From positions 1 to 64,000 of the forward strand of contig NZ_JAAKXY010000009.1 in NCBI RefSeq assembly GCF_011043775.1: 64,000 nt of DNA, given 5' to 3'. The stretch is from Natronolimnobius sp. AArcel1 (GTDB taxonomy: Archaea > Halobacteriota > Halobacteria > Halobacteriales > Natrialbaceae). The notes under the pieces are model-generated. The model was not told the origin of the DNA. It worked only from the letters and a program-made list of their open reading frames with translations, and did no database searches. The position numbers and the translations under genes are program-made. This document shows positions 1 to 64,000 of this stretch, piece after piece; within the stretch, counting starts at the first letter, position 1; each line of letters starts with the position of its first letter.

Positions 1-152
1 GTCAAATCAGAGATTCGTTCCTCGAGATGGGCGTTCATCCACCAGAAGAGTTCCGTGTGCTCGGCATGGGGCGATTCATGGCCGCTCGTGGCTATGATTA
101 CATCGACTTCTATCCGGAGTTCCACAATCCGAACGCCGACGTCTTTCACTGA
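1..152 (+). CDS. C-terminal end of an unidentified protein (5' partial)
   Basis: The reading frame is open from the left edge and ends at TGA 150-152. The visible tail reads MGVHPPEEFRVLGMGRF, then MAARGYDYIDFYPEFHNP before the end. Third codon positions are mostly G or C, which favours this strand over the opposite frame, which is also open. I do not recognise the family; the tail is rich in aromatic residues and less acidic than typical surface proteins here. The gene begins outside the window, so neither length nor function can be judged. Confidence 0.5.
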   Translation, partial: QIRDSFLEMGVHPPEEFRVLGMGRFMAARGYDYIDFYPEFHNPNADVFH

Positions 153-782
153 GTTACCACCTGCCATAGCACATCGTCAATTAATACCTTAGTATTCAGA
201 GAAGGTACTAACTAGAGACTAATGGCTGATACTGAATTACGCTCGAATTCAAATGCGAAAGACCACAGTACATTGACGCACGAGCCTTACCTGCACTTCG
301 AATACTGGAATATAGGCAGTTTACGAATGTGACTGGGCCACTGGAGAATCCGACCTCCAACACTTAGTGAACTCGATGAACCACAGCGTAAAACACAATC
401 TGAGAGACGCGTCATTGACCTTTGACTTGGAGTGATTTTTCTGTGGACGCATCCCTTCATATTAGATAGAATACATCATCGGTTGGTTAATAAACAGCCA
501 CAGGAGTGCGTATACTGGAAGGTCTGACCAATCAGTGACCTCTACAGAAGCGAATTGTCATCGGCTCCGCTTCACTCAGTACGGGATCAACGTGTTTGGT
601 TACTTAATCAACAATAAAACACCTGTTTGGCAGCGAGTCTCCTCCTGATTTGACGATCTCACCTATAGAATGTACAACATACAAAGTCGAGTTATTGAGA
701 GTCTGCGTCAAACCTGCGGGGCAAGTGCGAACGCATACGCAAGGCCAATCACCACAACGCTGCCGATGGTCTGTTTTCCCGG
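153..782. other. AT-richer intergenic stretch without a convincing gene
   Basis: About 630 bases are clearly AT-richer than the flanks. The only open frame with a normal start is a 36-codon ORF at 222-332 (+), beginning MADTELRSNSNAKDH, with no recognisable motif; it may be a decayed fragment. No terminal inverted repeats, tRNA or transposase motifs were found. The composition and absence of genes fit an old insertion or deletion scar, but that is inference. Confidence 0.4.
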
Positions 783-845
783 ATATAACGAATGAGCCGA
801 GAAGATCACGGCTCTGAGGAACCCCGGTTAGCGGGTGGTTCCTCG
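783..845 (+). promoter_or_regulatory. TATA-like box and 5'-UTR hairpin before the acidic gene cluster
   Basis: An ATATAA box at 783-788 predicts a transcription start near 810-815. Directly after it lies an inverted repeat, GAGGAACC at 816-823 and GGTTCCTC at 837-844, a perfect 8-bp stem with a 13-base loop. Together they suggest a structured leader of about 75 bases before the start codon at 888. They also argue against the upstream ATG at 792, which would precede the predicted transcript start. Confidence 0.45.
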
Positions 846-887
846 AGTGTTCCGTACGACTGCACGTGCCGACCGGCCCGCCGGGTG

Positions 888-1967
888 ATGACCGACGGTG
901 GTCAGGCGGCGGCCGAAGAAACAGCTGATGAGGACAGTTCGGATGAGGCGGATGAATCGGAGCCAGACAACGAAGAATCAGCTGCTGAGACAGACGAATC
1001 GGAGGCGGACGACGAGGAGGTAGCTGACGAGGAGGTAGCTGACGAGGAAGCTGAATCGGAGGATGAACCAATAGATAACACGGAGGATGACGCCGAGTCT
1101 GAGTCGGACTCGGAAAGTGAGTCTGAAACCAGCAATGGAGAAGACGACAATGGGGAGGACGACGATGAGGAAGCAGATGCCACGGAGGGTGGCCACGATC
1201 AGAGTGCAGAAGACGTCTACGACGACGATGAGGCAAGTGGTGTCTTACATCTCGACCTGGATGGGCTGTACCTCGATTTGCTCGGACTCGAGGTGAATCT
1301 CAATCCGGTTTCGCTCGACGTGTCTGCACGGCCGGGTGAGAATAACCTTGTTGGAAACCTGCTTTCAGCGGTTTCGGGGCTGCTCGATGGCCCGAGTGCG
1401 CTCCTCGAGAAGGTGAAATCGCTGCTTGGGAAGCCCAAGGAGTTGCTCCAGTCGCTCTTTGAGGGAGTCCGAAGCAAACTCGGCGGGCTCATCAGTAAGC
1501 CGGTCGAGTTCATCAAGTCTGTGGTGGGTAAGCCAGCCGAATTGCTCAAGTCCGTGGTGAGCAAGCCAGTCGAGTTCCTTCGGTCGCTTGTAAGTAAGCC
1601 GGCATCGCTTCTCGGTGGCGGTGAGGCTGACGAAGAGACGGCCGAGGATGAAGAAGCAGACGAGGCGGAGACAGAGTCAGAAGAGACGGATGAGATGGCC
1701 GAACCCGAGAGTGACGAGGAGTCAGAGGCCGACGAAGGTGGACGTATTTCGGGAGTGCTCGAGCGGATTCGATCCGGTATTGCGTCGGCTGCGAACTGGG
1801 TGAAAGAGAAGTTCGTGGGCCTGATACCGGGCTTGCCGATTGAGGATCTCATTGCGATGGTCGTTCGCAAGAGCATCCAGACGTTGATCGAACAGGCAGA
1901 GAAACAGAGTGGCGACCAGCCAAGCGAGCAATCTGACGCTGAGACACAGGCGGAGGCACAATCATGA
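888..1967 (+). CDS. Acidic low-complexity protein with 11-residue amphipathic repeats
   Basis: About 359 residues, function unknown. After an acidic, probably disordered Asp/Glu/Ser segment comes a hydrophobic block (LHLDLDGLYLDLLGLEVNLN, soon followed by NLVGNLLSAVSGLLDG). I recall similar Leu-Gly blocks in unrelated proteins of unknown function in bacteria and haloarchaea. Next are six consecutive 11-residue units at 1428-1625, four of them SKPVEFIKSVV-like, which would form an amphipathic helix. A second acidic linker follows, then a Lys-bearing helical tail (RISGVLERIRSGIASAANWV). There is no signal peptide or clear transmembrane segment. An ATG at 792 would add 32 residues of unlike composition; I prefer 888 because of the TATA position. 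The end overlaps the next gene by ATGA, so the two are probably translationally coupled. Confidence 0.75.
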   Translation: MTDGGQAAAEETADEDSSDEADESEPDNEESAAETDESEADDEEVADEEVADEEAESEDEPIDNTEDDAESESDSESESETSNGEDDNGEDDDEEADATEGGHDQSAEDVYDDDEASGVLHLDLDGLYLDLLGLEVNLNPVSLDVSARPGENNLVGNLLSAVSGLLDGPSALLEKVKSLLGKPKELLQSLFEGVRSKLGGLISKPVEFIKSVVGKPAELLKSVVSKPVEFLRSLVSKPASLLGGGEADEETAEDEEADEAETESEETDEMAEPESDEESEADEGGRISGVLERIRSGIASAANWVKEKFVGLIPGLPIEDLIAMVVRKSIQTLIEQAEKQSGDQPSEQSDAETQAEAQS

Positions 1968-2551
1968 GTGACGAGACTACAACGGCCGATGACTCGAGTT
2001 CGAGTACCGACGCGATAGCAGATCGAATCGACTACGAAGCAATCGCCGAGAACATCGATATCGCCGAACTGGTCGAGGGAACTGAGTGGGAAGACGAGAT
2101 CGACGAGGAACAGCCACTCGGTGAAGCACTCGGCGGGCTTATCGGGGCCGTTCTCGGTCGAAAAGTCGGCGAGAGTATTGGTCGGTCCGTCGGCGATGTC
2201 GCACTCGAGGAGTTACTGGGTGCTGAAGAGCCCGAACTCGAGGAGGGTGAAGAAGACGAGGGTGAGGCCGATGATGCTGATGAGGAAGCGAGTGACGACG
2301 AAGAGAGCGCTGACGACGATGACGAAGATGAAGACGAGGAGGGCGAGGAAGATACTGCAGAGGGCGATGACGATGCGGAAAGCGAGGAAGACAGCGCAGA
2401 CGATGCGTCAGCCGAAGACGAGACAGACGCTGAGGGAGATGCAGCCGAGGAAACGGAAGACGAAGAAGGCGACGAGAGCGAGGCGGCAGAGAGCGAGAGT
2501 GAATCCACAGACGACGCCAACGATGAAACAGATGAGTCTGCAGAGGAGTAA
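1964..2551 (+). CDS. Acidic protein with a seven-glycine zipper
   Basis: 195 residues, function unknown. Residues 17-50 are acidic and helical (DAIADRIDYEAIAENIDIAE). Glycines 53, 57, 61, 65, 69, 73 and 77 follow each other exactly every four residues (GEALGGLIGAVLGRKVGESI), a classic glycine zipper that could pack helices or insert in a membrane. The remaining 110 residues are almost pure Asp, Glu, Ser and Ala and must be disordered. The start overlaps the previous stop as ATGA. The same zipper recurs in the next gene, so the two are probably diverged duplicates. There is no signal peptide. Confidence 0.75.
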   Translation: MSDETTTADDSSSSTDAIADRIDYEAIAENIDIAELVEGTEWEDEIDEEQPLGEALGGLIGAVLGRKVGESIGRSVGDVALEELLGAEEPELEEGEEDEGEADDADEEASDDEESADDDDEDEDEEGEEDTAEGDDDAESEEDSADDASAEDETDAEGDAAEETEDEEGDESEAAESESESTDDANDETDESAEE

Positions 2552-2605
2552 CTATGCGCGCCTGCATCGCTGTGAGTCGAGTACCTGCGGCTCGAGGTGG
2601 TTACG

Positions 2606-3514
2606 ATGAGTGAGACACAGGGACTGAAAGACATCGTCACAGAGGAGATCAGCAATCAGGTTAGCATCGCGAATCTGCTTGGTGATGGAAATCTCGAGGA
2701 TGAACTCGATGGTGGCGACCTCGGCGCGGCTGTTGGGCGGCAACTCGGCGAGCAGGTCGGCCGAGAACTCGGGGCGTCGATTGGCCGCGAGATGCACGAG
2801 ACGATGACCGAGCGGATGGCAACTGATGAGGATGGCGACGATGACGAGTCGGATGAGTCGGCCGCGCCTGAGCCATTACGATCTGCCGTCACAAGTGCAG
2901 TGCAGGCGGGCGTCAGCAACACAGTCGCCGAGAGCAACGTCGGTGAGTCAGTCTCCTCGCTGGCTGAATCTGCAACTGGCGATGATAATGGCGATGACGA
3001 CGGGCTGCTCGAGGATGCACTTGACCAGGAACTCGATATTGGCGGGTCCGACGACGCGGGTGAGGGCGATGACGACACAGACGATGCGGACGAGTCTGCT
3101 GACGAGGAGACCGCAGACGAGGACGACGAATCTGCCGGTGATGAGGAAGCGCCAGGAGATGACGACGATGAGTCAGCGGATGCAGATGCCGACTCCGACG
3201 AGAGCGACGACTCGGGGGCAGACGCCGAAGACCTCGAGGGCCTGCGCCGGGAAACACTCGAGGATTTCCTCGGGCTGATGTCTTACGACGATCTCCAGTC
3301 GGTTGCGAAAGACGTCGACGTAAAGGCGAACCTGAGCCGCGACGAGATGACCGACGAGATCATCGAGACGGTCTCGGACGGCGAGACGGAGTCGGAGTCC
3401 GACGATGAACAGAGCGAGCAAAGCGATAGCGGCGACGAAACCGAAAGCGAGAGTGAGAGCGAGAGTGAGAGCGAGGAAGACGACAGCGACACAGCGGAGT
3501 CGGAGGCTGACTAG
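2606..3514 (+). CDS. Acidic protein with glycine zipper and SAP/Rho-N-like C-terminal helix pair
   Basis: 302 residues, function unknown. ATG 2606 is preceded by GAGGTGG at 2594-2600, a good Shine-Dalgarno match five bases away, so it is preferred over GTG 2597. Residues 36-60 repeat the seven-glycine pattern of the previous protein (GDLGAAVGRQLGEQVGRELG). Acidic disorder follows. Near residues 212-256 lies a folded-looking stretch, TLEDFLGLMSYDDLQSVAKD followed by VDVKANLSRDEMTDEIIETV, which resembles SAP or Rho-N helix-loop-helix modules that often contact nucleic acid. The tail is Glu/Ser-rich. The SAP-like reading is by eye only. Confidence 0.75.
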   Translation: MSETQGLKDIVTEEISNQVSIANLLGDGNLEDELDGGDLGAAVGRQLGEQVGRELGASIGREMHETMTERMATDEDGDDDESDESAAPEPLRSAVTSAVQAGVSNTVAESNVGESVSSLAESATGDDNGDDDGLLEDALDQELDIGGSDDAGEGDDDTDDADESADEETADEDDESAGDEEAPGDDDDESADADADSDESDDSGADAEDLEGLRRETLEDFLGLMSYDDLQSVAKDVDVKANLSRDEMTDEIIETVSDGETESESDDEQSEQSDSGDETESESESESESEEDDSDTAESEAD

Positions 3515-3652
3515 TCGACCCTCGCCTCTCTCGTATGTCGTACTCGAGTCTCTCGTGTCTCGTGGCTTGAGACCATCTCTGGATCGGCGGATAGGGGCGT
3601 CCCTGCGTACCCCGGCACACAACTAACCCGCGACGATGGCAAAGACACGTCC

Positions 3653-4543
3653 ATGAGTGAGGACCTTCACGAGGAACTAACGGACGTTCTGGATCGGGCC
3701 TCGGCTGAGCGCGAGTCGCTGCTTGCGTCCGATGAGCAATCAGATGGGGACACAGAGACGGATTCGAGCGGGCTTCTCGAGGCTGCCGACGATGCCAGTG
3801 ACCTCCTCGAGTCGAACGAGCCGGGGGACGTACTCGAGGCACTCGAGTTGGATACGCTCCCAGACGGAAGCGACGCGTCGTCGATTCCAGAGGCGATTGC
3901 GGAGGGAGACAAAGCGGATGTGGCCACGCTCCAGCAACTGCTTCGCCTCGCGAATCTGGCCGATCACGACGCCGCCGAACTCGATGGGGCGCTCGAGTCG
4001 CTTCGTGATGGAATCGATGCTGGGACAGACGATAACGATGATGCTGAAGCTGAGGTGACGCCAGCTGACTCAGACGGAGATTCGAGCGACGACGCCGAGG
4101 CTGAAACACCCGAAGACACCGACGGCGAACCCGACGAATCGGACAGTTCCGATACCACATTTGAGTTGACGGAGCAACTTCGGTCGTCGATGAAGTCCTC
4201 ACTGAGTGACTTCAGCGAGGACATCGGCTCTCTGCAGGACGGCCTCGAGGCGGTCCAGTCGGGACTCAGTGATTCGGATGAAAGCGACGGCGACGCGGCC
4301 GATGGCGACGCGACCGATGACGATGAGAGCGCGCCTGATACCGACGAGGAGCGTACGGCTGACAGTGAGGGCGAGGAAGACGATGACCTACTCGAGGCAG
4401 ACCTCGAGCCTGATCTCGGCGGTGAGCGAGGAAACAGCGCTGGTGGGGACGGCACTCGGCATTCGACGATGGCACCGTCACCATCGAAACGCGCAGATAT
4501 GAAGGGGACCGCACGGTTCTCGACGATGCCAGACCGGAACTAG
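3653..4543 (+). CDS. Acidic protein with C-terminal STM(A)P repeats
   Basis: 296 residues, function unknown. It begins MSEDLHEELTDVLDRASAER, a short helix. A helical middle part (VATLQQLLRLANLADHDAAE) and a second helical block (LTEQLRSSMKSSLSDFSEDI) are separated by acidic, probably disordered linkers. The last 30 residues change character to basic and Ser/Thr/Met-rich, with TRHSTMAPSPSKRAD followed by TARFSTMPDR, two copies of a [HF]STM-[A]P motif that look like peptide docking sites. It lies 138 bases after the previous acidic gene on the same strand and probably belongs to the same locus. There is no signal peptide or membrane segment. Confidence 0.7.
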   Translation: MSEDLHEELTDVLDRASAERESLLASDEQSDGDTETDSSGLLEAADDASDLLESNEPGDVLEALELDTLPDGSDASSIPEAIAEGDKADVATLQQLLRLANLADHDAAELDGALESLRDGIDAGTDDNDDAEAEVTPADSDGDSSDDAEAETPEDTDGEPDESDSSDTTFELTEQLRSSMKSSLSDFSEDIGSLQDGLEAVQSGLSDSDESDGDAADGDATDDDESAPDTDEERTADSEGEEDDDLLEADLEPDLGGERGNSAGGDGTRHSTMAPSPSKRADMKGTARFSTMPDRN

Positions 4544-4630
4544 ATCTCGATACGGTTTCCTATACGTCAGTTCCGGCGCACCCGCGACCCAAACTGCGGG
4601 GACGCCGGTACGTTGGGACAACAATCCGTC

Positions 4631-4840
4631 TCACTCCTCGTCCTCGAGAAAGAGCCGGATTCCCATTACCGGAATAAAGAGGAAAAACGCGAGCAACATC
4701 GTCGCAACCAGTACCGCGTTGAAAAACTGGGGCGAAAGTTGCGGCGAGAGCATCCACGACGTGAGTGCGATACCACCGCCGAGCGAGAGCACAACCAGTG
4801 TAACCAAATCGCGCCGACGCACCGGAACTTCCTCGTCCAT
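4631..4840 (-). CDS. Small two-helix membrane protein
   Basis: 69 residues from ATG 4838-4840, beginning MDEEVPVRRRDLVTLVVLSL. Two hydrophobic segments (about residues 12-30 and 41-62) are joined by a short SPQLSPQ turn, and the end is LFLEDEE. Charges place both ends in the cytoplasm (basic RRR before helix 1, acidic tail after helix 2). A longer frame upstream has atypical composition and is rejected. It is convergent with the acidic cluster and divergent from the uspA-like gene. The family is not recognised. Confidence 0.7.
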   Translation of the reverse strand: MDEEVPVRRRDLVTLVVLSLGGGIALTSWMLSPQLSPQFFNAVLVATMLLAFFLFIPVMGIRLFLEDEE

Positions 4841-4944
4841 ATGCCCACGTGCACAACGCGGGTATATAGTGCTACGACTTTTCGACACGCGACGCCAGGA
4901 CAAGTACGGCACAATCCTTTCTTGCTTGCGCTCGAGGATAGCGT

Positions 4945-5382
4945 ATGTACGACTCGATTCTCGTCGCAACCGACGGCAGTGATGGGGCAACGACCGCCGT
5001 CGAGCATGCGATCACACTGGCTCGCCGACTCGAGGTGCCACTCTATGCCATTGCCGTCCTCGAGAGTCGAACGGCGTACGACAACGCAATCGTCGATCCG
5101 GAGGAAGCGACCCAGCGCCAACGTGAACGGGCTGAAGCCGCGCTTGCCGACCTCGAGTCGATGGCGGAGGCGGATGGCGTCTCCGCCGAGACAGCGATAC
5201 GAACAGGCGTTCCCCACGAGGAAATTCGAGCCTACGCAGGCGAGACGGATGCTGGCGCAATCGTGATCGGGGCCCGCGGACGGTCAGCGTTTACGGGCGC
5301 ACTGCTCGGGAGCACCGTCGATGCCACACTCAGACACGCCGACCGGCCGGTGCTCGTCGTCGACACGCCTTCGTCTCAGTGA
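4945..5382 (+). CDS. Universal stress protein, UspA family
   Basis: 145 residues, single Usp domain. It starts MYDSILVATDGSDGA, the usual beta-strand and Asp of the nucleotide pocket. Residues 109-123 (GARGRSAFTGALLGS) match the ATP-binding pattern G-2x-G-9x-G-S/T exactly, so this is an ATP-binding type Usp. It is expected to dimerise in the cytoplasm; the physiological role of individual haloarchaeal Usps is generally unknown. Its 3' end overlaps the convergent flavoprotein gene by seven bases, so the two transcripts must overlap antisense. Confidence 0.93.
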   Translation: MYDSILVATDGSDGATTAVEHAITLARRLEVPLYAIAVLESRTAYDNAIVDPEEATQRQRERAEAALADLESMAEADGVSAETAIRTGVPHEEIRAYAGETDAGAIVIGARGRSAFTGALLGSTVDATLRHADRPVLVVDTPSSQ

Positions 5383-6791
5383 AGCTCTCCGGCAAGCACC
5401 TTTGCAGCGACGAGTACGGGGTCCCACGTCGTGTTGAACGGCGGCGCGTACGCGAGATCGTAATTCTCGAGGTTGAAGACAGATGCCCCCTCCTCGAGTG
5501 CCGACACAAGTGCGTGGCTGCGGTGGACGGCTCCCTCGCCGTACTCGCTGACGAGACTCGCACCCAGCAGTCGGCCCGAGTCTCGGTCCGCAGTAAGCGT
5601 GACCGTGACTGTGCCATCCTCGGGGTAGTACCCAGCCCGTGAGTTCGCATCAATCGTTCGCGTGACAGGGTCGAACCCGGCGTCTCGAGCGCGCTCGTGA
5701 TCCAGCACACCCGTTCGGGCTGCCTCGAGGTCGAACGCTTTGACGGCTGCCGTGCCGGCGATATCGCCGCCTGCAGTTGGCCGGCCGGCAACGGTCTGCC
5801 CGACTGCGCGTCCGTGTCGGTTCGCCGTCAACGCAAGCGGTACGTACGCCGACTCGCCGGTCACGGTGTGCGTTGCCTCTGCGCAATCGCCCGCTGCGTA
5901 GATGTCCGAGCTGTTCGTCTCGCAGTAGTTGTCTGTGGCGATTGCACCAGTTTCGCCACACTCGATTCCTGCATCCGCTGCAAGGTCTGTCCGAGGGCGA
6001 ACACCAGTTCCGAGTAACACCATCTCAACCGGAACGCGGTCCTCGTCGGTGACGACCGCCTCAACGCGCTCGTTGCCAGCGAGGTCTTCAACGTCTGACT
6101 CGAGATAGACAGCGACGTCCTCCTCGCGGAGATGCTCGGCAACGGCCGCACTGGTTTCTTCGCTAAAGCCCTTCAGAAGCCGCTCACCGCGTTGAAACAG
6201 GTGGACCTCGAAATCGTTCGCGGCCAGCGCTTCGGCCATTTCGATCCCAATATAGCCCCCGCCCACGACCCCTACCGGTCCCGAACACGTCTCGAGATAC
6301 TGGCAGGCCGGCCCCCGATCCGGCTGCTGAAACGACTCGTTCGACCGCGCTCGAGCGACGTACTCGCGCAGTTCCTTCCCATCACTCATCGACCCCAGCG
6401 TGTACACACCCTCGAGATCGACGCCATCAACCGGTGGGACGACCGCTTCTGCGCCCGTTGCAATCAATAGGTGATCGTAGCCTTGCTCGAGCGTCCCACC
6501 CTCGTGGACAGCCGTCACCGACTTCGCGTCGGGATCGATTGCCGTTACCTCGTGGCCGGTCCGCAGGTCGATATCCCGCTTCTCGCGGAACTCGTCGGGC
6601 GTCACCGAGACGAGTTCCGCGAGTGACTGTATTTCTCCTTTGATGTAATAGGGCAACCCGCACGCACCGTATGAGACCCACTCACCTTTCTCGAAGACGA
6701 CCACCTCGAGGTCGGGATCATCGCGTTTCGCCTTGCTCGCTGCCGACATCCCGGCCGCATCTCCGCCAATTATGACGAACGTCTCAGACAT
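5376..6791 (-). CDS. FAD-dependent pyridine nucleotide-disulfide oxidoreductase, CoA-disulfide reductase/NADH oxidase-like
   Basis: 471 residues. The N-terminal FAD Rossmann motif (VIIGGDAAGMSAASKA) is followed by the CoA-disulfide-reductase signature SYGACGLPYYIKG, with the single redox Cys at position 44. A second Rossmann fold for NAD(P)H is at GPVGVVGGGYIGIEMAEAL, then the conserved FAD-contact segment YAAGDCAEATHTVTGE, and a C-terminal dimerisation domain. Family members reduce CoA disulfide, polysulfide or oxygen with NAD(P)H; Cys44 points to the thiol-type reaction, but the substrate cannot be fixed from sequence. A 'thioredoxin reductase' label would be wrong because there is no CxxC. 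Confidence 0.9.
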   Translation of the reverse strand: MSETFVIIGGDAAGMSAASKAKRDDPDLEVVVFEKGEWVSYGACGLPYYIKGEIQSLAELVSVTPDEFREKRDIDLRTGHEVTAIDPDAKSVTAVHEGGTLEQGYDHLLIATGAEAVVPPVDGVDLEGVYTLGSMSDGKELREYVARARSNESFQQPDRGPACQYLETCSGPVGVVGGGYIGIEMAEALAANDFEVHLFQRGERLLKGFSEETSAAVAEHLREEDVAVYLESDVEDLAGNERVEAVVTDEDRVPVEMVLLGTGVRPRTDLAADAGIECGETGAIATDNYCETNSSDIYAAGDCAEATHTVTGESAYVPLALTANRHGRAVGQTVAGRPTAGGDIAGTAAVKAFDLEAARTGVLDHERARDAGFDPVTRTIDANSRAGYYPEDGTVTVTLTADRDSGRLLGASLVSEYGEGAVHRSHALVSALEEGASVFNLENYDLAYAPPFNTTWDPVLVAAKVLAGELH

Positions 6792-6886
6792 AGCTGTTCA
6801 TTCGTGAGTATGAGGGATAACAGTGGATGGTGGGACAGAATACGGACTCGAGGGGGCGTTGCTGGTGACGTTAAAGTTGGAGGATA

Positions 6887-7000
6887 GCGTTGCAGGATTC
6901 GAACAACGCCGAGACGGTCGCTCACGTCGTTCGCGCTGCGACTCGCCTCGTTCAAATCCTTCGCGGTCCAGTATCTGTCGCTCACGGATTTGTTCGCGAC
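6887..7000. repeat. tRNA T-arm-like fragments beside tRNA-Arg
   Basis: Bases 6887-6904 match the tRNA-Arg 3' half at 7011-7028 in 16 of 18 positions, in the same orientation. About 50 bases on, near 6949-6958, the T-arm string TTCAAATCCT occurs in the opposite orientation. No other part of a tRNA is present. Such scars are common where integrative elements or tRNA duplications have come and gone, but no integrase gene is nearby. Confidence 0.4.
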
Positions 7001-7007
7001 AGAAACA

Positions 7008-7082
7008 TGGGCGCTGCAGGATTTGAACCCGCGACAGCTTGGTCCGAAGCCAAGTACTCTGTCCAGACTGAGCTAAGCGCCC
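7008..7082 (-). tRNA. tRNA-Arg (anticodon TCG)
   Basis: On the minus strand the 75-nt cloverleaf has a perfect 7-bp acceptor stem (GGGCGCT with AGCGCCC), a 4-bp D stem with a TCAGTC..GGA loop, anticodon stem CTTGG/CCAAG around loop CTTCGGA, and T stem GCGGG/CCTGC around TTCAAAT. The anticodon is TCG and decodes CGA and related Arg codons. CCA is not encoded; the discriminator is A. A TATA-like CTTATACGG at about 7105-7113 lies 25-30 bases upstream. No intron is present. Confidence 0.95.
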
Positions 7083-7269
7083 GCATCCAATCGTATCCGA
7101 TGGGTCCGTATAAGTGGCTCGATTCTCACCTCATCCGACAGGCATCGACACGCAGACTGTCCCGGGGTTTTGTGCCACCTCGAGCGTACACTGCGTCGCA
7201 GTTGCGGTCCTTCCCACGGCATGAAAACGAGCGATGGGGGCCTATACGACGGGATCCTACAGTCGGCTA

Positions 7270-7446
7270 ATGACGGTACACGATACGCCCGTTCCAGACG
7301 GGTCCACCGACGAGCCGCTTGAGTTGCTGACTGACGACGCGGACGTCTGGACGGCTGTGCCGACCAACGCCTCGGGTGAGGAGCGGGTGACGATGTGGCT
7401 GTCTGTCGAGTCCGACACTCTCTGTGATCTCGAGGAGTGGCGATAG
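7270..7446 (+). CDS. Small haloarchaeal protein, DUF7511-like
   Basis: 58 residues from ATG 7270. The core PLELLTDDADVWTAVPTNAS, then GEERVTMWLSVESDTLCDLE, ending EEWR, matches what I recall of the haloarchaea-specific DUF7511 family. It is cytoplasmic, acidic and without a known function. The upstream in-frame ATG at 7234 would add basic, unlike sequence, so the later start is chosen. It lies 60 bases before the DGGGP synthase gene on the same strand. Confidence 0.7.
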   Translation: MTVHDTPVPDGSTDEPLELLTDDADVWTAVPTNASGEERVTMWLSVESDTLCDLEEWR

Positions 7447-7505
7447 CTACGTGAATGCTGTCGTGGACCGTGCCGTTTAACCCGTCTGCCTGAGCACGTC
7501 CGTCA

Positions 7506-8357
7506 ATGGCAGTCGGGGAGACGATCCGTGGGCTACTCGAGTTGACACGGCCGGGAAACGTAATTGCAGCAAGTGTTCTGACATTTATTGGAGCATTTGT
7601 CGCCGGTGGCGTTGCCGACAATCAGACCATGGTTGCGGCGGCGGTTGCGGCGACCGGATTGGCTGTCGGTGGTGGCAATGCGATCAACGATTATTTCGAT
7701 CGTGAGATTGATCGGATCAACCAGCCAGAGCGAGCGATTCCTCGCGGAGCCGTCAGCCCGCGTGGGGCGCTCGTGTTTAGTCTGGTGCTCTTTGCGCTCG
7801 CGGTCGTGTGCGCGTTGTTGTTGCCGACGGCAGCAATTGCAATTGCAGGGATCAATTTGCTAGCACTGCTCGCGTACACGGAGTTTTTCAAAGGGCTACC
7901 GGGCGTGGGGAACGCACTGGTTGCCTATCTCGTCGGGAGTACGTTTCTGTTCGGTGGGGCAGCAGTCGGCGAGATCGGGCCGGCGGTCGTTCTCGCGGTG
8001 CTGGCCGGGACAGCAACGCTCTCTCGCGAAATCGTCAAGGACGTCGAGGATATCGAGGGTGATCGAGCGGAGGGACTGAACACGCTCCCGATCGCCGTCG
8101 GCGAGCGGCGGGCACTCCTCATCGCGGCCGGATTGCTCGTCGTCGCCGTCATCGCAAGCCCACTGCCGTACGTGCTTGGGTACTTCGGCATCGCCTATCT
8201 GGGACTCGTGATTCCAGCGGCGCTGTTCATGTTCTATGCCGCCTATGAGGGCTTTACTGACCCAACAGCCAGCCAACGTCATCTCAAGTACAGCATGTTC
8301 CTCGCTGCAGTGGCGTTTATTATCGGTCGTGGTGCACTCGAGGTCGGTGGCATCTAG
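7506..8357 (+). CDS. ubiA: Digeranylgeranylglyceryl phosphate synthase (UbiA-type prenyltransferase)
   Basis: 283 residues, about eight to nine membrane helices. It transfers the second geranylgeranyl chain to geranylgeranylglyceryl phosphate (EC 2.5.1.42), the step that makes the archaeal diether lipid core. The first Asp motif NDYFDREID is at residues 61-69, followed by RINQPERAIPRG as in archaeal DGGGP synthases. The second Asp motif lies in REIVKDVEDIEGDRAEG. Length and motifs fit the archaeal branch rather than menaquinone or heme A prenyltransferases. It acts in the cell membrane. The leader is short and no operon partner is obvious. Confidence 0.9.
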   Translation: MAVGETIRGLLELTRPGNVIAASVLTFIGAFVAGGVADNQTMVAAAVAATGLAVGGGNAINDYFDREIDRINQPERAIPRGAVSPRGALVFSLVLFALAVVCALLLPTAAIAIAGINLLALLAYTEFFKGLPGVGNALVAYLVGSTFLFGGAAVGEIGPAVVLAVLAGTATLSREIVKDVEDIEGDRAEGLNTLPIAVGERRALLIAAGLLVVAVIASPLPYVLGYFGIAYLGLVIPAALFMFYAAYEGFTDPTASQRHLKYSMFLAAVAFIIGRGALEVGGI

Positions 8358-8525
8358 CCGAGAACACCGTTATAAGCCGACTCAACCGGTTGCAATCACC
8401 AATAGCAGTGCATAATTAATCAAAAGGTCTATAAACTGGTTTCTGTATTCTCATATCACACGCCGAGGAGACAGTAGTGTGCGGAGTGGTCGTCGCCACG
8501 GCAGGAACAGATGTGAATACTTGGT

Positions 8526-9152
8526 ATGTATGACCTCGTAGATGTCCTCCCTGATGTCGAAATTGACCCGGGGACGAACGTGCTGGTTGCGGGGCCACCC
8601 ATGACCGGCAAGCGCCAGGTCGCCTACGACATCCTGACGAGCGGCGCATCTCGCGGTAACGGCTCAATCGTCGTCACAACCAAAGACAGCGCTGATAAAG
8701 TGCTCGAGCGATTCGATGACGATGGCCGTCACGAGGACTCACCAGTTGGAGTCGTCGACTGTGTGACGAAACAGCGCGGTATCGGCACTGTTGAGGACGA
8801 CCCACGGATCAAGTACGCTTCCTCGCCGGTCGACATGACCGGTATCGGTATCAAGCTCTCTGCATTCTTACAGGAGTTCTACGAGGGGCGTGGCGTTACG
8901 GAGAATCGCGTCCTCTTGCACTCGGTCTCGACGCTGCTTATGTACTCAGACTTACAGACCGTGTTTCGGTTCCTGCACGTCTTTACTGGCCGAATTCAAA
9001 GCGCTGACGCACTCGGTATCTACGTCATTGACTCGACGGCTCATGATGACCAGACGATGAACACGCTCAAGCAACTCTTCGATGGTATCATCGAGATTCA
9101 AGCGGGTGACTCGGAGCCGGAGATTCGAACAGCTGGGCTCACGTCGACATAA
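8526..9152 (+). CDS. RecA-superfamily (KaiC/RAD55-like) ATPase, haloarchaeal HTR-like protein
   Basis: 208 residues with Walker A GPPMTGKR at 23-30, a RecA-type fold (VLLHSVSTLLMYSDLQTVFR) and a Walker B-like strand ADALGIYVIDSTAH. Haloarchaea carry many such short RAD55/KaiC-like ATPases, often called HTR-like, that are thought to act in signal transduction; no partner domain is present here. The intergenic region upstream (8358-8525) is AT-rich, with TCTATAAACTGG near 8432-8443, but that box is too far upstream for a leaderless start. It ends 65 bases before the CoA-binding gene on the same strand. Confidence 0.8.
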   Translation: MYDLVDVLPDVEIDPGTNVLVAGPPMTGKRQVAYDILTSGASRGNGSIVVTTKDSADKVLERFDDDGRHEDSPVGVVDCVTKQRGIGTVEDDPRIKYASSPVDMTGIGIKLSAFLQEFYEGRGVTENRVLLHSVSTLLMYSDLQTVFRFLHVFTGRIQSADALGIYVIDSTAHDDQTMNTLKQLFDGIIEIQAGDSEPEIRTAGLTST

Positions 9153-9217
9153 CGACTTCTTATTCCAATCCGTGTGTTGCCATGGCACATTTACGCCAGC
9201 AACGCATACCAGTGTGT

Positions 9218-9634
9218 ATGATCGACTCAGTCGAATCCGATGCGGACATTCACTCAATTCTCGAGTCCGAAACGATTGCCGTTGTCGGCTGTTCGAGTAG
9301 CCCGGGGAAAGCCGCCCACGACGTGCCGGCGTATCTCCACGAACGCGGATACGACGTCATACCAGTGAACCCATTTGCAGACGAGATCTTCGGCCGGTCA
9401 GTTCCGGACTCGCTCGAGGCAGTTACCGAGACGATTGCTGTCGTCTGTGTTTTTCGCCCGAGCGACGAGGTGAGCGAAATCGTCGATCAAGTCCTCGAGC
9501 GCGACGATGTCGATGCAGTCTGGACGCAACTGGGGATTCGAGACGATTCGGCGGCCGAGCGGGTGCTCGAGTCGGGACGCGAGGTCGTCCAGGATCGGTG
9601 TATGAAAGTCGAGCATCGACGACTCGTCGCCTGA
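9218..9634 (+). CDS. CoA-binding domain protein (YccU family)
   Basis: 138 residues, single Rossmann-like CoA_binding_2 domain. The motif TIAVVGCSSSPGKAAHDVPA is the nucleotide-binding loop, and RGYDVIPVNPFADEIFGRSV and VWTQLGIRDDSAAERVLESG are typical of the family. The C-terminus has the conserved QDRCMKVEHRRL. I start at ATG 9218 (MIDSVESDADIHSIL); an earlier in-frame ATG at 9182 would add a basic 12-residue extension unlike relatives. The biochemical role of this family is not settled; binding of CoA or acyl-CoA is assumed from homology. Confidence 0.87.
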   Translation: MIDSVESDADIHSILESETIAVVGCSSSPGKAAHDVPAYLHERGYDVIPVNPFADEIFGRSVPDSLEAVTETIAVVCVFRPSDEVSEIVDQVLERDDVDAVWTQLGIRDDSAAERVLESGREVVQDRCMKVEHRRLVA

Positions 9635-9942
9635 GACAGTTTTCGCGCCGGTGTAGCGGTCTGCCCGCAGATTGGCTCGCAGTCGAACCGGCTGCGGGAC
9701 ACTCGATTGTCTGGGATGTGTCTTGCAATAGGACCACCTGAAACTGTTCACACACTGATTTGCAGTGGCTATCGTCGCGCTTGAACCGATGTACGCACCG
9801 ATCGCAACGCTGTCCTGTGCTCGGATGTACAGTGACGTTCAAGCGCAACGAGACTCTCTCGACCGTTGGAAAGTAATTCTCAGAAAATCCGTCACCACCG
9901 ACAGAGACTTATCTGCCACGAGAGTATGCGATAGCAGTACCC
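9635..9942. other. Intergenic stretch without a supported gene
   Basis: About 310 bases. Open frames here are shadows with poor codon bias. A TATA-like CTTATC at 9907-9912 lies some 30 bases before the small Cys-rich ORF and may be its promoter. Confidence 0.4.
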
Positions 9943-10134
9943 ATGTGTGACCGGTCTGGGAGTTGTTCAAACGACGGCACGTGCCAACTCGTCCTCAGGA
10001 ACCGGAAAACGGGCATCGAACTCGTCGAGCACCACTGTAAAGCCCATCTCGTCTTGCGCGTATGGGAGGCAGAACGCGATGAGGGGCTCGATATTGTCGA
10101 TGCAACAACGCTGCATCAATCTTCGCCGAGCTAA
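9943..10134 (+). CDS. Small Cys/His-containing protein, possible zinc-binding
   Basis: 63 residues: MCDRSGSCSNDGTCQLVLRN, then a predicted helix TGIELVEHHCKAHLVLRVWE. Four cysteines (2, 8, 14 and one in HHCKAH) with adjacent histidines could form one zinc site. A TATA-like box 30 bases upstream and a codon bias that is GC-rich, though weaker than the neighbours, support it. A longer frame on the opposite strand (9967-10257) has no recognisable features. The family is not recognised; it may be one of the many small zinc proteins of haloarchaea. Confidence 0.45.
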   Translation: MCDRSGSCSNDGTCQLVLRNRKTGIELVEHHCKAHLVLRVWEAERDEGLDIVDATTLHQSSPS

Positions 10135-10244
10135 CGCAGCCTGCGCCTCACGGAGGCGGCGTGATTGCTCGAGCGATGTGCAAAGTCTCGACTGAGTTGC
10201 ACACTGTCTTTGTCTCCCCCCAGAACTGCGGGTTGGCCTCTCTA

Positions 10245-11225
10245 CTAAGACTCCCATTCCTCGAGCGAACGGTAGATCCCTTTTGAGAGATAGCGCTCGC
10301 TCGAGTCCGGAAAGACCGTCACCACCGTGTCATGTGGAGTCTCGAGGTCTCCTGCGGCAATCCGTTCGGCAACGCGGTTGGCTGCCACGCTTGCGGCCCC
10401 TGCACTCGAGGCGACGAGGTGGCCCTCTTCGCGAGCGAGCCGACGGAGTTCTGCGTGGGCGTCTGCATCGGAGATGGCAGTAATTTCGTCGACCAGTGAT
10501 GGATCGAAGAGGTCGTTCGTCGCTGGGTCATGCGTCCCGATTCCTTCGATTTTGTAGTCGCCTTCTTCGAGGTCGTCGCCGAGTACGGTGCCGTACAGCG
10601 ATCCTTTCGGTTCGACGGCGGCGATATACGTCTCCGGATTGTGCTCTCTCGCATACTTGGCCAGTCCCATGAGCGTCCCCGCAGTGCCACAGCCGGCGAC
10701 AATAGCGCCGACCTCGCCCTCGAGTGCATCGTAGATTTCGGGGGCTGTCGTCTCGTAGTGAGCCTCGGTGTTCAACGGGTTCGAGAACTGCTGTGGAACG
10801 ACGGCGTTCTCGAGTTCATCAGCCAGGTCGTGTGCCCGATCGATTGCACCGCCCATGCCGTCCGCTGTGGGCGTGTTGATGACCTGTGCGCCCAGTGCCG
10901 ACATGAGCTGTTGCTTTTCGACGCTAAAGCGCTCGGGGACGACGAAGACGGATTCGAGCCCCAGTTGCCCGGCGGCAATGGCGAGTCCGATTCCCGTGTT
11001 CCCAGCCGTCGGCTCGACGACGGTTCCACCCGGCTCGAGATCGCCTTGCTCGAGCATTCGCTCGAGCATGTACCGGCCGATGCGGTCTTTCACGCTCGCA
11101 CCTGGATTGAACGACTCGAGTTTCGCGTAGACGGGAACGTCGTCGGGTCCATTGTGTACCCGGACCAGCGGCGTCTGGCCGATCGTCTCGAGCACCGACT
11201 CCAACGGCTGCTCGTGGGTCGTCAT
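10245..11225 (-). CDS. PLP-dependent cysteine synthase/cystathionine beta-synthase family
   Basis: 326 residues from ATG 11223-11225 (MTTHEQPLESVLETIGQTPL); an ATG seven codons upstream is also possible. The PLP lysine is in FNPGASVKDRIGRYM, the substrate loop is EPTAGNTGIGLAIAAGQLG, and the phosphate-binding loop is GAIVAGCGTAGTLMGLAKYA. The fold-type II catalytic domain makes up the whole protein; there is no CBS regulatory domain. Reaction: beta-replacement on O-acetylserine, O-phosphoserine or serine with sulfide or homocysteine. The exact donor cannot be read from sequence. A second family member begins at 63810. Confidence 0.88.
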   Translation of the reverse strand: MTTHEQPLESVLETIGQTPLVRVHNGPDDVPVYAKLESFNPGASVKDRIGRYMLERMLEQGDLEPGGTVVEPTAGNTGIGLAIAAGQLGLESVFVVPERFSVEKQQLMSALGAQVINTPTADGMGGAIDRAHDLADELENAVVPQQFSNPLNTEAHYETTAPEIYDALEGEVGAIVAGCGTAGTLMGLAKYAREHNPETYIAAVEPKGSLYGTVLGDDLEEGDYKIEGIGTHDPATNDLFDPSLVDEITAISDADAHAELRRLAREEGHLVASSAGAASVAANRVAERIAAGDLETPHDTVVTVFPDSSERYLSKGIYRSLEEWES

Positions 11226-11326
11226 CGTACTGGCAAATGTTGCCACTGCTGTTAGTGTTTGTCGTTGATTGCAGCAGGCGCTACTCGGCGCGCTCGCTCT
11301 CGAAAAACTCGTTGAGTGCTCGAGGA

Positions 11327-11680
11327 CTACTCGGCTGTGTCTGGCGACGCCGCATCGGTGTCAGCGTCGTCGGCGCTGTCGGCGGATGCTGCGCCTCCAT
11401 CCTTGTCTGTGGCGTCTCCGTCTGTGGCCTCTTCGGCGTCGTCAATGGCGGCCTCTGCGAGAATTTCCTCGCCGTCGAGATCGTGCTCGTCGGCAATCGC
11501 GAGCAAGAGTTCGCGCTGGTCACTGAGTTGATGGTCGATTCGCTTGACTGTCTCGTGCGTGTCGTCCATCTCCTCCTCGAGGCCGATAATTCGCTGCTGG
11601 AGTTGCTGGACCTGTTTGTACATCGCTTCGGCACGGTCGGAGATTCCCTGAATCTTCTTTGCAGTGCTGCCAAGTCCCAT
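11327..11680 (-). CDS. Coiled-coil protein, DUF5798 family
   Basis: 117 residues from ATG 11678-11680. It begins MGLGSTAKKIQGISDRAEAM, then a continuous coiled coil through about residue 60 (QLQQRIIGLEEEMDDTHETV), followed by RELLLAIADEHDLDGEEILA and an acidic Ala/Asp tail. Layout and the MGLGSTAKKIQ start match DUF5798, a haloarchaeal family without known function. Longer upstream in-frame starts give basic, unlike sequence and are rejected. It lies 101 bases after the cysteine-synthase-like gene's neighbour space and is divergent from the channel gene. Confidence 0.75.
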   Translation of the reverse strand: MGLGSTAKKIQGISDRAEAMYKQVQQLQQRIIGLEEEMDDTHETVKRIDHQLSDQRELLLAIADEHDLDGEEILAEAAIDDAEEATDGDATDKDGGAASADSADDADTDAASPDTAE

Positions 11681-11880
11681 ACCCAGTACCTGTAGCGGCG
11701 TTGTAATGGGCCTTTTCCTCCGTGACGGTTCGTGGGTGAATCTACTGGTGATGGTTCCTGTTCTGAGATCCTCACGAGACGGGTGGCGTCGTATGCGCGG
11801 CCAAGAACGATACCACGAGATGATGAGAGGTGACGTATGAGGAGGATAACTGACGCCCATGCAGAGAGCGCCAGTCGGTG

Positions 11881-13554
11881 GTGAGCAGCGTGGCTGCACT
11901 CCAAAAGCGCCTCGTGATCTACGTCGCCTCCCTGTTCGTGTTGATCGGCGTCTACTCGCTCGCATATCAGTGGGGAATGGCCGTCTACGAGGGCGAATCA
12001 CGTACCTGGTATCAGGCCCTCGAGGTCGTCGTCCAGTCAATGACGACAGCGGGCTACGGCCAGGACGCCCCCTGGCAAACACTCGAGATGACCGCGCTCG
12101 TCATGCTGATCCAAATTACTGGCATCGCCTACATCGTCGTCGCGATTCCGCAGTTCGTCGTTCCGTGGCTCGAGACGCTCATCCAGCCAGCGCCGCCGGA
12201 ACAGATCGATCACCTCTCCGAGCACGTCATCGTCGTCGGCTACACCGCACTCTGTGATACACTCGTCGAGGAACTCGAGACCAGCGGGACGCCGTACGTG
12301 ATTCTCGAGGGAGACGAAGACCGTGCACAGCAACTCCATGAGGATGACTTCCGAGTGTTGCATGGTGACCCGTCGGCTACGGAGACGCTCGAGGCTGCCT
12401 GTCTCGAGGACGCACTCGCGGTCATCGTCGATGCGACCGAGCGCGAGCAGTTCCGAACAGTATTAGCGATCGAAACGCGAGATCCGGATGCGACAGTCGT
12501 TCCATTGGTCCACGATCCGGCCGATGCCAGATACTTTCGCTACGCCGGGGTTGACGAGGTGGTGTCACCACGACACCGGCTTGGGAAGGCACTCGGCGAT
12601 CGCGTCCGAACCGTCCTCAGCCCCGATCTCAGTAGTCTCGAACTCGGAACGGCCTTCGATATTGCCGAGTTTCACGTCGATCCTGACGCCGACCTCTTTG
12701 GCGACTCACTCGCCGCGACACAGCAACTCGAGGATGCCGGCGGGACGGTCCTCGGCGCGTGGGTTCGGGGCGATTTCGTCACCTCGCTTTCCGATGAGAC
12801 GACCGTCGATGAGAACACGTCACTGCTCGTCGCCGGCACCGACAGTGACCTCGAGGCGATTGGCGACGCGACTGGCACGACGGGAAGCCAGTATCGAGCG
12901 AGTCGCGACCCCGTCGTTATCCTCGGCTCTGACCTCATTGGGACAACGGCTGCCGGAACGCTCGAGCGCGCCGGACTCGAGTACACCGTCGTCGATTCGA
13001 CGGCCGACGACCACGTCGATGTCCACGGTGACGTGGCCGATGAGGAGACGTTGCTCGAGGCAGGACTCGCCGACGCTGGCACCTGTCTGGTCGCACTCGA
13101 GGATGACACTGACGCACTCTTGGCGACGCTAACCGCTCGCGCGCTCAACCCTGATCTTGAGGTCATCGCGGGTGCAAGCACCGCCACAGTCGTCGACGCG
13201 TTGCGCACTGCGGGCGCGGACTACGTCCTCGCACTGCCGAACGTTGCGGGGCGTCTGATCACGCTTCGAATCTTCGACCGCGAAGTGATGACGTTAGAAG
13301 AGTCCCTGAAACTGCTCGAGGTAGACGCGCCCGCACTCGTCGGAGAGACAGTCTCGAACGCGAGAGTTGCTGATGAGACGGAGTGTACCGTCGTTGCACT
13401 CGAGCGAGATGGCGAGATCTACTCGCAGGTCGACGATGTGGAGTTTACTGTCGACGACCGTCTCATCGTGGCAGGCACTGACGACCAACTCGAGCGATTT
13501 CGCGAACGATACGGCGATGACGAGAGCAACGAGGGGGCGACCGAGACAGCGTAG
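11881..13554 (+). CDS. Potassium channel with TrkA-type regulatory domains
   Basis: 557 residues from GTG 11881 (a GTG one codon upstream is possible). Two membrane helices flank the pore loop QSMTTAGYGQDAPW, whose TxGYG is the K+ selectivity filter. Then come two RCK units: a Rossmann domain (HVIVVGYTALCDTLVEEL) and TrkA-C, and a second Rossmann domain (PVVILGSDLIGTTAAGTLER) with a C-terminal TrkA-C ending LIVAGTDDQLERFRERY. The architecture is that of a ligand-gated K+ channel subunit, with nucleotide or ion sensing by the RCK domains. K+ flux is central for a salt-in halophile. The glycine pattern of both Rossmann loops is imperfect, so the ligand is uncertain. Confidence 0.87.
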   Translation: MSSVAALQKRLVIYVASLFVLIGVYSLAYQWGMAVYEGESRTWYQALEVVVQSMTTAGYGQDAPWQTLEMTALVMLIQITGIAYIVVAIPQFVVPWLETLIQPAPPEQIDHLSEHVIVVGYTALCDTLVEELETSGTPYVILEGDEDRAQQLHEDDFRVLHGDPSATETLEAACLEDALAVIVDATEREQFRTVLAIETRDPDATVVPLVHDPADARYFRYAGVDEVVSPRHRLGKALGDRVRTVLSPDLSSLELGTAFDIAEFHVDPDADLFGDSLAATQQLEDAGGTVLGAWVRGDFVTSLSDETTVDENTSLLVAGTDSDLEAIGDATGTTGSQYRASRDPVVILGSDLIGTTAAGTLERAGLEYTVVDSTADDHVDVHGDVADEETLLEAGLADAGTCLVALEDDTDALLATLTARALNPDLEVIAGASTATVVDALRTAGADYVLALPNVAGRLITLRIFDREVMTLEESLKLLEVDAPALVGETVSNARVADETECTVVALERDGEIYSQVDDVEFTVDDRLIVAGTDDQLERFRERYGDDESNEGATETA

Positions 13555-13659
13555 CAACGGACTCGAGTAGCCATCATCGGTTGAGAATCCCCGAAACAAG
13601 ACTCTCACGTCCGCTAGCGGGTGGAAAGTTCAATGCAGTGTCGGCGCCTCAGTTCCCGC

Positions 13660-14355
13660 ATGTCCGAGGAAACGGAGTTCGATCCCGAGGCGACCGAAGA
13701 GAAAGAGATCGGTCGCGAGATGGTCGATGAGAGCACCGGCCTCGGCTCCGTCGCGGCTCACCTCTATCGCGGCGAGATGGAACGCACTGTCGAATGGCGA
13801 GCACGCCTGGATACGACGACCAACTGGGCGGTGACGGTAATGTCAGCAATCGTCGCGTACGCCTTTTCGGGCGAGGTTTCTCACGCCGTGATCCTCGCAG
13901 GAGTTGTCATGGGAACGGTGTTCCTGTTCATCGAAGCCCGCCGCTTTCGCGACTACGATATCTGGCGCTCTCGCGTGCGAGTGTTACAAGAAAATCTCTT
14001 TGCCAACGCGCTTGACCCCTCAGCGGGGATCGAACAGGACGCCTGGCGCGCAGATCTGAGCGAGGATTACCGCGATCCAGACCCGAAACTCAGCTACCGT
14101 GCTGCGTTCAGCCACCGCCTGCGCCGGGTCTATTTACCACTCATGAGTGCCGTCCTGATCGGGTGGGTCTTTCACATCTGGGCGTTCAATCCCGACGAGC
14201 CGTTCCTCGAGAGTGCGGGCCTGCCGGGAGTCAGTGGTATCGTCGTCGTCGCGGCCGTTGCCCTCTACTTCATCGCGCTGTTGGTCTTGGCGATCCCACA
14301 CTCTGCGAAAGAACGCGGCGAATCCGGCGAGGCAGAACACGGTGACCTCGAGTAA
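13660..14355 (+). CDS. DUF2270 integral membrane protein
   Basis: 231 residues from ATG 13660 (MSEETEFDPEATEEKEIGRE). After an acidic N-terminus the core AHLYRGEMERTVEWRARLDT, followed by TTNWAVTV, is the family hallmark; four membrane helices follow in two pairs, with the soluble segment FIEARRFRDYDIWRSRVRVL between them. DUF2270 proteins occur in bacteria and archaea without a known function. An earlier in-frame ATG at 13621 would add 13 basic residues and is disfavoured. It ends about 90 bases before SRP RNA. Confidence 0.82.
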   Translation: MSEETEFDPEATEEKEIGREMVDESTGLGSVAAHLYRGEMERTVEWRARLDTTTNWAVTVMSAIVAYAFSGEVSHAVILAGVVMGTVFLFIEARRFRDYDIWRSRVRVLQENLFANALDPSAGIEQDAWRADLSEDYRDPDPKLSYRAAFSHRLRRVYLPLMSAVLIGWVFHIWAFNPDEPFLESAGLPGVSGIVVVAAVALYFIALLVLAIPHSAKERGESGEAEHGDLE

Positions 14356-14447
14356 TCACACTGCGTGATTACCACTCGCTTGCCGGCCGAATCGCCAGCA
14401 GGCGATAAGAGAGGCGAAAGGCCCTTAAGGACCACCCACCTACAGGA

Positions 14448-14762
14448 GAGTGGATAGGTCGGGCAGTTTGGCCCTGCTCACTACCCGCGCTATGGTCATT
14501 AGCGGGGACCAAATACCGCAGGCGTCCGGTCAGACCGGCCGGGGCCTCGGGAGCCAACAGAGAAGCCTCGTCCGTCGGGGACAGCGGTCCACGATGGCCG
14601 TCCGCAGGGACGTCCCATCGTGGTTAGTCGGCGACAGCCCATCAGGCGCGGAAGCGAGCAGTGGACCGTCGGACACCTGTCGCTCGACGGGTCGCGGGGT
14701 GGAGAAGGCAACCGGGATTCCCCCGGCCGGAACGCCGGGCAATTGCGGCCTCCACACTCATA
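14448..14762 (+). ncRNA. ffs: Signal recognition particle RNA (7S/SRP RNA)
   Basis: About 315 nt. Three diagnostic parts are visible. The helix 8 symmetric loop and GGAA-type tetraloop read CAGGCGCGGAAGCGAGCAG near 14643-14662. The Alu domain hairpins 3 and 4 (GGGCAG/CTGCTC and CGCTA/TAGCG) lie near 14461-14508. The two ends pair as helix 1: GAGTG and AGGTC at 14448-14460 with GGCCT and CACTC at 14747-14759. A TTAA box at 14425-14428 lies about 20 bases upstream. The SRP RNA scaffolds SRP19 and SRP54 and targets nascent membrane proteins; neither protein gene is in the window. Ends are uncertain by a few bases. Confidence 0.88.
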
Positions 14763-14870
14763 CTTCATTCAGTTAACCTCAGAGAGTAACGGTACCACCG
14801 GTTGTCGCGCGGTTTGTGAGCAACTCGCGGATGGAAAAACTTAGATGCGTTCTCAGACGTGAGTTCTGTA

Positions 14871-15680
14871 ATGACAACGAGACGAGTTGCGGCGCTTTTG
14901 GGTATCCTCGTGGTGATCGCACTCGTCAGCGGTTGTGTTACCGTTCCCTCGAGCGATGACCCTGGCTCCGAAACGGAGCCTGATCCCGACACGCTCTTCG
15001 AAGGCATTTACGTCTACGATGACGCCCTCGAGGATGTCGATGGCGTCGTCACGGGTGAGTGGGCGGGCTACAATCAGACGCTTTCCGAGCGCGAGCATAT
15101 TCAGGAACGACCGTACACTGATTCCCGAACGGAAACGCTCGAGTCGTCGGCGACGGATCAGGAAACGCCGGTGCTCATCTCGAACGACACGACGCGCTGG
15201 TGGTACTATCCCGACCTGGAACAGGCCGATTACTACGTACCCGACGGCGCACCGTACGAAGACGATGAGATTCAATCGGAGCGAACCACGATGGCCGAGA
15301 CGGAACGCGAGCGCTACGACCTCGAGTACGGCGGCACTGACGAGGTTGCGGACCGAGAGGCCCACGTTCTCGATCTCGAGCCGAAAAACGAATCCGTCGA
15401 GACTGGTGTCTCGGTCCTCGTCGGCGAGTCGACGTACGTCTTTGCACTCGAGACAATTGACTACGAGGACGAAGACGAACTGCAACGTGTCTCACATACT
15501 GTGTGGCTCGATGCAGAGTACAACTATCCGCTCAAGGAAGCAGTCGTCTGGGAGCGAGACGATGGCTCGGAGTATCAGATCACCGAAGGCTTCGAGTCAG
15601 TGACGTTCAATTCCGGCCTCGAGGACGAAACGTTCGAGTTCGAGCCGCCGGATGACGTCGATGTCTACGAGATTGAGTAA
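14871..15680 (+). CDS. Lipoprotein with LolA/outer-membrane-lipoprotein-sorting-like fold
   Basis: 269 residues from ATG 14871. The N-terminus is a lipoprotein signal with lipobox LVSGC, lipidation Cys22, then an acidic linker. The mature part (GIYVYDDALEDVDGVVTGEW, then TRWWYYPDLEQADYYVPDGA and VWLDAEYNYPLKEAVVWERD) has the alternating strands of LolA-like convex beta-sheet proteins, common in haloarchaea as membrane-anchored lipoproteins. There is no Tat double Arg in the usual place beyond TTRRVAA, which could still serve. Role unknown; lipid or ligand binding is a guess. Confidence 0.75.
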   Translation: MTTRRVAALLGILVVIALVSGCVTVPSSDDPGSETEPDPDTLFEGIYVYDDALEDVDGVVTGEWAGYNQTLSEREHIQERPYTDSRTETLESSATDQETPVLISNDTTRWWYYPDLEQADYYVPDGAPYEDDEIQSERTTMAETERERYDLEYGGTDEVADREAHVLDLEPKNESVETGVSVLVGESTYVFALETIDYEDEDELQRVSHTVWLDAEYNYPLKEAVVWERDDGSEYQITEGFESVTFNSGLEDETFEFEPPDDVDVYEIE

Positions 15681-15703
15681 ACCGAACTGAGAGCGGAGAG
15701 CGC

Positions 15704-16639
15704 TTACTCTGCTGGCTGGCCAACGGCTGCCGAGCCCTCCAGTGCGAGTCCACCCTCGAGCGTGCGGACGGGGTAGGGGATGTCGATGCCCTCCTCGTCG
15801 AAGCGCTGTTTGACCTCGGTGATGTACTCGCCTTTGATGCGGACGAAGTCCGCTCTCGAGGGGGTTGCGATCCAGAAGCGCGACTGCAGGCCAACGTCGG
15901 AGTCGTTGAGTTCGGTCAGTCGGACGCTTGGGCCGGGGTCGTCCATAATGTCTGGATGGCGTTTTGCTTCTTCGATGATAATGTCTGTCGCCTGTTGGAT
16001 GTCATCGCTATAGCCAATGCCGAAGACGAACTTCATCCGAAGTTTGTCCGCGTCGACGGGATTTTTGATCGTATTTTCGGTGAGTGCGGAGTTCGGCACG
16101 GTCAACAGTTCGTTATCGAACGTTCGAACGCGCGTGACGCGGAGACTGATGTCTTCGACGACGCCAGCGTGCTCGCCGTTGTCCCACTCGATCCAGTCGC
16201 CGATTTTGAACGGGCGGTCCGTGAAGATGAACACACCGGCAACGAAGTTCGAGATGACGTTCTGTAACGCCAGTCCAACGGCAAGCGCCCCGGCCGCTGC
16301 GATCCCAGCCATCGAGACGAGGAAGTTACCGTAGCCGCCAAAGCCAAACGCGACGGCGACTGCCACGAACAACAGGCCAAACTGTGTGAGTTTCAACAGC
16401 GGCTTTTGGGCATGCGCATCTAACTCTCGTCGATCGAATCCCCGCCTAACGAGTGGCAAAACGAGCAGCCGACCGATCATCCAGATTGCAACGAACGCAA
16501 TCGCGAACCGGACGACACCTGCAGCCGTTCCTGCAAGCGCCCCGCCAAGTAGCGGCTCGAGTCCCTGACCGATTGGGCCGAGGTCCTGTGCGCCCTCGCC
16601 AGCCTGCAGGAGGGTTGTGGCTGCCGATGCACCGATCAT
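15704..16639 (-). CDS. mscS: Small-conductance mechanosensitive channel, MscS family
   Basis: 311 residues. Three N-terminal membrane helices lead to the pore helix MAGIAAAGALAVGLALQNVI, the Ala/Gly-packed TM3 of MscS. The beta domain starts SNFVAGVFIFTDRPFKIGDW and contains ISLRVTRVRTFDNELLTVPN, a hallmark of the family. The C-terminal alpha/beta domain ends the protein. It opens under membrane tension to release solutes on hypo-osmotic shock. It is the last gene of a minus-strand operon: its ATG overlaps the yhbY stop by four bases. Confidence 0.92.
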   Translation of the reverse strand: MIGASAATTLLQAGEGAQDLGPIGQGLEPLLGGALAGTAAGVVRFAIAFVAIWMIGRLLVLPLVRRGFDRRELDAHAQKPLLKLTQFGLLFVAVAVAFGFGGYGNFLVSMAGIAAAGALAVGLALQNVISNFVAGVFIFTDRPFKIGDWIEWDNGEHAGVVEDISLRVTRVRTFDNELLTVPNSALTENTIKNPVDADKLRMKFVFGIGYSDDIQQATDIIIEEAKRHPDIMDDPGPSVRLTELNDSDVGLQSRFWIATPSRADFVRIKGEYITEVKQRFDEEGIDIPYPVRTLEGGLALEGSAAVGQPAE

Positions 16640-16890
16640 CGATAGATGACTGCGGTGTGCCCGCGCGTCTCGACGAGTTTCCCGTTGACACGATCGGCAA
16701 GATCCGCTGCTTGTTCCTCGGTCGAACTACCTGCTCGAGCAGCCCGCAAAAACTTGACTTTGACGAGGTCTGCATTCGAGAGTTGATCATTGAGTTCATC
16801 GACGACGGATTCGAGGCCGCTTTTGCCGACCCAGACGGTCACATCGAGATCGTGTGCCCGCTTTGCCAGTTCCTTCTTATCAATATCCAT
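16636..16890 (-). CDS. YhbY/CRM-domain RNA-binding protein
   Basis: 84 residues from ATG 16888-16890 (MDIDKKELAKRAHDLDVTVW). The CRM loop GxxG appears as VGKSGLESVVDELNDQLSNA, followed by LVKVKFLR and a final beta-strand VNGKLVETRGHTAVIYR. This fold binds ribosomal precursor RNA in bacteria and archaea. It sits between rnp4 and mscS with a four-base overlap downstream and a 67-base gap upstream, a synteny that links it to RNA processing. The start is set by alignment to the family; upstream in-frame sequence is unrelated. Confidence 0.9.
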   Translation of the reverse strand: MDIDKKELAKRAHDLDVTVWVGKSGLESVVDELNDQLSNADLVKVKFLRAARAGSSTEEQAADLADRVNGKLVETRGHTAVIYR

Positions 16891-16957
16891 GACCTCGAGT
16901 ATGAACGGAAGACAGTTGAATCTTCGCGAATCAGTCGGGCACACTTCACCGCTCGAG

Positions 16958-17236
16958 TCAGCCCTCGTAGGGATATCGCGCGTGGGCACCGCAGTCACAG
17001 GTAATGACGACGTGGCCGTCTTGCAGCCTGACGCGGGCGTTTTTGCCGGGTCGAAGATAGACGTCGCACGAATCGCAGGTAAACCGTCGAAACTCTCGAG
17101 GGAGCGTGAGTCGATTTCGCTCTGCAACGCGGCGGGCGAGTCGAACGTAGTCTCGTGCTCTGTCGTCGTTCCCGTCCGCTGCCGCCGCTTTCGCGAGGTC
17201 GTGCAGCCGTTCGATTCGCTCGGCGGCAATCGTCAT
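16958..17236 (-). CDS. rnp4: Ribonuclease P protein component 4 (Rpp21 homologue)
   Basis: 92 residues from ATG 17234-17236 (MTIAAERIERLHDLAKAAAA). Two N-terminal helices, then a zinc ribbon: FTCDSCDVYLRPGKNARVR and HVVITCDCGAHARYPYEG give four Cys ligands. It is a protein subunit of archaeal RNase P, which trims tRNA 5' leaders, and pairs with Rpp29. Length is normal for haloarchaea. It is the first gene of the rnp4-yhbY-mscS operon and is divergent from the binding-protein gene. Confidence 0.92.
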   Translation of the reverse strand: MTIAAERIERLHDLAKAAAADGNDDRARDYVRLARRVAERNRLTLPREFRRFTCDSCDVYLRPGKNARVRLQDGHVVITCDCGAHARYPYEG

Positions 17237-17446
17237 AGCGACCGGTTTGGGCGGTTTGCCTATTGATGTTGTGTTCCGTCGTCCACACGAGCGACCATTA
17301 CAGGAAACCACCAATCACTGGCTTCTCGACTCGAGTTCGAACACAATACTGTTATATCGCCGGTAGCAAACAGAGTAGCAACTCGGAGTCGCCGCTATCA
17401 GTCACCGGCGGCGAGTACGCCTCGCTCTCATCTCCGCTCACTCGCT

Positions 17447-19366
17447 ATGTCCAACCTACTTTCGACGGCGCGCTCGGCCGACGACGCTGGTACCAGTTCA
17501 CTGAGCCGCCGCACGATGCTGGCGGCGACCGCTGGCACAACCGTCTCACTCAGCGGCTGTATCCGCCAGTTCCGCAGCGCGGTCAACCGCGACGGCTACG
17601 ACCCACTCTCGCTGACGATTACGACCCTGCCAGCCGATGGCGACCGCGAAAGTATCCAGCTTTCTCGAGCAATCCGAAACGTCCTCGAGACGGCAGGCAT
17701 CGACGTCTCGATAGATATGCGTGCCGACGAGGAGTTTCGACGCTCGATTCTGATTAATCACGACTACGACCTCTACGTCGGCGCACACCCCGGCGACACC
17801 GACCCAGCGTTTCTCTACGACATGCTTCACTCGCAGTTTGCCGAAGAAGCCGGCTGGCAGAACCCGTTTGGCCTGACGAATCTCACCGTCGACGACCGTC
17901 TCGAGACCCAGCGAACCGCAGCCAGCGACGAGCGCGCAGCCGCTGTCACGGAGACGCTCGAGGCAGTCGCGATGGAACAGCCGTTTGTTCCGATCTGTGC
18001 CCCAACGGAGTATCGCGTCGCCAGAACCGACCGCGTCGAAGGCTGGGGAGCGGACGATCGCCATCCAGCGACCAAACACGGCTATCTCGGCCTCGAGACG
18101 ACGGCGGACACTGGCGACGACCCGTTCGAACTGCGGGCAGCGCACACGGATGCCCGCCCCTCGCAGAACCTCAACCCGCTGTCAGTCGAGTATCGCGACC
18201 GCGGGTTGGTCGTCGATCTCGTCTACGACTCGCTCGCACTCGAGTCGGCGACGAATTTCGAGACGCAGATGCTCGATTCTGAGGGGGCTGCAGCAGTTGC
18301 TGACGGCGAGGAAACTGCTGCGACGGAGACGCCTGACGAGGACGATGCGGCGGACGACGAAAACCAGACGCCGGAACTCGTTCCATGGCTCGCAGCCGAC
18401 TGGGAGTGGGACGACCAGACACTTTTGATCACGCTCCGCGAGGACTGTCAGTTCCACGACGGCGAGCCACTCACCGCGTCAGACGTCGCCTTTACCTACG
18501 AGTTTCTGGCCGATACGACACTCGGTGCTGATGGCGCCCCAGCACCCACCCCACGCTACCGTGGGCAGGTCGACGCTATCGACGCAATCGAATTGGACGA
18601 CACCGACGACTACCATCTCGAGATAACGGTCTCGGCGAGCCAGATCGTCGGCGAACGCGTCCTTACCGTCCCCATCCTCCCGGAACATATCTGGCGCGAG
18701 CGCGCAAGCGCCCCGAGCGTTCCGGGCATGCACGTCGCCCCGGGAACGACCGACGCACTCGTCACGGACAACGTCCCACCGATTGGCAGCGGCCCGTTCG
18801 CCTTCGAGAGCCGAACCGACCGCGAACACGTCACGTTCGAACGCTTTGACGACCACTTTACACTTCGAGACGATGTTTCGCTCCCCGAACCCACCGTCGA
18901 GGAGTTTCGCATTCAGATCGACCCCCGCAGTACCTCCGCGCTGACGCTCGTCGAAGACGGTGACGCAGACGTGACGACAACCCCACTCGAGAGCTACGTC
19001 GTCGATGACGTCCTCGAAGAGACTGGCGACGATGTGGCCGTCCTCGAGTCCTCGTCGTGGTCGTTCTATCATCTCGGCTTTAATACCCGGCGAGCGCCGT
19101 TTGGAAACCCCAACTTCCGGCGAACCGTTGCGCAACTGCTCGATAAGGAGTGGCTGGTCGAATCGGTGTTTGATGGCCATGCTCGGCCGATTGCAACGCC
19201 AGTGACGGACGAGTGGACGCCTGACTCGCTTGCATGGGACGGCGACGATCCGGAGACCCCGTTTGCTGGAACGGACGGTGACGTAGACGGATCGACTGCA
19301 CGCGCCCTGTTCGAAGACGCTGGGTTCAGCTATGACACTGACGGGAATCTACGGGTGAGAGACTAA
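17447..19366 (+). CDS. ABC-type peptide/solute-binding lipoprotein with permuted lobes
   Basis: 639 residues. A Tat lipoprotein signal is visible (SLSRRTMLAATAGTTVSLSG, lipidation Cys38). Residues about 50-215 match the part normally found near the C-terminus of SBP_bac_5 proteins: RAIRNVLETAGIDVSIDMRA, then NHDYDLYVGAHPGDTDPAFL. From about residue 225 on comes the normal N-terminal part: QNLNPLSVEYRDRGL, VVDLVYDSLA, the hallmark REDCQFHDGEPLTASDVAFT, then NFRRTVAQLLDKEWLVESVF, ending LFEDAGFSYDTDGNLRVRD. So the domain order looks circularly permuted. An acidic linker lies near 280-305. No ABC permease or ATPase is adjacent; a PAP2 gene overlaps its stop. Confidence 0.82.
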   Translation: MSNLLSTARSADDAGTSSLSRRTMLAATAGTTVSLSGCIRQFRSAVNRDGYDPLSLTITTLPADGDRESIQLSRAIRNVLETAGIDVSIDMRADEEFRRSILINHDYDLYVGAHPGDTDPAFLYDMLHSQFAEEAGWQNPFGLTNLTVDDRLETQRTAASDERAAAVTETLEAVAMEQPFVPICAPTEYRVARTDRVEGWGADDRHPATKHGYLGLETTADTGDDPFELRAAHTDARPSQNLNPLSVEYRDRGLVVDLVYDSLALESATNFETQMLDSEGAAAVADGEETAATETPDEDDAADDENQTPELVPWLAADWEWDDQTLLITLREDCQFHDGEPLTASDVAFTYEFLADTTLGADGAPAPTPRYRGQVDAIDAIELDDTDDYHLEITVSASQIVGERVLTVPILPEHIWRERASAPSVPGMHVAPGTTDALVTDNVPPIGSGPFAFESRTDREHVTFERFDDHFTLRDDVSLPEPTVEEFRIQIDPRSTSALTLVEDGDADVTTTPLESYVVDDVLEETGDDVAVLESSSWSFYHLGFNTRRAPFGNPNFRRTVAQLLDKEWLVESVFDGHARPIATPVTDEWTPDSLAWDGDDPETPFAGTDGDVDGSTARALFEDAGFSYDTDGNLRVRD

Positions 19367-20280
19367 TGCTGGTCCAAGTGCTGGTTCGACTGGTTATCGT
19401 CGTGGCCCTTATGAGCGTGGTTTCGATTGCCCTATTTGTCGGCCGCTACCGACTCCGGGCGACGTTCACCGAGTGGCGAAGCCGTGTCCGTGCAATCGCA
19501 CCGATCACGCTCCTTCTTGGTGGGGTCTTGCTGTTCAATAGCGTTGCGAGACAGTACGGCCCTGACTTCTCCTGGCTGCGACTGGTCGAGTGGAATATTA
19601 CGTGGGCCATCTACGACATCGAAGGCCAGTTCATCCTCTGGCTCCAGTCGTACTCAACGCCTGAGATCACCGCGTACTTCTCGTTTATTTACATCTATGG
19701 CTACGTCTTCTTGCTCGCGTTCCCCGTTATGGCGTACTTCGCGCTCTCGAATACGCGTCCCGCTCGAGAGTTGTTGACGGCGTACACGCTGAACTACGTC
19801 CTTGGACTGCTCTGTTATACGTTCATCATCGCGTACGGTCCTCGAAACATGATGCCGGAACTCGTCGAGGCACTGCTGTACGATACGTACCCACAGTACC
19901 AACACCTCACCCGACAGGTCAACCGAAATACGAACGTCTTCCCGTCACTGCATACCTCGCTTGCAGTTACCGTCACGTTCCTCGCCTACCGCACGCGCGA
20001 TGTCTATCCGAAGTGGTTCCTTCTCGCGACCGGCCTTGGCGTCTCCGTCGCCATCTCGACGATGTATCTCGGGATTCACTGGGCAATCGACGTCGTCGCC
20101 GGCATCGGACTGGCCTACATCAGTGTCGCCCTCGCGGGGGCACTCGTTGGCCGCTGGTCGCTCTCAGCCTGGCTCGAGGGACGCATTCCAGCGCTCCCCG
20201 GTTTCGGACGCGATGAGAGTGACCACCCAGAAGCAGGAGCCGATTCCGAGACGGAGCCGACACGAACTGACGGCAACTAA
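19366..20280 (+). CDS. PAP2/inositol-phosphorylceramide-synthase-like membrane phosphotransferase
   Basis: 304 residues, about six membrane helices. The acid-phosphatase motifs C2 FPSLHTSLAVTVTFLAY and C3 STMYLGIHWAIDVVAGIGLA are intact (catalytic His in each, Asp in C3). Motif C1 is less clear, as in AUR1-type enzymes. Known members dephosphorylate or transfer phospho-headgroups on lipids on the outer face of the membrane. The C-terminal 40 residues are acidic and cytoplasmic. The ATG shares its first base with the stop of the binding-protein gene (TAATG), so the two are co-translated. Confidence 0.82.
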   Translation: MLVQVLVRLVIVVALMSVVSIALFVGRYRLRATFTEWRSRVRAIAPITLLLGGVLLFNSVARQYGPDFSWLRLVEWNITWAIYDIEGQFILWLQSYSTPEITAYFSFIYIYGYVFLLAFPVMAYFALSNTRPARELLTAYTLNYVLGLLCYTFIIAYGPRNMMPELVEALLYDTYPQYQHLTRQVNRNTNVFPSLHTSLAVTVTFLAYRTRDVYPKWFLLATGLGVSVAISTMYLGIHWAIDVVAGIGLAYISVALAGALVGRWSLSAWLEGRIPALPGFGRDESDHPEAGADSETEPTRTDGN

Positions 20281-20412
20281 GCGATGCTGTGCTATTTGGA
20301 TCAAATTGACAGCGACACCACTCACAGAGCGGTTGCCAGCAAAACGAACGCCAGATGTGTCATCGACTGGTGGTTCTCGCAGTCGACGATCGATGCGAGA
20401 GGTGGTAGTTAG

Positions 20413-20781
20413 CTAGTTGTCCTCGAGTGCGTCGGCGATCCGCTTGAGTGCACGAGTTTGATCGCGCATCTCATCGCGCATCTGGCGGACTTCGCGGACG
20501 AGTTCCTCGTTGCTTTCGTCACCGCCGCGTCCACCCGGGCCACCGGGGCCGCCTCCGCCACCCATCATGCCGCCCATCATCTGCGCGAAGGGGTTACCTC
20601 CACCGCCCATCCCGCCGGGGGCGCCTCCGCCGCCGCCGAACGGACTCTCGGGTGGACCCTCACCTTCGCCTTCTTCGGCGCGTTTTTCGCGGATTTCCTC
20701 AACGCGCTCGCGGAACGATTTCTCCTCCTCAGCGTCACTGTCAGCATCGCCATTCTCGGCTGGTTCGTTTTCGTCCGTCAT
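20413..20781 (-). CDS. Acidic, Gly/Met-rich protein with C-terminal coiled coil
   Basis: 122 residues from ATG 20779-20781 ([20 protein letters not shown]), with GGAGGG just upstream. The middle is a Gly-Gly-Met-rich low-complexity run ([20 protein letters not shown]), and the end is helical ([20 protein letters not shown]). The Gly/Met-rich part resembles the tails of prefoldin and group II chaperonins, and the divergent neighbour is prefoldin beta, which ends in a similar Gly-rich tail. The family is not recognised. A frame extended upstream to 20952 is rejected for its basic composition. Confidence 0.65.
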
Positions 20782-20941
20782 ACCCTCCGATTCTGTGCGA
20801 CTGCGGAAAAGGATTGCCATGTTTTCGATTCGAATCACTCGTTTCGCCTCCCGACGCCGACACGACACCCACCCCGATTGTCCGGCTTGCCGACGAGCGA
20901 CAAAGCTTGGCTTTATCAGTGCGGAGGGCGACGGTCGAGAC

Positions 20942-21340
20942 ATGCAAGGCAATCTGCCGCCAGAGGCACAGGAGAAAATCGAACAGCTTCAGGACCTGCA
21001 GGAAACGGCCCAGGAGGTCGCTATCCAGAAACAGGAAGCCGAATCAAGCCTCACCGAGGCAGAAAACGCGCTCGACGAACTCGAGAACATCGACGACGAT
21101 ACCACGATGTATCGCAACGTGGGCGAACTACTCGTCGAAACCGACTACGACGCAGCCGAAGAAGACCTTTCGGACAAAGTCGACACCCTCGAGATCCGTC
21201 TCGAGACCCTCGAGAAGCAAGAAGACCGCGTACAGGATCAGTTCGAGGGTCTGCAGGGCGAACTCGAAGAGTTGCTCGGCGGCGGTGGCGGCATGGGCGG
21301 ACCAGCCGGCCCAGGCGGCCCAGGCGCTGGCGGCGCGTAA
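20942..21340 (+). CDS. pfdB: Prefoldin subunit beta
   Basis: 132 residues from ATG 20942 ([20 protein letters not shown]). Two long coiled-coil helices ([20 protein letters not shown], and [20 protein letters not shown]) flank the beta-hairpin [20 protein letters not shown], as in all beta prefoldins. A Gly-rich tail [16 protein letters not shown] ends the protein. Prefoldin is the alpha2-beta4 jellyfish chaperone that hands unfolded proteins to the thermosome. The next gene (DUF3194) starts right after the stop. The alpha subunit is not in the window. Confidence 0.93.
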
Positions 21341-21595
21341 ATGTCGACCGGCGAACCGACTGCTGAGGAGGTCGTCCAGACGGCCTCCGACGCTGCGGAA
21401 GGCTACGTCTTCGCGCAGTACAAACAATCAGCAGTACGCGACCTCGACGTAACCGTCGAATTCGAAGACGGCGTCCTCGAGGTCGACGTGTATCTCAACG
21501 CACCCGGCGAGGACGGCGGTCCCGACCCGGAACAGGTCGCTGACGATGCCGCGCTCACCGCGCGGGAAGCCGTTGACGACCTGTTCGGCGAGTAA
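21341..21595 (+). CDS. DUF3194 family protein
   Basis: 84 residues. The start ATG follows the prefoldin stop with no gap. The single domain DLDVTVEFEDGVLEVDVYLN is typical of DUF3194, a small archaeal alpha/beta family that is regularly found beside prefoldin beta. The function is unknown; the fixed neighbourhood suggests a link with protein folding or translation, which is inference. Confidence 0.85.
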   Translation: MSTGEPTAEEVVQTASDAAEGYVFAQYKQSAVRDLDVTVEFEDGVLEVDVYLNAPGEDGGPDPEQVADDAALTAREAVDDLFGE

Positions 21596-21603
21596 TCGTC
21601 GGC

Positions 21604-21609
21604 ATTTTT
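21604..21609 (+). terminator. T-run after the prefoldin/DUF3194 pair
   Basis: Five T residues (21605-21609) follow the DUF3194 stop by about ten bases, the usual form of an archaeal intrinsic terminator. No stem precedes it. Confidence 0.4.
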
Positions 21610-21673
21610 CGCAGTCTATACGGTCTCGAGCGTTGCCTCTCGAGACGTTCGTCTACGTAATTATTAGACGGAG

Positions 21674-22579
21674 CTACTGCATGGCTTTGACCCAGCCCGG
21701 AACTGAGGCCATTCCCTCTTTGTCCTCCCAACCGTTCTCACGCAGATAGGTCTCGAGATCAGCAAACTCGAACCCGAATCGCTCCTCGAGGCCGTCGATA
21801 TCGGCGCTGTAGCCAACCTCGTTGAACCACTCGCACATGACGGTGAACTCCTCGCCGAAGGAGTCGTAGGCGTCCTCGATGGGGACGTGAACGGGGTCGA
21901 CATCCTGGCCGGTGACCTCTGACAGGACGTCTGCGGTTTCTGCAAGCGTCAACTCGTCACCTGCGAGTTCGATTCGCTCGCCGATGAACTCGTCAGGGTT
22001 CTCGAGGGCAACTGCGGCCGCGTGACCGACGTCGTCGTCATCGATCATCTGCAGGGAGACGCCCTCCTCGAGCGGGAGCGCAAGTTGACCGTCCTCGACG
22101 ACGTCCTCGGCGAACGCCTCGAGATTCTGGAAGAAGAAGACGGGGCCAAGCGTCGTCAGCGGGAGGTCGAGGTCTTGTGCGTGCTGTTCGATTTCGTCGG
22201 CCGAATCGAAGTGGGGAACCCCAGTGTCTTCCCAGTGGCTGCCGACGCCGCTGAAGACGACCTGGTCGACGTCTTCCTCGCTTGCGACATCGGCGATGTT
22301 CTTTCCTTGCTGGACCTGCTGGTCGTAGCCGACCGTCCAGAAGTTCGTGACCGCGAAGACGGCATCCACGTCGGCGACGTGTGATGCGAACGAGTCCGGT
22401 TCGTCCAGGTCGCCTTCGACCATCGTTACACCGCGGTCGGACAGCGACTCGGCGACGTCACTCGAGGCGTCGCGCGTGAGCCCATAAACGTCGAACTCGG
22501 TCTCAGACTCGAGCAGGTGGTCGACGACGCTGCCACCCTGGTTGCCGGTTGCGCCGGTGACGAGGACGCTCGTGGCCAT
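21674..22579 (-). CDS. NmrA-like NAD(P)-binding protein
   Basis: 301 residues. The Rossmann loop SVLVTGATGNQGGSVVDHLL is near the N-terminus. The segment FAVTNFWTVGYDQQVQQGKN, followed by IADVASEEDVDQVVFSGVGS, matches NmrA/HSCARG proteins, atypical short-chain dehydrogenases that sense NADP(H) rather than catalyse. The active-site Tyr-x-x-x-Lys is missing, consistent with that role. A canonical GGAGGTGA (22586-22593) lies six bases before ATG. A 27-codon ORF and an inverted repeat precede it, so regulation by redox state is plausible but not shown. Confidence 0.85.
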   Translation of the reverse strand: MATSVLVTGATGNQGGSVVDHLLESETEFDVYGLTRDASSDVAESLSDRGVTMVEGDLDEPDSFASHVADVDAVFAVTNFWTVGYDQQVQQGKNIADVASEEDVDQVVFSGVGSHWEDTGVPHFDSADEIEQHAQDLDLPLTTLGPVFFFQNLEAFAEDVVEDGQLALPLEEGVSLQMIDDDDVGHAAAVALENPDEFIGERIELAGDELTLAETADVLSEVTGQDVDPVHVPIEDAYDSFGEEFTVMCEWFNEVGYSADIDGLEERFGFEFADLETYLRENGWEDKEGMASVPGWVKAMQ

Positions 22580-22580
22580 T

Positions 22581-22664
22581 TCAGTTCACCTCCTCGGCGC
22601 TGGTGAGTGTGGCGGTCGTCGTCTGATCAGCGGTTCGAACGGTGGCTTCGGTCACTGGTTTCAT
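22581..22664 (-). CDS. 27-codon leader ORF upstream of the nmrA-like gene
   Basis: The ORF reads MKPVTEATVRTADQTTTATL, then TSAEEVN, and stops one base before the ATG of the NmrA-like gene, over the gene's Shine-Dalgarno. A TATA-like CTATGTAG at 22688-22695 on the minus strand places the transcript start at or next to its ATG, so it could be translated leaderless. It may be a coupling or attenuation leader; the peptide itself shows no known motif. Confidence 0.45.
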   Translation of the reverse strand: MKPVTEATVRTADQTTTATLTSAEEVN

Positions 22665-22667
22665 TAC

Positions 22668-22689
22668 GTTACCTGGTTCGTCAAGTAAC
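22668..22689 (-). promoter_or_regulatory. Inverted repeat operator candidate for the nmrA-like gene
   Basis: GTTAC at 22668-22672 and GTAAC at 22685-22689 form a 22-bp inverted repeat between the TATA-like box and the predicted start site. Its extended half sites, TTACCTGG and TTACTTGA (read outward), agree in six of eight positions. The position is that of a repressor operator. The regulator is not known. Confidence 0.45.
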
Positions 22690-22883
22690 TACATAGCTGT
22701 TTGGCGACGCGACAGATACCACGTGACATCAGTGTTAGCTCGCTCGAGCCGACGGACTTAGTCGCTCGAGCTGTGGCTCAGACGGTTGGTCGGGACAATG
22801 GGCGAACTGAAGGGAAACGGATCGGCTTGAGCAGGGTGCTATGAGATTCGGAGAACAAAATCGACCGGACAACCGGAACCGCG

Positions 22884-23438
22884 CTACTGCGACTCGCAGA
22901 TGTCGATGAAGTTCTCGAAGATTTCGTCGCCCTCTTCGGTGTGAGCGACTTCGGGGTGCCACTGGACGCCGTAGATATCTCGATCCGTGTTGCTCATCGC
23001 CTCAACATCGCAGACGTCGCTTTTACCCGTGAGTTCGAAGCCATCGGGAAGTTCTTTGACCTCGTCTGCGTGGCTCGCCCAGACGCGCGTTTCGGGGTGC
23101 AAGGAGCCAGTCAGCGGGTCGTCGCTGTCGACGATTTCGACCGTGACGTCGGCGTAGCCGCCGTAGTCGCCACCGCCGACGCGACCGCCGAGTTCCTCTG
23201 CGATGAGTTGCATACCGAGACAGATGCCAAGGACCGGAATGTCCGCCTCGAGATACTCGGCGGACGTACCGATGCGGTCCATGTCGGGGCCACCCGAGAG
23301 GACGACGCCGTCAGCGTCGACGTCTTCGGGTGGGGTGTCGTTGTCGATCAGTTCGGTTTCGACGCCGAGGTCACGCAGCGCGCGACGCTCTAAGTGCGTA
23401 AACTGCCCGTGGTTGTCCACCACGACGATTTTCGTCAT
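22884..23438 (-). CDS. guaAA: GMP synthase, glutamine amidotransferase subunit A
   Basis: 184 residues from ATG 23436-23438 (MTKIVVVDNHGQFTHLERRA). A class I glutamine amidotransferase: nucleophile Cys73 in VLGICLGMQLIAEEL, and the His/Glu pair in YGVQWHPEVAHTEEGDEIF. Archaeal GMP synthase is split; this subunit supplies ammonia to the separate ATP-pyrophosphatase subunit B that converts XMP to GMP. Subunit B is not in the window. The upstream in-frame ATG at 23459 is not favoured by family length. It is divergent from the Nudix gene. Confidence 0.93.
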   Translation of the reverse strand: MTKIVVVDNHGQFTHLERRALRDLGVETELIDNDTPPEDVDADGVVLSGGPDMDRIGTSAEYLEADIPVLGICLGMQLIAEELGGRVGGGDYGGYADVTVEIVDSDDPLTGSLHPETRVWASHADEVKELPDGFELTGKSDVCDVEAMSNTDRDIYGVQWHPEVAHTEEGDEIFENFIDICESQ

Positions 23439-23555
23439 TGGGCGTTCATAGTGAGTCACTCGGTAAAAGCGGTCCGGAACGTTCTCTCAGGACGGTTCGC
23501 ACTCGAGTCGGCATCACATCCGTTATTTCAGGGCGGGGTCTATCACTGCCAATCG

Positions 23556-24053
23556 ATGGGGCGTGATCTATCACCGGACACACCGCGTGAGACGCAGACA
23601 ATTCGTGTGCCGCCGGCAGACATACAGGCGTACCGAGACTGGACACTCGAGGGATCTGGACTCACTGCCGCGGCACGCGTCACCGACGCTGCCGGCCGAA
23701 TTGCACTCGTCAAAAACCACTGGTCGAACGGCTGGATCGTTCCCGGCGGCGCGGTCGAGCCAGGCGAATCGCTCATCGACGCTGCCCGACGCGAAGTGCA
23801 CGAAGAAACCGGACTCAAGGCGACCATCCGCGACCCGCTTCTCATAATTGATCAGACGTACGTCTCGACGGCTGATCGGGAAACGCGTGTGTCCGCACAG
23901 TTCGTCGTCTTCGATGCAGACGCGACCGGGACAATTCCCGATTCCGACCGACTGGGTGTGGAGACGGGCGAAATTCGTGCGGCGCGGTGGTTCAGAACAC
24001 TTCCGGATGAGCTTCACGAGGCTGACCTGTTCCGGCCATATCTTCGAGAGTGA
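23556..24053 (+). CDS. Nudix hydrolase
   Basis: 165 residues from ATG 23556 (MGRDLSPDTPRETQTIRVPP). The Nudix box GAVEPGESLIDAARREVHEE is complete (GX5EX7REUXEEXGU), giving the Mg2+-binding Glu cluster. The preceding strand IALVKNHWSNGWIVPGG is typical. Substrate could be NTPs, NDP-sugars or others; nothing in the sequence decides. The frame is open 54 codons further upstream, overlapping guaAA, but that part has no family character. Confidence 0.85.
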   Translation: MGRDLSPDTPRETQTIRVPPADIQAYRDWTLEGSGLTAAARVTDAAGRIALVKNHWSNGWIVPGGAVEPGESLIDAARREVHEETGLKATIRDPLLIIDQTYVSTADRETRVSAQFVVFDADATGTIPDSDRLGVETGEIRAARWFRTLPDELHEADLFRPYLRE

Positions 24054-24111
24054 CTCCGTTCAACTCTCAACACCCCGTACGTTTATGCTGGTCCCAGCAG
24101 AGAGTGTGTGT

Positions 24112-24249
24112 ATGGCATTCGATGTGCGTGAGTTTGAGCATCCGTCCTGGCTGACCGCTGCAGGCACCATCACCGGCTATCTGTTGATCCTGGTCGTGTT
24201 GACCGTTGCACTATTTGTCGTCCCGTGGCTGATTTTCGCAGCGCTATAG
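24112..24249 (+). CDS. Small single-helix membrane protein
   Basis: 45 residues, MAFDVREFEHPSWLTAAGTI followed by TGYLLILVVLTVALFVVPWL, ending IFAAL. A TTTATG box at 24081-24086 lies about 28 bases before ATG 24112, a normal leaderless promoter, which supports a real gene. One transmembrane helix fills the second half. Similar tiny membrane proteins are common in haloarchaea and have no known function. Confidence 0.65.
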   Translation: MAFDVREFEHPSWLTAAGTITGYLLILVVLTVALFVVPWLIFAAL

Positions 24250-24350
24250 CCACGTTGGCGCTCCTGCTCGAGCGGCCGTGGCGGTGCAGACATATGAGTC
24301 ACTCAACGGCAGTACTACTCGTCGAAAGGAGAAGAACCCAGGAGTGACGA

Positions 24351-25571
24351 TCAGGCGAACGTCTTCGAGACCTCGTCGGTCTCGTCGGATTCGGCTTGGA
24401 CCTTGTCCCAGGCGTTGCGGAAATCGTCCATCTGAATTTCCGTCCGGTCGTCACGAATCGCAAACATCCCGGCTTCGGTGCAGATCGCTTTCACGTCAGC
24501 ACCGGAGGCTTCGCTTGCCTCTTCGGCCAGTTCGGCGAACTCCACGTCGTCGGAAACATTCATCCCGCGCGTGTGGATCTCGAAGATAATCTCGCGACCT
24601 TCCTGATTCGGTTTTGGCACCTCGATGAGGCGGTCGAATCGGCCCGGGCGCAAGATTGCGCGGTCGAGCATGTCGAAGCGGTTCGTTGCCGCAATAATGC
24701 GGATATCGCCTCGGTCTTCGAAGCCGTCCATTTCGCTCAGGAGCTGCATCATGGTGCGCTGGACTTCAGCGTCACCCGATGTCTTGGACTCCGTTCGCTT
24801 GGCCGCGATGGCGTCGATCTCGTCGATGAAGATCACGGCAGGTTCGTGCTCGCGAGCGACCTTGAACAGGTCGCGAACGAGCTTTGCACCCTCACCGATG
24901 AACTTGTGGACAAGCTCGGAGCCGGCCATCTTGATGAACGTCGCGTTCGTCTGGTTCGCGACGGCCTTTGCGAGCATCGTCTTCCCTGTCCCCGGTGGTC
25001 CGTAGAGGAGCACGCCACTCGGTGGGTCGATCCCGACATCGTCAAACATCTCGGGGTTCTCGAGGGGCATCTCGACGGTTTCACGAACTTCCTGCATCTG
25101 CTCCTCGAGGCCGCCGATATCCTCGTAGCTCACTTCGGGACTCTCGGTGACTTCCATCACGCGAGCGCGCACGTCGGTGTCGCCCGAGAGGGTCTTGACG
25201 ATCGACAGCGAGTTGTTGACTGCGACCCGCGCATCGGGCTCGATATCCTCGCGCATCTCGTCGGTGACCTCAGTTAGGGCCTCCTGATTGTTCCCGTGCT
25301 GTTTGATGATGACGCCTTCCTCCGTCAGTTCCTGGACGGTGGCAACGAACAGCGGCGACTGCTTGAGTTTCTTGTTCTCGTGGGTTAGTCGCTCGAGTTT
25401 CTGCTGGTATTTGTTGTTCTCGGCGTTCGCATCGAGGAGTTTGTCGCGCATCTCCTCGTTTTGCGACTCGAGGTCCTCCAGCCGGTCCTCGAGCGTCTGG
25501 ATCTTCTCCTGTTGGGACGCCTCGTCCTCGTCGTATGGGAGGTCGACGTCGTCCACAGTATCGGTCATCAT
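24351..25571 (-). CDS. pan: Proteasome-activating nucleotidase (PAN, AAA+ ATPase)
   Basis: 406 residues from ATG 25569-25571 (ATG 25566 also possible). An N-terminal coiled coil spans residues 19-70, then an OB domain, then the AAA+ module: Walker A GPPGTGKT 191-198, Walker B VIFIDEID 246-253, sensor and arginine-finger segments IIAATNRFDMLDRAILRPGR. PAN hexamers unfold substrates and feed them to the 20S proteasome. The C-terminus is SKTFA, with Phe where the gate-opening HbYX motif has Tyr. The gene is divergent from an HTH gene across a 120-base AT-rich region. Confidence 0.95.
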   Translation of the reverse strand: MMTDTVDDVDLPYDEDEASQQEKIQTLEDRLEDLESQNEEMRDKLLDANAENNKYQQKLERLTHENKKLKQSPLFVATVQELTEEGVIIKQHGNNQEALTEVTDEMREDIEPDARVAVNNSLSIVKTLSGDTDVRARVMEVTESPEVSYEDIGGLEEQMQEVRETVEMPLENPEMFDDVGIDPPSGVLLYGPPGTGKTMLAKAVANQTNATFIKMAGSELVHKFIGEGAKLVRDLFKVAREHEPAVIFIDEIDAIAAKRTESKTSGDAEVQRTMMQLLSEMDGFEDRGDIRIIAATNRFDMLDRAILRPGRFDRLIEVPKPNQEGREIIFEIHTRGMNVSDDVEFAELAEEASEASGADVKAICTEAGMFAIRDDRTEIQMDDFRNAWDKVQAESDETDEVSKTFA

Positions 25572-25692
25572 CGTTGCTTTGGGGGCTGGTTCATAAGAGG
25601 CTTCGGGTCGGGACACTCTCTCGCAATATATTACCACAATGCATGAGATGAAACAGAAAATATTATCAGCTTGTATTTGGTAGGGGAGAGTG
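25572..25692. promoter_or_regulatory. Divergent promoter between pan and an HTH gene
   Basis: This 121-base region is AT-rich. Boxes AATATATT (25625-25632) and AAAATATTATC (25657-25667) could serve as TATA elements for the minus- and plus-strand genes respectively; the second lies about 30 bases before ATG 25693. No clear inverted repeat longer than the self-complementary AATATATT is seen. Confidence 0.5.
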
Positions 25693-25962
25693 ATGAGCGC
25701 TTCAGAGTCGATCCGACAGGACGCCGACGATAGGGGTAGTTGGGATGATGTCCGCGAGTTGCCGCCGAGTGCGAAACTCGTCGCCAAAGTCCTCGAGTAC
25801 AACGACACGATGACCCAACAGCAGATTGCAGACGAGACGCTGCTTCCCTCCCGCACCGTCCGCTACGCGCTGAACCGTCTCGAGGAAGAGAACGTAATCG
25901 ACTCCCGGTTTTCGTTCTCGGATGCGCGAAAGCGCCTGTACACGCTCGATATCGAATCGTAA
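25693..25962 (+). CDS. Small winged-helix DNA-binding protein (MarR/TrmB-type HTH)
   Basis: 89 residues from ATG 25693. The core LPPSAKLVAKVLEYNDTMTQ, then QQIADETLLPSRTVRYALNR, then LEEENVIDSRFSFSDARKRL, is a winged helix: recognition helix in LPSRTVRYAL, wing in the last strand pair. There is no ligand domain. It faces pan and may share or control that promoter; this is inference from position. Confidence 0.8.
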   Translation: MSASESIRQDADDRGSWDDVRELPPSAKLVAKVLEYNDTMTQQQIADETLLPSRTVRYALNRLEEENVIDSRFSFSDARKRLYTLDIES

Positions 25963-26109
25963 TCGCAATCGCGTTTCTCCGCGCTCGCTTTCGGTTCTCC
26001 TCTCTACATTTCCGTTTTCGCTCGATCACGAGCGACACTGCAAACGTATCAGATTCACTTTCACTCCGGTCGCGGAACCCCTTTAGGCCCGACCCGCCAA
26101 TGACCAGCA

Positions 26110-27525
26110 ATGACGCGGGTTATCCACACGGGCGATACCCACATCGGGTACCAACAGTACAATTCGCCCGCGAGACGAGACGACTTTCTCGCAGCCTTCC
26201 GGCAGGTCGCCGAAGACGCCGTCGCAGACGATGTCGACGCCGTCGTCCACGCAGGCGACCTCTTTCACGACCGCCGGCCAGGACTGGTCGATCTCCAGGG
26301 CACCGTCGAGATTCTACGAACGCTCGAGGAAGCCGACATTCCTTTCCTCGCTGTCGTCGGCAACCACGAGGGCAAACGCGACGCCCAGTGGCTCGATCTC
26401 TTTGCTGATCTCGGCCTTGCAACGCGGCTTGGCCCACAACCCGAGGTCGTGGGCGACGTTGCACTCTATGGCCTCGATTTCGTCCCCCGCTCGAGACGCG
26501 AGGACCTCGAGTACGAGTTTGGGCCGGTTCCCGACGCAGCGGACCACGCGACGCTCGTCAGTCACGGGCTGTTCGAACCCTTCGCACACGCGGACTGGGA
26601 TACTGCCCGGCTCCTTTCGGAGTCGACGGTCGAGTTCGACGTCGTGTTGCTCGGAGACAACCACAAACCGGACACTGCGGAGGTCCAAGACACCTGGGTC
26701 ACCTACTGCGGGTCGACCGAGCGCGCGAGCGCTAGCGAGCGCGAGGATCGAGGCTACAACCTTGTCACCTTCGAGACTGACAGCGACGCGGACGACGCAG
26801 TCGCCATCAGCCGCCGCGCACTCACTGCCACCCGCGACTTCGAGTTCGTCGACGTCGACCTCGAGGAGGGGGAGGGAATCGACCGCGTCCAAGAGCGCGT
26901 TCGTGAGTACGACGTCGAAGATTCGGTTGTGATCGTCACGATCGAAGGCGACGGCAAGCCCGTTACACCCGCCGCAGTCGAGGAACTGGCAATCGATCGC
27001 GGCGCACTCGTTGCCCGCGTCAACGACCGACGCGACCTTCCCGACGAGGACGACGAGGTTTCAGTGAGCTTTGCAAACCCCGACGAGGCTGTCCGCGAGC
27101 GAGTTCGCGAGTTAGGACTTAGTAACGCCGCCCTCGAGATCGACAAAACGGTCCGTGATGACGACCTCGTCGACTCGAACGTCCGCGAGTCTGTCGAACG
27201 CCGCGTCCGAGAGTTGCTCGAGGACGATCAGTCTGCGTTCGACCCCGCGCCAGCGCGAACTCCGGATGACGAGGACGTGACGACAGTGGCAGACCAGCTT
27301 TCGGGCACCGAGTCCAACGCGACAGAACCCGAGCCGGCTGAAACAGCCGCCGAAGCCGAGCCAGAATCAGCGCCAGCCGCTGAGCCTACACCAGACCAAG
27401 ACGATGTGACCACAGACGAGCGCGACTCCAGTGCAGCGGAAGCAGCGAGCGAGAACGTCGAACGTGCAGACGCAGAACAATCACAGCCGACTGACGAAGA
27501 CGCCTCACTGGGTGATTTCGCATGA
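26110..27525 (+). CDS. mre11: DNA double-strand break repair nuclease Mre11
   Basis: 471 residues. The calcineurin-like phosphoesterase motifs are in order: D9 and H11 in HTGDTHIGYQQ, AVVHAGDLFHDRRPGLVDLQ, AVVGNHEGKRD, LVSHGLFE and LLGDNHKPD; these bind two Mn2+. A capping domain follows. The last 90 residues are an acidic Ala/Glu/Asp tail ending EDASLGDFA, a halophile extension absent from most family members. Mre11 resects DNA ends together with Rad50, whose gene overlaps it by four bases (ATGA). No herA or nurA partner is adjacent. Confidence 0.95.
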   Translation: MTRVIHTGDTHIGYQQYNSPARRDDFLAAFRQVAEDAVADDVDAVVHAGDLFHDRRPGLVDLQGTVEILRTLEEADIPFLAVVGNHEGKRDAQWLDLFADLGLATRLGPQPEVVGDVALYGLDFVPRSRREDLEYEFGPVPDAADHATLVSHGLFEPFAHADWDTARLLSESTVEFDVVLLGDNHKPDTAEVQDTWVTYCGSTERASASEREDRGYNLVTFETDSDADDAVAISRRALTATRDFEFVDVDLEEGEGIDRVQERVREYDVEDSVVIVTIEGDGKPVTPAAVEELAIDRGALVARVNDRRDLPDEDDEVSVSFANPDEAVRERVRELGLSNAALEIDKTVRDDDLVDSNVRESVERRVRELLEDDQSAFDPAPARTPDDEDVTTVADQLSGTESNATEPEPAETAAEAEPESAPAAEPTPDQDDVTTDERDSSAAEAASENVERADAEQSQPTDEDASLGDFA

Positions 27526-30191
27526 GAGTTGACCGCGTCCGCCTGCGGAACTTCAAGTGCTACGGCGACGCCGACCTCACCCTCGAGCGCGGTGTCACCG
27601 TCGTCCACGGCGTCAACGGCAGCGGCAAATCAACACTGCTCGAGGCGACCTTCTTCGCCCTGTATGGTTCGAAAGCCCTCGATGAGCGCACGCTTGATGA
27701 CGTGATTACGACCGGCGAAGAAGAGACCGAGATCGAACTCTGGTTTACTCACGATGGGCGTGACTACCATATTGAGCGCCAGCTCAAACTGCGTGGCGAC
27801 CGCGCGACGACGACGAAGTGCATCCTCGAGACGCCCGCAGAAACGATTGAAGGGGCACGCGATGTGCGCCGTGAGGTGACCGAACTGCTGCGCATGGATG
27901 CCGAGGCGTTCGTCAACTGTGCCTATGTCCGCCAGGGCGAGGTCAACAAGCTCATTCACGCCTCGCCAAGCGATCGCCAGGATATGATCGACGACCTCCT
28001 GCAACTGGGCGCACTCGAGGACTACCGTGAGCGAGCCAGCGACGCCCGCCTCGGGGTCAAATCCGTCCTCGACGGCCAGCGAGAGGTGCTCGAGGACGTT
28101 CGATCCCAGGTCGAGCGCAAGGAAGACAAAGACCTCCACGAGCGACTGAACGGCCTCGAGTCCCGGCGCACAGATATCACGAGTGAGATCGACCGGTTCG
28201 AAACCCAGCGCGACCAAGCCCGAGAAACGCTCGAGACTGCCGAAGACGTCCTCGAGCGCCACGACGAAACCCGCGACGAAATTGTAGAACTCGAAGAGGA
28301 GATTATCGACCTGCGGGGGAAAATCTCCGAAACCGAAGGGCAACGCGAGGACGCCAAAGACCGGATTCGCGACCTCGAGTCTGAACGCGAAGCGCTTGCT
28401 GAGGAACGCGAGGACGTACTCGAAACGGTCGACCTCGAGGGCGAGTCTGTCGATGCTCGTATCGAAGATCTTGAGGCGCGCGACGACGACTGTCGTGACG
28501 AGTTAGAGGAGGTCCGCGTCGCGATTACGGAAACCAACGGCGAGATCGAACGCCTGCGCGAGGAGGCAGACACGCTCGAGGAGCAAGCCGAAGATGCCCG
28601 CACGGAAGCAGCGAGTCTCAGCGAGCGAATCGAAGCCGACGAAGCGACGATTACAGATCGTGAGGAGAACATCGACGACCTGGCAGACGAAATTGCGACA
28701 GCACGCGAGCAATTCGAGGACGCCCCGGTCGCGTTCGGCGACGCCGCTTCGCACCTTGAAGACCTCGAGAACGACCGCGAGGCAGTGGTCAAGTCGATCA
28801 ACGATGTGACCGCAGCGCGGAAAACTGTCGAACACGCCATCGAAGAGGGCGAACGCCTGCTCGAGGAGGGCAAGTGCCCGGAGTGTGGACAGCCCGTTGA
28901 GGACTCACCACATGTAGACGTCCTCGAGGAAAAACGAGCGGAACTCGCCACACACCGCGAGCGACTCGAGGAACTCGAGGCCGACTGCGAAGACATAGAC
29001 GAGCGGATCGAGCGCGCCGAGGCTCTCCGCGAAGCCGAGCGCCAGGTCGACCGACTCGAGGAAAACCGTGAGAATATCGAGCAGTTACTTGCAGAGAAAC
29101 GTGACGCCCTCGCCGACCGGCGTGACCAGCGCGAGTCGCTGCTGGCCGATGCCGAAACGCACGACGAACGTGCTGCCGAAAAGCGCGCCGAAGCGGACGA
29201 ATTGGAAGACACCGTTGAGGACAAACGCACCGAACTCGGGACGATAAACGGCGAGCGAAGCGAGATCAAAGCCACCCTCGAGTCACTCACACGCGTATCA
29301 GAGATCGACGACGAGCGCACCGACCTCGAGGGTGAGATCGAAACGCTGCGCGAGCGCCGACAGAACTGGCAGCAACTCAACGATGAGCGCCGTGAGACGC
29401 TCTCGAGCAAACGTGAGCGAAAGCGTGACCTCGAGTCCGAATTTGATGAGAGCCGTGTCGAGACTGCCCGCGAGGACAAACAAAACGCCGAAAGCTATCT
29501 CGAGCAGGTCGACGCAAAACTCGAGGAGTTAGACGAACAGCGCACTGAAATCCAAAACGCTATCGGCGCGGTCGAAAACGAACTCGAGGAACTTGAGCGC
29601 TTGCGCGAGCGCCTCGAGGAACTCGAGGATCGCGCTCAGCAACTCGAGTCGCTCTATACCGAAGCAGAGACGCTCCAGACGACCTACGGCGAGTTGCGCG
29701 CGGAACTGCGCCAGCGAAACGTCGAGACGCTCGAGCGACTGCTCAACGAGACGTTCGAACTGGTCTATCAGAACGACTCGTATGCATCGATCGAACTCGA
29801 TGGCGACTACCGCCTGACGGTGTATCAAAAAGACGGCGAGACACTCGAGCCCGAACAGCTCTCGGGCGGCGAGCGCGCGCTGTTCAACCTGAGTCTGCGG
29901 TGTGCGATCTATCGCTTGCTCGCGGAAGGCGTCGAGGGAACTGCGCCAATGCCGCCACTCATTCTCGACGAGCCGACGGTCTTTCTCGATTCGGGCCACG
30001 TGACACAACTCGTCTCGCTGGTCGAATCGATGCGCAAACTGGGTGTCGAGCAGATTGTCGTCGTCAGCCACGACGAGGAACTCGTCGGCGCGGCCGACTC
30101 ACTCATCCGCGTCGAAAAGGATGCCACGTCGAACCGTTCGCAACTCGAGCGCGGTGAACCGCCCGAAGCGGCGTTGCTCGCGACTGAGTAA
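27522..30191 (+). CDS. rad50: DNA double-strand break repair ATPase Rad50
   Basis: 889 residues. Walker A GVNGSGKST at 30-38; a long antiparallel coiled coil with the zinc hook CPECGQPV (Cys452 and Cys455) at its apex; the C-terminal ABC lobe has signature LSGGERALFNLSLRCAIYRL and Walker B PPLILDEPTVFLD. Residue composition of the coils is heavily Glu/Arg, as in haloarchaea. Two molecules bridge DNA ends via the hook and gate Mre11 activity. It is co-translated with mre11 through a four-base overlap. Confidence 0.96.
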   Translation: MRVDRVRLRNFKCYGDADLTLERGVTVVHGVNGSGKSTLLEATFFALYGSKALDERTLDDVITTGEEETEIELWFTHDGRDYHIERQLKLRGDRATTTKCILETPAETIEGARDVRREVTELLRMDAEAFVNCAYVRQGEVNKLIHASPSDRQDMIDDLLQLGALEDYRERASDARLGVKSVLDGQREVLEDVRSQVERKEDKDLHERLNGLESRRTDITSEIDRFETQRDQARETLETAEDVLERHDETRDEIVELEEEIIDLRGKISETEGQREDAKDRIRDLESEREALAEEREDVLETVDLEGESVDARIEDLEARDDDCRDELEEVRVAITETNGEIERLREEADTLEEQAEDARTEAASLSERIEADEATITDREENIDDLADEIATAREQFEDAPVAFGDAASHLEDLENDREAVVKSINDVTAARKTVEHAIEEGERLLEEGKCPECGQPVEDSPHVDVLEEKRAELATHRERLEELEADCEDIDERIERAEALREAERQVDRLEENRENIEQLLAEKRDALADRRDQRESLLADAETHDERAAEKRAEADELEDTVEDKRTELGTINGERSEIKATLESLTRVSEIDDERTDLEGEIETLRERRQNWQQLNDERRETLSSKRERKRDLESEFDESRVETAREDKQNAESYLEQVDAKLEELDEQRTEIQNAIGAVENELEELERLRERLEELEDRAQQLESLYTEAETLQTTYGELRAELRQRNVETLERLLNETFELVYQNDSYASIELDGDYRLTVYQKDGETLEPEQLSGGERALFNLSLRCAIYRLLAEGVEGTAPMPPLILDEPTVFLDSGHVTQLVSLVESMRKLGVEQIVVVSHDEELVGAADSLIRVEKDATSNRSQLERGEPPEAALLATE

Positions 30192-30266
30192 GCTCTTCAG
30201 GTACTCGAGTCTGGCGCTGTCGCTATCACGATTTCGCACGCAGCGTGCACTGAAAACCGTCGTCTG

Positions 30267-30764
30267 TTATCCGTCCTGTACTGGGTGTGTGTTCGCGATG
30301 GTCGCCGTGAGCGAGTCGTCGTCAGTGGCCCCGCGATCGTCCTCGGCGGCTCGAATTGTGTCGAGCGCTGTCTGACACTCATCTGTGAGTCGATAGCCAC
30401 GCTCGCCGCCGATCTCAGTTTCGGCAATAAGATCGGCCGACGAGAGGACGGTCAACCGACCGTGTAAGTCGCTCTCACAGCACGTATCGGCCTCTAAGAG
30501 CGCGCGGACTGACAGCGGACCGCGGGCGTCGAGTTCGAGGAGCAATCCCAGCGATGTCTCATCGTGGACGTTCGTCACGAGCGTGCGAACGGCTGGCGAG
30601 ATTGTCTGGGCGATGGTTTCGAATGCGCTTTCGTTGACCGACTCGAGGCGGTCGTTCTGGACGTAACACTCGTTTCCAGTTTCTGGGTCGCGAACGAGGC
30701 TGGCCTGTGTAGACTGTTTGAGCAAGAGATACCGCTTTCCCGTATCGTCCTGGACGGTTTTCAT
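30267..30764 (-). CDS. Haloarchaeal winged-helix protein (DUF7346-like)
   Basis: 165 residues, MKTVQDDTGKRYLLLKQSTQ, then ASLVRDPETGNECYVQNDRL. The middle contains a predicted winged helix (GPLSVRALLEADTCCESDLH, GRLTVLSSADLIAETEIGGE). I recall this layout as DUF7346, found beside the membrane protein encoded upstream. It probably binds DNA, but no target is known. Its ATG overlaps the upstream stop (ATGA). Confidence 0.7.
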   Translation of the reverse strand: MKTVQDDTGKRYLLLKQSTQASLVRDPETGNECYVQNDRLESVNESAFETIAQTISPAVRTLVTNVHDETSLGLLLELDARGPLSVRALLEADTCCESDLHGRLTVLSSADLIAETEIGGERGYRLTDECQTALDTIRAAEDDRGATDDDSLTATIANTHPVQDG

Positions 30765-31333
30765 GGTGAGTCTGGTTCGTCCGGTACCCCTTGTTCGGGG
30801 ACCTCGCTTGAAGGCTTTTCGCCAGTGTCATCTGGGGTGGCCGTCGTCGCTGCGTCGACCTCGTCATCTGCCTGCTCGTGCGAGTGCTTATAGTTCCTGT
30901 ATCGTCGGAAGCCAAAGCCGAACAGCACGACACCGATCAACAGCAACGGGACGCCATAATCGGTCGCCCCCTCGAAGATGAGAAAGAGCGCGCCAAGCGA
31001 TACCGCCAACACGGCAGCGTTGATGATGAGCACGAGCGCGACGAACGTCTCGAGGAGATCATCGGAAACTTCCGAGAAGTCGACATCTTCGAATTTTGTT
31101 GTAACGTCAGTCTCCGGTTCGGTGGATTCCCCCTCGATAACGCCTGGAATGTCGAGCGTATCGAGTTCATTATCTGATTTAAGATCCGCAAAGAGCCCGG
31201 ACCCGGCATCTTCCGTCTGTACTTTCGGAATCGACGGCCCGATGTCGTCGTCCGTTCCGTCGGCTGTCTCGGACTCTCGAGCGCCATCGTCGGACCGATC
31301 ACGGCTCACAGTAGTTCTCTCGGAGAGCGCCAA
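30761..31333 (-). CDS. Two-helix membrane protein (DUF7322-like)
   Basis: 190 residues. A long acidic N-terminus (TDDDIGPSIPKVQTEDAGSG) with conserved-looking LDIPGVIEGESTEPETDVTT and FEDVDFSEVSDDLLETFVAL precedes two membrane helices, VLIINAAVLAVSLGALFLIF and VPLLLIGVVLFGFGFRRYRN, then a cytoplasmic acidic tail. Probably DUF7322 from memory. Together with the coupled HTH gene it may form a membrane sensor-regulator pair, which is inference. Confidence 0.7.
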   Translation of the reverse strand: MALSERTTVSRDRSDDGARESETADGTDDDIGPSIPKVQTEDAGSGLFADLKSDNELDTLDIPGVIEGESTEPETDVTTKFEDVDFSEVSDDLLETFVALVLIINAAVLAVSLGALFLIFEGATDYGVPLLLIGVVLFGFGFRRYRNYKHSHEQADDEVDAATTATPDDTGEKPSSEVPEQGVPDEPDSP

Positions 31334-31452
31334 GAAAAGGATTCGCGTTCGCCATGACGCGAGGTGTGCGAGGTGCTCTCGGGTGAGATAGCAGTGCCGA
31401 TCGCAAAACCGTGCTGCGATCGGTATCTCGCTTAACTCGAGTACGTCGGTCG

Positions 31453-31629
31453 TTAGATAACGTCCTCGAGCGTTAGCGTCTGGGATGTTTCGACCCAGGC
31501 AAGGGGGTTTTCCGCGTCATAGAAGACCACACCATCGTCAATCTCATAGGATTCGATCGTTTCGACGCCTTCGGGTTCACTACTCGGTTCACGCCCGTCC
31601 GCCGTGTCATCAGATATACGGGTGGACAA
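31453..31629 (-). CDS. Small haloarchaeal protein, DUF7331 family, TTG start
   Basis: 58 residues. The core ESYEIDDGVVFYDAENPLAW, then VETSQTLTLEDVI, is the DUF7331 pattern. No ATG or GTG is available in frame: a stop lies three codons upstream of TTG 31627-31629, which would give MSTRISDDTADGREP. Four codons later ATA-TCT-GAT-GAC stands where relatives would have ATG-TCT-GAT (MSDDT), suggesting the original start mutated to ATA. Function unknown. It is divergent from polB. Confidence 0.6.
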   Translation of the reverse strand: MSTRISDDTADGREPSSEPEGVETIESYEIDDGVVFYDAENPLAWVETSQTLTLEDVI

Positions 31630-31789
31630 CGTCGATCACCTATCGCTATGGTATGTGTTACCACATTATATGTCTTGTTGCTCCCGCAAGGTTGGCGGGC
31701 TCTGGGTGGGACTACTGCTGGGGCAGGCCTACGCCGACTCGAACACGGATTGCAGGGGTTTTTATCCAGCCGTTTCCAACTGCGATATC

Positions 31790-34700
31790 ATGACTGAGGC
31801 GGGCCAGAGTGGACTTTCAGAGTTCGGCGACACGGCCGAGGACGGGGACGCACACGACCGGCCGGACGAGGAAGCGATGCACGTCGCCGGCAACGGCGCC
31901 TCGAGCGCTGTGGAAGTCATCGACGTACTTGAGGAAACGCTTCCGGAACCCACGGGCGAACTCGAACTCGCCGTGATGCAGGTCGATTACACCATCGCGG
32001 GCTACGGCGATGAGGAACGACCGATCATGCACGTGTTCGGGCGCACCGCCGAGAACGAACTCGAGCACGTCCAAATCGTTGGCTTTCGGCCCTATTTCTA
32101 TGCGCCGACGGAGACCCTCGAGCGCCCGCCCGAAGAGGAGTACGACCGCCTAACCGACAGCGAAACGGAAGATGCGAACGGCGACCCCTACGAGAGTATC
32201 CGTGGCGAGGACCTCACGAAGATTTTCGGCCAGACGCCTCGCGACGTCGGGCAGATTCGTGATGACTTCGAGCACTACGAAGCCGATATCCTGTTCCCGA
32301 ACCGGTTTTTGATCGACAAAGACGTCCAAAGCGGTATTCGCGTCCCGGAACGACGCGCTGACGACGACTCGCTCGTCGTTCCCCACACCGAAGTTGAGTC
32401 CGTCGACGTGGACGCCGACCCGCGCGTCCTGACGTTCGATATCGAGGTCGAGGACCGCCACGGCTTCCCCGAAGACGGCGAGGAGCCGATTGTCTGTCTG
32501 ACCAGCCACGACTCCTACCGCGACGAGTACGTCATGTGGGTCTGTGCGGCTGAGAAGGGCGACGGTGAGATCCCTGCCGAAATCACTGACTACGAGCCAA
32601 TCGAGGGCGCAATTGAGCACGAGGTTCGCGCCTTCGACGCAGAAGAAGCCATGCTCGAGGCATTCGTCGACTATATCGCTGATCAAAATGAAGCAGATCC
32701 AGATGTTATCACTGGTTGGAACTGTCTTCCAGCAGATAGTGACGTTCTCATGGCGGACGGGACCGAGAAAGAGATACAGGATATCGAAATCGGTGATACA
32801 GTAGTTGGGTCTGAATCACAGCAATCGAGCATCGCAGAAGTAACGAACAAGTGGGAAAGTGAGAAGGAGATTCTCGAATTCACGTTAGCTGATGGTACTT
32901 CCCTCCGATCGTCAGCCGAGCATCGCATAATGGTTGGGGGCGACGATGCTGTAGACTGGAAGGGGGGAAGCGAAATCGAATCTGGAGATTACGTACTCAA
33001 GCCGCGGAGACTCTCCGTCGAAAAGACGGTTGTTCCCACCCTTTCGGAACTCATTCCAATAGAGAACCAACGGTACGCTGACAAACAGACGGTCTCCGAA
33101 TTCAAGACGGATCTCCCATACGGTGCTGTCACCGAGTTGGCCGACGAATTCGATGTCTCGACCGGAACGTTACACCATCCTCACACGACCGTCTGGACGC
33201 CGAAACGCTGTCGAGGTGCAGCGAGCCAGTACGACGTTCCCGTTCCAGACGGTGGCGTCGAATATCGGGGAACAGGTGTTGATCTCGAACGAAAAATTAC
33301 ACCTGACGAACTCTACTACGCCGGGCTGATCCTCACGGACGGATCAATGTCGCCAGATGATGGCGTTCGATTCTACAACACTCGAGAGGAACTCCACCGA
33401 CAATTCCCCGGCGAAAATCACTTACAACCGGACGGAAAGGGATGTTACAAACAGAACGTACTGGACTATGCGACGATGTATGCCTTTAACGGACTCGGTG
33501 TTCCGTTTGGGAATAAAAACGACGGTCCCGTCGATCTCTCGACAATTTACGAAATGCCGTCCGAATACATCGGTCGCTTCTTAGCGGGTGCTATCGATGG
33601 CGACGGAAATATTGCGCAAAGCGGGATCACAGTTGCCGCCGAGAACCGGTCGATCGGTAAGTGGTACGTGAAGCTATTCAAGCGCCTTGGGATCTACGCG
33701 CAGCAACGAGAGAACGTCGTTAGAATTCCCGATGCGAAACGCGACATCGATCGACTGAAGGACTGCGTTCTCCCGTATATGAGCCATTCCGAAAAGAAAG
33801 ACGCCCTCACGGAATTCGAGGGCGGCAAGAGTGGTCAAACCGAGAACATCCCATACGCGTTGTTCGAAGCAGATGTCGGGTCTGACGCAAAGCGGATCGG
33901 TAACGACAAACATCGGCGCGGTATTAACCTTAAACGTCACGAGACACACTCTGAGGAGTGGGAAGAGTACGTCTTCGTTGAGGTAACGGACGTTTCGGTA
34001 ACTGGCACTGAGACGACCTACGACATCGAAACGACGACGCACAACTTCATCGCTGAAGGGTGTCTGGTCCACAACTGCGATGATTTCGACGCACCATATC
34101 TCTTAGATCGACTCGAGGAGCTTCAGGGCCCACATCACGATTACAACCTCGAGATCGACCGCCTCTCCCGCGTCGATGAGGTCTGGCGCAGCAACTGGGG
34201 CGGTCCCGACATCAAAGGTCGCGTTGTCTTCGACTTGCTGTATGGCTATCAGCGGATGGTCTTCTCCGAACTCGATTCGTATCGCCTCGACGCTGTCGGC
34301 GAGTCCGAACTCGGCGTTGGGAAGGAGCGCTACACTGGCGATATCGGCGACCTCTGGGAGGACGATCCGACGCAACTGCTCGAGTACAACCTTCGGGACG
34401 TCGAACTCTGTGTCGAACTCGACCGCCAGCAGAACATCATCCCGTTCTGGGACGAGGTGCGTTCTTTCGTTGGCTGCAAACTCGAGGACGCCCCGACCCC
34501 GGGCGACGCGGTGGACATGTACGTCCTGCATCAGGCCTACGGCGAGTTTGCACTGCCCTCGAAGGGCCAGCAGGAGGCGGGTGAGGAGTACGAGGGCGGG
34601 GCCGTCTTCGAGCCGATTACGGGCGTCAAAGAGAACGTCACGGTGCTCGACCTGAAGTCACTGTACCCGATGTGTATGGTGACGATCAACGCCAGCCCGG

Positions 34701-35887
34701 AGACGAAGGTCGATCCCGACGAGTACGACGGGGAGACCTACGAAGCGCCCACGGGGACGCACTTCCAGAAAGAGACCGACGGCGTGAACCGGACGATGAT
34801 CGAGGAACTGCTCGCCGAGCGCGAGGAGAAAAAGGCACTCCGAAACGAGCACGAACCCGGCTCACTCGAGTACGAGCAGTATGACCGCCAGCAAGGAGCT
34901 GTCAAGGTAATTATGAATTCTTTGTATGGTGTGTCAGGGTGGGAACAATTTCGATTATATGATAAAGAAGCAGCGTCCGCAATCACCGCGACCGGCCGCG
35001 ACGTCATCGAGTTCACCGAAACGGCAGCGAACGAGTTGGACTACACCGTTGCCTACGGCGACACCGACTCGGTTATGCTCGAGCTTGGTCAAGACGTTCC
35101 CAAAGACGACGCCCTCGAGCAATCGTTCGATATTGAGGAGTACATTAACGGGCGCTACGACGACTTCGCGCGCGAAGACCTGAACGCCGAGGAACACCGC
35201 TTCCAGATCGAGTTCGAGAAACTCTACCGGCGCTTTTTCCAGGCCGGCAAGAAAAAGCGCTACGCTGGCCACATCACCTGGAAGGAGGGCAAAGACGTCG
35301 ACACCATCGACATCGTCGGCTTCGAGTACCAGCGCTCGGACATCGCGCCGATCACCAAGGAAGTCCAGCACAAGGTCATCGAGATGGTTGTCAGAGACGG
35401 CGACATCGAGGGAACGAAGGAGTACGTCAACGGCGTCATCGAAGATGTGCGAACGGGCGATATTAGCCTCGAGAACATTGCCATCCCCGGCGGCATCGGC
35501 AAGCGATTGGACAACTACGACACCGACACGGCTCAGGTTCGGGGTGCGAAGTACGCGAATCTCTTGCTTGGGACGAACTTCCAGCGCGGGAGCAAGCCCA
35601 AACGGCTCTACCTCGAGCGCGTCGATCCTGCCTTCTTCCGACATATGGAGGACGAAGAGGGGCTCAACCCACAGCATGATCACCTCTATGGTGCGTTCAA
35701 ACGCGATCCCGACGTGATCTGTTTCGAGTACGACGACCAGATTCCAGACGAGTTCGAAGTCGACTACGACACCATGCTCGAGAAAACGCTCAAGGGCCCA
35801 ATCGAGCGCATTCTCGAGGCACTCGGGGTCTCGTGGGACGAAGTGAAAAGCGGACAGGAACAAACAGGCCTCGGCAACTTCATGTGA
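31790..35887 (+). CDS. polB: Family-B DNA polymerase with intein
   Basis: 1365 codons; after removal of the 451-residue intein the polymerase has 914 residues. Start ATG 31790 has TTTTTATCC some 28 bases upstream; the frame is open further up but without family character. Exonuclease motif I is FDIEVEDRHGF, motif II GWN-CDDFD is split by the intein, and motif III is YNLRDVELC. Polymerase region II is LDLKSLYPM, region III VIMNSLYGVSGW, region I YGDTDS; all catalytic Asp residues are present. This is the replicative proofreading polymerase. An AT-rich patch at 34903-34985 covers region III. Confidence 0.96.
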   Translation: MTEAGQSGLSEFGDTAEDGDAHDRPDEEAMHVAGNGASSAVEVIDVLEETLPEPTGELELAVMQVDYTIAGYGDEERPIMHVFGRTAENELEHVQIVGFRPYFYAPTETLERPPEEEYDRLTDSETEDANGDPYESIRGEDLTKIFGQTPRDVGQIRDDFEHYEADILFPNRFLIDKDVQSGIRVPERRADDDSLVVPHTEVESVDVDADPRVLTFDIEVEDRHGFPEDGEEPIVCLTSHDSYRDEYVMWVCAAEKGDGEIPAEITDYEPIEGAIEHEVRAFDAEEAMLEAFVDYIADQNEADPDVITGWNCLPADSDVLMADGTEKEIQDIEIGDTVVGSESQQSSIAEVTNKWESEKEILEFTLADGTSLRSSAEHRIMVGGDDAVDWKGGSEIESGDYVLKPRRLSVEKTVVPTLSELIPIENQRYADKQTVSEFKTDLPYGAVTELADEFDVSTGTLHHPHTTVWTPKRCRGAASQYDVPVPDGGVEYRGTGVDLERKITPDELYYAGLILTDGSMSPDDGVRFYNTREELHRQFPGENHLQPDGKGCYKQNVLDYATMYAFNGLGVPFGNKNDGPVDLSTIYEMPSEYIGRFLAGAIDGDGNIAQSGITVAAENRSIGKWYVKLFKRLGIYAQQRENVVRIPDAKRDIDRLKDCVLPYMSHSEKKDALTEFEGGKSGQTENIPYALFEADVGSDAKRIGNDKHRRGINLKRHETHSEEWEEYVFVEVTDVSVTGTETTYDIETTTHNFIAEGCLVHNCDDFDAPYLLDRLEELQGPHHDYNLEIDRLSRVDEVWRSNWGGPDIKGRVVFDLLYGYQRMVFSELDSYRLDAVGESELGVGKERYTGDIGDLWEDDPTQLLEYNLRDVELCVELDRQQNIIPFWDEVRSFVGCKLEDAPTPGDAVDMYVLHQAYGEFALPSKGQQEAGEEYEGGAVFEPITGVKENVTVLDLKSLYPMCMVTINASPETKVDPDEYDGETYEAPTGTHFQKETDGVNRTMIEELLAEREEKKALRNEHEPGSLEYEQYDRQQGAVKVIMNSLYGVSGWEQFRLYDKEAASAITATGRDVIEFTETAANELDYTVAYGDTDSVMLELGQDVPKDDALEQSFDIEEYINGRYDDFAREDLNAEEHRFQIEFEKLYRRFFQAGKKKRYAGHITWKEGKDVDTIDIVGFEYQRSDIAPITKEVQHKVIEMVVRDGDIEGTKEYVNGVIEDVRTGDISLENIAIPGGIGKRLDNYDTDTAQVRGAKYANLLLGTNFQRGSKPKRLYLERVDPAFFRHMEDEEGLNPQHDHLYGAFKRDPDVICFEYDDQIPDEFEVDYDTMLEKTLKGPIERILEALGVSWDEVKSGQEQTGLGNFM
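32723..34075 (+). other. Intein in polB (exonuclease motif II site), with LAGLIDADG endonuclease
   Basis: 451 codons (PolB residues 312-762), from Cys1 (CLPADSDVLMADGTEKEIQD) to the terminal His-Asn (NFIAEGCLVHN), followed by Cys+1 of the extein. Splicing block B is GTSLRSSAEHRIMVGG, block F EVTDVSVTGTETTYDIETTT. Two LAGLIDADG motifs are present: LYYAGLILTDGSMSP and RFLAGAIDGDGNIAQS, so the homing endonuclease is probably intact. The insertion lies between the Asn of GWN and CDDFD. Codons of the intein are less GC-biased than the polymerase, as expected for a mobile element. Confidence 0.93.
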
Positions 35888-36000
35888 GCATTTGGTGGGG
35901 CGAAATTACGTTCCACATTCATCCGTGCGGCTCTGTCGAACACGTTCGGGCACACATACAATCGTCTCCCGCTCCGAATTCGATTTTCGCTTTCGAAAAC

Positions 36001-36038
36001 TTATTTTGCTCTTGTGAGACCGTATCCAATTGGATACG
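36001..36038 (+). promoter_or_regulatory. suf promoter with 18-bp palindrome
   Basis: TTATTT at 36001-36006 is a TATA-like box, giving a start near 36030. CGTATCCAATTGGATACG at 36021-36038 is a perfect 18-bp palindrome centred on that start, about 47 bases before the sufC ATG. Such placement suits a dimeric repressor. The DtxR/SirR-type gene at 40386 is one candidate; it is not the published IdeR consensus. Confidence 0.6.
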
Positions 36039-36084
36039 AAACCGTTATCAGGCCAACGACCTACCGTTCACACGACAGAGTACT

Positions 36085-36993
36085 ATGGCACGTCTCGAAC
36101 TACGCAACCTGCACGCAGAAGTGGCGGAGGGCGACGAGAAGATTCTCGAGGGTGTTTCCCTTGAGGTCGAATCAGGCGAAATTCACGCTCTGATGGGACC
36201 AAACGGTTCCGGGAAGTCGACGACGGCCAAGGTCATCGCTGGCCACCCGGCCTACGAGGTTACCGACGGTGAGGTACTAGTTCACCTCGAGGACGACGAG
36301 TTCGGTGCGGACATCGAAATCGACGAAGACCAGCGCACCTGGAACCTGCTCGACCTCGAGCCGAACGAGCGCGCGGCACTCGGTATTTTCCTCGCGTTCC
36401 AGTACCCAGCCGAGATTGAGGGCGTCACGATGACGAACTTCCTGCGCACGGCACTCAACGCCAAAATCGAAGAGCGCGAAGAGCTGTTCGAGGACGATGA
36501 GGGTGTTGAGGAAGACGACGAAGACGACGGCTTCGAGACCTCGCCGATGGAAGGTCCGGCAGACGACGGCGAAGTCGGCGTTGCCGAGTTCCAGCAGATC
36601 CTTCAGGAGAAAATGGAACAGTTGGACATGGACGAAAAGTTCGCCCAGCGCTATCTCAACGCTGGCTTCTCCGGTGGGGAGAAAAAGCAGAACGAAGTGC
36701 TGCAGGCAGCCATCCTCGAGCCGTCGGTCGCCGTTCTCGACGAGATCGACTCCGGGCTCGACATTGACCGACTGCAGGACGTTTCGAACGGCATCAACGC
36801 ACTGCGCGACGAGCAGGGCACCGGTGTCCTCCAGATTACGCACTACCAGCGCATCCTTGATTACGTCGAGCCGGATCACGTCCACGTCATGCTCGACGGT
36901 CAGATCGCCAAAAGCGGCGGCCCAGAACTCGCTGAAGAACTCGAGGACAAGGGATACGATTGGGTCCGCGACGAGGTCTACGGCACCGCGTAA
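36085..36993 (+). CDS. sufC: Fe-S cluster assembly ATPase SufC
   Basis: 302 residues from ATG 36085 (MARLELRNLHAEVAEGDEKI). ABC ATPase: Walker A GPNGSGKST at 38-46, signature FSGGEKKQNEVLQAAILEPS, Walker B SVAVLDEIDSGLD, switch His in LQITHYQRIL. About 35 acidic residues (DDEGVEEDDEDDGFETSPME) are inserted before the signature, which explains the length over the usual 250. SufC drives the SufBCD scaffold. It is the first gene of sufC-sufB-sufD; sufS and sufU are not present. Confidence 0.95.
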   Translation: MARLELRNLHAEVAEGDEKILEGVSLEVESGEIHALMGPNGSGKSTTAKVIAGHPAYEVTDGEVLVHLEDDEFGADIEIDEDQRTWNLLDLEPNERAALGIFLAFQYPAEIEGVTMTNFLRTALNAKIEEREELFEDDEGVEEDDEDDGFETSPMEGPADDGEVGVAEFQQILQEKMEQLDMDEKFAQRYLNAGFSGGEKKQNEVLQAAILEPSVAVLDEIDSGLDIDRLQDVSNGINALRDEQGTGVLQITHYQRILDYVEPDHVHVMLDGQIAKSGGPELAEELEDKGYDWVRDEVYGTA

Positions 36994-37054
36994 CCGAATT
37001 CGGCTAGAACAACGGTAATAACCCTACAGCCGTAACCATATACACAATCAAATT

Positions 37055-38485
37055 ATGAGTTCCGAACAAGATCACCTCAAAGAAACTGACACTGAAGCGC
37101 GGTTCGAGTTCAAAAAGGAAGAACGCTCGGCCGTCAAGTCGGATAAGGGCCTCACCGAAGAGGTCGTCCGACTGATCAGCGAAGACAAAGACGAGCCAGA
37201 CTGGATGCTCGAGCGACGCCTCCGCGCGCTCAAGCAGTACCACAACATGCCGATGCCGACCGACTGGCCTGGCCAGCCGGACCTCACCGAACTCGATATC
37301 GAAGAGATCGTCCCGTATATCCGCCCGGATGTCGACAAGCGCGAAGGCGTCGACGATTGGACGGAGCTGCCTGACGAGATCAAAGACACGTTCGACAAAC
37401 TGGGTATTCCAGAAGCCGAAAAGAACGCCCTCTCGGGCGTCGGCGCCCAGTACGAGTCTGAGGTCGTCTATCAGAACATGCAAGAGCAGTGGGAAGAGAA
37501 GGGCGTGGTCTTCATGAACATGGACCGCGCGGTCAAAGAGCACCCAGAGCTCGTCAAAGAGTACTTCATGACGACCTGTGTCCCGCCAAGCGACAACAAG
37601 TTCGCCGCACTCCACGGTGCTGTCTGGTCCGGTGGGTCGTTCGTCTACGTCCCCGAAGACGTCACCGTCGAGATGCCAGTGCAGGCGTACTTCCGGATGA
37701 ACTCGGAAGGGATGGGCCAGTTCGAGCACACGCTCATCGTCGCCGAAGCAGGCTCGGAAGTCCACTACATCGAGGGCTGTTCCGCACCGAAATACGGTGC
37801 CCACAACCTCCACTCGGGCTGTGTCGAGGTCTTCGTCGACGAAGACGCCCACGTTCAGTACTCGACCGTCCAGAACTGGTCGAAGAACACGTTCAACCTG
37901 AACACCAAGCGCGCCATCTGTGAAGCAAACGGCACGATGGAGTGGGTCTCGGGCTCGATGGGCTCGAAGGCCACCATGCTCTATCCGTGTACGATCCTCA
38001 AGGGTCGCGGCGCGACTGACACCCACATCACCATCGCCTTCGCGGGCGAGGGACAGAACATCGACACCGGCGCGAAAGTCTACCACAACGCGCCCGAGAC
38101 GAGTTCGACCATCGAGTCGAAATCGATCTCGAAAGACGGCGGCCGCACCAACTACCGCGGCCTCGTCCACATCGCCGACGGTGCCGAGAACTCCTCCACT
38201 GCAGTGGAGTGTGACGCCCTGATGTTCGACAACGAATCCACCTCGGACACCATGCCGTACATGGAAATCGAGGAGTCGAAAGTCGACGTTGCCCACGAGG
38301 CGACCGTCGGCAAGATCGGCGACGAGGACATCTTCTATCTCCAATCGCGCGGACTTGACGACGACGACGCCAAGAAGATGATCGTCGCTGGCTTCATCGA
38401 GCCAATCACGGAAGAACTGCCAATCGAGTACGCGGTCGAACTCAACCGCCTCATCGAACTCGAGATGGAAGGGAGCCTCGGATAA
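37055..38485 (+). CDS. sufB: Fe-S cluster assembly scaffold SufB
   Basis: 476 residues. The N-terminal part (WMLERRLRALKQYHNMPMPT) and the beta-helix core are typical: VPPSDNKFAALHGAVWSGGS, VHYIEGCSAPKYGAHNLHSG, and the C-terminal GFIEPITEELPIEYAVELNR. Cysteine in EGCSAP and CVEVF are likely cluster or sulfur-transfer residues by homology. SufB is the scaffold on which [4Fe-4S] clusters form. The stop is one base before the sufD ATG. Confidence 0.95.
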   Translation: MSSEQDHLKETDTEARFEFKKEERSAVKSDKGLTEEVVRLISEDKDEPDWMLERRLRALKQYHNMPMPTDWPGQPDLTELDIEEIVPYIRPDVDKREGVDDWTELPDEIKDTFDKLGIPEAEKNALSGVGAQYESEVVYQNMQEQWEEKGVVFMNMDRAVKEHPELVKEYFMTTCVPPSDNKFAALHGAVWSGGSFVYVPEDVTVEMPVQAYFRMNSEGMGQFEHTLIVAEAGSEVHYIEGCSAPKYGAHNLHSGCVEVFVDEDAHVQYSTVQNWSKNTFNLNTKRAICEANGTMEWVSGSMGSKATMLYPCTILKGRGATDTHITIAFAGEGQNIDTGAKVYHNAPETSSTIESKSISKDGGRTNYRGLVHIADGAENSSTAVECDALMFDNESTSDTMPYMEIEESKVDVAHEATVGKIGDEDIFYLQSRGLDDDDAKKMIVAGFIEPITEELPIEYAVELNRLIELEMEGSLG

Positions 38486-38486
38486 T

Positions 38487-39704
38487 ATGAGCACGACGCA
38501 GGTACACGCCAATCTGACGGAGGAACAGGTACGCCAGATCAGCGAGGATCTCGAGGAACCCGAGTGGCTGCTCGAGACTCGTCTCGAGGCTCTCGAGGCC
38601 CTCGAAGACCTCGACATGCCCGACGTTATCCGGACGCCGGGTCGTGACTGGACGAATCTTCACGAACTCGACTACGAGTCGCTCGTCGATCCGCTAAACG
38701 CAGCCGAGGACAAGGATCAGGTCGGCCCAGACGAGGTCGACGTGTTGCCGTGGGCCGAGGCCGTTGCCGAGCACGAAGACCTCATCAAAGAACACTTCGG
38801 CTCGATCGTCGACCCACAGGAGAACTATCTGACGGCGCTGTCAACAGCGCTGTTCAGTACCGGAACCGTCATCTACGTCCCCGAAGGCGTCGACGCCGAG
38901 GACGTCACCATCCGAACCGAGCAAAACTCCCGCTCGCTGTTCAATTACACGCTCGTCGTCACTGAAGAATCGAGTTCAGTGACGATTCTCGAGCGCCAAT
39001 CGACGGGCGAAGAGCAGGACGAACAGTACTACAGCGGTATCGTTGAGGTCATCGCTGGCGAGAACAGCAACGTCCAGTACGGGAGTCTCCAGAACCTCTC
39101 TGAGGAAGCGTACAACTTCTCGCTCAAGCGCGGCGACGCAGACACGTACGCGACAATTGACTGGATCGAAGTCAACCTCGGAACGCAACTGACGAAATCC
39201 GGCGTCTCGACGGAGCTCAACGGCGACTCCTCGGAAACACAGATCGTCGGCGCGTTCTACGGCCACAACGACCAGCACTTCGACATCGACGCGAAAGTCT
39301 GGCACCGCGCCGAGCACACGACGGCAGACCTCGTCACCCGCGGTGTCACGGACGACGTTGCCCGCTCGGTTTATGAGGGTGTTCAGGATGTTGGTCGCAG
39401 TGCGTGGGACACGAGTTCCTACCAGCGCGAAAATACGTTGATGCTCTCAGACGAGTCCGAGGCCGACGCCTCGCCGAAACTGATCATCAACAACCACGAC
39501 ACCGAAGCATCCCACAGCGCGACAGTCGGCCAGATCGACCAGGAGGACCTGTTCTACATGACCTCCCGCGGTGTCGATCCGCGCGCCGCGCGCAATATGC
39601 TCGTCGAAGGCTTCTTCGTCCCCGTCATGGAAGAGATCGCCGTCGACGAACTCCGTGAGGACCTCGAGGAACTGGTCGGCGCTCGACTCCGCCAGCGCGA
39701 GTAA
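38487..39704 (+). CDS. sufD: Fe-S cluster assembly protein SufD
   Basis: 405 residues. Beta-helix paralogue of SufB: SSSVTILERQSTGEEQDEQY, STELNGDSSETQIVGAFYGH, then THSATVGQ-like EASHSATVGQIDQEDLFYMT and RGVDPRAARNMLVEGFFVPV near the end. It completes the SufBC2D complex and is thought to help iron entry. It starts one base after sufB. A T-run at 39719-39723 follows. Confidence 0.94.
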   Translation: MSTTQVHANLTEEQVRQISEDLEEPEWLLETRLEALEALEDLDMPDVIRTPGRDWTNLHELDYESLVDPLNAAEDKDQVGPDEVDVLPWAEAVAEHEDLIKEHFGSIVDPQENYLTALSTALFSTGTVIYVPEGVDAEDVTIRTEQNSRSLFNYTLVVTEESSSVTILERQSTGEEQDEQYYSGIVEVIAGENSNVQYGSLQNLSEEAYNFSLKRGDADTYATIDWIEVNLGTQLTKSGVSTELNGDSSETQIVGAFYGHNDQHFDIDAKVWHRAEHTTADLVTRGVTDDVARSVYEGVQDVGRSAWDTSSYQRENTLMLSDESEADASPKLIINNHDTEASHSATVGQIDQEDLFYMTSRGVDPRAARNMLVEGFFVPVMEEIAVDELREDLEELVGARLRQRE

Positions 39705-39716
39705 CGACCTCGTCGG

Positions 39717-39723
39717 TATTTTT
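39717..39723 (+). terminator. T-run after sufD
   Basis: TATTTTT begins 13 bases after the sufD stop. It is a typical archaeal poly-T termination signal and separates the suf operon from the ferritin-like gene. Confidence 0.4.
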
Positions 39724-39814
39724 CGGTTTGTGCGGTGTATCTCGCCATCGACTATCGAGTGGACTCGAGGCACTCTCCGAGACGACTAAGTGACCCCAGG
39801 CCCCTTATCGGGAT

Positions 39815-40309
39815 ATGAGTTTAGGACAGCGTGTCTCGAGCGACCACCAGCTGGCCCGATTGCTCCAGATCGGGGTCGTGCTGGAGGAGGTCGTCGAGTC
39901 ACGTGCCGCCCATCATCGCGAGTCGCTCCCACCCGAGGACCGGGCGGACCTCGATGATGCAGTACAAGCACTGCTCGATGAGGCCACCGAGGAATCGGCC
40001 GAGCATCGTGCGCAACTCGAGGCATTGATCGACGAACTCGACGCTGAGACGGTTCCGTACGAGGAGATCAACGCCTTAGTCGATGCTCAGTACGGCCCGC
40101 CCGAAGACACCGACGGCGTCCTCTACGATCAACTGGCAAACGAGGAGACGGCCTACAAGTTCTACGACGACCTCATTGAGGCAATCGAAGCCTCCGAAAG
40201 CGACTTTGCGATTGACCGCGAGCGCGTCCTCGAGACGCTGTATGAGATCCGTGCAGAAGAACGAGAGGGTGTCGAAGCGGTCACACAGATCATGGAGCAA
40301 CGAGCATGA
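39815..40309 (+). CDS. Ferritin-like/rubrerythrin-type four-helix protein
   Basis: 164 residues. Predicted all-helical, with Glu/His pairs characteristic of the ferritin-like superfamily: LLQIGVVLEEVVESRAAHHR, EATEESAEHRAQLEALIDEL, ANEETAYKFYDDLIEAIEAS and LYEIRAEEREGVEAVTQIME. Each helix pair carries an E-x-x-H-like or E-x-x-E motif that could bind di-iron. It sits between the suf operon and a metal-dependent repressor, and is linked to the latter through two overlapping start-stop junctions. A role in iron storage or oxidative stress is inferred. Confidence 0.75.
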   Translation: MSLGQRVSSDHQLARLLQIGVVLEEVVESRAAHHRESLPPEDRADLDDAVQALLDEATEESAEHRAQLEALIDELDAETVPYEEINALVDAQYGPPEDTDGVLYDQLANEETAYKFYDDLIEAIEASESDFAIDRERVLETLYEIRAEEREGVEAVTQIMEQRA

Positions 40310-40389
40310 ACGGGACGACGGGCCACTCCAAGGCGCGAGCAGTGGCTGTGGCCATCGAGACGGACACTATCACCGGAGGGACGCGATGA
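40306..40389 (+). CDS. 27-codon ORF coupling the ferritin-like gene to sirR
   Basis: ATG 40306 overlaps the ferritin-like stop (ATGA) and its own TGA 40387-40389 overlaps the sirR ATG 40386 (ATGA). The peptide is MNGTTGHSKARAVAVAIETD, then TITGGTR. GGAGG at 40377-40381, inside it, is the Shine-Dalgarno of sirR. It would carry ribosomes across the 76-base gap. No homologue is recognised. Confidence 0.45.
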   Translation: MNGTTGHSKARAVAVAIETDTITGGTR

Positions 40390-40814
40390 ATACAGCAGAT
40401 CAGTATCTCAAAGCGGTCTATCTCGCACAACGAATCGAAGACGGCCCCGCATCGACGGGTACACTGGCCGACCTTCTCGAGGTGAGTCCAGCCAGCGTCA
40501 ACGAGATGATCGGCAAACTCGAGGAGCGCGGACTGGTCGAACACGAGAAATACAAGGGAGCGGCGCTCACCGACGAGGGCCTCGAGCGTGCCCATGATGC
40601 CCTCCAGACCTACTGTATCATCGAGCGCTTCCTCGCGAACGTCCTCGAGGTCGAAGAGTTTCGCGACGAGGCCCGCGCACTCGAGAGCGTCATCGACGAT
40701 ACAGTTGCCGAGCGACTTGATACGATCATCGACCGTCCAGCGGAGTGTCCGGACTGTTTCGATGTCGAACGCGATTGCTGTAAGTTGCTCGAAGTCGGGA
40801 CGCACGCGGAGTAA
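40386..40814 (+). CDS. sirR: Metal-dependent transcriptional repressor, DtxR/SirR family
   Basis: 142 residues from ATG 40386 (MNTADQYLKAVYLAQRIEDG). Winged helix with recognition helix in VSPASVNEMIGKLEERGLVE; the dimerisation and metal-binding domain follows (RAHDALQTYCIIERFLANVL, ARALESVIDDTVAERLDTII). The end CPDCFDVERDCCKLLEV is Cys-rich. The SH3-like third domain of DtxR is absent. The family senses Fe2+ or Mn2+. Proximity suggests it controls the suf, ferritin-like and its own genes. Confidence 0.9.
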   Translation: MNTADQYLKAVYLAQRIEDGPASTGTLADLLEVSPASVNEMIGKLEERGLVEHEKYKGAALTDEGLERAHDALQTYCIIERFLANVLEVEEFRDEARALESVIDDTVAERLDTIIDRPAECPDCFDVERDCCKLLEVGTHAE

Positions 40815-40834
40815 GCGCGCTCGGTCGCCGTCGG

Positions 40835-42661
40835 TTATCGCTCATCGCCGAATCGGATGTAGCGGTGGCCAATGATGGCAGCAATGGCCAGCGCGACGAT
40901 GACTGTCAGTGAGAGCCCGAACGGGAGTCTCGAGGTGTCTCCAGTCCAGTCAGCCTCGAAGACTGTTGCGTAGTACGTCGCGGCAGCCTCTCCATGGAGT
41001 GCAACGAGGACTTCGCGATTGTTCTGAAACGCGTTTTCGTTCCAGTTGGCACTGCCGACCACCGCGACCTCCTGATCGATAATCACGCCTTTTGCGTGGA
41101 TTTTCTCGAACTGGTCGGTGTCTTCGACGAGTCGGGCCTCAAGTGAGGCGTCGTCATCGACGGCCTGCTCGAGGGAGGCCGCGACGGCAGCGTTGTCGTC
41201 CTCGTTGTACCACATCGAGTCCAGCAAGATTTTGACCTCGACACCGTCGTTTGCCGCCTCGATCACGGTATCGACGAGCGCGAGGTCTGCATCCAGGCTG
41301 GCTTGTTTGAGCAGAATCTCCTCGTCAGCATCGGCAAGCAGTTCCTCGAGACGAGGCTCGGCGTTATCGGGGGCAACGAGAAGTTCTGCTGACTCGAGGT
41401 CAACAGACGCGGGGTCGTGAGTCGCGGGGAACGGCTGGCTTGCGTCGCTTTCGTCCGCAACGAACGTTGCGTTCGATCGATAGGCGTTGTTCGATTCGGT
41501 ATCCCAGCCCTCGAAGTCGCTTTCAAAGACGGTTTCGAGGGCTGTTGCAAGCTCGTCGTCCTCGAGCGTGACACCCCAACCACGACTGGATTCGCCGCCG
41601 ACACCCGAGGGATTCCAGTTTTCGCTCATGACGACAATGTGGTCGTCGGCGATGGCGTACTTCGGATGATGAAATCGATAGCGAGCGCCCTCGCCACCGG
41701 TCGCTCGGACGTCGACACCACTTTGATCGAGTTTCTTGAGGAGGGGTTCGGTCGTCTCTGAGGTGCCGCCGACAGGTCCGCTCTCAAGAAGAACGGCCAC
41801 GTCGACGCCGCGTTCGTCGGCCGCAATGAGTTCATCGACAACGTCCTCGGAAGTGAACGTGTACCCTGCAAGCACGAGTCGGTGCTCTGCCTCGCGGATG
41901 GTCTCGAGTGCCACGTCAGGTCCGTCCGGAAGGACGAACGCCGTCGCTGACTCGACATCGGCGTTTGTGGCTGGGAGGCAGGTCGCATCTCGTGGCCACC
42001 ACTGCCCGTCTGGGGATGTGGTCGATTCACCACTCATCTCGCCAGCAGCATTCGAGGTGCGATACCAGCGGTCGGCAAGCGGCGCTCGGTCGTACGACAC
42101 CTGATCGATGGTGTCTCCGTCTTCGGAAAGCGAGAGGGTATCGCCATCGGCAGCGAGCCGGAGCGCCCCCTCGAGTTCGAGCACGCGATGGTCAGTCATC
42201 GTCTCGGTTTTGTTGGGGTCCATGCTGAGGGCGACGCGACCGGAGACGGTTTTGTTCGGCAGGCTCGCGGTCGTGTGGCCGTCGGTGAGTGTCCAGTTCT
42301 CGAGTGTCGTTTCCGGTGGTGTCTCGAGCACAAGGTGTTCGCCGACGTTGCCGTGTGTCGTCGGATTCGGGTAGAGTTCGACGATTCGTGGCTCGGCGGG
42401 CTCGGTGGGTTCGCTCGAGTCACCGTCGGCTGCGATTGATTGCTCTGTGAACGCTGGTTCAGCCGCGTGGGCGATCTGTGCCCGCGGACACACTGGGTCG
42501 ACGGAGTCTAATTCGCCCTCGAGATCACCGTTGGTGGCACTCCCTGCTGGGTTGGGTTCGGCGCTGGCTTCGAGTGTCGCGACACCGGCGATGCCGGCAC
42601 CGATGGCACCGGTTGTAATGGCCGTGACGGCGAGTAACCACCAGATGAGCGATCGACGCAT
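40835..42661 (-). CDS. Membrane-anchored phospholipase-D-like protein with lamin-tail-like domain
   Basis: 608 residues. An N-terminal signal/anchor (LIWWLLAVTAITTGAIGAGI), then a beta domain (EPRIVELYPNPTTHGNVGEH) similar to lamin-tail domains, then two HKD modules: RFHHPKYAIADDHIVVMSEN and FEKIHAKGVIIDQEVAVVGS, each HxK(x)4D. The C-terminal helix LSLTVIVALAIAAIIGHRYI anchors it with a short basic cytoplasmic tail. The active site faces outside. Candidates are phosphodiesterases of lipid or extracellular DNA; the substrate is not visible. Confidence 0.87.
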   Translation of the reverse strand: MRRSLIWWLLAVTAITTGAIGAGIAGVATLEASAEPNPAGSATNGDLEGELDSVDPVCPRAQIAHAAEPAFTEQSIAADGDSSEPTEPAEPRIVELYPNPTTHGNVGEHLVLETPPETTLENWTLTDGHTTASLPNKTVSGRVALSMDPNKTETMTDHRVLELEGALRLAADGDTLSLSEDGDTIDQVSYDRAPLADRWYRTSNAAGEMSGESTTSPDGQWWPRDATCLPATNADVESATAFVLPDGPDVALETIREAEHRLVLAGYTFTSEDVVDELIAADERGVDVAVLLESGPVGGTSETTEPLLKKLDQSGVDVRATGGEGARYRFHHPKYAIADDHIVVMSENWNPSGVGGESSRGWGVTLEDDELATALETVFESDFEGWDTESNNAYRSNATFVADESDASQPFPATHDPASVDLESAELLVAPDNAEPRLEELLADADEEILLKQASLDADLALVDTVIEAANDGVEVKILLDSMWYNEDDNAAVAASLEQAVDDDASLEARLVEDTDQFEKIHAKGVIIDQEVAVVGSANWNENAFQNNREVLVALHGEAAATYYATVFEADWTGDTSRLPFGLSLTVIVALAIAAIIGHRYIRFGDER

Positions 42662-42789
42662 CGCTCACTCTGGTCGCCCATTCGTATGTAAACCCTCGGA
42701 TGATAGTGGACACGAGAGACGTGGTGGTGCTGCGAGCGTGTTCCGGCAACGAGTACTTGTCTCTCCGCCCCGACGTATCGACTAGCCGG

Positions 42790-43152
42790 ATGAACAATCA
42801 GTATGGATCGATCGAGGACCTCGAGCAAGCAACGCTCGATGAATCTATCGACGACGTTCTGCGGTTACTCGCCCAGCCGTACGTGCGTACGACGATTAGA
42901 ACCCTCTACTCGCGCCCGGATACGACGGTCGAACAAATAGCCGTTGTCACCGCCGGCTCAGTTGCGGTCACCGACGATCACATTACGACCAAAGAGGAGT
43001 TCGATGAGATTCAGCTTCACCTCTATCACGCAACGTTGCCGCGACTCGAGCGCTACGGCTGGATCGACTTCGACTACGAGGCGGACACCGTAACTGAAAC
43101 CGGCATTCCAGACCCAATTTATGCGTTTTTGGGAGTTGACATGGACGAATGA
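42790..43152 (+). CDS. DUF7344 winged-helix protein
   Basis: 120 residues from ATG 42790 (MNNQYGSIEDLEQATLDESI). The segment LRLLAQPYVRTTIRTLYSRP, followed by HLYHATLPRLERYGWIDFDY and VTETGIPDPIYAFLG, is the DUF7344 HTH common in haloarchaeal sensory loci. The stop overlaps the DICT gene ATG by four bases. The pair is probably a DNA-binding output plus sensor. A longer upstream frame is unlike the family. Confidence 0.8.
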   Translation: MNNQYGSIEDLEQATLDESIDDVLRLLAQPYVRTTIRTLYSRPDTTVEQIAVVTAGSVAVTDDHITTKEEFDEIQLHLYHATLPRLERYGWIDFDYEADTVTETGIPDPIYAFLGVDMDE

Positions 43153-43877
43153 AAACCCTGCGTGCGGTGTTCGACTCGGTCAGGGCCCAACAGAAACAAC
43201 TTGAGGTGTATACACCGGACACCGAGACGGCTGGCGATCTCGAACAACAGTTTTCGACGCGACACGTCGATGTCGTTCGTCGCTCGCTGACGGAACAGGA
43301 CGGACCCGGATTCGTTGTTATTCGAGACCAAAGCGGTGATTTTCTGGCCGCAGTCGGCCTCGATCGATTCGAGGCGTTGTTTGCACCCGACGATCACCCT
43401 CCGTGGGAGTTTGACGGCTCAACTGAGGAACTCCGTGATCTGTTCGATTTCCTTGAGAATACGTTCTTTAGCTCCGCTGACCGGCAACAAATGCTGGCTG
43501 CAGCCCGTGAAATCGAAGAGCGCGCGTGGCGCACTGGCGAAGGCACGCTATACACCGGCTTCCAGACCGAGCCAGCGTTAACAGCACAAACCGATGTCTA
43601 CGACCAATTGGGTGTTCGAAATGGACTTTCGGTGGTCGCTTTCGTACGCGATAAGTGGAGTGGCTCACTCGAGAACGTGACCGTTGTAACAGACCCGGCC
43701 GAAGAACTCGGCTCGTTCTGGTTCGTGGTTTTCGATGGCGGTGGTCACAACAACCAACAGTGTGCCCTGCTGGCTGAAGAACGAGATATGGACTCATTTT
43801 ATGGCTGCTGGACATACGAGCCCGATATTGTCGCCGAACTCGTCGCGTATCTCGAGTCGACGTACTGCCGCGAGTAG
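43149..43877 (+). CDS. DICT sensory domain protein
   Basis: 242 residues. The N-terminal half (MKTLRAVFDSVRAQQKQLEV, GPGFVVIRDQSGDFLAAVGL) and the C-terminal half (LSVVAFVRDKWSGSLENVTV, SFWFVVFDGGGHNNQQCALL, FYGCWTYEPDIVAELVAYLE) match the DICT domain associated with cyclases and two-component systems, thought to sense light or redox. It lacks an output module, which is likely supplied by the coupled DUF7344 protein. Confidence 0.82.
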   Translation: MKTLRAVFDSVRAQQKQLEVYTPDTETAGDLEQQFSTRHVDVVRRSLTEQDGPGFVVIRDQSGDFLAAVGLDRFEALFAPDDHPPWEFDGSTEELRDLFDFLENTFFSSADRQQMLAAAREIEERAWRTGEGTLYTGFQTEPALTAQTDVYDQLGVRNGLSVVAFVRDKWSGSLENVTVVTDPAEELGSFWFVVFDGGGHNNQQCALLAEERDMDSFYGCWTYEPDIVAELVAYLESTYCRE

Positions 43878-43923
43878 CTGGCCGCTCATTGTCTCTGACT
43901 GGAAACGCAATACTGTAGTCCGC

Positions 43924-45309
43924 TCAGGCGACCGGCTCAAGGTCGACGTTGTCGGCTTCGGCTTTGACGAGGTAGGCGCGGTCGTCGTCATACTCGGCAA
44001 CGATCTCGAGCGCCTCGAGCGTGCCGATCTGTGTGAGTGCCCAGGCGGCACTCGCACGAACGCGGTCTTCGTCGTCATCCGCGAGCACGTCTGCGAGGGG
44101 GTCGATCGTGCGTGTATCGCCGATCAGTCCAAGGGCGCGGGCGGCCCAACTTCGGACATCGGGGTTGTCTTCGGCGAGTTGCTGGGCAATCGGCTCAACA
44201 GCGTCTGTCGCCCCGATTTCGCCGAGTGCTCTGAAGGCGGGCTTTTGCAGGTCTGGGTTGGAATCGACGTAATCAGCGAGCGCGTCGACGACTTGCTCGT
44301 CTGCAACGCCAATCTTGCCGAGAATACGCATTGCCGCTTTGTCTCGACGGCCAGCCTTCTGGACCATCGGCTCGATGGCCTCTTCGGGCCCCATCCGCTC
44401 GAGTGACTCGAGGCAGTGGTCTTCCATGAACTCCGAGCCAAGGCTGTCGTAGGCCAGCAGGATCTGGTCGACGTTGCCTCGTTTCTCGTGGACTTTCAGG
44501 GCGTGCCACTCCGGCGGGAAGTCCTTGACGTGATCCAGCACGTCGTAGAACCCTTCACGGCGAAGTTGTTCGCGCACCTCGAGGTCGGTCCACTCGGTTG
44601 CCTCGTCGATATCGCTCTCGAACTCGTCGGTCGCCTCGAGCAGTGCCGCAATCGTCTCGGCGTCGTCATCTGCATCGAGGTCGGCAGCGTCGACGGCGTC
44701 AGTGGCCGACTCGAGCGTGTCGCCGAGTTCTTCGCGAACGCGTTGGCCGTCTTCAACTGCGTTGTCCCCAAGTTCGGCACCACTTGCTGGCTCGAGGTCG
44801 CTGGGAACGGCAACGTCACTGCCGAGTAGGGCGTTCAGTTCCGCGAGGAAGCCGTCGACGGCCGCGATGATCTCTTCGTCACCCTCGACCGACCAGCGGG
44901 TGCCCGTAATCGTTCCGCTGACGCTGTTTATCTCGCTGATGACGTCGTCACCGTAGGGACCGCGCTGATCCTCGAGATCGTCCTCGAGGTCGTCGAGGTC
45001 GCTTTCGATGTCATCATAGCGATCCTGCAGTTCCTCCTCGGGTGCGGGTTCGTCGTCTTCGTCATCCTCGTCGTCCGTTTCCGGTGGCTCCGGAATCTCG
45101 ATCGACTCGAGGTCGTCGCGGAACGAGTCGAGGTCGGCTTCGACGACGTCCAGATCGGGTTCGGTCTCGGCAGCCTCGAGGTTTGAATCCAGTTCCTCGA
45201 GGTCATCTTCGAGGCCAGCGAGACGGGTTCGAATGGCCTCGAGATCGACCGATTGTTCCTCGTCCGAGGCGTCCGGCGTGTCGTCACCGTTCGTTTCGTC
45301 CTCACTCAT
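43924..45309 (-). CDS. HEAT-repeat protein with acidic coiled-coil N-terminus
   Basis: 461 residues. The first 130 residues are acidic coiled coil (RLAGLEDDLEELDSNLEAAE, DRYDDIESDLDDLEDDLEDQ). A middle helical domain follows. From about residue 300 come HEAT/PBS-lyase repeats: GPEEAIEPMVQKAGRRDKAA, RALGEIGATDAVEPIAQQLA, WAARALGLIGDTRTIDPLAD, SAAWALTQIGTLEALEIVAE. The phycobilisome-lyase type repeats serve protein binding. No catalytic motif is visible. Function unknown. Confidence 0.82.
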   Translation of the reverse strand: MSEDETNGDDTPDASDEEQSVDLEAIRTRLAGLEDDLEELDSNLEAAETEPDLDVVEADLDSFRDDLESIEIPEPPETDDEDDEDDEPAPEEELQDRYDDIESDLDDLEDDLEDQRGPYGDDVISEINSVSGTITGTRWSVEGDEEIIAAVDGFLAELNALLGSDVAVPSDLEPASGAELGDNAVEDGQRVREELGDTLESATDAVDAADLDADDDAETIAALLEATDEFESDIDEATEWTDLEVREQLRREGFYDVLDHVKDFPPEWHALKVHEKRGNVDQILLAYDSLGSEFMEDHCLESLERMGPEEAIEPMVQKAGRRDKAAMRILGKIGVADEQVVDALADYVDSNPDLQKPAFRALGEIGATDAVEPIAQQLAEDNPDVRSWAARALGLIGDTRTIDPLADVLADDDEDRVRASAAWALTQIGTLEALEIVAEYDDDRAYLVKAEADNVDLEPVA

Positions 45310-45374
45310 GGTACCACCCGGGACGACGCCGACGCGTGACTGTGTTCATGTTCTACGGTCGTGTCAGGATCGCC

Positions 45375-46106
45375 CTAAGCGTTTCCATGCGCGTCGGTCT
45401 CGGCTGTGCGTGTCTCTTCGGCGTCGCGCCAGTAAAACCACGGGCTCAGCGCCATGTACGCGATCCCAAGCGTCAAAAGTGCATACGGGAACGTCCGGCC
45501 GGCGAAATTCGGAATCAAAATTGCAAGAACGTGTACGACCCCCATGATTCCGGCATCGCGTGCGAGCAAATCGGGGTAGCGGATTCGCGAGACCATCAGG
45601 TAACAGAACGCCGCAGTGATTGCAAGGATCAGCCACGGATCGGCGACGCCAGCCAGAATCGCTGCGCCGAGAATCGTGGCGGCGAGCGTCGTCTGGACAC
45701 CCTCGGTATAGTTCCCAGAGATGTCGTAGGCGGTGTACATACCGAGACGGACAACGGCAGCCGCGACGAACAGCGAACAGACGACAGCGACGAGTACGAG
45801 TTCGAGTGTGACGGTCTCGAGGGTGATCGTCAACCCGTCAGTAACGACGATAAAGGCGAGGACCGCGGGGGCGACAGCGAAGGAGGCCACGTCAGCGAGC
45901 GAATCGAGGTACGGGCCAGCCTCGGTGCCGCCGTACCGACGGGCGAGGAGCCCATCGAGACCGTCGGCAACGGCAGCCAGCAAGATGAGTCGAGCGGCGA
46001 GTTCGATATCAACGAGGGCGACGACGACGGCGACAAATCCGAGCGCAGCGTTGGCGACGGTCACTGCGTCGGCAATGCCAAGCCGGCCGACGAACCGCGG
46101 GAGCAT
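45375..46106 (-). CDS. pssA: CDP-alcohol phosphatidyltransferase, probably archaetidylserine synthase
   Basis: 243 residues from ATG 46104-46106 (MLPRFVGRLGIADAVTVANA). The CDP-alcohol motif is DGLDGLLARRYGGTEAGPYL followed by DSLAD, with all conserved Asp residues; about six membrane helices. The pattern fits the archaeal PssA branch, which condenses CDP-archaeol with serine. Inositol- or glycerol-type relatives cannot be excluded. An upstream ATG (46154) would add 16 residues of basic, unlike sequence. Confidence 0.8.
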   Translation of the reverse strand: MLPRFVGRLGIADAVTVANAALGFVAVVVALVDIELAARLILLAAVADGLDGLLARRYGGTEAGPYLDSLADVASFAVAPAVLAFIVVTDGLTITLETVTLELVLVAVVCSLFVAAAVVRLGMYTAYDISGNYTEGVQTTLAATILGAAILAGVADPWLILAITAAFCYLMVSRIRYPDLLARDAGIMGVVHVLAILIPNFAGRTFPYALLTLGIAYMALSPWFYWRDAEETRTAETDAHGNA

Positions 46107-46236
46107 ATGCGCGGAATCGACGGGCCGGTACCTTACGTGTTTTTGTTTTAGCATGCCTGGCGGTGGTCGTTCGATGAGTCCAAGCGTGCGGGAACGAACC
46201 GGGGTCGTTATATCTCCTGCAGGCCGAGTGTCTGAT

Positions 46237-46686
46237 ATGAACCGGCGCGTCTATCTCGCCGCCGCTGGAACCTCCGTTGCTGCCAGTCTTGCAGGGTGTA
46301 CGTCCGCATTGAATCTCTTTGATGACTCATCGTCAACCCCCTGTAGCGACGACGACTGTGATATCGGCATGAGTCGGAACTCGTTTCTCCCAGAGGAGTA
46401 CGAGGCCACAGTCGGCGACACCGTCGTCTGGATGAACACGAGCGGTGCCGACCACACCGTCACCGCACTCGAGGACGGCATTCCCGACGACGCGGAGTAC
46501 TTTGCAAGCGGCGGCTACGACGATGAAGAAACCGCTCGAGCAGACTGGCACGACTCGATGGGCGGTCGAATTGGGCCAAGACAGACGTTCGAGCACACGT
46601 TCGAGATTCCGGGGCGATACGTCTATATCTGTGAGCCACACTTCGAACCCGGGTCGATGTCCGGTGTCGTTATTGTCTCTGAGTAA
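46237..46686 (+). CDS. Halocyanin/plastocyanin-like blue copper lipoprotein
   Basis: 149 residues from ATG 46237 (MNRRVYLAAAGTSVAASLAG). Lipobox Cys21 anchors it outside the membrane. One cupredoxin domain: copper ligands His73 in ADHTVTAL, Cys132, His135 and Met141 in YICEPHFEPGSM. Halocyanins carry electrons in respiration. The TATA-like GTTATATC at 46207-46214 is about 25 bases upstream. A Cys-rich linker (CSDDDC) after the lipobox is unusual. Confidence 0.88.
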   Translation: MNRRVYLAAAGTSVAASLAGCTSALNLFDDSSSTPCSDDDCDIGMSRNSFLPEEYEATVGDTVVWMNTSGADHTVTALEDGIPDDAEYFASGGYDDEETARADWHDSMGGRIGPRQTFEHTFEIPGRYVYICEPHFEPGSMSGVVIVSE

Positions 46687-46765
46687 GAGAGTGCGGTTTT
46701 AGACTCGCGTACGAAAGCCGCCAGTTCTTGCCGATGACGCTCCGACATACTGTACGATGATTTGA

Positions 46766-46996
46766 CTGACGGTCGCGAAAAAGGCAGCAACGTACGGCTA
46801 CAAACGATACGGCATTCCCGGCGCAGTCGCCTCCGGTGCGGTTGCACTGGGCGTCTATATTGGCGTTCGGCGTGTCCTCCGGTCCGCAACGGACAACGCA
46901 GACGCGGAGGTCGACGCCGAGACGCTTACGCAAGCGGTCGATGAAGGCAGTCTCGAGGACGTCCCCGGTGTCGGCTCCGAGCACGGGAACCAGTGA
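46766..46996 (+). CDS. Small membrane-associated protein without a normal start codon
   Basis: About 76 residues of protein-like frame: VAKKAATYGYKRYGIPGAVA, SGAVALGVYIGVRRVLRSAT, then an acidic tail VDAETLTQAVDEGSLEDVPG. One membrane helix. In frame there is no ATG, GTG or TTG: the sequence is ATG-ATT-TGA-CTG-ACG-GTC-GCG, so the start would be CTG 46766, or the gene is recently broken by the TGA three codons after ATG 46757. Family not recognised. Confidence 0.5.
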   Translation: MTVAKKAATYGYKRYGIPGAVASGAVALGVYIGVRRVLRSATDNADAEVDAETLTQAVDEGSLEDVPGVGSEHGNQ

Positions 46997-47034
46997 GTTA
47001 CGCAGTAAATCGGTGGACCGCGATGTGAGCCGCG

Positions 47035-48327
47035 TTATTCGCCGCGAAGTTCGTCCATGTGGTCGATCCGTTGCTGGACGAGGTCGGGTTTGCCGATGTC
47101 GTGGCGCATGTGCAGTCCCTCCTCGCCAGCGACTGCGAGGGCGTCCTCGGCGATCGCTTCGGCCTCCGTAATCGAATCCGCGAGCCCGACGAGTGCGAAC
47201 GATCTCGAGGTCGTCGTGTAGATGCCGTCGTCGCGTTCGTCCACGCTGGCGTAGTACAGCAGTGCGTCGCCCGCACTCTCTTCGTCTACCTTCACTTTTG
47301 CCCCGGCGTCGGGATCCGTCGGATACCCGTCCGGCACAGCGTACTTACAGACCGTTGCCTGATCCGCAAACTCGAGGGCAGGCACCGACTCGCCGTTGCG
47401 GGCGGCCACGAGTACGTCGAGGAAGTCCGTCTCGAGGACCGGCAGCGTGTTCATCGCCTCAGGGTCGCCAAAGCGGGCGTTGAACTCGATGACTTTCGGC
47501 CCCTCGCTGGTCAGCATGTACTGGCCGTAGAGAATGCCACGATAGTCTGCGAGTTCGTCGACGGTCGCCTCGATGATCGAGACGGCCTCGTCGTAGTCGT
47601 CGTCGGTCATAAACGGCAGCGCCGTTGCGGCGTCGGAGTAGCTCCCCATCCCGCCGGTGTTTGGTCCCTCGTCACCCTCGTAGGCGCGTTTGTGATCCTG
47701 GACGGCAGGCGCAGTCTCGAACGAGCCGTTGGCGACGAACGCCTGCACGGTGAACTCCTCGCCGATGAGTCGTTCCTCGAGCACGATCCGGTCGTAGTCG
47801 GAGTCACGAATGTACTCCTTGCCCTCCTCGGGCGTGACCTGCTCGCCGATGACTTTGACCCCCTTCCCGCCCGTGAGCCCAGCGGGCTTGATTACAAGGT
47901 CGCCGTCGTACTCGTCGATAAAGTCACACGCCGCCTCCGAGTCGTCGAACGTCTCGAAATCCGGACAGCCCGGAATGTCGTGTTCCGCCATAAACCGGCG
48001 CTGGAACGCCTTGTCCGTCTCGATGCGGGCATCGGCCTCTTTCGGGCCGAACGGGTAGACGCCTGCGTTCTCGAGTTCGTCTGCAACACCGGCCTCGAGC
48101 GGTGCTTCCGGGCCGATAACGGCAATCGTCGCGTTGACTTCCTCAGCGTACTCGACGACGGCCTTCGGGTTCGTCGTCTCGAGCGTCTCGAAGTCCTTCG
48201 CAATCTGTGCGATGCCGGGATTGCGGTTCCCGGCGCAGGCGTAGAGGTCTGCCTCGCTATCCTCGAGCGCGCGGGCGATTGCGTGTTCACGGCCGCCGCC
48301 ACCGATCAGGAGCACGTTCTCTCGCAT
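47035..48327 (-). CDS. purD: Phosphoribosylamine-glycine ligase (GAR synthetase)
   Basis: 430 residues from ATG 48325-48327. The N domain begins VLLIGGGGREHAIARALEDS; the ATP-grasp domain has LVIKPAGLTGGKGVKVIGEQ, and YEGDEGPNTGGMGSYSDAAT binds the substrate phosphate; metal-binding VIEFNARFGDPEAMNTLPVL is intact. It joins phosphoribosylamine and glycine with ATP in purine synthesis. A monocistronic unit; length is usual. Confidence 0.95.
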   Translation of the reverse strand: MRENVLLIGGGGREHAIARALEDSEADLYACAGNRNPGIAQIAKDFETLETTNPKAVVEYAEEVNATIAVIGPEAPLEAGVADELENAGVYPFGPKEADARIETDKAFQRRFMAEHDIPGCPDFETFDDSEAACDFIDEYDGDLVIKPAGLTGGKGVKVIGEQVTPEEGKEYIRDSDYDRIVLEERLIGEEFTVQAFVANGSFETAPAVQDHKRAYEGDEGPNTGGMGSYSDAATALPFMTDDDYDEAVSIIEATVDELADYRGILYGQYMLTSEGPKVIEFNARFGDPEAMNTLPVLETDFLDVLVAARNGESVPALEFADQATVCKYAVPDGYPTDPDAGAKVKVDEESAGDALLYYASVDERDDGIYTTTSRSFALVGLADSITEAEAIAEDALAVAGEEGLHMRHDIGKPDLVQQRIDHMDELRGE

Positions 48328-48602
48328 GGTCGACAACGGAACGCACGAACCTGTAAGCGTTGCTCTTTCCTCGAGTGAAAGTATGCACGGGTGTGTCTAC
48401 TGTCGTTGTCCTTGGAGATCTTCTCTCGCTAGCGCGAGCCCTTGTTTCGGCTGGGACGTGAACACTGATCGTGTAGCTACGACTAAGAACCGCGAGGGCT
48501 ATCCGCTGAGATCATTGAGGCGTGCTGGGTGACGCAGTCAACCAGTAAGGACTGTTGGAGTGTTCAGAAGAGATATGACTATTCGAAAACCAGTTTCTGC
48601 TA

Positions 48603-48911
48603 ATGCTCGAGTGGTTTGGCGGTGTGTCGAACGTCATCAGCCTCGCAATCCCGCTGTTCGGTCTGGCTCTGCTCGTAGCGCTCTCGAAGATCACCGAGAC
48701 GAACCGTAGTCAACAGTACATCATCCCCGCGTTTTGCTGTTGGGCTGGGTTCCACCTCGTGATTGCCCTTCGAGAGGGAACGCTCGTCGCTGTTCCTCGC
48801 CTCGTTGGAGCCAGTCTTGCAACCGTGCTGTTGATTGGGTTTATCGTGTTGTTCTTCCGCGGTCTGTTCGAACTGTGGCAGTTACGAGACACAGTCTCAA
48901 TGCGGCCCTAA
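48603..48911 (+). CDS. Three-helix membrane protein, unknown
   Basis: 102 residues, MLEWFGGVSNVISLAIPLFG, then LALLVALSKITETNRSQQYI. Three hydrophobic segments (SLAIPLFGLALLVAL, FCCWAGFHLVIAL, LATVLLIGFIVLFFRGL). No motif known. It is convergent with the helicase gene and ends 19 bases before it. Confidence 0.65.
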   Translation: MLEWFGGVSNVISLAIPLFGLALLVALSKITETNRSQQYIIPAFCCWAGFHLVIALREGTLVAVPRLVGASLATVLLIGFIVLFFRGLFELWQLRDTVSMRP

Positions 48912-48929
48912 CGCATCCGAGTGAACGAC

Positions 48930-51590
48930 TCAAGCGTAAAATAGCGGTGGCCGCCGGTCGCCGCCGTATTCTTCGGATGGAACATCCTCGAGCACGTCGT
49001 CTCCAGCATCACCGAGCAACTGATCGAGGATGTCCACGGCGGCATCGCGATGGAGCGGCTGGTTGTCGTTCCCGCACTGCTCGTCCATCACGCAGGCGGG
49101 ACAGCCATCGACGCGGCCGCAGTCGCAGTCCGCAATGTGCTCGCGTGCTCGCCGCGCGACCGCCTCGAAGTTCTCGTAGATCGCTCGCGCAAAGCCGAGG
49201 CCGCCGTCGATGCCGTCGTAGATGAACCAGCCGCTGGCTGGCTCGTGCTTGAGTCCCATCGCAATTTCTCGGACGGTTGCCTCGGCGGCGGCGATGTTCT
49301 TCGGGGCGGCGGTGTCGTCTGCTGCATTCTCGTTCATATCCGCGTCCGCTTCGACACTGTCCTGTGCGAGATGCGAGTCGATTGAGAGCGTCGCCAGCCC
49401 CCCGAGGTCGCGCTTGTCGACCATCAACTCGAGCGGGGCGACACCAATCGTCGCGTGTTCGGCGGCGTGAAGCCCGCCCGCGTAGCCGAGGTGGGCCGTC
49501 TCCGCGAACTCACCGTCCATCTCTGGGACTGAAAAGTCGCGGTATTTCTCGACCAACGCGTCCTCGATAGATTGGGGTACCTCGAGCCAGCAGAGGTGGG
49601 TGTCGATGGACAGCGGCGGGTTCTCCGTGGGGATTGCCTGTGCTTTCTTTTTGCCGCCGTGGACAGCCACCTTGTCGTAGGTGCCGTGATAGACCAGTAC
49701 CCGACCGCGACCGAAATGCAGCGTAAAGTCGCCGATGTCGCGGGATTTCTCCGAAACCGCATCGAGTACGGTCACGTCGGTTTGCGTGCGCGTGTAGTAG
49801 TCCACGTCGGTCGGTTGCAGCGTTACCGACGGTCGGGGTGCGTCGTGATCGACAGCGGTCACTTCGTACTGCCTCCCCTGATGCAATCGGACTGCTCCCT
49901 CGTGAAAATCCCGCAAGACCCGCTCTTCTGCGAGCGGTTCCATCTCGGGATCGTGGCGTTCATCAACGCCGTCGGCGAGTTGTACTTCGTACTCCTCGCC
50001 CGTCGTCGCGTACAGCGAGACGGACCCCTGCGGACGCGGCGGCCCGACGTAAGAGACACCCGTCTCGAGTGCGCCCTGTACCTGCCCGGCGCGTCGCCAC
50101 ATCTCGACGGCGCGCTCGAGTCGCTCGCGCTCGGCGAACGCGCCGGCATCGGATTCATCGAGTGCGAGTTCGTCCGCTGCACACCGCAGGTGGGTGGCGA
50201 AGACGGCGTCGTTGTCGATATCGACCACCGCGTCCTCGACGTCGTTCTCGAGTAAGTAGTCGGGGTGGGTGATGACGTACTGATCCAGCGTCCGGTGCTC
50301 GGCGACGAGCACGGAGAGCGCACGCTTTTCACCCCGGCCCGCGCGGCCGATCTGCTGCCAGAATGATTGGCGCTGGCCGGGATAGCCCAACTGCACGGTG
50401 GCGTCCATCTCGCCGATATTGATGCCTAATTCGAGGGCGTTGGTCGAGGCTACACCGTCCAAAAGTCCGGTCTTGAGCTGGTGTTCGGTGCCGTGGCGCT
50501 TCTTTCGTGAGTGGCCTGCGTGATAGGGTTCGATTCCGTTTCTGCGGCCCGGATTCGTGTAGTAGTGATTCTCCTCACGGAACTTCGCGGCGCGTTTGAC
50601 CGACAGTTCCGCGAGCTTTCTCGAGGGCGTAAACAGCAGCGTCTGGGCGTCCTGATAGGTGAGATGTGAGAGGAGACGCGGCGCTTCGACGGTGGCGGGG
50701 ACGCGCTCGAGGATGGCGTCTGTGGGGTCTCCCTCTAACCCTTCGCCGGGGTCGTCTTCGCGCGCCTGTGGCGGCGGGTTCCAGAGTACCAGATCCCGCG
50801 GCCCTGTCGGTGAGCCGTCCTCGTCGACGACGGTGACGCACTCGTCGATCAACGTCTCGGAGTGCTCGCCGGGATTGCCGATGGTCGCGCTCGTCAGCAC
50901 GTACTGTGGCTCCGCGCCGTAGTACTCGAGCACGCGTTTCAACCGGCGGATGATCCAGGCGACGTGCATCCCGTGGACGCCGGTGTAGGTGTGGGATTCG
51001 TCGATCACGAGGAGGTCACAGGCCGAGAGAAAGCGCGCCCAGCGGTCGTGGTCGTGCAGGTAGGTGTTCACGCCCGCGAAGTTCGTGATGATCACGTCAG
51101 CTTCCTCGCGAATCCGGCGTCGGTTCTTGCCGCGTTCCGTATCGCCGTCGTACACCGCAACCGTGATCTCGAGGCCGAGGTCGTCGTAGAGGTCGTTGAG
51201 TTCGCGCTCCTGATCCCGCGAAAGCGCCTTCGTCGGATAGCAGACGTACGCCGTCGATTCCTCACCTCGAGCGCGCGCCTTGAGGACGTTTCGGGCGATC
51301 TGGAGCGCGTAGATTCGGGTCTTCCCCGACGATGTGCTCGTCGCGACGCAGACATTCTCCTCGCGCGCGAGCGCAGAGAGCGCGTCAGCCTGATGCGAGT
51401 AGAGGTCGTACTCGAGTGGAGCCGCGAGTTCAGATCGCAGGATCTCTTCGTTCGGGACTGTTTCGGCGTCTCGACCGGGTAACTCGAGGGTCGCGATATC
51501 GTCCTCTGCACGGTAGCCGGGGAAGGTATCGACCAGTTCGTCGCCGGTGATCGCTACGTCCGCTGTGTCGGTGTCGCGGTGCTCGCTCAT
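48930..51590 (-). CDS. DEAD/DEAH-box helicase with DUF1998/MZB zinc domain (MrfA/YprA-like)
   Basis: 886 residues. RecA domain 1: CVATSTSSGKTRIYALQIAR (Walker A STSSGKT), LLVIDESHTYTGVHGMHVAW (DEAH as DESH). RecA domain 2: motif VI RQSFWQQIGRAGRGEKRALS. C-terminal DUF1998/MZB: CDCGRVDGCPACVMDEQCGN, five cysteines, four probably binding zinc. This is the architecture of Bacillus MrfA (YprA) and yeast Hrq1. It starts immediately after the stop of the exonuclease gene, so the two form one unit. Confidence 0.88.
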   Translation of the reverse strand: MSEHRDTDTADVAITGDELVDTFPGYRAEDDIATLELPGRDAETVPNEEILRSELAAPLEYDLYSHQADALSALAREENVCVATSTSSGKTRIYALQIARNVLKARARGEESTAYVCYPTKALSRDQERELNDLYDDLGLEITVAVYDGDTERGKNRRRIREEADVIITNFAGVNTYLHDHDRWARFLSACDLLVIDESHTYTGVHGMHVAWIIRRLKRVLEYYGAEPQYVLTSATIGNPGEHSETLIDECVTVVDEDGSPTGPRDLVLWNPPPQAREDDPGEGLEGDPTDAILERVPATVEAPRLLSHLTYQDAQTLLFTPSRKLAELSVKRAAKFREENHYYTNPGRRNGIEPYHAGHSRKKRHGTEHQLKTGLLDGVASTNALELGINIGEMDATVQLGYPGQRQSFWQQIGRAGRGEKRALSVLVAEHRTLDQYVITHPDYLLENDVEDAVVDIDNDAVFATHLRCAADELALDESDAGAFAERERLERAVEMWRRAGQVQGALETGVSYVGPPRPQGSVSLYATTGEEYEVQLADGVDERHDPEMEPLAEERVLRDFHEGAVRLHQGRQYEVTAVDHDAPRPSVTLQPTDVDYYTRTQTDVTVLDAVSEKSRDIGDFTLHFGRGRVLVYHGTYDKVAVHGGKKKAQAIPTENPPLSIDTHLCWLEVPQSIEDALVEKYRDFSVPEMDGEFAETAHLGYAGGLHAAEHATIGVAPLELMVDKRDLGGLATLSIDSHLAQDSVEADADMNENAADDTAAPKNIAAAEATVREIAMGLKHEPASGWFIYDGIDGGLGFARAIYENFEAVARRAREHIADCDCGRVDGCPACVMDEQCGNDNQPLHRDAAVDILDQLLGDAGDDVLEDVPSEEYGGDRRPPLFYA

Positions 51591-53177
51591 CTAAAAATCA
51601 CTCAGTCCGGTTTGCTCGCTGGCAGTCTCATCGCGCGTCTTTCGTGCACTGCTGGCCTCGTTCCGTTTCGAGTCCGTCGCTGTACTCGAGCCCCACTCCG
51701 TCGTCGACCTCGAGTCTCTGGCCTCGCTATGCGGTGCCTCCCGCAGTTGCTCGTAGACGTGCCACAGCGCCCGGCAGTCGTCCTCGCAGTAGGCTTCGTG
51801 GCGCTCCCACTCGAGTGGCGTGCCCGTGCGCATGAATCGCTGGTACGCCGCCGCAGTCTGTGCGCCGTCGAGACCCGTTGCGGCGTCCTCGTAGCCCACC
51901 GCGGACGCGACGGCCTCGAGTTTGTTGGTCCGACCGGGGAGCATTGCGTTCTCGTCGCGAATGGCCCAGAGATACAGATCAAACTTGGGAATTGACTCCC
52001 ACTCCTCGGCGTAGTAGGGGACGTGTGTGGCGATGAACGCGCCCAGATGTCGATAGTCGAAGCGCCAGCCGTTCCACGTCAGCAGCGCGCGATTCGGGTG
52101 AACGCCGAGCAGCCAGTCACAAAAGGCCTCGAGCACGGACGCCGAATCGCTCGGATCGTCGCGTTCGACGAACGCACGATACTCGTCGCTTGCGGGGTCG
52201 TAGACGCCGATCTGCCAGATGATCGTCGGCGAGAGCCCGTCGGTCTCGATATCGATGCAAAGTGGGGGCGTCGACCAATCCTCGCCCGGCAGCGACTCGT
52301 CGGTGAGTCTGCGTGGCTCGCCCGTCTCGAGGACTGCCGCGTGCTGGTGCATCGTCTGTGCACGCTCGCGACCAACGCCGGGGAGAGCTGCCAGCTGCTC
52401 AGTCGGCATCTCGAGCAACTCCGCTCGTGCGGTCACACCGTGCTCGGCGAGTCGGGTCGCTGTTTTCGGGCCGATTCCGGACACCGCCTCGAGGCCGAAG
52501 TCCGTCGCCGAATACGTCTCGATGGTCGCGACGCCCTCAGCCTCGAGTTCGAGCAGTGCGAGTGAGGCCGCGTTGCCGTAGCCTTCGACCGGACCGACGC
52601 CCTGTACGCGGACGGAAACACAGTCGTCTCCGGCGGGTTCGCAGGCGAGCCCGGGGTCGTGGTCGACGCGCTGAACTGCGCCTGTCTCGGCCTCGAGATG
52701 CCACAACTCGTCGTAGCCCGCGGATTCGGCTCCCGTCAGGACGGTCGTCACGCAGCCGGACGGAAGCGCTGCAGCGAGGGTGTCGGCGTGCTCGAGCGTG
52801 GTCTCGAGTTCGGTCGGGCGTGTCTCCGTCGCGATATCGTCACAGAGGAGTGCGAGTGGCTTCGTGGATTGCAGCGTCCTCGAGACAGATTCTGGCTGCG
52901 CGGACATTGCTCTCGCTCCGTGCGCTATCGCAATTTCTCTATCGCCGACTGTCTGAAGACCGACGCCCTCTGTGGCGGTCTCGAGCGGCGGGTGAAACGC
53001 CGGTGCGTCGAACGAACTGCGCGCACGCGCGAACGACTGTGGCTCACGCGAGGGACCAAGCACCCAGACGGCGTCGGGCTCGAGCGTCGCGTCGATATCC
53101 GCAAGCGTCGCCACCGGCCGGTCACGGAGTGCAGCCGGTGGCACGGCAAGGAGGTGGGAGCCGTCTCGAGCGGTCAT
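51591..53177 (-). CDS. DEDDy 3'-5' exonuclease with helix-hairpin-helix domain (MrfB/YprB-like)
   Basis: 528 residues. The N-terminal 200 residues are of unknown fold. A helix-hairpin-helix pair follows (EAVSGIGPKTATRLAEHGVT, AALPGVGRERAQTMHQHAAV). The YprB-type RNase-H-like exonuclease has motif I CIDIETDGLSPTIIWQIGVY, motif II LLTWNGWRFDYRHLGAFIAT, motif III HEAYCEDDCRALWHVYEQLR, with all four acidic residues. The Ser/Thr-rich tail is disordered. In Bacillus MrfB (YprB) acts with MrfA in excision of mitomycin C damage. Confidence 0.87.
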   Translation of the reverse strand: MTARDGSHLLAVPPAALRDRPVATLADIDATLEPDAVWVLGPSREPQSFARARSSFDAPAFHPPLETATEGVGLQTVGDREIAIAHGARAMSAQPESVSRTLQSTKPLALLCDDIATETRPTELETTLEHADTLAAALPSGCVTTVLTGAESAGYDELWHLEAETGAVQRVDHDPGLACEPAGDDCVSVRVQGVGPVEGYGNAASLALLELEAEGVATIETYSATDFGLEAVSGIGPKTATRLAEHGVTARAELLEMPTEQLAALPGVGRERAQTMHQHAAVLETGEPRRLTDESLPGEDWSTPPLCIDIETDGLSPTIIWQIGVYDPASDEYRAFVERDDPSDSASVLEAFCDWLLGVHPNRALLTWNGWRFDYRHLGAFIATHVPYYAEEWESIPKFDLYLWAIRDENAMLPGRTNKLEAVASAVGYEDAATGLDGAQTAAAYQRFMRTGTPLEWERHEAYCEDDCRALWHVYEQLREAPHSEARDSRSTTEWGSSTATDSKRNEASSARKTRDETASEQTGLSDF

Positions 53178-53290
53178 CGGTTACTGGTCGGGAGGCGCGG
53201 GGGGACAAAGAGGGTTTGGACGGTGCGGTGGAAGTGAAGTGCTCGAGTCGTCCGAACCCACTATGTAGGGTCGCTTCAAATGAGGCGATA

Positions 53291-54307
53291 ATGCAACAGT
53301 ACCTCGAGTTAGTCGACGCGGCGCTGTCGGAGGGGGCGTACAAGCCCAACCGAACCGGCGTCGATACGATTTCGTCGTTCAGCGAGCACTACGAGATTGA
53401 CCTGCAAAAGGGGTATCCGCTGCTCACGACGAAGAAACTGGATGGCTTTCGCTGGAACTCGATGATCCACGAGATGTGCTGGTATCTCTCCGGCGACGAG
53501 CACATCCGCGACCTGCGCGAGGAGACCAAAATTTGGAACGCCTGGGCGGACGACGAAGGACATCTCGATACCGCCTACGGTCGCTTCTGGCGACGCTATC
53601 CCGTTCCCGAAGAGCCGGCACAACTCCCGGGCGAGTCCTGGCCCGACGCCGACCAGCAGTGGGTCACCGAGGAAGCTGATGGTCGACGGACGTTCGACCA
53701 ACTGCAGTACGTCATCGACACGCTCTCGGATTCGCCGACCTCGAGGCGGCTCGTCGTCAACGCCTGGCACCCTGCAAACGCCACCATTTCGACGCTGCCG
53801 CCCTGCCACTACTCGTTCGTGTTCAACGTCCAGGGTGACCGGCTGAACTGCCACCTCACGCAGCGCTCGGGCGATATCGCACTTGGTATCCCGTTCAATA
53901 TCGCGGCGTACTCGCTCCTGACGAAACTCATCGCCCAGCAGACCGGCTTCGAACCCGGCACGTTCGCCCACACCGTCGTCGACGCCCACGTCTACTGCGG
54001 CCGCGGCGCGCGCGGGGAATGGTACGCCGACAATCTCGAGGCCCTCCAAACGCGCCTCGCCGACGTCGACGACCGCGAGGAGTACCTCATAGTCAAGGAG
54101 TGGCTCGAGTCCGAAGCGCCCGCCGAAGCCGAGGGCGACGAACGGAAAGACCACGTGCCCGGTCTCCTCAAGCAACTCTCCAGAGAGCCACTCGAGCGCC
54201 CGACGCTCGAGATTGCAGATGTCTCGATTGACGAACTCACCGCGGAGGATGTCGAGATCAAAGACTACGAGTCCCACGACGGGATCACATTCGGAGTGGC
54301 CGAATGA
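53291..54307 (+). CDS. thyA: Thymidylate synthase
   Basis: 338 residues from ATG 53291 (MQQYLELVDAALSEGAYKPN). Folate-dependent methylation of dUMP to dTMP. Nucleophile Cys172 in STLPPCHYSFVFNVQG; Arg cluster in TLSDSPTSRRLVVNAWHPAN; dUMP site LTQRSGDIALGIPFNIAAYS. About 40 residues (ESEAPAEAEGDERKDHVPGL region) are inserted near the C-terminus, which makes it longer than bacterial ThyA. The stop overlaps the folA start (ATGA). A very long frame upstream (from 52313) is a shadow of the exonuclease. Confidence 0.95.
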   Translation: MQQYLELVDAALSEGAYKPNRTGVDTISSFSEHYEIDLQKGYPLLTTKKLDGFRWNSMIHEMCWYLSGDEHIRDLREETKIWNAWADDEGHLDTAYGRFWRRYPVPEEPAQLPGESWPDADQQWVTEEADGRRTFDQLQYVIDTLSDSPTSRRLVVNAWHPANATISTLPPCHYSFVFNVQGDRLNCHLTQRSGDIALGIPFNIAAYSLLTKLIAQQTGFEPGTFAHTVVDAHVYCGRGARGEWYADNLEALQTRLADVDDREEYLIVKEWLESEAPAEAEGDERKDHVPGLLKQLSREPLERPTLEIADVSIDELTAEDVEIKDYESHDGITFGVAE

Positions 54308-54849
54308 GCGACGGTGGGGCCGACAGCGTGCGTGCTGCAGACGACCTCGAGCGCGAACTCGTTGGCATCGTCGCCGTCGCCGACAACGGCATCATCGGCA
54401 AGGACGGAGACATGCCATGGCACATTCCCGAGGATCTGGCTCACTTCAAAGAGACCACGATGGACCACCCGGTCATCATGGGCCGCGTCACCTACGAGGG
54501 CATTCTCGAGGCGCTCGGCGAACCCTTGCCCGGGCGGACGACGGTCGTCCTCACGAGTCGCGACCTCGAGACCCCCGATAACGCCGTGACGGCAGGCAGT
54601 CTCGAGGAGGCACTCGAGAAGGCCGAGCAGGCTGCACGCGTACGCCACGACGACGCTGACCGCATCTTCGTCGCGGGCGGCGCAACCGTCTACGAGCAGT
54701 TCCTGCCCGCCCTCGAGCGCCTGATTAGTACGGAGGTTCACCGAGAACCCGACGGGGATACGCAGTTTCCGGACTGGAATAGGAAGACGTGGAACGAACT
54801 CGAGCGCGACGAGCGCGATGGCTTCGCGTTCGTCGAGTACGTCCGGTGA
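54304..54849 (+). CDS. folA: Dihydrofolate reductase
   Basis: 181 residues. VGIVAVADNGIIGKDGDMPW contains the folate-site WH (MPWHIPEDLAHFK), PVIMGRVTYEGILEALGEPL the NADPH loop, and IFVAGGATVYEQFLPALERL the GGxxxY motif. It regenerates tetrahydrofolate used by ThyA, with which it is co-translated by a four-base overlap. The first 15 residues are an acidic extension. Confidence 0.95.
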   Translation: MSDGGADSVRAADDLERELVGIVAVADNGIIGKDGDMPWHIPEDLAHFKETTMDHPVIMGRVTYEGILEALGEPLPGRTTVVLTSRDLETPDNAVTAGSLEEALEKAEQAARVRHDDADRIFVAGGATVYEQFLPALERLISTEVHREPDGDTQFPDWNRKTWNELERDERDGFAFVEYVR

Positions 54850-54861
54850 CTGCAGACCCAG

Positions 54862-54882
54862 TCACTATTTGAAAATAGTCAC
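54862..54882 (+). terminator. Hairpin after folA
   Basis: ACTATT-TGAA-AATAGT at 54864-54879 is a 6-bp stem inside a direct repeat AGTCACT. It follows the folA stop by about 15 bases and could end the operon or serve as an operator for aconitase. Weakly supported. Confidence 0.3.
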
Positions 54883-55050
54883 TGCATGGCAGTTCAGCAC
54901 TGTTCTCTATGACTGCAATAGGGTGCAGTAACGGGGAACCAGCTGTGTGCGTTGGTGTATTCTGACCCATACCCGACAAATGTGGGGCAAATATTGTCTC
55001 TTCGCACGGTTCTCGGCAGTTTCAAATGTGATCGGTTCGTAGACCGCGCA

Positions 55051-57816
55051 ATGTCAGACGATGCGTTCTCGGACGCAATCCGGGAATTCGAACACAACGA
55101 CGAAACGTATAAGATGGCAGATCTGACCGTTCTCGAGGAGCAGGGTCTCTGTGACCTCGAGAAACTGCCAGTGAGCATCCGTATTCTGCTCGAGTCAGTC
55201 TTACGAAACGCCGACGGAGAACAGATCGATGCCGATTCGATTCGCGCGGCAGCCTCCTGGGAGCCTGACGTGCCGGACGCCGAGGTTCCGTTTACGGTGT
55301 CGCGGGTCGTTCTGCAGGACCTGACGGGCGTTCCCGCAGTCGTCGACCTTGCAGCGCTTCGCTCCGCAGCGGACCGCAAGGGCGTCGACCCAACCGTTGT
55401 CGAACCCGAAGTCCCGTGTGACCTCGTGATCGACCACAGCGTGCAGGTCGACCACTTCGGCAGCGACGACGCGTACGAAAAGAACGTCGAAATCGAGTAC
55501 GAACGAAACGAAGAGCGATATCGCGCGATCAAGTGGGCACAGCAGGCCTTCGAGGACTTCGAGGTCGTCCCGCCAGGAACCGGGATCGTCCACCAGGTCA
55601 ATCTCGAGCACCTCGGGCGCGTCGTCCACGAGCGCGAAGTCGACGGTGAGCAGTGGCTCGTCCCCGACACGCTCGTCGGCACCGACAGCCACACCCCGAT
55701 GATCGGCGGCATCGGTGTCGTCGGCTGGGGTGTCGGCGGTATCGAGGCGGAAGCGGCACTGCTCGGCCAGCCGATCAACATGAGCCTGCCCGAAGTCGTC
55801 GGCGTCCGCCTCGAGGGCGACCTGCCTGAAGGCGCGACCGCGACGGACCTCGTGCTTCACATTACGGAAAAACTGCGCGAAGTCGGCGTCGTCGACAAGT
55901 TCGTCGAATTCTACGGCCCCGGCGTCTCCCAGCTTTCCGTTGCGGATCGAGCGACCATCTCGAACATGGCTCCCGAACAGGGCTCGACGATCAGCATGTT
56001 CCCTGTCGACGAGAAAACCCTCGAGTACCTCGAACTCACGGGTCGCGATCCGGAACACATCGACCTCGTTCGTGCGTACCTCGAGGAACAGGGTCTGTTC
56101 GGCGAACAAGAGCCAGAGTATACCGACACCGTTGACTTCGATCTCGGCGATGTCGAACCAAGCCTCGCGGGCCACAAGAAGCCCCACCAGCGCATCCCGA
56201 TGGGCGACCTCGACGAGCACTTCCCTGCCCTGCTGCAGGAAGAAGGCGTCATCGGCGCGGGCGGCGAGCCCGCAATCGGCGACGGCAGCGGCACGGCCGC
56301 AGCCGACGCGACCGGCTCCGGTCCCGGCCTCCCACTCGACGAGAAGGTTCCCGTCGAACTCGAGGACGGCCGTGAGGTCGAGATCGGCCACGGCGATGTT
56401 CTCGTCAGTGCGATCACGTCCTGTACGAACACCTCGAACCCGTCCGTGATGGTCGGTGCCGGCCTGCTCGCGCGTAACGCCGCCGAGCAGGGCCTCGAGA
56501 TTCCCGACTACGTCAAGACGAGTCTCGCACCCGGCAGCCGCGTCGTCACGGAGTATCTCGAGCGCGCGGAGCTGCTCGACGATCTCGAGGAACTGGGTTA
56601 CCACGTCGTCGGCTACGGCTGTACGACCTGTATCGGTAACTCCGGCCCGCTACCGGACCCAATCGAGGACGCCATCGACGAACACGACCTTTGGACGACG
56701 AGCGTCCTCTCGGGCAACCGTAATTTCGAGGCCCGTATCCACCCGAAAATCAAGGCGAACTACCTCGCTTCCCCGCCGCTGGTCGTCGCCTACGGCCTCG
56801 CGGGTCGGATGGACATCGATCTCGAGGAAGAACCAATCGGCACGAACGACGACGGCGAAGAGGTCTACCTCGAGGACATCTGGCCGGATACCGAAGAGAT
56901 TCGCGAGACGATCCACGACAGCGTCTCGCCCGACATGTTCGAGGAGAAGTACGCAAGCGTCTACGAGGGCGATGACCGCTGGGAAGCCCTCGACGCCCCC
57001 GAAGGAGATGTCTACGACTGGGACGACGAGTCCACCTACATCCGCGAGCCGCCGTTCTTCCAGGACTTCCCGCTCGAGAAGCCCGGCGTCGACAACGTCG
57101 ATGATGCTCGTGCGCTCATGACGCTCGGCGATACGGTTACGACTGACCACATCAGCCCGGCCGGACCGTTCAGCGAGGACCTGCCTGCCGGCCAGTGGCT
57201 CAAAGAACGCGGCGTCGAACCGTACGAGTTCAACACCTACGGTTCCCGCCGCGGAAACCACGAGGTCATGATGCGCGGCACCTTCGCAAACGTCCGCATC
57301 GAAAACGAGATGCTCGACGGCGTCGAGGGTGGCTACGCCATCCACCATCCAACCGGTGAGGAAACCACCGTCTTCGATGCCTCCGAGCGCTACCGTGACG
57401 AGGAGACGCCCCTTATCGTCATGGCCGGCGATGAACTCGGGACTGGCTCGAGCCGTGATTGGGCTGCGAAAGGAACTGACCTGCTCGGCATCCGCGCGAC
57501 CATCGGCAAGAGCTACGAGCGCATCTACCGTGACAACCTCATCGGCATGGGCGTCCTGCCCCTGCAGTTCGAAGCGGGCGAAGGCTGGGAAGAACTCGGC
57601 CTCGAGGGCGACGAATACTACGAGATTTCCGGTCTCGAGGACGGCCTCGAGCCAAACGCTGAACTGGACGTCACCGCCGAAACCGACGATGGTGAGACCG
57701 TCGAGTTCACCGTGACCGCACAGGTCGATACGCCGATGGCTGTCGAGTACGTCGAAAACGGCGGCGTGCTCCACCTCGTGCTCCGACGCTTGCTGCAGGA
57801 CGAACTGGACAACTAA
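55051..57816 (+). CDS. acnA: Aconitate hydratase, AcnA type
   Basis: 921 residues from ATG 55051 (MSDDAFSDAIREFEHNDETY); the open frame extends upstream without family character. Fe-S cluster Cys residues are in VSAITSCTNTSNPSVMVGAG and GYGCTTCIGNSGPLPDPIED. HPDH-type active-site segments TLVGTDSHTPMIGGIGVVGW, and VMAGDELGTGSSRDWAAKGT in domain 4. It interconverts citrate and isocitrate in the TCA cycle. The acidic insert near residues 410-440 is a halophile trait. Confidence 0.96.
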   Translation: MSDDAFSDAIREFEHNDETYKMADLTVLEEQGLCDLEKLPVSIRILLESVLRNADGEQIDADSIRAAASWEPDVPDAEVPFTVSRVVLQDLTGVPAVVDLAALRSAADRKGVDPTVVEPEVPCDLVIDHSVQVDHFGSDDAYEKNVEIEYERNEERYRAIKWAQQAFEDFEVVPPGTGIVHQVNLEHLGRVVHEREVDGEQWLVPDTLVGTDSHTPMIGGIGVVGWGVGGIEAEAALLGQPINMSLPEVVGVRLEGDLPEGATATDLVLHITEKLREVGVVDKFVEFYGPGVSQLSVADRATISNMAPEQGSTISMFPVDEKTLEYLELTGRDPEHIDLVRAYLEEQGLFGEQEPEYTDTVDFDLGDVEPSLAGHKKPHQRIPMGDLDEHFPALLQEEGVIGAGGEPAIGDGSGTAAADATGSGPGLPLDEKVPVELEDGREVEIGHGDVLVSAITSCTNTSNPSVMVGAGLLARNAAEQGLEIPDYVKTSLAPGSRVVTEYLERAELLDDLEELGYHVVGYGCTTCIGNSGPLPDPIEDAIDEHDLWTTSVLSGNRNFEARIHPKIKANYLASPPLVVAYGLAGRMDIDLEEEPIGTNDDGEEVYLEDIWPDTEEIRETIHDSVSPDMFEEKYASVYEGDDRWEALDAPEGDVYDWDDESTYIREPPFFQDFPLEKPGVDNVDDARALMTLGDTVTTDHISPAGPFSEDLPAGQWLKERGVEPYEFNTYGSRRGNHEVMMRGTFANVRIENEMLDGVEGGYAIHHPTGEETTVFDASERYRDEETPLIVMAGDELGTGSSRDWAAKGTDLLGIRATIGKSYERIYRDNLIGMGVLPLQFEAGEGWEELGLEGDEYYEISGLEDGLEPNAELDVTAETDDGETVEFTVTAQVDTPMAVEYVENGGVLHLVLRRLLQDELDN

Positions 57817-57916
57817 CGCCGACCCCCTGATCGGCACCGCATCGACGACTCAGCGCTCGAGACGGTCACCTCGAGCCACAATACGCTTCTTTGGCACTGC
57901 TTGGTGAGAGTGAGGA

Positions 57917-58066
57917 GTGCATGTGGGAACCGTAGACGTTGCAATCGGCGTTGATGTGGACTGTGTCGCTGGCCACGAAAACGCCCAGTTCGTCGCCCTT
58001 GAGACTGTTGCCGAAAAGGACAGAGAAGACCCGTCGGTGTACGAGGGCGAAAGTCGGTACGTGTAA
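57917..58066 (+). pseudogene. Short ORF, possible truncated polysaccharide-deacetylase N-terminus
   Basis: A GTG-initiated frame of 49 codons reads VHVGTVDVAIGVDVDCVAGH, then ENAQFVALETVAEKDREDPS. The start VAIGVDVDxVAG resembles the first strand of haloarchaeal polysaccharide deacetylases, where Asp-Val-Asp binds metal, but the rest of the domain is missing. It may be a remnant or a chance similarity. Confidence 0.3.
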
Positions 58067-58141
58067 CACTCCATCACGCTGGCACGCCAAATCGCACCAG
58101 CTATCCGCTCGCAGGCCCGACTCGAGGATAGACGCTACCGC

Positions 58142-58639
58142 ATGTCATTTCTCCCGCTACTCGTTGACGTTGGCACGACGCTCGAGGAAACCTCGGGCCT
58201 CCTCCAGTACCTGCTGGTGTTCGTCTTCGCCGCGATTCCCATCGTCGAAATTCTGGTTGTGATCCCGATTGCCATCGGGCTGGGTCTCGATCCGCTCGCG
58301 ACCGGCGTGTTCGCGTTCGCGGGGAACATCCTCTCCGTGTACGCGCTGATCGTCTTCTACCGGCATATCGCTCGCTGGCTCGAGCAACGACGCGGCGAGT
58401 CAGATGACTCGAGCGACCGGTATGCTCGCGCACGCAATCTCTGGGATCGCTACGGCGTTCCAGGATTGGCCGTTGCGAGCCCAGTTCTGACCGGCGTCCA
58501 TATCGCCGCGCTCGTTGCACTCGTCGCCGGAAGCCGGAACCGGATTGTTGCGGGGTGGATGACGGCCGGTATTCTCGCGTGGACGATTGCGCTGGTGGCT
58601 GCGTCGGCCTACGGCGTGTCGCTGCTCGGACTCGCATAG
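58142..58639 (+). CDS. Small multidrug-export-like membrane protein (PF06695 type)
   Basis: 165 residues. Four membrane helices; the motif FVFAAIPIVEILVVIPIAIG, followed by ATGVFAFAGNILSVYALIVF, is typical of the Sm_multidrug_ex family. The second half has ARNLWDRYGVPGLAVASPVL, then TGVHIAALVALVAG. The family name rests on little data; transport is not proven. Confidence 0.75.
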   Translation: MSFLPLLVDVGTTLEETSGLLQYLLVFVFAAIPIVEILVVIPIAIGLGLDPLATGVFAFAGNILSVYALIVFYRHIARWLEQRRGESDDSSDRYARARNLWDRYGVPGLAVASPVLTGVHIAALVALVAGSRNRIVAGWMTAGILAWTIALVAASAYGVSLLGLA

Positions 58640-58711
58640 TCCGGGCGATGTTCTACCGGATGGGTTAGTAAACTACCACGGACTTTTATTATTCCTGCCC
58701 GTAGCTGGCGT

Positions 58712-60820
58712 ATGGATCAGCCTACCGAGCGCAATCGACTCGACGACGAGGAGAGTCCCTACCTTCGCCAGCACGCGGACAACCCCGTCAACTGGCAGCC
58801 CTGGGACGAACAGGCACTCGAGGCGGCCCGCGAGCAAGACAAGCCGATCTTTCTTTCCATCGGCTACTCGGCGTGTCACTGGTGTCACGTCATGGCGGAC
58901 GAAAGCTTCGCGGACGAGGAGGTCGCCGAGGTACTGAACGAGAACTTCGTGCCGATCAAGGTCGACCGTGAGGAGCGCCCAGACGTCGATTCGATCTACA
59001 TGACCGTTTGCCAGCTCGTCTCCGGACGCGGCGGCTGGCCACTGTCGGCCTGGCTCACTCCCGAAGGCAAGCCGTTTTTCGTCGGCACCTACTTCCCGAA
59101 AGAGAGCCAGCAGAACCAGCCCGGCTTTCTCGAGCTCTGTCAGGGACTCAGTGAGTCGTGGTCGAACCCAGAGGAGCGCCCAGAGATGGAAAATCGTGCT
59201 GAACAGTGGACCGACGCCGCGAAAGACCGACTCGAGGAGACACCCGACGCCGTCGCTGGCTCGGAGCCACCCTCGAGTGACGTCCTCGAGCGGGTCGCCG
59301 ACGCGGCGGTCCGGAGTGCGGATCGGCGGAACGGTGGCTTTGGCTCCGGCGGGCCGAAGTTCCCACAGCCGTCACGATTGCAAGTCCTCGCGCGTGCGTT
59401 CGACCGTACCGGGAACGATCAGTATCGCGACGTGCTCGAGGAATCGCTCGATGCGATGGCGTCAGGTGGGCTCTACGACCACGTCGGCGGCGGCTTCCAC
59501 CGCTACTGCGTCGATGCGGACTGGACAGTTCCGCACTTCGAAAAGATGCTCTACGACAACGCCGAAATCCCGCGAGCGTTCTTGACGGGCTACCAACTCA
59601 CCGACGAGGAGCGTTACGCCGAAGTTGTCCACGAGACACTCGAATTCGTCGACCGCGAACTCACACACGAGGATGGCGGCTTCTTCAGTACGCTCGATGC
59701 CCAGAGTGAGGACCCCGAAACCGGCGAGCACGAGGAGGGGGTGTTCTACGTCTGGACGCCAGGAGAGGTGCAGGAGGTACTCGGAGACGAGACCACCGCC
59801 GATCTGTTCTGTGACCGCTACGATATCACTCTCTCGGGGAACTTCGAAGGAACCTCACAACCAAATCGCGTGCGCTCGATCGAGTCGCTTTCCGACGAGT
59901 ATGACCTCGCCGAAGACGAGATTCAGGAACGGCTCGAGTCGGCTCGCGAAACGCTGTTCGAGGCCCGCGAGCAGCGCCCTCGCCCCAACCGAGATGAGAA
60001 GGTACTCGCGGGCTGGAACGGCCTCATGATCACGACCTGCGCCGAAGCCGCACTCGTGCTCGGCGAGGACGAGTACGCCGAGATGGCGACGGACGCCCTC
60101 GAGTTCGTTCGCGACCGGCTCTGGGATGACGACGAGCAACGTCTCTCGCGGCGGTTCAAAGACGGCGATGTCGCCATCGACGGCTATCTCGAGGACTACG
60201 CCTTCCTCGCACGGGGTGCACTGACGTGCTACGAGGCGACCGGCGAGGTCGACCACCTCGCGTTCGCGCTCGAGCTTGCCCGTGTCATCGACGCCGAGTT
60301 CTGGGACTCCGAGGCCGGAACGCTGTATTTCACGCCCGAAAGCGGCGAGTCACTCGTCACTCGGCCACAGGAACTGGGCGACCAGTCGACGCCCGCCGCT
60401 GCCGGTGTTGCCGTCAACGTCCTGCTGGCGCTCGACCACTTCGCCGACGACGAGTTTGCGGACATCGCCTCGAGCGTACTCGAGACCCACGCAAATCGGA
60501 TCGAGTCGAACGCCCTCGAGCACGCGACGCTCGCACTCGGTGCGGACCGACTCGAGGCAGGGCCACTCGAGGTAACGGTTGCAGCGTCAGATCTGCCCGA
60601 GCCGTGGCGCGCCGCGTTTGCACAGGAGTACTACCCGGATCGGCTACTCGCCCGACGGCCGCCGACTGAGGACGGCCTCGCGGAGTGGCTCGAGGTTTTG
60701 GATCTCGAGGTCTGTCGCGACCGGACCTGTTCACCGCCAACACAGGAAGTGGATGACGCGCTCGAGTGGCTCGAAAGCCGAACCGATCACACCAACACGC
60801 TCGACGAGAGTCCGTTTTAG
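58712..60820 (+). CDS. SSP411/YyaL-type thioredoxin-fold and six-hairpin protein (DUF255)
   Basis: 702 residues. The N-terminal DUF255 thioredoxin domain has the motif FLSIGYSACHWCHVMADESF with Cys55 and Cys58. Then an alpha/alpha six-hairpin glycosidase-like domain: GGFGSGGPKFPQPSRLQVLA, SGGLYDHVGGGFHRYCVDAD, VPHFEKMLYDNAEIPRAFLT, NRDEKVLAGWNGLMITTCAE. Widespread from bacteria to human SPATA20, with unknown activity. Length and motifs are complete. Confidence 0.9.
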   Translation: MDQPTERNRLDDEESPYLRQHADNPVNWQPWDEQALEAAREQDKPIFLSIGYSACHWCHVMADESFADEEVAEVLNENFVPIKVDREERPDVDSIYMTVCQLVSGRGGWPLSAWLTPEGKPFFVGTYFPKESQQNQPGFLELCQGLSESWSNPEERPEMENRAEQWTDAAKDRLEETPDAVAGSEPPSSDVLERVADAAVRSADRRNGGFGSGGPKFPQPSRLQVLARAFDRTGNDQYRDVLEESLDAMASGGLYDHVGGGFHRYCVDADWTVPHFEKMLYDNAEIPRAFLTGYQLTDEERYAEVVHETLEFVDRELTHEDGGFFSTLDAQSEDPETGEHEEGVFYVWTPGEVQEVLGDETTADLFCDRYDITLSGNFEGTSQPNRVRSIESLSDEYDLAEDEIQERLESARETLFEAREQRPRPNRDEKVLAGWNGLMITTCAEAALVLGEDEYAEMATDALEFVRDRLWDDDEQRLSRRFKDGDVAIDGYLEDYAFLARGALTCYEATGEVDHLAFALELARVIDAEFWDSEAGTLYFTPESGESLVTRPQELGDQSTPAAAGVAVNVLLALDHFADDEFADIASSVLETHANRIESNALEHATLALGADRLEAGPLEVTVAASDLPEPWRAAFAQEYYPDRLLARRPPTEDGLAEWLEVLDLEVCRDRTCSPPTQEVDDALEWLESRTDHTNTLDESPF

Positions 60821-61067
60821 CCCTCCCGACCCGAACGGGTGCGTACGAGACTCGAGCGTGGCTGGATAGCGCTTTGAAGGTATCTTCGTTCTCTGTGTGG
60901 TAGGTGGTCGACACCACTGGAGAACACAACCCAATAGTTCTGAATTGATTTCCGGTACTGGGTACTGGTTTGCCGGTCAGTGGTGCGAGTATCCGGCGCA
61001 TATAGTAGCTGTTTAGTACGCTCGTCAACGTTCGTCACTGACGGCAACCAATAGCGCATCTTTGGAC

Positions 61068-62444
61068 ATGAAAGAAGAATACGACCTCATTATCGTTGGC
61101 GGGGGCATTAGTGGTGCATCGCTGTTGTATACGGTCGCGAACTTCACAGACATCGAGAGCGTCGCGCTCATCGAGAAAGAAGAAGAGATTGCAGCGATCA
61201 ACTCGCATCACACGAACAACTCCCAGACGCTTCACTTCGGCGACATCGAGACCAACTACACCCTCGAGAAAGCCGAAACGGTCAAACAGGGAGCCGAAAT
61301 GGTCGCGGGCTACCTCGAGGAGAACGACCCCGACCGGGAGATGCACAGCAAGCGCAGCAAGATGGTGCTTGCAGTCGGCGACGAGGAAGTCGCGAAACTC
61401 GAGGATCGCTACGACGAGGAGGGTTTTGGCGATCTGTTCCCGAAACTTCGTGCAATCGACCGCGAGGAAATCGCAGAGATCGAGCCAAACGTCGTCAAGG
61501 GCCGCGAGCCACACAAAGACATGCTGGCACTGCAGACGCCCGACGGCTACACGGTTGACTACGGCGAGGTCGCCCAGTCGTTCGTCGATGACGTTCGCGA
61601 CGAGGACGGCGTCGACGTCTACACGGGAACGGCAGTCGAGTCGATCAACGAGACCGAAGACGAGTTCCTCGTCGAAACCGAAGCGGGCTGGTTCTCGGCT
61701 GATTCGACGGTCGTCGCAGCCGGCTCGCACAGCCTCCAGATCGCGAAGAAAATGGGCTACGGCGAGAACAAGTCGCTGCTGCCCGTCGCCGGGAGCTTCT
61801 TCGAAGCCAACCGCCAGCTGCTAAACGGCAAGGTCTACACCCTGCAGATGAAGAAACTGCCGTTCGCAGCCGTCCACGGCGACGCCGAGGTCCACGACGG
61901 CAATCTCACTCGATTCGGCCCGACGGCGAAGGTCGTCCCAATGCTCGAGCGCGGAAATATCTCGACGGCCTCGGATTTCTATGACGTGTTCGAACTCAAC
62001 CTGAACTCGTTCCTGAGCTACGGCAACATCCTCGCGGATCGGATTTTGTTCCCCTACGTGCTCAAGAACCTCGTCTACGACGTGCCCGCGGTCGGCAAGC
62101 GGGCGTTCCTCCCGCACGTCCAGAAGGTCGTTCCAACGGTCGAACTCGAGGATATCGAGCGCGCGAAAGGCTACGGTGGCGTCCGCCCGCAGATCGTTAA
62201 CACCGAGACGAAATCGCTGGACATGGGTGAGGCCAAGATCCACGGCGACGGCATCATCTTCAACATCACGCCGTCGCCCGGTGCCTCTACCTGCCTGCAG
62301 AACGCAAAGAAAGACACCCAACAGGTCCTCGAGTTCCTCGGCGACGACTACGAGTTCGCTGAAGAGGAGTTCGAGGCTGCGACAATCGAGAACTTCCCGC
62401 GCGAGCACGATCAAGATACGGATCCGGTTCCTGCAGAAGACTAA
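61068..62444 (+). CDS. FAD-dependent malate:quinone-oxidoreductase-like enzyme
   Basis: 458 residues from ATG 61068 (TTG 61062 is upstream). FAD loop DLIIVGGGISGASLLYTVAN, then SHHTNNSQTLHFGDIETNYT, which resembles the Mqo substrate-side segment. VVAAGSHSLQIAKKMGYGEN and the C-terminal PSPGASTCLQNAKKDTQQVL complete the DAO-type fold. It may oxidise malate to oxaloacetate with quinone at the membrane, next to aconitase in the pathway but not in an operon. Substrate is by homology only. Confidence 0.8.
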   Translation: MKEEYDLIIVGGGISGASLLYTVANFTDIESVALIEKEEEIAAINSHHTNNSQTLHFGDIETNYTLEKAETVKQGAEMVAGYLEENDPDREMHSKRSKMVLAVGDEEVAKLEDRYDEEGFGDLFPKLRAIDREEIAEIEPNVVKGREPHKDMLALQTPDGYTVDYGEVAQSFVDDVRDEDGVDVYTGTAVESINETEDEFLVETEAGWFSADSTVVAAGSHSLQIAKKMGYGENKSLLPVAGSFFEANRQLLNGKVYTLQMKKLPFAAVHGDAEVHDGNLTRFGPTAKVVPMLERGNISTASDFYDVFELNLNSFLSYGNILADRILFPYVLKNLVYDVPAVGKRAFLPHVQKVVPTVELEDIERAKGYGGVRPQIVNTETKSLDMGEAKIHGDGIIFNITPSPGASTCLQNAKKDTQQVLEFLGDDYEFAEEEFEAATIENFPREHDQDTDPVPAED

Positions 62445-62486
62445 CGGACGGAGTCAAACGCTCGTCTGAAAACGCGATTCGCGACG

Positions 62487-62858
62487 TTACAGTTCCGACT
62501 CGAGTTCTTGTGCAAGCCAGATCGCTGGCGGCAGGTCCTCTTCCTCGACGAATCGGACGACTTCATCGCCATCATCGTTCTCGACGACAACGGTTGGGAT
62601 GTACTCGATACCGTATTCTTCGACTCCTGGCCCCTGCTTGTCTTCGTCGACGGCAATCTCGTCGATACGCTCGTCGGGAACGTCGGCCGCCTCGAGTGCG
62701 GCCCCGAAATCAGGGAGCAGTTTTCTACAGTCCTTACACCAGTCGCCGCCCCAGACTGTGTAGGTCAGGTCGTCGTTGTGTGCTTCGAGCGTGTCGACAG
62801 CGTCCTCGTAGGAGGCGGCGTCCCACGTCGGATTTGGATTCATGGTCTCGAGACTCAT
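62487..62858 (-). CDS. Thioredoxin-like protein
   Basis: 123 residues. The active site is WCKDC (Cys41, Cys44) in YTVWGGDWCKDCRKLLPDFG, and cis-Pro is in YGIEYIPTVVVEND. ATG at residue 6 (MNPNPTWD) is an alternative start. The KD between the cysteines differs from GP of classical thioredoxin, so redox partners may differ. No signal peptide. Confidence 0.88.
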   Translation of the reverse strand: MSLETMNPNPTWDAASYEDAVDTLEAHNDDLTYTVWGGDWCKDCRKLLPDFGAALEAADVPDERIDEIAVDEDKQGPGVEEYGIEYIPTVVVENDDGDEVVRFVEEEDLPPAIWLAQELESEL

Positions 62859-62992
62859 ATCCAGTGGTTGCGGGTCAGGGGGCTTAACGACCGTGCTTTT
62901 CGTGGGATGTCATCGCCAGTCACGCAACTCTCGAGTTCGCGGTCATCACTGGTCTGACGGATACTCTGCCGGGGTGTCTAACACGGAAGAGG

Positions 62993-63645
62993 TCAGTGCT
63001 GGAGTCCGAGATGCTGTGCTGTGGGGAGTCGCCAGTCGTAGGTCACTGCAACGAGTCGAGTGGCGACGACGACGGCTGCACAGACGATGGCGGCCGTCCC
63101 CGCAGCCCCACCGACCGCGCTGACGAGCCAGTAGGCAACGCCGCCCAAAACAGCACAACTCGCATAGAAGTCCTCGAAGAGGATAAACGGCGAGCGATCA
63201 AGCAGAATATCTGCAAATGCCCCGCCACCGACGGCGTTAATCGTCGCAATCGCAATGATACCGAACGCGGACACGCCCGCGTCAGTTGCGACGATTGCGC
63301 CGGTCGTCGTGAAAGCGGCGAGCCCAATCGCGTCAGCGACAAGCGTCACCGGGTGGCGTTCAGGTGACGAGAGCACGACACAGAGTGCGAGTGCGAGGCC
63401 AACGCCGAGCAGCCCGAGACTGTTTCGATCGGTGACTGAAGCGCCAGCGGCACGCGTGTCACAAGAATATCACGTGTCACACCACCGGCAAACGCCATCG
63501 CCAGGCCGACAATCGCGATACCGAACAGATCGAACTCCTCGTGGATCGCCTTCGACGAGCCGACGAGTGCAAACGCAATCAATCCGATCGTGTTCATGAC
63601 GGCGAACGGATCGCCGAATAACACCGTAATGGCGTCCTGACTCAC
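62993..63645 (-). pseudogene. TRIC/UPF0126 membrane channel gene with a frameshift
   Basis: Frame 1 from ATG 63643-63645 gives MSQDAITVLFGDPFAVMNTI, GLIAFALVGSSKAIHEEFDL, AMAFAGGVTRDILVTRVPLA. Near 63453-63458 the family sequence continues in the -1 frame: SVTDRNSLGLLGVGLALALC, VVLSSPERHPVTLVADAIGL, TINAVGGGAFADILLDRSPF, to the stop at 62993. Read together, about 217 residues with two GG-V/G-A-x-RD-I/ADIL repeats, normal for the family of cation channels. A missing base, a sequencing error or recent inactivation is possible; nothing suggests programmed slippage. Confidence 0.8.
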
Positions 63646-63809
63646 TGGAACAGCCTATGGGAGTGACTCTCTTGAGTGCTCTGTTTCAGATACTCTTGGC
63701 TCCAAGGCAACTCAGAGTGTCTCTGTAGCGTGGCTCACAAGAACGTCGATTGGCGTGCAGTTTCCCGGGACAATAAACAGTATATGCGTCGACTCGCTAT
63801 GCGTTGCTA

Positions 63810-64000
63810 ATGAAAGGGAGCATCCTGGACACGATCGGCTCACCGCTCGTCCAGGTCGACTCGCCGGAGGGGGCGACCGTCGCCGCGAAGATCGAATCGT
63901 TCAACCCCGGCGGTTCGGCGAAAGACCGGCCAGCGCTGCAGATGGTCCGAACAGCCGAACGCGAGGGTGACATCGAACCTGGCGACTGGCTCGTTGAACC
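63810..64000 (+). CDS. PLP-dependent cysteine synthase family enzyme (3' partial)
   Basis: The first 63 residues: [40 protein letters not shown] with the PLP lysine in SAKDR, then [20 protein letters not shown]. The gene runs off the window. It differs from the family member at 10245 ([10 protein letters not shown] against FNPGASVKDR), so the two are distinct paralogues. Whether it makes cysteine or another beta-substituted amino acid cannot be told. Confidence 0.85.

Follow-up and report, generated by a model that had tools for sequence, protein, structure and literature searches.

We identified a four-gene operon (P1–P4), a candidate second gas-vesicle operon that has gone unrecognized until now, and found strong evidence that it belongs to the gas-vesicle system. 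Gas vesicles, the protein-walled floats of salt-loving archaea, are a subject of study as organelles with a protein shell and also serve as ultrasound reporters. The operon lies in a window of 64,000 nucleotides from Natronolimnobius sp. AArcel1 (contig NZ_JAAKXY010000009.1, positions 1 to 64,000) and is conserved across haloarchaea. All four genes are real and were previously unannotated, and their relatives in or beside gvp operons are annotated as 'hypothetical protein'.

P1–P4 co-occur with gas-vesicle genes

We surveyed 213 Halobacteriales genomes, scoring them as gvp-positive (93) or gvp-negative (120) by the presence of PF00741. The conserved core of P1 was found in 73 of them, all gvp-positive (73/93, compared with 0/120), a count that leaves out one weak, secreted-looking match (G145, E 2.9e-4). 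Within the Natrialbaceae, 45 genomes contained both gvp genes and the P1–P4 locus, and 3 contained neither. Relatives also lie within or adjoining gvp operons in several lineages, among them Halocatena, YIM A00010 and Halalkalicoccus. In the first two of these, relatives of P1 and of P2/P3 sit between gvpH and gvpI, amid accessory assembly genes, and in Halocatena salina, the sole match in a plasmid search, the relatives lie between gvpH and gvpJ and show translational coupling. The locus in the window is on a different contig from the gvp genes of its own genome, and it is unlinked to gvp in the Natrialbaceae.

A first-pass annotation had suggested that the modules of these proteins assemble on a membrane, granule or vesicle, and had known of no function for them. 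Co-occurrence with gvp and location in gvp operons make the gas vesicle very probably the structure concerned, which narrows the function to the gas-vesicle system. The 11-residue repeats counted among those modules are not supported as the defining one. Species with these gvp clusters have been reported as gas-vesicle-negative (PMC4390858), so expression is uncertain. A truncated gvpH was considered in the Natronolimnobius genome and rejected, as tblastn shows gvpH as one open frame.

Organization and conservation of the operon

The genes and the element preceding them are as follows.

732..761, + strand: 30-bp promoter-like element CGCAYACGCAAGG..AAYYACCACAACGCT, conserved 5' of the operon; function putative
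792..1967, + strand: gene P1, acidic protein of 391 aa with a conserved hydrophobic-stripe core, 11-residue repeats and C-terminal helices (open reading frame, conserved N terminus)
1964..2551, + strand: gene P2, 195 aa, glycine zipper and long acidic tail (open reading frame)
2606..3514, + strand: gene P3, 302 aa, glycine zipper, acidic linker and SAP-like domain (open reading frame)
3653..4543, + strand: gene P4, 296 aa, paralogue of extended GvpI (open reading frame, profile comparison with GvpI)

The same-strand arrangement noted at first pass was borne out by the open reading frames: P1 and P2 overlap by ATGA at 1964–1967, and gaps of 54 and 138 bases separate P2 from P3 and P3 from P4. 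P1 most likely starts at ATG 792 (391 aa), with 888 being an internal ATG, because the N terminus from 792 is conserved and lies 23–30 bases 3' of the conserved 30-bp element. The four proteins are as acidic as had been described, with aspartate and glutamate making up 30–47% of residues.

Among 61 relatives, we found orthologues of P1 in 36/61, of P2 in 34/61 and of P3 in 36/61, and the order P1–P2–P3–P4 was intact at 52 of 66 haloarchaeal loci. Order and co-occurrence, which the first-pass annotation had proposed as signs of a system, were both strongly conserved. Pfam and NCBIfam scans gave no match above cut-off for any of the four proteins. Beyond haloarchaea, a phylum-wide sample of 296 genomes contained no members of P1–P4; a separate scan of genome contigs relied on patterns built from haloarchaeal sequences. 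Candidate second copies in the Natronolimnobius genome (L002, L003) were discarded, as the DNA matches span about 50–140 bases and fall within the acidic low-complexity part of P2.

The 30-bp element precedes P1 in most Natrialbaceae loci, 23–30 bases ahead of the ATG, and has one copy in the Natronolimnobius genome. A shared gvp regulon marked by this element was rejected, as the element is absent from gvp intergenic regions of the Natrialbaceae. Its best match away from P1 lies in a gvpA–gvpF intergenic region (L165). Co-regulation of P1–P4 with gvp is only a lead, because this is the single gvp-linked lineage with a good match and the spacing differs.

Modules of the four proteins

Conserved or regular segments of each protein are listed below.

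1233..1397, + strand: invariant core of P1, SGVLHLDLDGLYLDLLGLEVNLNPVSLDVSARPGENNLVGNLLSAVSGLLDGPSA, a 55-residue hydrophobic-stripe motif (residues 116–170 numbered from 888; alignment of 35 orthologues)
1428..1622, + strand: 11-residue amphipathic repeat region of P1, lineage-specific (lag-11 autocorrelation)
1743..1910, + strand: C-terminal helix pair of P1, moderately conserved (AlphaFold2 helices 175–201 and 207–230 of a fragment from residue 112)
2114..2197, + strand: glycine-zipper helix of P2 (conserved columns; weak Gly-zipper Pfam matches below cut-off)
2711..2833, + strand: glycine-zipper helix of P3, residues 36–76 (AlphaFold2 helix, pLDDT about 85)
3224..3394, + strand: SAP-like three-helix domain of P3, residues 207–263 (AlphaFold2 pLDDT 92–96)
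3767..4012, + strand: helical N-terminal part of P4, residues 39–120 (conserved in alignment of 29 orthologues)
4454..4540, + strand: tail of P4, HSTMAPSPSKRADMKGTARFSTMP, with STxP repeats common to GvpI

The periodicity of P1 is real: residues 171–245 have 22 identities at lag 11, a value that none of 20,000 shuffles reached, whichever lag between 3 and 33 was taken. Of the six amphipathic units originally counted, four are good (GKPKELLQSLF, SKPVEFIKSVV, GKPAELLKSVV and SKPVEFLRSLV), one is degenerate (EGVRSKLGGLI) and one is truncated (SKPASLLGGG). These repeats are lineage-specific, varying among orthologues and missing from the deepest ones; the invariant part is residues 116–170, a stretch that the first-pass annotation had not picked out. 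This core was not confidently folded by AlphaFold2, the model of P1 had too little confidence to be searched for similar folds, and comparison of the core profile with solved structures gave no meaningful match.

We recovered the two glycine zippers described at first pass, in P2 and P3, which are similar in sequence and have this helix in common. The SAP-like module of P3 was likewise recovered, as a predicted C-terminal three-helix domain. Its top structural matches are SAP domains with weak scores (1zbh, 2rno and 8kd1, Z 4.3–6.5; Foldseek E above 1), its best match to SAP Pfam families was below cut-off (E 0.027, 14.5 bits against 26.3), and the P3 profile had no meaningful match among solved structures. 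SAP-like matches to P3 in two genomes (G046 and G059; L106 and L111) were set aside, one lying in a ribosomal gene cluster and the other in another context, both without gvp genes.

The STM(A)P motifs reported at the C terminus of P4 fall in a tail that is highly conserved among orthologues. Comparison of P4 and GvpI profiles with hhalign gave 99.3% (E 8.6e-21), and in reciprocal hmmsearch of all called proteins each profile matched only the other family. P4 is a paralogue of the extended GvpI that these organisms also encode. In genomes bearing P4, the slot between gvpH and gvpJ is occupied by GvpI itself, not by P4.

Relationship to GvpC

GvpC is the usual coat protein and the known handle for tuning gas-vesicle stiffness. 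PF05465 (32-position repeats) had no match in the Natronolimnobius genome, and P1 does not resemble GvpC in sequence. P1 was found in none of eight genomes with strong Halo_GVPC matches (p 1e-6, or 3e-4 outside the Natrialbaceae, counting genomes and not independent events on the tree), and about 12 gvp-positive genomes had neither P1 nor a detected GvpC. This exclusivity may reflect two lineages of gvp cluster and not replacement. The vac regions of these Natrialbaceae have been described as lacking gvpC (PMC4390858, PMC3403918) and their gvp clusters as lacking gvpDE (PMC4390858); contrary to the earlier papers, a 2022 review table gives gvpC for the same species (PMC9501494).

Proposed role and alternatives

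We tentatively favour, at slightly under an even chance, a second gas-vesicle operon, usually detached, in which P1 coats and stabilizes the shell where GvpC is missing, P2 and P3 are oligomerizing partners and P4 is a GvpI-type assembly factor. P1 would be anchored to the shell or its growing edge by the hydrophobic-stripe core and the amphipathic helices, with its acidic tails pointing into the cytoplasm, and would coat and stabilize the shell instead of GvpC. P2 and P3, each with a glycine-zipper helix that matches the other's, may oligomerize through these helices and serve as a bridge or scaffold for P1, and P4 may act in assembly or size control, like GvpI. We infer the GvpC-like stabilizing role of P1, shell binding, oligomerization and gene expression alike. 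The coat role is favoured by the absence of P1 from the genomes with strong Halo_GVPC matches, by the vac regions described as lacking gvpC and by the amphipathic helical units of P1; its dissimilarity to GvpC, its low-confidence core, the repeats missing from deep orthologues and the gvp-positive genomes with neither protein count against it. Somewhat more doubtfully, P1–P4 could be an unrecognized, non-homologous replacement for GvpC, making functional the supposedly incomplete gvp clusters of the Natrialbaceae and their relatives. Such a multi-protein coat would combine a hydrophobic-stripe anchor, amphipathic-helix units and a glycine-zipper scaffold.

P1–P4 might instead keep GvpA, GvpJ and GvpM soluble or nucleate shells as an assembly chaperone module absent from the finished shell. 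This reading, less likely than a coat but the leading alternative, fits the placement of P1 and P2/P3 relatives among accessory assembly genes (gvpH–gvpI in Halocatena and YIM A00010), the homology of P4 to GvpI, which with GvpH is an accessory protein forming a heterodimer (PMC9501494), and the acidity and disorder of the proteins, which fit a solubilizing role. The amphipathic repeats of P1 and its absence alongside GvpC suit a coat better, without being exclusive of a chaperone. An unrelated function, as membrane, storage-granule or stress proteins merely travelling with gvp genes, is very improbable: relatives lie inside the gvp operons of several lineages, P4 is homologous to GvpI, and both sets of genes are absent together from some members of genera in which the two are otherwise present. 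In its favour are the unlinked position in the Natrialbaceae and a weak P1-like core in a secreted-looking protein (L109).

SAP domains commonly bind DNA, and P3 could act through its SAP-like domain in a regulatory module that replaces GvpD/GvpE and controls gvp expression. The missing gvpDE (PMC4390858) and the gvpA–gvpF match of the 30-bp element (L165) fit this idea; we nonetheless regard it as improbable, as the proteins are very acidic and contain no recognizable transcription-factor fold, P1 and P2 bear hydrophobic modules, the SAP match of P3 is weak and the element is absent from Natrialbaceae gvp intergenic regions. A little less improbable is a role for P1–P4 in clustering or positioning finished vesicles, like that of GvpU and GvpT in Bacillus megaterium, instead of in stiffening shells. 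Multivalent bridging would suit proteins with glycine zippers, a small helical domain and acidic tails that are disordered, and non-essential clustering proteins exist in another gvp system (PMC11445434).

If P1 is indeed a different coat, it would offer a second handle for gas-vesicle stiffness. Hypothetical proteins of four families, spread over more than 70 genomes, gain a testable function. The operon also bears on why many haloarchaea with gvp genes are reported to be vesicle-free, as tests or transfers of the 11-gene cluster alone would miss P1–P4 elsewhere in the genome.

Comparison with known systems

The extended GvpI of Natrialba magadii (Nmag_0338) aligns over most of P4, and both carry STxP tail repeats. 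P4 differs in having its own gene, which lies outside the gvp cluster, in being found alongside GvpI and in lacking the basic C-terminal RIYGxRFE end. The P3 tail is predicted to take a SAP-like three-helix arrangement, and P2 and P3 have the GxxxG runs of glycine-zipper families (Pfam SAP_new25, Rho_N, Gly-zipper_YMGG and Rick_17kDa_Anti), although every sequence score fell under the family cut-off. Unlike those zippers, the ones in P2 and P3 have glycines interspersed with charged residues and are not of transmembrane appearance. GvpU and GvpT of B. megaterium are likewise non-core gas-vesicle proteins that could organize vesicles; the comparison is one of possible role, and host and gene set differ. 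The resemblance of P1 to GvpC (Halo_GVPC, PF05465) would lie in amphipathic helical repeats, acidic tails and presence where GvpC is absent. By contrast, the P1 repeat is 11 residues long with a KP helix start, whereas that of GvpC is 32–40 residues, and P1, dissimilar to GvpC in sequence, has an additional hydrophobic-stripe core and three partner genes.

A conserved four-gene operon

The open reading frames in the window, which opens contig C9 and spans 64 kb, bore out the first-pass annotation of the genes encoding the acidic proteins P1-P4, including the ATGA overlap and the intergenic gaps. The start of gene 1, which had been placed at 888, is better moved to the ATG at 792, because the resulting P1 N terminus, MSREDHGSEEPR...RRVMTDGGQA, resembles that of orthologues, MTTGLEDVGSEE...RRLMTDGGQA, and because a conserved 30-bp element (732-761) ends 30 bases before this ATG. 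Other Natrialbaceae in the comparison have a spacing of 23-30 bases, and the element is single copy in the window's 4.56-Mb haloarchaeal genome (up to three mismatches allowed). Apart from P1 loci, its best match in a 1.58-Mb scan lies in a gvpA-gvpF intergenic region (L165:1360-1389), in a lineage in which P1-P4 come after gvpL.

792-1967, + strand: P1 gene
1964-2551, + strand: P2 gene
2606-3514, + strand: P3 gene
3653-4543, + strand: P4 gene
7008-7082, - strand: tRNA-Arg gene, ordinary
14447-14758, + strand: archaeal SRP RNA, ordinary

In the window's genome and 60 relatives (61 in total), P1, P2, P3 and P4 had matches in 36, 34, 36 and 32, respectively, and the best matches adjoined one another. 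The P1-P2-P3-P4 order was kept in 52 of 66 named loci and P1 and P2 were adjacent in 63, with genes outside annotated records called by a simple codon-usage caller. These loci come from genera including Natrialba, Natrinema, Natronorubrum, Natronococcus, Halopiger, Haloterrigena, Haladaptatus, Halogeometricum, Halogranum, Halegenticoccus, Haloarcula, Halalkalicoccus and Halocatena. In many Natrialbaceae (L095-L098 and many of L134-L196), the operon is immediately downstream of a conserved gene run that resembles cobalamin-biosynthesis genes.

Protein modules

Alignments of 29-35 orthologues revealed almost no variation in P1 across residues 116-170 (numbering from 888), where an alternating-hydrophobic stretch precedes GNLLSAVSGLLD. 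The 11-residue units that had been singled out in P1 hold up statistically in this P1 (lag 11 gives 22 identities, a count reached by 0 of 20,000 shuffles), but they vary among orthologues and are missing in deeper ones. AlphaFold2 modelled P1 poorly (mean pLDDT 61) and placed short helices across the 11-mers. A secreted-looking protein (L109:7944-8537) has a region weakly resembling the P1 core.

P2 and P3 have an N-terminal region and the glycine zipper in common (direct similarity, weak). In P3, AlphaFold2 predicted the zipper as a single long helix (pLDDT about 85) and, with high confidence, three helices at the end of the protein (pLDDT 92-96); SAP domains were the top structural matches to this end, with modest scores. 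Some lineages (for example, L108 and L110) have a single protein combining the zipper and the SAP-like end, which suggests that P2 and P3 are products of duplication.

Association with gas-vesicle genes

Outside Natrialbaceae, relatives lie within or adjoining gas-vesicle (gvp) operons (L105, L107, L108, L150, L156, L164, L165, L192 and L197). An annotated Halocatena salina plasmid has the order gvpO, gvpA / gvpF, gvpG, gvpH, three hypothetical proteins, gvpJ-type, gvpK, gvpL. Overlaps of a few bases join the hypothetical genes to their neighbours, and the encoded proteins match the P1, P2/P3 and GvpI profiles. The window genome's own cluster (A, N, O, F, G, H, I, J, K, L, M) is at about 29.3-36.3 kb of G000:C3, with names based on gene order, hits to PF00741, PF05800 and AAA, and resemblance among loci.

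Among 213 genomes passing a 95% completeness filter, all scored for both, 74 had the P1 core, including G145, and 93 had the gvp marker PF00741. The G145 match (E 2.9e-4) comes from a gvp-negative genome; it was excluded once the data had been seen, because it resembles a second weak match in G049, in the secreted-looking protein of L109. Counting it gives 73/20/1/119 genomes (both, gvp only, P1 only, neither) and the same conclusion. Without it, Fisher's P was 6e-39 overall; outside the window's family it was 5e-19. Both values ignore shared ancestry among these related genomes. Within Natrialbaceae, 45 of 48 genomes had both and 3 had neither, the latter belonging to genera in which other members with both are found. 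P1-P4 are very probably associated with gas vesicles.

Several other features of gvp loci were observed. The GCTTGCAGTCGCAG element, possibly a gvp control site, occurs twice per gvpA-gvpF intergenic region in L114, L115 and L118, with looser GCTTGCA variants in L119, L123, L129 and L131. Lone extra gvpA-like genes are remote from any gvp cluster in L127 and L128 (G005:C3:5911 and G028:C1:3196595), and a second, smaller gvp-like set (two GvpA/J/M-type, GvpK, GvpF/L) accompanies the main cluster in L130 (G030:C3) and G003:C8. GvpO of the L114 cluster type (L114:15736-16302) carries an N-terminal DUF5763 zinc-finger-like domain.

P4 and GvpI

By profile comparison, P4 is a paralogue of extended GvpI. 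Because both are acidic, specificity was controlled by searching with both profiles the full set of proteins called by then in the extracted loci. The P4 profile (E < 10) matched P4 and GvpI members only; the GvpI profile matched only these and, in G007, a short protein at the GvpI position. The GvpI of the window's genome gave the weakest of the P4-GvpI matches (E 1.5).

Relation to GvpC

Natrialbaceae vac regions without gvpC and gvpDE have been described (PMC4390858; PMC3403918). The former names Natrialba magadii, Natrinema pellirubrum, Natronobacterium gregoryi, Halopiger xanaduensis and Haladaptatus paucihalophilus, strains reported as gas-vesicle-negative; the statement in the latter concerns Natrialba magadii. 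Contrary to both, a 2022 review table gives gvpC for the species named (PMC9501494).

Strong multi-repeat matches to the GvpC family PF05465 occurred in 8 of 213 genomes, none of which had P1 (P 1e-6; 3e-4 outside Natrialbaceae; counted per genome, with related genomes included). Three single weak matches (G073, G079 and G094), none adjacent to gvp genes, were left out of the GvpC count, a decision made after seeing them; G094 has P1. About 12 gvp-positive genomes had neither P1 nor a detected GvpC. Diverged P1 or GvpC may have been detected incompletely. In G007, a gvp-positive member of Natrialbaceae with no P1 match, a 416-residue protein between gvpA and an AAA gene (L116, G007:C7) was not recognized by Pfam; it may be GvpC-like, judging by its gvpC position and sequence features. 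The L116 gvp cluster is of a different type and apparently adjoins chemotaxis-like genes.

From the operon neighbourhood, co-occurrence, P4 homology and the distribution of GvpC, we infer an accessory gas-vesicle operon that would stand in for GvpC. The main rival explanations are that P1-P4 act as assembly chaperones or organize vesicles. Under the GvpC-replacement model, our confidence in which covers the whole mechanism and not the gas-vesicle link alone, P2 and P3 would form an oligomerising scaffold and P4 would be a GvpI-type factor. P1 would sit on the gas-vesicle shell, where its role may be GvpC-like, a proposal to which we give somewhat less than an even chance.
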